12,168 bases of DNA from an uncultured Prevotella sp. (GTDB lineage: Bacteria > Bacteroidota > Bacteroidia > Bacteroidales > Bacteroidaceae). How positions within the stretch are numbered: position 1 is the first letter of the stretch; each line of letters starts with the position of its first letter. The stretch lies in assembly GCA_934217675.1 (NCBI GenBank), contig CAKQCV010000070.1, positions 1-12,168 of the forward strand, in the 5' to 3' direction. Below are positions 1 through 12,168 of the stretch, piece after piece. The position numbers and the translations under genes were made by a program. The notes beneath the pieces are model-generated. The model made no database searches, was not told the DNA's origin, and worked only from the letters and a program-made list of their open reading frames with translations.

Positions 1-1
1 T

Positions 2-435
2 TTGTGCTATGATTACTACAGCAAATTCAAAAGCCTGTCTGTTGATTCGGAGATGATGACATAGGCAGACCATATACCGACTTCAATACTCTGTATGTAG
101 TAGACGAGCAGACCAGAAAGATGCTCCGTTATTAGGAATATTTGGATCGGCGTGAAAGACGAATGGTTATCACTTATCATGATAATATGTACGTTCCACC
201 CAATCAGAAAGATATTCAGCTGCTTGCTTTACAGCAGGCACTTCTGATGCTCAAAAATCTGTATCAAGATAAATTTGAAGTCATAATCGGTTTCTATTAT
301 GGAAACTACAAAACAATAAAAGCATATGCTGTGAACTGCGGAATATCAAGGCAGGCAATGTCTAAAAAACTGCATAAAGCTTTGAAAATTCTGCGTGCTA
401 TATGCTTTGAAAAACTTGAGAATCTTGAAAACTGA
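2..435 (+). pseudogene. Broken sigma-region-4-like HTH protein (3' part)
   Basis: Three pieces read as one protein. Frame 2 from the window edge gives a tail with SLSVDSEMM and stops at 62-64. Frame 1 from about 58 continues with GRPYTDFNTLYVVDE but meets TAG at 133-135. The same frame then runs from TTG 142 (or ATG 163) to 435. The last piece holds YGNYKTIKAYAVNCGISRQAM followed by KKLHKALKILR, which looks like a sigma-70 region 4 helix-turn-helix; DNA binding is inferred from that alone. The frame change near 55-60 plus the in-frame TAG suggest a decayed gene, although the 97-codon 3' piece stays open and could still be translated. I recall related small proteins next to serine recombinases in Clostridia mobile elements, but I cannot name a family. 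The true 5' end is outside the window. Confidence 0.6.
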
Positions 436-437
436 AT

Positions 438-575
438 ATGAAGAACGCATACTGTTTTGATTGTTGCAATCCGGTTACAGACTGTGACGATCCGGCGACA
501 ATTTCTCTTTTCTGGTTGCGTTTATTTCTGATCTGCGCTAAAATAGAAATAGCAAATTTAAGCCTGTCGGTATAG
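438..575 (+). CDS. Possible 45-residue Cys-rich mini-protein
   Basis: A short open frame begins at ATG 438, two bases after the TGA of the preceding HTH frame. It ends at TAG 573-575, which overlaps the AGGAGG ribosome binding site of the recombinase. The N-terminal 20 residues contain CFDCCNPVTDCDD (four Cys, knuckle-like); the rest is hydrophobic (FWLRLFLIC) and could span a membrane. The upstream RBS is weak. The recombinase promoter lies inside the frame (516-544), so it may be non-coding. No family recognised. Confidence 0.25.
   Translation: MKNAYCFDCCNPVTDCDDPATISLFWLRLFLICAKIEIANLSLSV
516..544 (+). promoter_or_regulatory. Sigma-70-type promoter for the serine recombinase
   Basis: TTGCGT at 516-521, a 17-bp spacer and TAAAAT at 539-544 give a reasonable -35/-10 pair. 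Transcription would start about 35 nt upstream of the recombinase ATG. The RBS AGGAGGA is at 574-580. Confidence 0.5.
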
Positions 576-587
576 GAGGAAACAAGT

Positions 588-2189
588 ATGCAGACAGGGA
601 AAATCACTGCTTTATATGTCAGATTCTCTTTCGATGACGGAATTGACACGGAAAGCGGAAGCATTGAACATCAGAAAGCGTTGCTGAAAAACTATGCCGA
701 ATCCAATGGCTTTACCAATCTTTCTTACTACGCAGATGACGGTTATACAGGCACAAATTTTAACCGTCCAAACTTTCAGCGTATGATGAATGACATCAAA
801 AACGGACTGGTTGGAACAGTCATTGTCAAAGATATGAGCCGACTGGGCAGAAATTATCTTATGGTAGGTCAGTATGTGGAAATCGACTTTTCAAAGTATG
901 ATGTTCGATTTATTGCAATCAGCGATAATGTGGATTCTGCCAAAGGAATGAATGATTTACTGCCGATCAATAATCTGATGAACGAATGGTACAGCAGAGA
1001 TATTTCAAAGAAGATCCGTTCCATGGTACGCCAAAAGGGCAACAGCGGTCAGCATATCACCTCAAAACTGCCTTACGGGTATTACAACACCCCTGAGAAT
1101 AAACAGGATTGGCAGATAGATGAGGAAGCTGCGGAAGTTGTCCGAGAAATATTTGAACTGTATGTGCATCATGCAATGGGGACAAAGCAGATTGCATTGC
1201 AGTTGCAGGCTGAAAAACGTGTCGGAGTGGAATACCACAAGAAAATACGAAAAGGGATTGCGGTTACTGCTGAGAACATTTATTTGTGGAACAGCGGAAC
1301 GATTGCTGCCATTCTCAAGCGTCAGGAATACGTCGGTGATACGGTCAATTTTCGCACACAGATTGCTTCTTATAAGAATAAAACCGTGATCTACAACGAA
1401 AGTGACAAGATCGGGATTTTTACCGACACACACCCTGCAATTATCAGTCGTGAACTGTTTCAAATGGCACAGGACAGACGTGAAAAGACAATACGTCATC
1501 CGTCAAGACCACATAAGTATCTTTTTGGTGATTATCTGTATTGTATGGACTGTCACGCAAGAATGCACGGCAGAAGATGTGGGACAAAAAGCGAAAACGC
1601 TCTTTATTGCTATGAGTGTACAACTTACAGGAAAAGCAAAGGGTGTTACTTTCATGGTGTTCCTGAGAAATATCTTGAAACCGAGGTCTTACAGGCAATT
1701 CAGAGAGTGATTTATAAGGCAAATGCCAATCCTGATGAATTCTACAAGACCATTCAGAAACGTGTTGAGAAGAAGTCTGACGACTGTAAAGCGGTTATTT
1801 TAGCGGAGCTTGAAAAATCCCAGCTTCGTATTACGGAAATCGATAAGTACATTCAAGGCTTGTTTGAAGCAAAGGTCAGAGGTGAAATAGACGACTCGCT
1901 GTTTGCAAGTTTGAAAAGGACTTACGATGAAGAAAAAGAACAGCTTAACGCATTGGTTGCAGAACGCATAGGAAAACTTCATGAGAAAAATGAGTCTGTC
2001 AACAAGGTCAAACTGTTTGTGCAGGCAATCAAAAAGTATGATGCCGTTACAGAACTCACTCCGCAGGTATTGGCTGACTTTATTGAACATATTGAAGTCG
2101 GCAAATGTCAAAACACGAGTAAAAAGCTGCCTTTCGCCAAAAGGGATAACGCAGTTTCGGTGTTTTTCTGGAGTGTCGGCATCTTTTAG
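588..2189 (+). CDS. Large serine recombinase (site-specific integrase), intact
   Basis: This 533-residue protein is the usual size for large serine recombinases of Firmicutes transposons. The N-terminal catalytic domain (about residues 6-150) shows YVRFS with Arg12 and catalytic Ser14, then DDGYTGTNFNRP (50-61) and VIVKDMSRLGRN (78-89). A recombinase DNA-binding domain follows (about 160-300), then a zinc ribbon with Cys319, Cys322, Cys341, Cys344 and Cys353, and a Lys/Glu-rich coiled coil (about 390-475). It cuts and rejoins DNA through a phosphoserine link at att sites. The start is fixed by AGGAGGA at 574-580, seven bases before ATG. The C-terminus (RDNAVSVFF near the end) looks natural. 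The partner element is not obvious: the sequence on both sides is decayed recombinase and HTH remnants, so this may be the surviving integrase of an older element. The residue before Ser14 is Phe where Leu is more usual. Confidence 0.92.
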   Translation: MQTGKITALYVRFSFDDGIDTESGSIEHQKALLKNYAESNGFTNLSYYADDGYTGTNFNRPNFQRMMNDIKNGLVGTVIVKDMSRLGRNYLMVGQYVEIDFSKYDVRFIAISDNVDSAKGMNDLLPINNLMNEWYSRDISKKIRSMVRQKGNSGQHITSKLPYGYYNTPENKQDWQIDEEAAEVVREIFELYVHHAMGTKQIALQLQAEKRVGVEYHKKIRKGIAVTAENIYLWNSGTIAAILKRQEYVGDTVNFRTQIASYKNKTVIYNESDKIGIFTDTHPAIISRELFQMAQDRREKTIRHPSRPHKYLFGDYLYCMDCHARMHGRRCGTKSENALYCYECTTYRKSKGCYFHGVPEKYLETEVLQAIQRVIYKANANPDEFYKTIQKRVEKKSDDCKAVILAELEKSQLRITEIDKYIQGLFEAKVRGEIDDSLFASLKRTYDEEKEQLNALVAERIGKLHEKNESVNKVKLFVQAIKKYDAVTELTPQVLADFIEHIEVGKCQNTSKKLPFAKRDNAVSVFFWSVGIF

Positions 2190-2479
2190 TTGGAAAATGG
2201 TGAGTTCCCTAAGCGTATTACGACCAGTATTATGTCAATGAGAGCCATGAAGCCATTATTTCTCCCGATGAATTTGAAGATGTACAAGAAGAAAAGGTGA
2301 ATATTCTTGCTGAAGAACTGGAACTGATTCTCATGGAAAAGTGGGATTATGTGCTGAATCATATTCGTGATGAACTTAATCAATCTGAGTCTGACAGGCG
2401 TTACGATGAAAAAGCTACAGTCCACAGTGACGGAAGAATCGTCTTTACATTCCTTGACGGAACAGAAACTGAAGCGTAA
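2190..2479 (+). pseudogene. Remnant of a second large serine recombinase
   Basis: Right after the intact recombinase, frame 3 reads ENGEFPK (2193-2213). Frame 2 then reads YYVNESHEAIISPDEF (2228-2275) and continues openly to TAA 2477-2479, ending with ATVHSDGRIVFTFLDGTE. The first two pieces resemble the middle of large serine recombinases, where a ...YYVENSHEPIIS... stretch precedes the zinc ribbon. The tail resembles the usual recombinase C-terminus. The catalytic domain and the zinc ribbon are missing and there is a frame change near 2213-2228. I infer a 5'-truncated, internally deleted copy. The last 60 codons (GTG 2297) could be expressed as a fragment, but there is no good RBS. Confidence 0.6.
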
Positions 2480-2570
2480 GTCAACTCAAATTATTATAAG
2501 AGATAGTATTGATTACGCTAAAAGGTGTTGGATTTACGAACTGCTTTATTTCTAATCTTCATTATTTAGC

Positions 2571-2605
2571 AAAAGCCAGTTTGATATTATATCAAACCGG
2601 CTTTT
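2571..2605. terminator. Strong bidirectional intrinsic terminator
   Basis: AAAAGCC-GTTTGATAT pairs with ATATCAAAC-GGCTTTT: near-perfect arms of about 17 nt with one mismatch and almost no loop, with A and T tails on both sides. It lies between the convergent recombinase remnant (+) and the GTPase-like gene (-) and can end transcription from both. Confidence 0.85.
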
Positions 2606-2685
2606 ACTGCAATCTGTCTGCTATTTAACAAGCTCTCAACAGGCTTCAAGTGTAGTAGTCCTCTATCCCTATTTTTGCATTAAGT

Positions 2686-4752
2686 TTATCTAAATGTTAC
2701 ATTAAGGTCTAAAGCCTTCTGTGCTGCCTCCAATACAATCTGTTCTACTGCTGCTGTATAAGTTTCCTCATCAATCTGTGTTAAATTGAAATAATTCATA
2801 GAATTCTGAAGAAAGTTTTGGAACTTACTCTTAAAACTAAAAGCTTCTCTCTCTGCTTCTTGGATTGCCTTATAAAATAACAAGAGACTAACCAATGCTT
2901 TAGGATTCACATAAGTTTCTACAGTCTTCATATACTTCTCATTTGCTTCCTGTGTTCCCTTGACGTCATGGACTTTAAGTGTCTGGAATACTACTGAATG
3001 AATAAATTCAGCAGAAACGAAGTTGCGAAGGTTTGCTGTAAAGTTAACTGAAAAAGACTTACAGTTATAAAAATAAGCCTCATCAATATTTGATGTGTAA
3101 CCATCACCATTTTTCAGTCTACGTCTAAGAGCGTTATATGCATTACCATGAGGAGTCTTTCCAAGGCTAAGTGCGATATCAGACATACCTGGTGTGAACA
3201 CTTTCTTGTCAGTAGAGTTATCTGTAACATGAACATGGATGAGCTCGGCAAGGCGCTTCTTATCGACAACTGGAGTAGGCACTCCTCCTTCGTTAGGTTC
3301 AAATTTAATCTTATACGCACTTTCCTTTAGAGACTTCGCCATATCCTCAAGAATAATTTTATATGCTTCAAATACATTATAATCCTTCACAAATGCATCT
3401 GGAAAACTGGCATCACGTTTAAGATAACATGCTAATGACTTAATTGCCATACGTTTCTTAGCTCTTACCTGTGCCACCTTAAGACCACCATTTAGTTCCA
3501 TTATTCTATTTTCAATACACTTGCGAAGTTCCAGCTCAGTAAACTCCTTTTCATCGAAACTTTCGATTGAAAGTGGATCATCAAAGTCTTGCTTCTGAAG
3601 CGATGATATGAATAGATCCAACTTATTATGAATCATGAATACTGGTATCTGCTTGTTAAAGTTCTTAAGTACGTCACGATACAACTCTCCAATCTTCTTC
3701 TCATTAGTATCGCCTTCAAGCGGTACCACCATCGCAATTGCATCTACATCGCCCTTGTAAAGAAGCTCAGAGCAATAATCCACATTTTCGTCGTCAGTGT
3801 TATCGGCATGATATAATCCTTTAGTATCAAGTGTTGCAAATACAATGTTATCATTACTATCTCTGAAAACCTTGTTAGTAATAGGGTTATCTGAAATGAA
3901 TTTAGAGAACATTCTATTCATTGGTACATAAATTACAATTTCACTGCAGAGCACCTCAAGTGATAAACGCTGACCAGCTTGGATGTTATTAGCTGTAAAC
4001 ATCGCTTTGATAAATTCTGTGTCCGGCTCATCAAGCATGATATCTTTATAGTAATAGCCATCACCTGAAATATCTACCTTGCTGAAATATGTAAAAAATA
4101 CCTTCGAAAGATTACCATTAAGTGTTTCCCAGATTCTACAAAGTTCTCGCTTGAATGTATCTTTCTGTGAATCCATTGTACGTTCAACTTCCTGCTGAAT
4201 AGCCGCCATAAACTTTTTGCTACTTTCCTTTACCTCAACCTCGGCCATCTCATTTTTTACAGTATTATAAATACTATAATTGTATTGATGAAGATTGTAT
4301 CTGTAGTAAAGACGAACAATTTCCTTAATAAAGTTTTCTTTCTGTTCATCTGTAAGGAGTGAAAGGATGGCCTTAACATTATTACGCTTAGTAAGCTGGT
4401 CTCTTAATGCCTCGTCAAGAATTTCCTCATCCTTACCAACAACTGGTGCAACTACCTTTCCAAGGTCTTTTACAACCTTTGCAATTGCCTTTGATACAAT
4501 CTCTGTAAAAAGGTTTCAGCTGAATGGATTTGCGTCCTGCTTTACCGCAATTACCATCTTATCACTGTACTCTGTTGTGAAAACCATAAGTCTCTCGTTA
4601 AGGGTTGAGTTGGTATTTCCAACTCCTTCAATAAGAATCTTTCTAGCTCTTGAATCTGCTGGAACCGTTCCAATTTCTGTTTTACCGTTTCCGGTACCTC
4701 CTAAAAATTCAAGCACTCTAAAATAGGGCTTCAAACTAATGTAGTTATCCAT
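2686..4752 (-). pseudogene. P-loop GTPase-like protein interrupted by one in-frame UGA
   Basis: From ATG 4752 (RBS AAGGAGGT at 4767-4760, seven bases away) the frame runs 78 codons to TGA at 4518-4516. It then stays open in the same frame for 609 more codons to the stop at 2686. Without the UGA the product is about 688 residues. Residues 18-25, GGTGNGKT, form a P-loop (G1). After the UGA come DTKG (about 309-312; G3 position, DxxG) and NKLD (about 376-379; G4, NKxD), each after a hydrophobic beta-strand-like stretch. This points to a TRAFAC-type GTPase. The G1-G3 gap of about 285 residues is far larger than in classical GTPases and is mostly helical, so a large insertion in the G domain is likely. 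The rest is charged and helical with no signal peptide or clear membrane span. ATG 4248 is a poor independent start: it has no RBS and the open frame continues upstream. UGA could be a nonsense mutation (most likely), a sequence error or a recoding site. I do not recognise the family; the function is unknown. Confidence 0.75.
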
Positions 4753-4957
4753 TGTAACTACCTCCTTAAAAATATATTTAAGCCAATAAAAAATCCATAC
4801 CAACCCGAACGGATGATATGGATAGAATAAGCCTAAATATAAGGAGACATTTACAAATATATTTTTAGCATTCTAACCGTTATCACTAAACTGTCGGATC
4901 GGTTCTGTAGCGGGTAGCTACATACTACTAAACAAAATAGGACTTTGATATTAACTT
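4753..4957 (-). promoter_or_regulatory. Long structured 5' leader of the GTPase-like gene
   Basis: About 205 nt lie between the expected transcription start and ATG 4752. The leader holds a small hairpin GTAGC-GGGTA-GCTAC (4907-4921) and an AACCG/CGGTT stem (4875-4879 with 4900-4904). On the - strand, AACGG from that second stem is also complementary to CCGTT in the 5' arm of the terminator-like hairpin, so two exclusive folds can be drawn. Tiny upstream frames are present (ATG-TAG at about 4924, and a 6-codon frame beginning in GAATGCTAAAA). Known riboswitch consensus sequences were not recognised. A leader-peptide or ligand-dependent attenuation system is an inference. Confidence 0.4.
4785..4821 (-). 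terminator. Terminator-like hairpin in the GTPase leader (possible attenuator)
   Basis: Read on the - strand, CCATATCATCC (from 4821) pairs with GGGTTGGTATGG (to 4795): about 10 pairs with one mismatch and a GTTCG loop. It is followed at once by ATTTTTTATT (4794-4785). This has the form of an intrinsic terminator, but it sits inside the transcribed leader, 18 nt before the RBS. It should stop most transcripts unless an upstream alternative fold competes. Confidence 0.6.
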
Positions 4958-4963
4958 ATATAT

Positions 4964-4992
4964 ATTATATAACAGATAGATTACTTTGTCAA
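4964..4992 (-). promoter_or_regulatory. Perfect-consensus sigma-70 promoter of the GTPase-like gene
   Basis: On the - strand, TTGACA (4992-4987), a spacer of exactly 17 bp and TATAAT (4969-4964) match the housekeeping consensus at all 12 positions. This implies strong constitutive initiation, which makes the terminator-like hairpin downstream a plausible control point. Confidence 0.85.
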
Positions 4993-5232
4993 GGTTTTTT
5001 CCAAAAATATATTTTTTTAAAAGCAACGTTCTAAAGAAAATCAAAGTCGGCTTTGGCAAATTATTATATAACCTGATTTTGATGACCATTACTCCACAAA
5101 ATCGATTACATATAGGAGTACCAGTGATATACAGAATAACTTACTGAAAATGCCGACTGTTTGATGCCGTTTTCTTTTAGTATACTTTCGTGTATCTGAA
5201 CGGTTGTTTTCGCCCTACCCGTAAAGCAACAG
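4993..5232. other. Gene-free stretch upstream of the GTPase promoter
   Basis: AT-rich DNA between the GTPase promoter and the tRNA-side terminator. On the - strand a frame reads through about 35 codons (ITGTPICNRFCGVMVIK), but it has no start or RBS and resembles nothing I know. I see no gene here. Confidence 0.4.
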
Positions 5233-5275
5233 AAAACGACTCTTTTCCCGAAACCTCATAGAATAGAGCCGTTTT
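5233..5275. terminator. Bidirectional terminator-like hairpin next to the tRNA fragment
   Basis: AAAACGACTCT (5233-5243) pairs with AGAGCCGTTTT (5265-5275) with one mismatch, with A/T tails. Read on the - strand it lies about 50 nt downstream of the tRNA-fMet 3' end, as expected for the original terminator of that tRNA gene. Confidence 0.6.
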
Positions 5276-5323
5276 GCATAAAAAAGTTGTATTGAAATTT
5301 GTATCAAAATTTCGGTGCGGTTA

Positions 5324-5355
5324 TGGTTGCGAGAGCTGGATTTGAACCAACGACC
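5324..5355 (-). tRNA. 3' fragment of a tRNA-fMet-like gene (not a full tRNA)
   Basis: On the - strand GGTCGTTGGTTCAAATCC and the following bases form a T-arm (GTTGG, loop TTCAAAT, CCAGC), the acceptor 3' strand TCTCGCA, discriminator A and encoded CCA. GGTCG before the T-arm and the CGCAACCA end match bacterial initiator tRNA-fMet. No D-arm, anticodon arm or matching 5' acceptor (CGCGAGA or TGCGAGA) is found upstream; instead the integrase C-terminal codons begin within 8 bp. It is therefore a truncated tRNA end displaced by integration. Confidence 0.75.
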
Positions 5356-5374
5356 GTATATGTCACTTAGAGAG
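5324..5374 (-). other. Left attachment junction of the integrated element
   Basis: The tRNA-fMet 3' end (5324-5355) joins element DNA reading CTCTCTAAGTGACATATACG on the - strand (5374-5355). That element arm is an imperfect inverted copy of the arm at 11695-11715 (TCTCTAAGT, ACA and TACG conserved). The 10-bp ACCAACGACC at 5346-5355 recurs as ACCTACGACC at 11708-11717 in direct orientation. The integrase pseudogene ends inside this junction (stop 5365-5363), a common place for an att site. Confidence 0.65.
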
Positions 5375-6981
5375 GTCAACACTCCCCAAATCACCAACAA
5401 AACGGTAGTATATCGTGATTCTTTGGGTGTATCCTTTTTTTGCTTTTTACTTTGTTACCAACGACAATTTTATCAATAAGTCTATTAAGCAGTTCACTGT
5501 CAAGTTGCTTGATTTCTGTGTATATTCTAACAATATTCATGAAATGTGAAATGTTGTCATCGGTTGTTTTTGGTGTTGCAATCTGCGATTCTAAACTGGA
5601 AAATTTCTCGGTTAGTTGTTGGTGTTCAAATTCTGAGGGTTTCGTCATTTCGAGAAATTTTCGGACAGGAAGCACTCCATTAAGCTTATCCTCATACATC
5701 TGGTTAAACTTTTTATCGAGCAACTGTAAGCGTTTCTTGACTTCGTCCACTTCTTTTCGTAACGCCTGCATCTTGTATGTGCTTGTGTTGCCCAGTTCCA
5801 CTTACAATCTGTGTGCGAAAAACTGTTCATTTGCACGAAGCAAGCTTAACTTACTCTGAATGTCAGACAAGACAAGCTGGTACAAATCATCGTATTGTAT
5901 AAAGTGCAATGTGCAAGCATCTTTGCGTTTATAGGTACTGCACGAAAAATAGTGCTTACCGGCTTTGTTGTTACCCAGAGTGAGTGCATAACCGCATCTG
6001 TCGCACTTTACAAGCCCTGCAAAGATATTGACACCACCTGTTATACTCCCTCTCTTACGACAGTTCAGACGTGCGTGTGCATCGTCCCACAGCCTTTCAG
6101 TGATTATTGGCTCGTGGGTATCTTTTACAATAATCCATTTACTTTCGTCAACTGGTACAACCTTTTTACTTTCGAACAACAACTTCTGTTTTTGCCGTTG
6201 ATAATGCAACCAAGATATTCGGCATTTTCCAGAATCCGTCTTACAGATACAAGATTCCAATCGTATGGGTATTTGTTGTAAGTCTTGCCGTCATTCTGGT
6301 AACGATATGCTGTCGGTGTCAGAATCTTTCTTTCACTAAGTACACGAGCTACCTTGTTGTAACCATAACCCCTGTAGGCAACCATTTCAAATATCTCTCT
6401 GACGATTGGTGCTGTTACCTCATCAACTACAAGGACGTGCTTGTCCTCAGACGATTTGCAGTAGCCGTAGGGGGCATTCGTGCCGATGAACTCACCTCTT
6501 ACCGCCTTTGTCCTAAACGCCTGACGTGTTTTACGGCTTACATCAGCAGGATAGCACTGATTAAATACGTTCTTGATTGGCGTTATGAAATCGTAGTCCG
6601 CACTGTTCTCAGTATCTATGCCGTCACTAATTGCAATGAATCTCACACCACTTTTTGGAAAAGTTTCCTCAATCAATTTGCCTACTCCGATATAATCCCT
6701 GCCTAGTCTTGACAAGTCTTTCACCACAATCACATTTACAACATTATTGTGTACATCATTCATCATTCGCCGAAAGTTTGGACGATTAAAATTCGTGCCG
6801 GTGTAGCCGTCATCGCAATAAAAATTGTGTATTGTCAATCCATGGGACTGACAGTAATCTTCCAGCAATTTTCTCTGCGTTTCAATCGAAACGCTGGTGC
6901 TGTCTGTCATATCCTCACGTGACAGCCTACAATAACAAGCCGTAGTATATTCGCTCTGTCCGCTAATGGTTTTTCACTCAT
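5363..6981 (-). pseudogene. Large serine integrase of the element, multiply frame-damaged
   Basis: Homologous segments appear in order. TTACYCRLSRED (6941-6908; catalytic Ser) joins in frame to a 261-codon stretch ending at 6125 with DDGYTGTNFNRP and VIVVKDLSRLGRD. Next come the zinc-ribbon part (6260-5802; CDRCGYA, then CSTYKRKDAC) and a coiled-coil part (5801-5391). The true C-terminus YYRFVGDLGSVDLSK ends at 5365-5363. Lesions: no ATG, GTG or TTG in frame upstream of TTACYC, with the likely start ATG 6981 one frame away; a frameshift at or near the A5 tract on the - strand (6193-6189), just after IINGK; an in-frame TAA at 5804-5802; and a frameshift at about 5411 just before YYRFVG. Intact, it would be about 535 residues. 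It would have driven integration at the adjacent tRNA end. It differs clearly from the recombinase at 588-2189, although DDGYTGTNFNRP is shared. Confidence 0.85.
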
Positions 6982-7015
6982 TCTGTTGACAAAGCAATTG
7001 TATACATGCACTCCT

Positions 7016-7044
7016 ATTATACCTGAATAGTCGCATAAAGTCAA
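7016..7044 (-). promoter_or_regulatory. Promoter of the integrase gene
   Basis: On the - strand TTGACT (7044-7039), a 17-bp spacer and TATAAT (7021-7016). The -35 box overlaps the TGA stop of the small gene ending at 7041. The expected transcript begins about 10 nt after the -10 box, close to the GGAG at 7014-7011 and ATG 7007. From that ATG a 9-codon frame ends on the ATG at 6981 (ATGA overlap), so a coupled leader peptide is conceivable. Confidence 0.7.
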
Positions 7045-7172
7045 TTGCTTGCATGTTCTTTTTGGGTGAGTTCTTCTATTGTCTTTTCTTTCAAATATGC
7101 TATCATCAAATCAGTTATTTTCTCATCGCCAAAACGAAAATCAAGTATGTATTCTGTAGTTTCTTTTTTCAT
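7041..7172 (-). CDS. 43-residue hypothetical protein of the mobile element
   Basis: ATG 7172 follows a strong RBS (AGGAGGA, about six bases away) and the frame runs to TGA 7043-7041. The product is charged and probably helical: MKKETTEYILDFRFGDEKIT followed by LMIAYLKEKTIEELTQKE. It begins 10 bp after the stop of the 95-residue gene upstream, whose TAG lies in the RBS, so the two are likely co-translated. Its stop codon lies in the integrase -35 box. The function is unknown. Confidence 0.6.
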   Translation of the reverse strand: MKKETTEYILDFRFGDEKITDLMIAYLKEKTIEELTQKEHASN

Positions 7173-7182
7173 TGTTTTCCTC

Positions 7183-7470
7183 CTAAATTTCTAGGTCAAA
7201 CTCTTTTTGCAAGGTTTTCGGTTCGTCCTTTACGGCAAACGAATATGTATCGCCGTCAGTTGACACCGAGGACAACGCACCCTCTGTGCAGTTGGCGTTG
7301 TTTCTCTTTACAACGTGTTTCAGATATGCATTCACGAAGTCGCCAATAATCAATATCGCATCAGCCACTGACACATCTGCGGTAAGTGTGGTGGTGTAGC
7401 TTACACTATCCACTGTGGCATAATCGGGGTCGTAGGCGATGCAGGATTGCTTAATCAGTACGTTCATCAT
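7183..7470 (-). CDS. 95-residue hypothetical protein downstream of the relaxase
   Basis: It starts at ATG 7470 (or ATG 7467), three bases after the relaxase TAA, with GAGAGG at 7482-7477 as RBS. The spacing suggests translational coupling to the relaxase. The protein has short Thr/Val/Ser-rich segments that suggest beta-strands (SVSYTTTLTADVSVADAILI) and a helical stretch (IGDFVNAYLKHVV); there is no signal peptide or known motif. It is intact, in contrast to its large neighbours. The position in a mobilization operon hints at an accessory role, but I do not recognise it. Confidence 0.75.
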   Translation of the reverse strand: MMNVLIKQSCIAYDPDYATVDSVSYTTTLTADVSVADAILIIGDFVNAYLKHVVKRNNANCTEGALSSVSTDGDTYSFAVKDEPKTLQKEFDLEI

Positions 7471-7473
7471 AAG

Positions 7474-8750
7474 TTACCTCTCAATATCATAGTCGGCGTT
7501 GTGTGCCTGTTGTGGGTTCTCTCTGACGGTCTGAGCGTGCATTTGGACTGCATCAGACGTTCTTGGTCATGGTTAATCTTCCGCACGTAACCACCGCCTG
7601 CAAGCAGGTTCTCAGCTTCATAACGAGCCTGACTTTTTGCCATCCACGTCAACCTCTGCTGTTGCTGTGCAAGCTGTTGTTGTGCTTGATGCAGTGCTTC
7701 TTCTCTTTGAAAGAGCGTTTGCTCTTTCTGATACTATTGCCGTGCTGTGTAGGTTTGTCGCTTCACCGTTTGCTCCTGTTCCTGTGCAGTTTTATCCAGC
7801 TGTTTTTCTTTCTCTTGCAACTGGTCAGTTAGCTTTTTTACCTGTGCCAACTCATGACTTTTTTCGAGTGTCATTGCTCTCTTTACCTCGTCAGCATTTG
7901 CGATAATAGCTTCCGCAGCAGCAACCTTTTTCGAGCCTTTTCCCAACAAAAACTCCGAAACTTTTTTGAGTGCAGCCTGTTCCACATCTGATTGCAATTG
8001 TTCTTTTTTCTCCGTGAGTTTCTCAATTTCTTGCTTGTTTTTTTCTGCTGTTTGTCTGTACTCCTCACAGGTGTAAGTGTGTCCTCTGCCTTTGGTTTCT
8101 TTGGCAATTTCAACGCCGTGTCTTTCACAAATTTCACGAAAAATATTTCGCTCCGACTTCATGAAGTTCGCAATTGCATCTACCCCTGTGCCGTATCCCA
8201 TTTTCTCCAGTGCTTTACTAATACTCTGCTGTCTTGTCAAGCCGGTTTTGTAGCCCTCGGCGAATGGAATCATGTCATAGTGCAGGTGCGGTGTAGCTTC
8301 GTCCTGATGTATAACTGCATTGAAAATATAGAACTGCGGATTGCGTTCCGTGAAACCTGCCATGTACTCTTGAAGGCACTCAACGGACGTTGCAGCCATA
8401 TCTGGATTGCTTGCGTAACCGGTGTCGTACATTGTGCCGAAGCTAACCACATACTCGTAGAACGATTGCCTTTTGTCCTTGCCTTTTAAGATGGTGTCAG
8501 CTTGCATTGATTCTGGATTTTCACCAAAAAATTTCTCGAAATAATTTTGAATTTTTCTATCCGAACGCCGTTGCTTTTTGTTGTATTCTGCTGTCGCATC
8601 GCCGAAGATTTCCTCATAGGCTTCGGCTAAACTTTGTTGTTTCAGTGTGATGTTATTTTCTATCCGGCTCTTGTCAACGTTCGGCAAAATGATGTCCCTG
8701 TTGTTGTGCCGTAGCTTGCCTTTCCCTCTTACATAACTGATGTGCCTCAT
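7474..8750 (-). pseudogene. mobV: MobV-family relaxase (Mob/Pre), with in-frame TAG and frameshift
   Basis: The ATG at 8750 is chosen because AAAGGAG (8765-8759) is eight bases upstream; GTG 8756 would be too close. The N-terminus MRHISYVRGKGKLRHNNR matches the Mob/Pre motif I region, and HQDEATPHLH (about residues 148-157 from this start) is the metal-binding motif III of MobV relaxases. The C-terminal half is Lys/Glu/Gln-rich coiled coil. A TAG at 7736-7734 interrupts it, but the same frame continues as coiled coil (YQKEQTLFQREEALHQAQQQ). A one-base loss near 7554 then shifts the frame to a tail that ends at TAA 7476-7474 (MHAQTVRENPQQAHNADYDI). The full product would be about 425 residues. 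The TAG-truncated form (338 residues) keeps the whole catalytic domain and might still nick oriT. It mobilizes the element with help from a conjugative plasmid or ICE. Confidence 0.85.
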
Positions 8751-8782
8751 CTGCACTGCTCCTTTCGTTGATTTTGCACTCC

Positions 8783-8805
8783 TAGGTATACCTTGCCTAT
8801 ACCTA
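8783..8805. repeat. Inverted repeat TAGGTATA/TATACCTA, oriT candidate
   Basis: Perfect 8-bp arms around a 7-base loop (CCTTGCC), 33 bp upstream of the relaxase start codon. A short palindrome just upstream of mob is the usual form of a MobV oriT, so this is the best candidate nick region. The nick site itself is not identified. Confidence 0.55.
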
Positions 8806-8877
8806 TAGCCGTCTACTTTTATCTACACCCTGTAATCTCAGCTGTCTGCACTGTACTGTCCCACGCTTGCTACCGTT

Positions 8878-8925
8878 AAAAAGCAACGCATTTTCACCAC
8901 TTTTTGTAGCTTTGCGTGGCTTTTT
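8878..8925. repeat. Inverted repeat AAAAAGCAACGCA / TGCGTGGCTTTTT
   Basis: 13-bp arms with one mismatch and a 22-base loop. A-rich and T-rich outer ends make it terminator-like in both directions; it could end the resolvase transcript before mob or form part of a single-strand origin. Confidence 0.55.
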
Positions 8926-8968
8926 GCCCGTCCGCAAGCTTTCAATGGACTTGCAAGGCTTGGGTTCT

Positions 8969-8989
8969 GCTACTCTTTTCAAGAGTAGC
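8969..8989. repeat. Perfect hairpin GCTACTCTT-ttc-AAGAGTAGC
   Basis: Nine perfect pairs with a three-base loop; no T-tail. It is more like a cruciform or protein-binding site than a terminator. Confidence 0.6.
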
Positions 8990-8995
8990 CCCTTA

Positions 8996-9031
8996 GTACC
9001 TTTGACACCGGCGAACCGTCATCAAAGGTAC
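8996..9031. repeat. Perfect inverted repeat GTACCTTTGA / TCAAAGGTAC
   Basis: Ten perfect pairs enclosing 16 bases, six bases after the previous hairpin. Two adjacent perfect hairpins suggest a structured origin, or binding sites for the resolvase or relaxase. Confidence 0.6.
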
Positions 9032-9162
9032 ACGTGGCTCTCCGAGGGGCAAGGCTCTGTCTTGCATCTGCTCTGCCGAGGACTTCCCCTCTCTCAACGC
9101 TTCTCTCTTATCTGCATCGTTAGCGTTACTGTTTACGTCACGCCGTAACGATAGGCAACGCA

Positions 9163-9825
9163 TCACGGCATCATCTCTGCCAGCAACTCACGCTTGTATT
9201 TGTAGAACGTATTGTGTGAGATTCCAGCCAGCTTTATGCACTCGCTGTCGCTCAATGTTCCGCCGAAACTCTTGCAGTGCTTTTGGATAATCTCTTTTGC
9301 TGGTTTGGCTTTTTTGACGTGTAGCTTTCGCCCTGCAACCTGTTCAATCTGTTTGCCGTTTCTTCGTGCGGTTTCAATCCCCTCAGAAGTTCTGCGATGC
9401 AGGTCGTCCACTTCCTTTTGGGATTGCTCAAAGGCAAGCCTTATTTGATTCTCAGCTAAAATTTTTAGCATGTTGCGAGTTGCTTTGATGTACTCATCGG
9501 CAATCTGGTTTCCAGTATCAGACAAGCCCTCAGTACTACTTAAAGCCTTGCTGTAAGCCGCTGTATTGATGTGCGGTTCTTTGATAAAAACAAGGTTGAC
9601 ACCCTCGTCAGCGTTACGGCTCATTCGGCTCACGCTATCAAAGATTATCGTATCGCCGGAGCGTGCCAGCTTGACGATTTCTTCCAGCTTTTTTCGTCCG
9701 GTTGTCTTTGTTCCCGTGTAAATTTCTTTATAAATTTTCGCATTCGGGAATGCTGAAAGGATATTGCGGACTTGTCTATCAATGTTCTGCTTTGGGGTTG
9801 AGATGCGACAATAACCGTACTCCAT
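9163..9825 (-). CDS. Small serine resolvase/invertase-type recombinase
   Basis: The start ATG 9825 is chosen because GGAGT is 9-10 bases upstream and the protein then begins MEYGYCRISTPKQNIDRQ, the canonical resolvase N-terminus with Arg7 and catalytic Ser9. The 220-residue product has the rest of the catalytic domain (YTGTKTTGRKKLEEI, then GDTIIFDSVSRMSRNADEG), a long helix (about 115-160) and a C-terminal helix-turn-helix (ISHNTFYKYKREL). It would resolve multimers or invert DNA, and it helps stabilise rolling-circle replicons. After NADEGVNL, relatives usually have about 11 more residues before the ...NLVFIKE segment; here they are missing without a frame change, perhaps by deletion between two similar ...VNL/INL coding stretches. 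That stretch packs in the catalytic core, so activity is doubtful. Confidence 0.85.
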   Translation of the reverse strand: MEYGYCRISTPKQNIDRQVRNILSAFPNAKIYKEIYTGTKTTGRKKLEEIVKLARSGDTIIFDSVSRMSRNADEGVNLVFIKEPHINTAAYSKALSSTEGLSDTGNQIADEYIKATRNMLKILAENQIRLAFEQSQKEVDDLHRRTSEGIETARRNGKQIEQVAGRKLHVKKAKPAKEIIQKHCKSFGGTLSDSECIKLAGISHNTFYKYKRELLAEMMP

Positions 9826-9962
9826 TTTTATTTCACTCCTTTTCACTTGACTGTACCAATTTAACCGGTCGTTAATTTCAATTTTGATACGAAATCCATA
9901 CAACCATATTTTCTGATTGCACTTTTGGTACTCGCTTTCTGTACGGCAAAAATTGTACTCAG

Positions 9963-11166
9963 TTAACCGTACATCCGCTCCGTGTTGGCGTACTTGTAGT
10001 CCTGCCACAACGCCGTGTTATGCTCCGTGCACTTTGTATTTTCCCAATAGCTTTTTTCAGGCAGTGCTGGCATCGGAGATTGCACTGGTGGTGTGTCGTT
10101 TGTATGTATATCTGCTGACATATCGTAGCACCGTTCCAACCAGTATGCTATTATATTAGACGTGAAGTGATACTCGATACGATAGTACAACTCGATGTTG
10201 GTATCGGCGTCAATCACTCTAATATTTTTGAGTTTAGTGGGTGTTTCATCGCCCACTATTTTTTTTTGCTGTTTCAAATGAACAAGTCGCTGTTGCCGGC
10301 ATTGCATAATCACCGTATCCACGCATACACTGGCAGTTTTTCGGATAAAACGGAATGCGGTGTTCTTTTTTGGGGGAGCACGGATTGAGATAATGTATTA
10401 TCGCTTCCAGTTCGTCCTGACTGGTGATTTTTCGTATCAAAACTTGCATCGGATTTTCGTAGCCTTGCTTTCTTGCCCACCATCTCTTCGCCCACTTTTC
10501 AAACGTTTCTGGTATCTCATAGAAACACGCAATGTAATGAACGTGCCAACTGCCGTCTTCGCATGGTTCTAAGAATTTGTGAATCGCCTTAAATTCATCT
10601 CTGTATTGCTTTTTCAGACGGTTTATAAAGCCAGTAGCTAAACGATTCATTTCGTCATAAGACGGACGGCTTGCCATGGTGCAGGTGATGAATAGACACT
10701 TGTCCCACTTGTAGCTGGCGATTATCTCTTTGCCAACATGAACCCATGTCAGGTGCAGGCTTTTGCTGGTACGACAGCTAAATAACTCGCCTGTTTCTGT
10801 ATCGACTGTGCTGTAATCAACGTCAGCAATGCTATTGTCCACATCACATATGTTATTATCAGCAACGCTTGCAGTAGGCTTGCGTATTTTAGTAGGTGCA
10901 ATGGGTTTATCTGTTGTACTCAATGTTTTGCGAGTAGCTTTATTAACAGGCGTAAGCAAATGCTCCGCCAACTCGTCAGCGTTTTTGCAATGTTTCGCCC
11001 GTTTCAACATGTTGCTGGCTGTGACTACGTTCTTACCGATAGCAGGGTAATACTCGACCATTACTTTTGTCTTTTCGCTCGGCAAGTCTGCACAATGTTC
11101 ACCGGTGGTTATATCGACTTTCACATTGTCAGCCTGCTGTAAGATTGACTTGTATCGACATCTCAT
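9963..11166 (-). CDS. rep: Rolling-circle (HUH) replication initiator Rep, frameshifted at an A9 tract
   Basis: ATG 11166 is preferred over GTG 11175 because AGAGG lies about seven bases before it. Residues 158-164 (LFITCTM) are motif 1, WHVH (207-210) is the metal-binding HUH motif 2, and the AIIHYLNP region (255-262) with Tyr259 followed by lysines is the likely motif 3. IPFYPKN resembles the conserved stretch found after the catalytic domain of Firmicutes Rep proteins. As written the frame ends at 10246 after 306 residues. Just before, nine A's (- strand, 10267-10259) carry a frame change: skipping one A continues as IVGDETPTKLKNIRVIDADT to TAA 9965-9963, giving 400 residues. The catalytic motifs lie before the shift. 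Rep nicks the double-strand origin and starts rolling-circle copying of the excised element. Confidence 0.8.
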
Positions 11167-11226
11167 CTCTAGCACCTCTTTCTATGATAAAACGGCTGTA
11201 AAATTGGACTATAATCCAAGATAGTG

Positions 11227-11421
11227 TTACTTGTCTTTTCTATTTGCAATAGTTTCAATTGCGTCCATAAATAGCTGGTGTTCATCAGTGGAAAGTGGCT
11301 TACGCATGTGTGCATTAAAGCAACTCTCGCTGATATTGCAATACTGTGCGATTTCAAACAAACGCACTCCGTTCTCCAATGCTTTTTTCTTCACATCGTA
11401 ATTGGTTTTGGTCATTCTCAT
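11227..11421 (-). CDS. Small HTH regulator of the element
   Basis: ATG 11421 is preferred over the longer frame (11460) because AAAGGAG lies at 11435-11429, seven bases upstream. The 64-residue product, MRMTKTNYDVKKKALENGVR then LFEIAQYCNISESCFNAHMR, has a clear helix-turn-helix (FEIAQYCNISESCFNAHMR) close to the N-terminus and a short C-terminal helix. It lies 60 bp upstream of rep in the same direction, so it probably autoregulates the rep promoter or acts as an excision/copy control repressor. No operator was identified. Confidence 0.75.
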   Translation of the reverse strand: MRMTKTNYDVKKKALENGVRLFEIAQYCNISESCFNAHMRKPLSTDEHQLFMDAIETIANRKDK

Positions 11422-11516
11422 AATTAAACTCCTTTGGCAGTTGGATTTTTTCTTCTTCACTTTCTACATGTAAGATTTAAGGGAAAAAGGGTTCTCCACT
11501 CCAGCAAAAGGGCAGA

Positions 11517-11564
11517 AAAAAGACCGCCAAAATAGCTTTTCCAAGCCATTCTGGTGATCTTTTT
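11517..11564. repeat. Long imperfect hairpin upstream of the HTH gene
   Basis: AAAAAGACCGCCA pairs with TGGTGATCTTTTT (11 of 13), with a nested GCTT/AAGC stem between. On the - strand it ends in six T's, giving a terminator-like form about 95 bp upstream of the HTH start. It may stop read-in from the chromosomal side or act as an attenuator. Confidence 0.5.
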
Positions 11565-11628
11565 AGTTTATTTTGCACAGATACGTGCATTTGTATGACG
11601 CAAAATTGTAAGATGCGTAGAAAATAAA

Positions 11629-11660
11629 AAAAGAGATACTGTTTTACCAGTATCTCTTTT
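11629..11660. terminator. Perfect bidirectional terminator near the right end of the element
   Basis: AAAAGAGATACTG (11629-11641) pairs perfectly with CAGTATCTCTTTT (11648-11660) around six bases, with A/T tails on both sides. It insulates the element from the chromosomal flank. Confidence 0.8.
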
Positions 11661-11694
11661 CAAGCATGTATCAATTGCCTTATATTTAATTGTT

Positions 11695-11737
11695 ATCTCT
11701 AAGTTACACCTACGACCTTTGGGTTATGAGGACTTAA
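11695..11737 (-). other. Right attachment junction of the integrated element
   Basis: On the + strand 11695-11715 reads ATCTCTAAGTTACACCTACGA, an inverted counterpart of the element arm at 5354-5374. Outside it, the - strand reads CTCATAACCCAAAGGTCGTA (11730-11711), which resembles the tRNA-Met/fMet anticodon loop (CTCATAA) and variable region. Joining this flank to the left flank gives CTCATAACCCAAAGGTCGTT and then the fMet T-arm. The sequence further 5' (TTTAAGTC) is not a tRNA 5' half. Confidence 0.6.
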
Positions 11738-11743
11738 ACCTAT

Positions 11744-11780
11744 TAGTTAGAAATCCACATTTTAAATAAGTTTCTAACTA
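11744..11780. repeat. Perfect inverted repeat TAGTTAGAAA / TTTCTAACTA
   Basis: Ten perfect pairs with a 17-base AT-rich loop, in the chromosomal flank just outside the att junction. It is possibly the weak terminator of the cellulase transcript. Confidence 0.5.
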
Positions 11781-11987
11781 TCATCTCAAAAAAGGGGACT
11801 ATTCGGCGACTGCATTCATAAATTCATGTAAGTATTAATTTTCAACACTATCAGATATTACCGTTCCTGCAACTACTTCAATAACCTCATCAATATAGAA
11901 GTTCATAGTTTTGAATACTAATTACAAGTTATTGGATAACTTAAAAAAGTTCTTGTTGTTATAACTAACACCATTAATTATGTTATA
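11781..11987. other. Gene-free flank between element end and cellulase gene
   Basis: AT-rich, with only a 23-codon frame on the - strand (11906-11835) that lacks a RBS. I see no gene or RNA here. Confidence 0.4.
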
Positions 11988-12168
11988 TTAAAAATATTTT
12001 TTTAAATCTTCAAGGATTGGTTTAGTATGTTCATCTGTTAAACCAAAATCCAAGGATTTATAACACCATGCGGAACGACCTATTCCAAACTTTTCAAAAG
12101 CTGAGTGAATATTTTTGTACCATTCTAAAGTACTATCTAAGTCAGCTAAATTGATTACGCCATATTCA
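11988..12168 (-). CDS. C-terminal end of a GH5-type cellulase/endoglucanase (partial)
   Basis: The - strand frame is open from the right edge to TAA 11990-11988, about 59 residues. It reads EYGVINLADLDSTLEWYKNI and then SAFEKFGIGRSAWCYKSLDF, ending GLTDEHTKPILEDLKKYF. The EFGV-like start (in GH5 this follows the last beta-strand with the nucleophile Glu), the WY..I helix, and the G.G...W.YK.MDFG pattern are typical of the C-terminus of GH5-like secreted glucanases of ruminal Firmicutes. It hydrolyses beta-glucans. The start, signal peptide and any dockerin or CBM lie outside; no extra module follows the catalytic domain. It marks the chromosomal side of the junction. Confidence 0.7.
   Translation of the reverse strand, partial: EYGVINLADLDSTLEWYKNIHSAFEKFGIGRSAWCYKSLDFGLTDEHTKPILEDLKKYF

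What the first reader, a model, noticed from the sequence alone, without database searches (positions are those of the whole stretch)
2686..4752. An unfamiliar GTPase-like gene split by a single in-frame UGA
The frame is open on both sides of TGA 4518-4516 and the homology-like motifs are divided by it (P-loop before; DTKG and NKLD after), so one 688-codon gene is interrupted. The promoter is perfect and the RBS strong, and the 609-codon remainder has no other lesion, which would be surprising in an old pseudogene. Options are a recent nonsense mutation, a sequencing error, or regulated readthrough. I do not know the family.
Basis: partly seen in the sequence, partly recalled or inferred. Interest (0 to 1): 0.75.

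Follow-up and report, generated by a model that had tools for sequence, protein, structure and literature searches.

The report
Broken mobile GTPase gene, switch-like leader
One stop codon has inactivated this copy of an undescribed bacterial GTPase gene whose intact relatives, in several cases, sit near phage-defence genes, and which carries an RNA leader that looks like an on/off switch.

Summary
In detail: one in-frame TGA (4518-4516) splits a 688-codon minus-strand gene (4752-2686). The 116 listed relatives longer than 600 aa all have a residue there (Arg in 106, Cys in 0), so it is a nonsense mutation, not recoding. The copy has 26 private amino-acid changes against 6 in its 95%-identical sister, which suggests relaxed constraint rather than a sequencing slip; a neighbouring recombinase gene is broken too. 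The family (P-loop GTPase plus a C-terminal helical domain with no PDB match found) has no accepted match in Pfam, NCBIfam, PADLOC or PHROGs (PHROGs: window parts only). It is rare (2 of 397 genomes in the centre genome's family, centre included). Three of five loci read lie near known or candidate defence genes. Unexpectedly, the gene has a ~205-nt leader: perfect promoter, a GUAGC-UACCC-GCUAC hairpin, an intrinsic terminator before the ribosome-binding site, and a strand that can pair with the terminator's 3' arm. The plan recurs in a 48%-identical homologue with a different pairing sequence. Best reading: a dead copy of an attenuator-controlled accessory, probably anti-phage, GTPase. The stop is ordinary; the family and its leader are the interesting part.

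The parts
2686..4752 (-). 688-codon GTPase-family gene, interrupted by TGA
4516..4518 (-). in-frame TGA; relatives have Arg (106 of 116), Lys 4, Ser 2, Trp 2, Gln 1, Tyr 1
4519..4752 (-). 78-codon remnant with P-loop GGTGNGKT
2689..4515 (-). 609-codon remainder with DTKG, NKLD and the C-terminal helical domain; no further stop
2689..3330 (-). C-terminal helical domain (PHGN..ALRRRL motif), modelled at pLDDT 95.2, no PDB match found
4964..4992 (-). promoter TTGACA-17-TATAAT
4753..4958 (-). 5' leader (about 205 nt; start site assumed from the promoter); homology to the L001/L007 locus continues through it to 5001
4907..4921 (-). leader hairpin P1 GUAGC-UACCC-GCUAC, conserved in L001 (one pair changed on both sides) and L006
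4895..4903 (-). candidate antiterminator strand ACCGAUCCG
4788..4823 (-). intrinsic terminator hairpin plus U-run between promoter and ribosome-binding site; 4799-4807 pairs either within the hairpin or with 4895-4903
   Evidence: the simple consensus scan did not list it
4761..4767 (-). Shine-Dalgarno AAGGAGG

Best explanation
The window holds an inactivated copy of a mobile, sporadically distributed P-loop GTPase gene that is most likely an anti-phage (or other mobile-element conflict) gene. Shown: one nonsense codon after residue 78 separates the P-loop end from the rest of the protein; listed relatives are uninterrupted; this copy has changed faster than its sister. Shown by sequence, function inferred: the gene is preceded by a promoter, a conserved hairpin, an intrinsic terminator and a strand complementary to the terminator's 3' arm. 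Inferred: transcription normally ends in the leader, and an unknown signal acting at the UACCC hairpin favours the antiterminator, so the GTPase is made. It would then act as a GTP-driven switch or effector through its C-terminal helical domain. In this copy translation stops after 78 codons.
For: A residue, mostly Arg, at the stop in 116 of 116 long relatives. 26 window-only against 6 sister-only changes (binomial p 0.0005), more lopsided than the 9 control pairs, which share members. Recombinase beside it split by a frameshift inside one Pfam domain and by TAA. G motifs conserved; model pLDDT 87.8 with a GTPase fold. Defence genes within about 12 kb in 3 of the 5 loci read: type III R-M with PDC-S14 (L001/L007), McrC with an McrB-like AAA protein (L042), Leo-type dynamins with putAbiC and PDC-S49 (L002). 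Serine recombinases in L006 and L042. Leader: the P1 pattern is in 2 of 299 genomes of the centre's family, the two of those that carry the gene; terminator hairpins fold better than 200 of 200 shuffles in 4 leaders; antiterminator pairing at the same place.
Against: Antiterminator pairing is modest for each leader: 25, 34, 27 and 127 of 500 shuffles do as well (window, L001, L006, L042); window and L001 are not independent. L042 lacks the P1 motif and L002 shows neither motif nor U-run terminator. The five window ORFs and five L006 ORFs scanned gave no defence system (HTH-type and one weak match only), and the GTPase matches no PADLOC profile. Only 4 of 292 near-invariant sites are changed in the window copy, rank 27 of 43 (tied), so decay is young. 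dN/dS to L001 is 0.056 and 0.127. The core P1 pattern followed by a terminator-like hairpin also occurs in one viral stretch (2 of 30 records) before an ORF that does not resemble the GTPase by eye. No reads to exclude an assembly error; no function test; no control for defence-gene proximity.
Confidence: 0.68

Rival explanations
1. The stop is a base-calling or assembly error and the gene is intact in the cell.
For: The remainder has no second stop or frameshift, dN/dS against L001 is low, 0.056 and 0.127, and near-invariant sites are barely touched, 4 of 292.
Against: 26 private changes against 6 in the sister, including a Trp conserved in the outgroup rows; a neighbouring recombinase gene is broken too.
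Confidence: 0.15
2. UGA is read through or recoded (selenocysteine, tryptophan or regulated readthrough), so a full protein is made.
For: The frame is open on both sides.
Against: Relatives have Arg in 106 of 116, Cys in 0, Trp in 2, so no recoded residue is being kept there; no Rfam family matches the window at gathering score.
Confidence: 0.04
3. The gene is accessory cargo with no defence role (for example element maintenance), and the defence neighbours merely reflect shared hot spots.
For: Serine recombinase elements in L006 and L042; no PADLOC match for the GTPase; no defence system recognised in window or L006; no proximity control was run.
Against: Three different kinds of defence neighbour in three distant loci.
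Confidence: 0.3
4. The leader terminator is only an insulator against read-in transcription, not a switch.
For: No ligand or protein is known; pairing significance is modest.
Against: The terminator lies downstream of a promoter-like site in the window and, by eye, in L001 and L042, so it would cut the gene's own transcript; P1 stays while the pairing strands change together between window and L006.
Confidence: 0.3

Closest known systems
Dynamin-like / mitofusin / IniA GTPases (and G-alpha) by fold
Transcription attenuators with antiterminator/terminator choice (riboswitch, T-box, PyrR types; recalled)
   Same: Promoter, leader, mutually exclusive hairpins, U-run before the ribosome-binding site.
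   Different: No Rfam family at gathering score in the window, and only scores far below the curated cut-offs in the leaders of window and L006; trigger unknown.
Defence-island genes: type III R-M, McrBC, Leo dynamins, PDC-S14/S49
   Same: Physical neighbours of intact relatives.
   Different: The GTPase matches none of their profiles.

Membership tests
P-loop GTPase | P-loop GxxxxGK[ST] | tested here: met
   GGTGNGKT in the window; G21, G23 and K24 invariant in 55 aligned relatives
P-loop GTPase | DxxG and [N/T]KxD motifs | tested here: met
   DTKG and NKLD in the window; D309, T310, G312, K377, D379 invariant in 55 rows; the divergent L042 protein has NRAD
P-loop GTPase | GTP binding and hydrolysis | not testable with these tools
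   needs purified protein
Dynamin superfamily | dynamin-type G domain | tested here: inconclusive
Dynamin superfamily | helical stalk / GED | tested here: inconclusive
Known PADLOC anti-phage family | profile match | tested here: not met
   no family at E 0.01 for P0001, L001, L006 and L042 proteins; window parts only Cas11a at E 0.34
Selenoprotein | Cys or Sec in relatives at the UGA | tested here: not met
   0 of 116 Cys
Unitary pseudogene | disabling stop absent from relatives, relaxed constraint | tested here: met
   the degree of decay is small
Transcription attenuator | intrinsic terminator between promoter and start codon | tested here: met
   terminator hairpin in window, L001, L006, L042; not seen in L002; promoters outside the window judged by eye
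Transcription attenuator | alternative antiterminator pairing | tested here: inconclusive
   present in 4 leaders, shuffles 25, 34, 27 and 127 of 500
Transcription attenuator | signal-dependent readthrough | not testable with these tools
   needs reporter assay

The most novel reading that the evidence does not exclude
A new family of anti-phage GTPases with a previously unseen C-terminal domain, kept silent by a dedicated leader RNA whose hairpin (UACCC loop) senses a sign of infection and releases a transcription terminator, so that defence is switched on at the RNA level.
Probability: 0.25. Interest if true: 0.78.

Novelty: new variant of a known kind. Interest (0 to 1): 0.45.

Why it matters
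If right, it adds an undescribed GTPase family to the set of candidate defence genes in gut Firmicutes and offers a case in which such a gene is controlled by transcription attenuation, which can be tested with a simple reporter. The split gene itself is an example of a mobile accessory gene being lost by a nonsense mutation.

Full report
Observation. The minus strand carries ATG 4752, 78 codons, TGA 4518-4516 and then 609 open codons in the same frame to 2686. The G1 motif is before the stop, G3 and G4 after it. The promoter is a 12 of 12 match.

What relatives show. A search with the 609-residue part scored 7,993 candidates (capped) and found 225 proteins at E 0.001; 120 were listed, and 116 of these exceed 600 aa. 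All 116 have a residue at the stop: Arg 106, Lys 4, Ser 2, Trp 2, Gln 1, Tyr 1. The four shorter listed proteins were left out of that count; against P0001 they match residues 301-688, 278-643, 3-458 and 330-688, so they are pieces or truncated members, none broken at this stop. The gene is a single reading frame in those relatives, and this copy carries a nonsense codon. No cysteine is found, so selenocysteine is not a candidate.

Error or real loss. The closest relative, P0001, is 95% identical. Polarised with 41 outgroup proteins (72 before near-duplicates were dropped), the window copy has 26 private amino-acid changes and P0001 has 6, with 5 unresolved (binomial p 0.0005). Fourteen other pairs have 93-97% identity; nine have at least 10 informative sites, several sharing a member, and the most lopsided is 22:10. 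Against heavy decay: only 4 of 292 near-invariant sites are altered, rank 27 of 43 with ties, and dN/dS to L001 is 0.127 for the first part and 0.056 for the second. The reading is a functional past with recent loss. A higher mutation rate in this lineage, or assembly errors, cannot be excluded without reads or the DNA of P0001. The recombinase at 6910-5391 is broken as well: the PF07508 domain is divided between two frames (positions 2-66 in one, 60-100 in the other), and a TAA precedes the DUF4368 part. A TAG interrupts a MobV-like frame at 7734-7736 (MobV match below its cut-off), though I did not establish where intact relatives of that protein end. I saw no such break inside the other two recombinase frames of the window (588-2189, 9163-10008).

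Distribution and neighbours. The centre genome G001 is the one behind L001, a Lachnospiraceae MAG. The gene is rare around it: 2 of 397 genomes in its family, 1 of 391 in the class, 1 of 398 in the phylum, 3 of 392 in the order, the centre being counted in each; the draws overlap, and at most two candidates per genome were scored in these four searches. Five loci were read. L001/L007: UvrD-type helicase with PD-(D/E)XK, type III methylase and restriction enzyme, PDC-S14. L042: McrC (PF10117) and an McrB-like AAA protein, with a serine recombinase, lying between two parts of a PTS enzyme I gene. L002, a Paenibacillus plasmid: two dynamin-family genes that match Leo profiles, putAbiC and PDC-S49, 1-11 kb upstream. 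L006: gene at a contig end, followed by a MazF-like gene (below cut-off) and three large serine recombinases; of five ORFs in between scanned with PADLOC, one gave HTH-type matches and four none. Window: recombinases, a MobV-like relaxase and a weak Rep-like match; five ORFs scanned with PADLOC gave one weak match, Cas7g at E 0.005, and no defence gene. So 3 of 5 loci have known or candidate defence neighbours. No matched control of random accessory genes was run.

The leader. DNA similarity between window and L007 runs past the start codon to position 5001, just beyond the promoter (83% over 2,327 bases). The leader holds GUAGC-UACCC-GCUAC; L001 has GCAGC-UACCC-GCUGC, one pair changed on both sides; L006, whose protein is 48% identical to the window part and to P0001, has the window form again. 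A hairpin plus U-run follows in all three, directly before the ribosome-binding site, and L042 (34% identical) also has one; hairpin energies beat 200 of 200 shuffles in each of the four. P1 itself beats 200, 194 and 199 of 200 shuffles in window, L001 and L006. The strongest pairing between upstream leader and terminator loop/3' arm begins just after P1: ACCGAUCCG with CGGGUUGGU in the window, AAAUGACCAAA with UUUGGUCGUUU in L006. Shuffled upstream sequence does as well in 25, 34, 27 and 127 of 500 cases for window, L001, L006 and L042. This is suggestive, not conclusive. The pattern GYAGCTACCCGCTRCNGAA, drawn from these leaders, occurs in 2 of 299 genomes of the centre's family, the two of those that carry the gene; the reversed control pattern occurs in none of the 299. 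Since the pattern came from these loci, what is informative is its absence elsewhere. L042 lacks P1, and L002 shows neither P1 nor a U-run terminator. The shorter pattern GTAGCTACCCGCTAC has 30 stretches in viral contigs, of which L020 and L027, one sequence, also have a terminator-like hairpin downstream.

Mechanism. Shown: nonsense codon, intact relatives, conserved GTPase motifs, terminator between promoter and gene in the window. Inferred: regulated antitermination, infection-linked trigger, defence role. Recalled, not tested here: that a terminator placed between promoter and gene usually means attenuation, and that dynamin-like GTPases act in bacterial defence.

Verdict. The stop codon is an ordinary loss event. 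The family and its leader RNA deserve follow-up. Paper searches (listings only) showed no description of either, in a library that lacks most subscription papers.

Noticed in passing
window 5391-6910 (-): Large serine recombinase gene broken by a frameshift (within about 6125-6260, inside PF07508) and an in-frame TAA at 5802-5804.
   Followed up: partly
window 7734-7736 (-): In-frame TAG after 340 codons of a MobV-like relaxase frame; the frame then stays open for about 88 more codons.
   Followed up: partly
window 133-135 (+): In-frame TAG just before a weakly sigma-70-like ORF at 142-435; the frame is open upstream of it.
   Followed up: no
window 5330-5372 (-): By eye, a stretch like the 3' end of a tRNA (T-arm GGTTCAAATCC) next to the recombinase 3' end, perhaps an attachment site; ARAGORN finds no whole tRNA.
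   Followed up: no
L042 1-12000: Roughly 10-kb island with McrBC-like genes, HTH gene, serine recombinase and the GTPase lies between two parts of a PTS enzyme I gene.
   Followed up: partly
window 4753-4958 (-): Leader also contains CUCCUUAUAUUUA that can pair with the region around the Shine-Dalgarno sequence (fold), a possible second level of control; not evident by eye in L006.
   Followed up: no
L006 4610-4975 (+): MazF-like ORF (NCBIfam MazF E 6.2e-11, below cut-off) between the GTPase and the three recombinases.
   Followed up: partly
L020 1692-1830 (+): Viral contig with the core P1 pattern and, 49 nt on, a T-run after a strong hairpin, before a 404-codon ORF; probably chance.
   Followed up: partly
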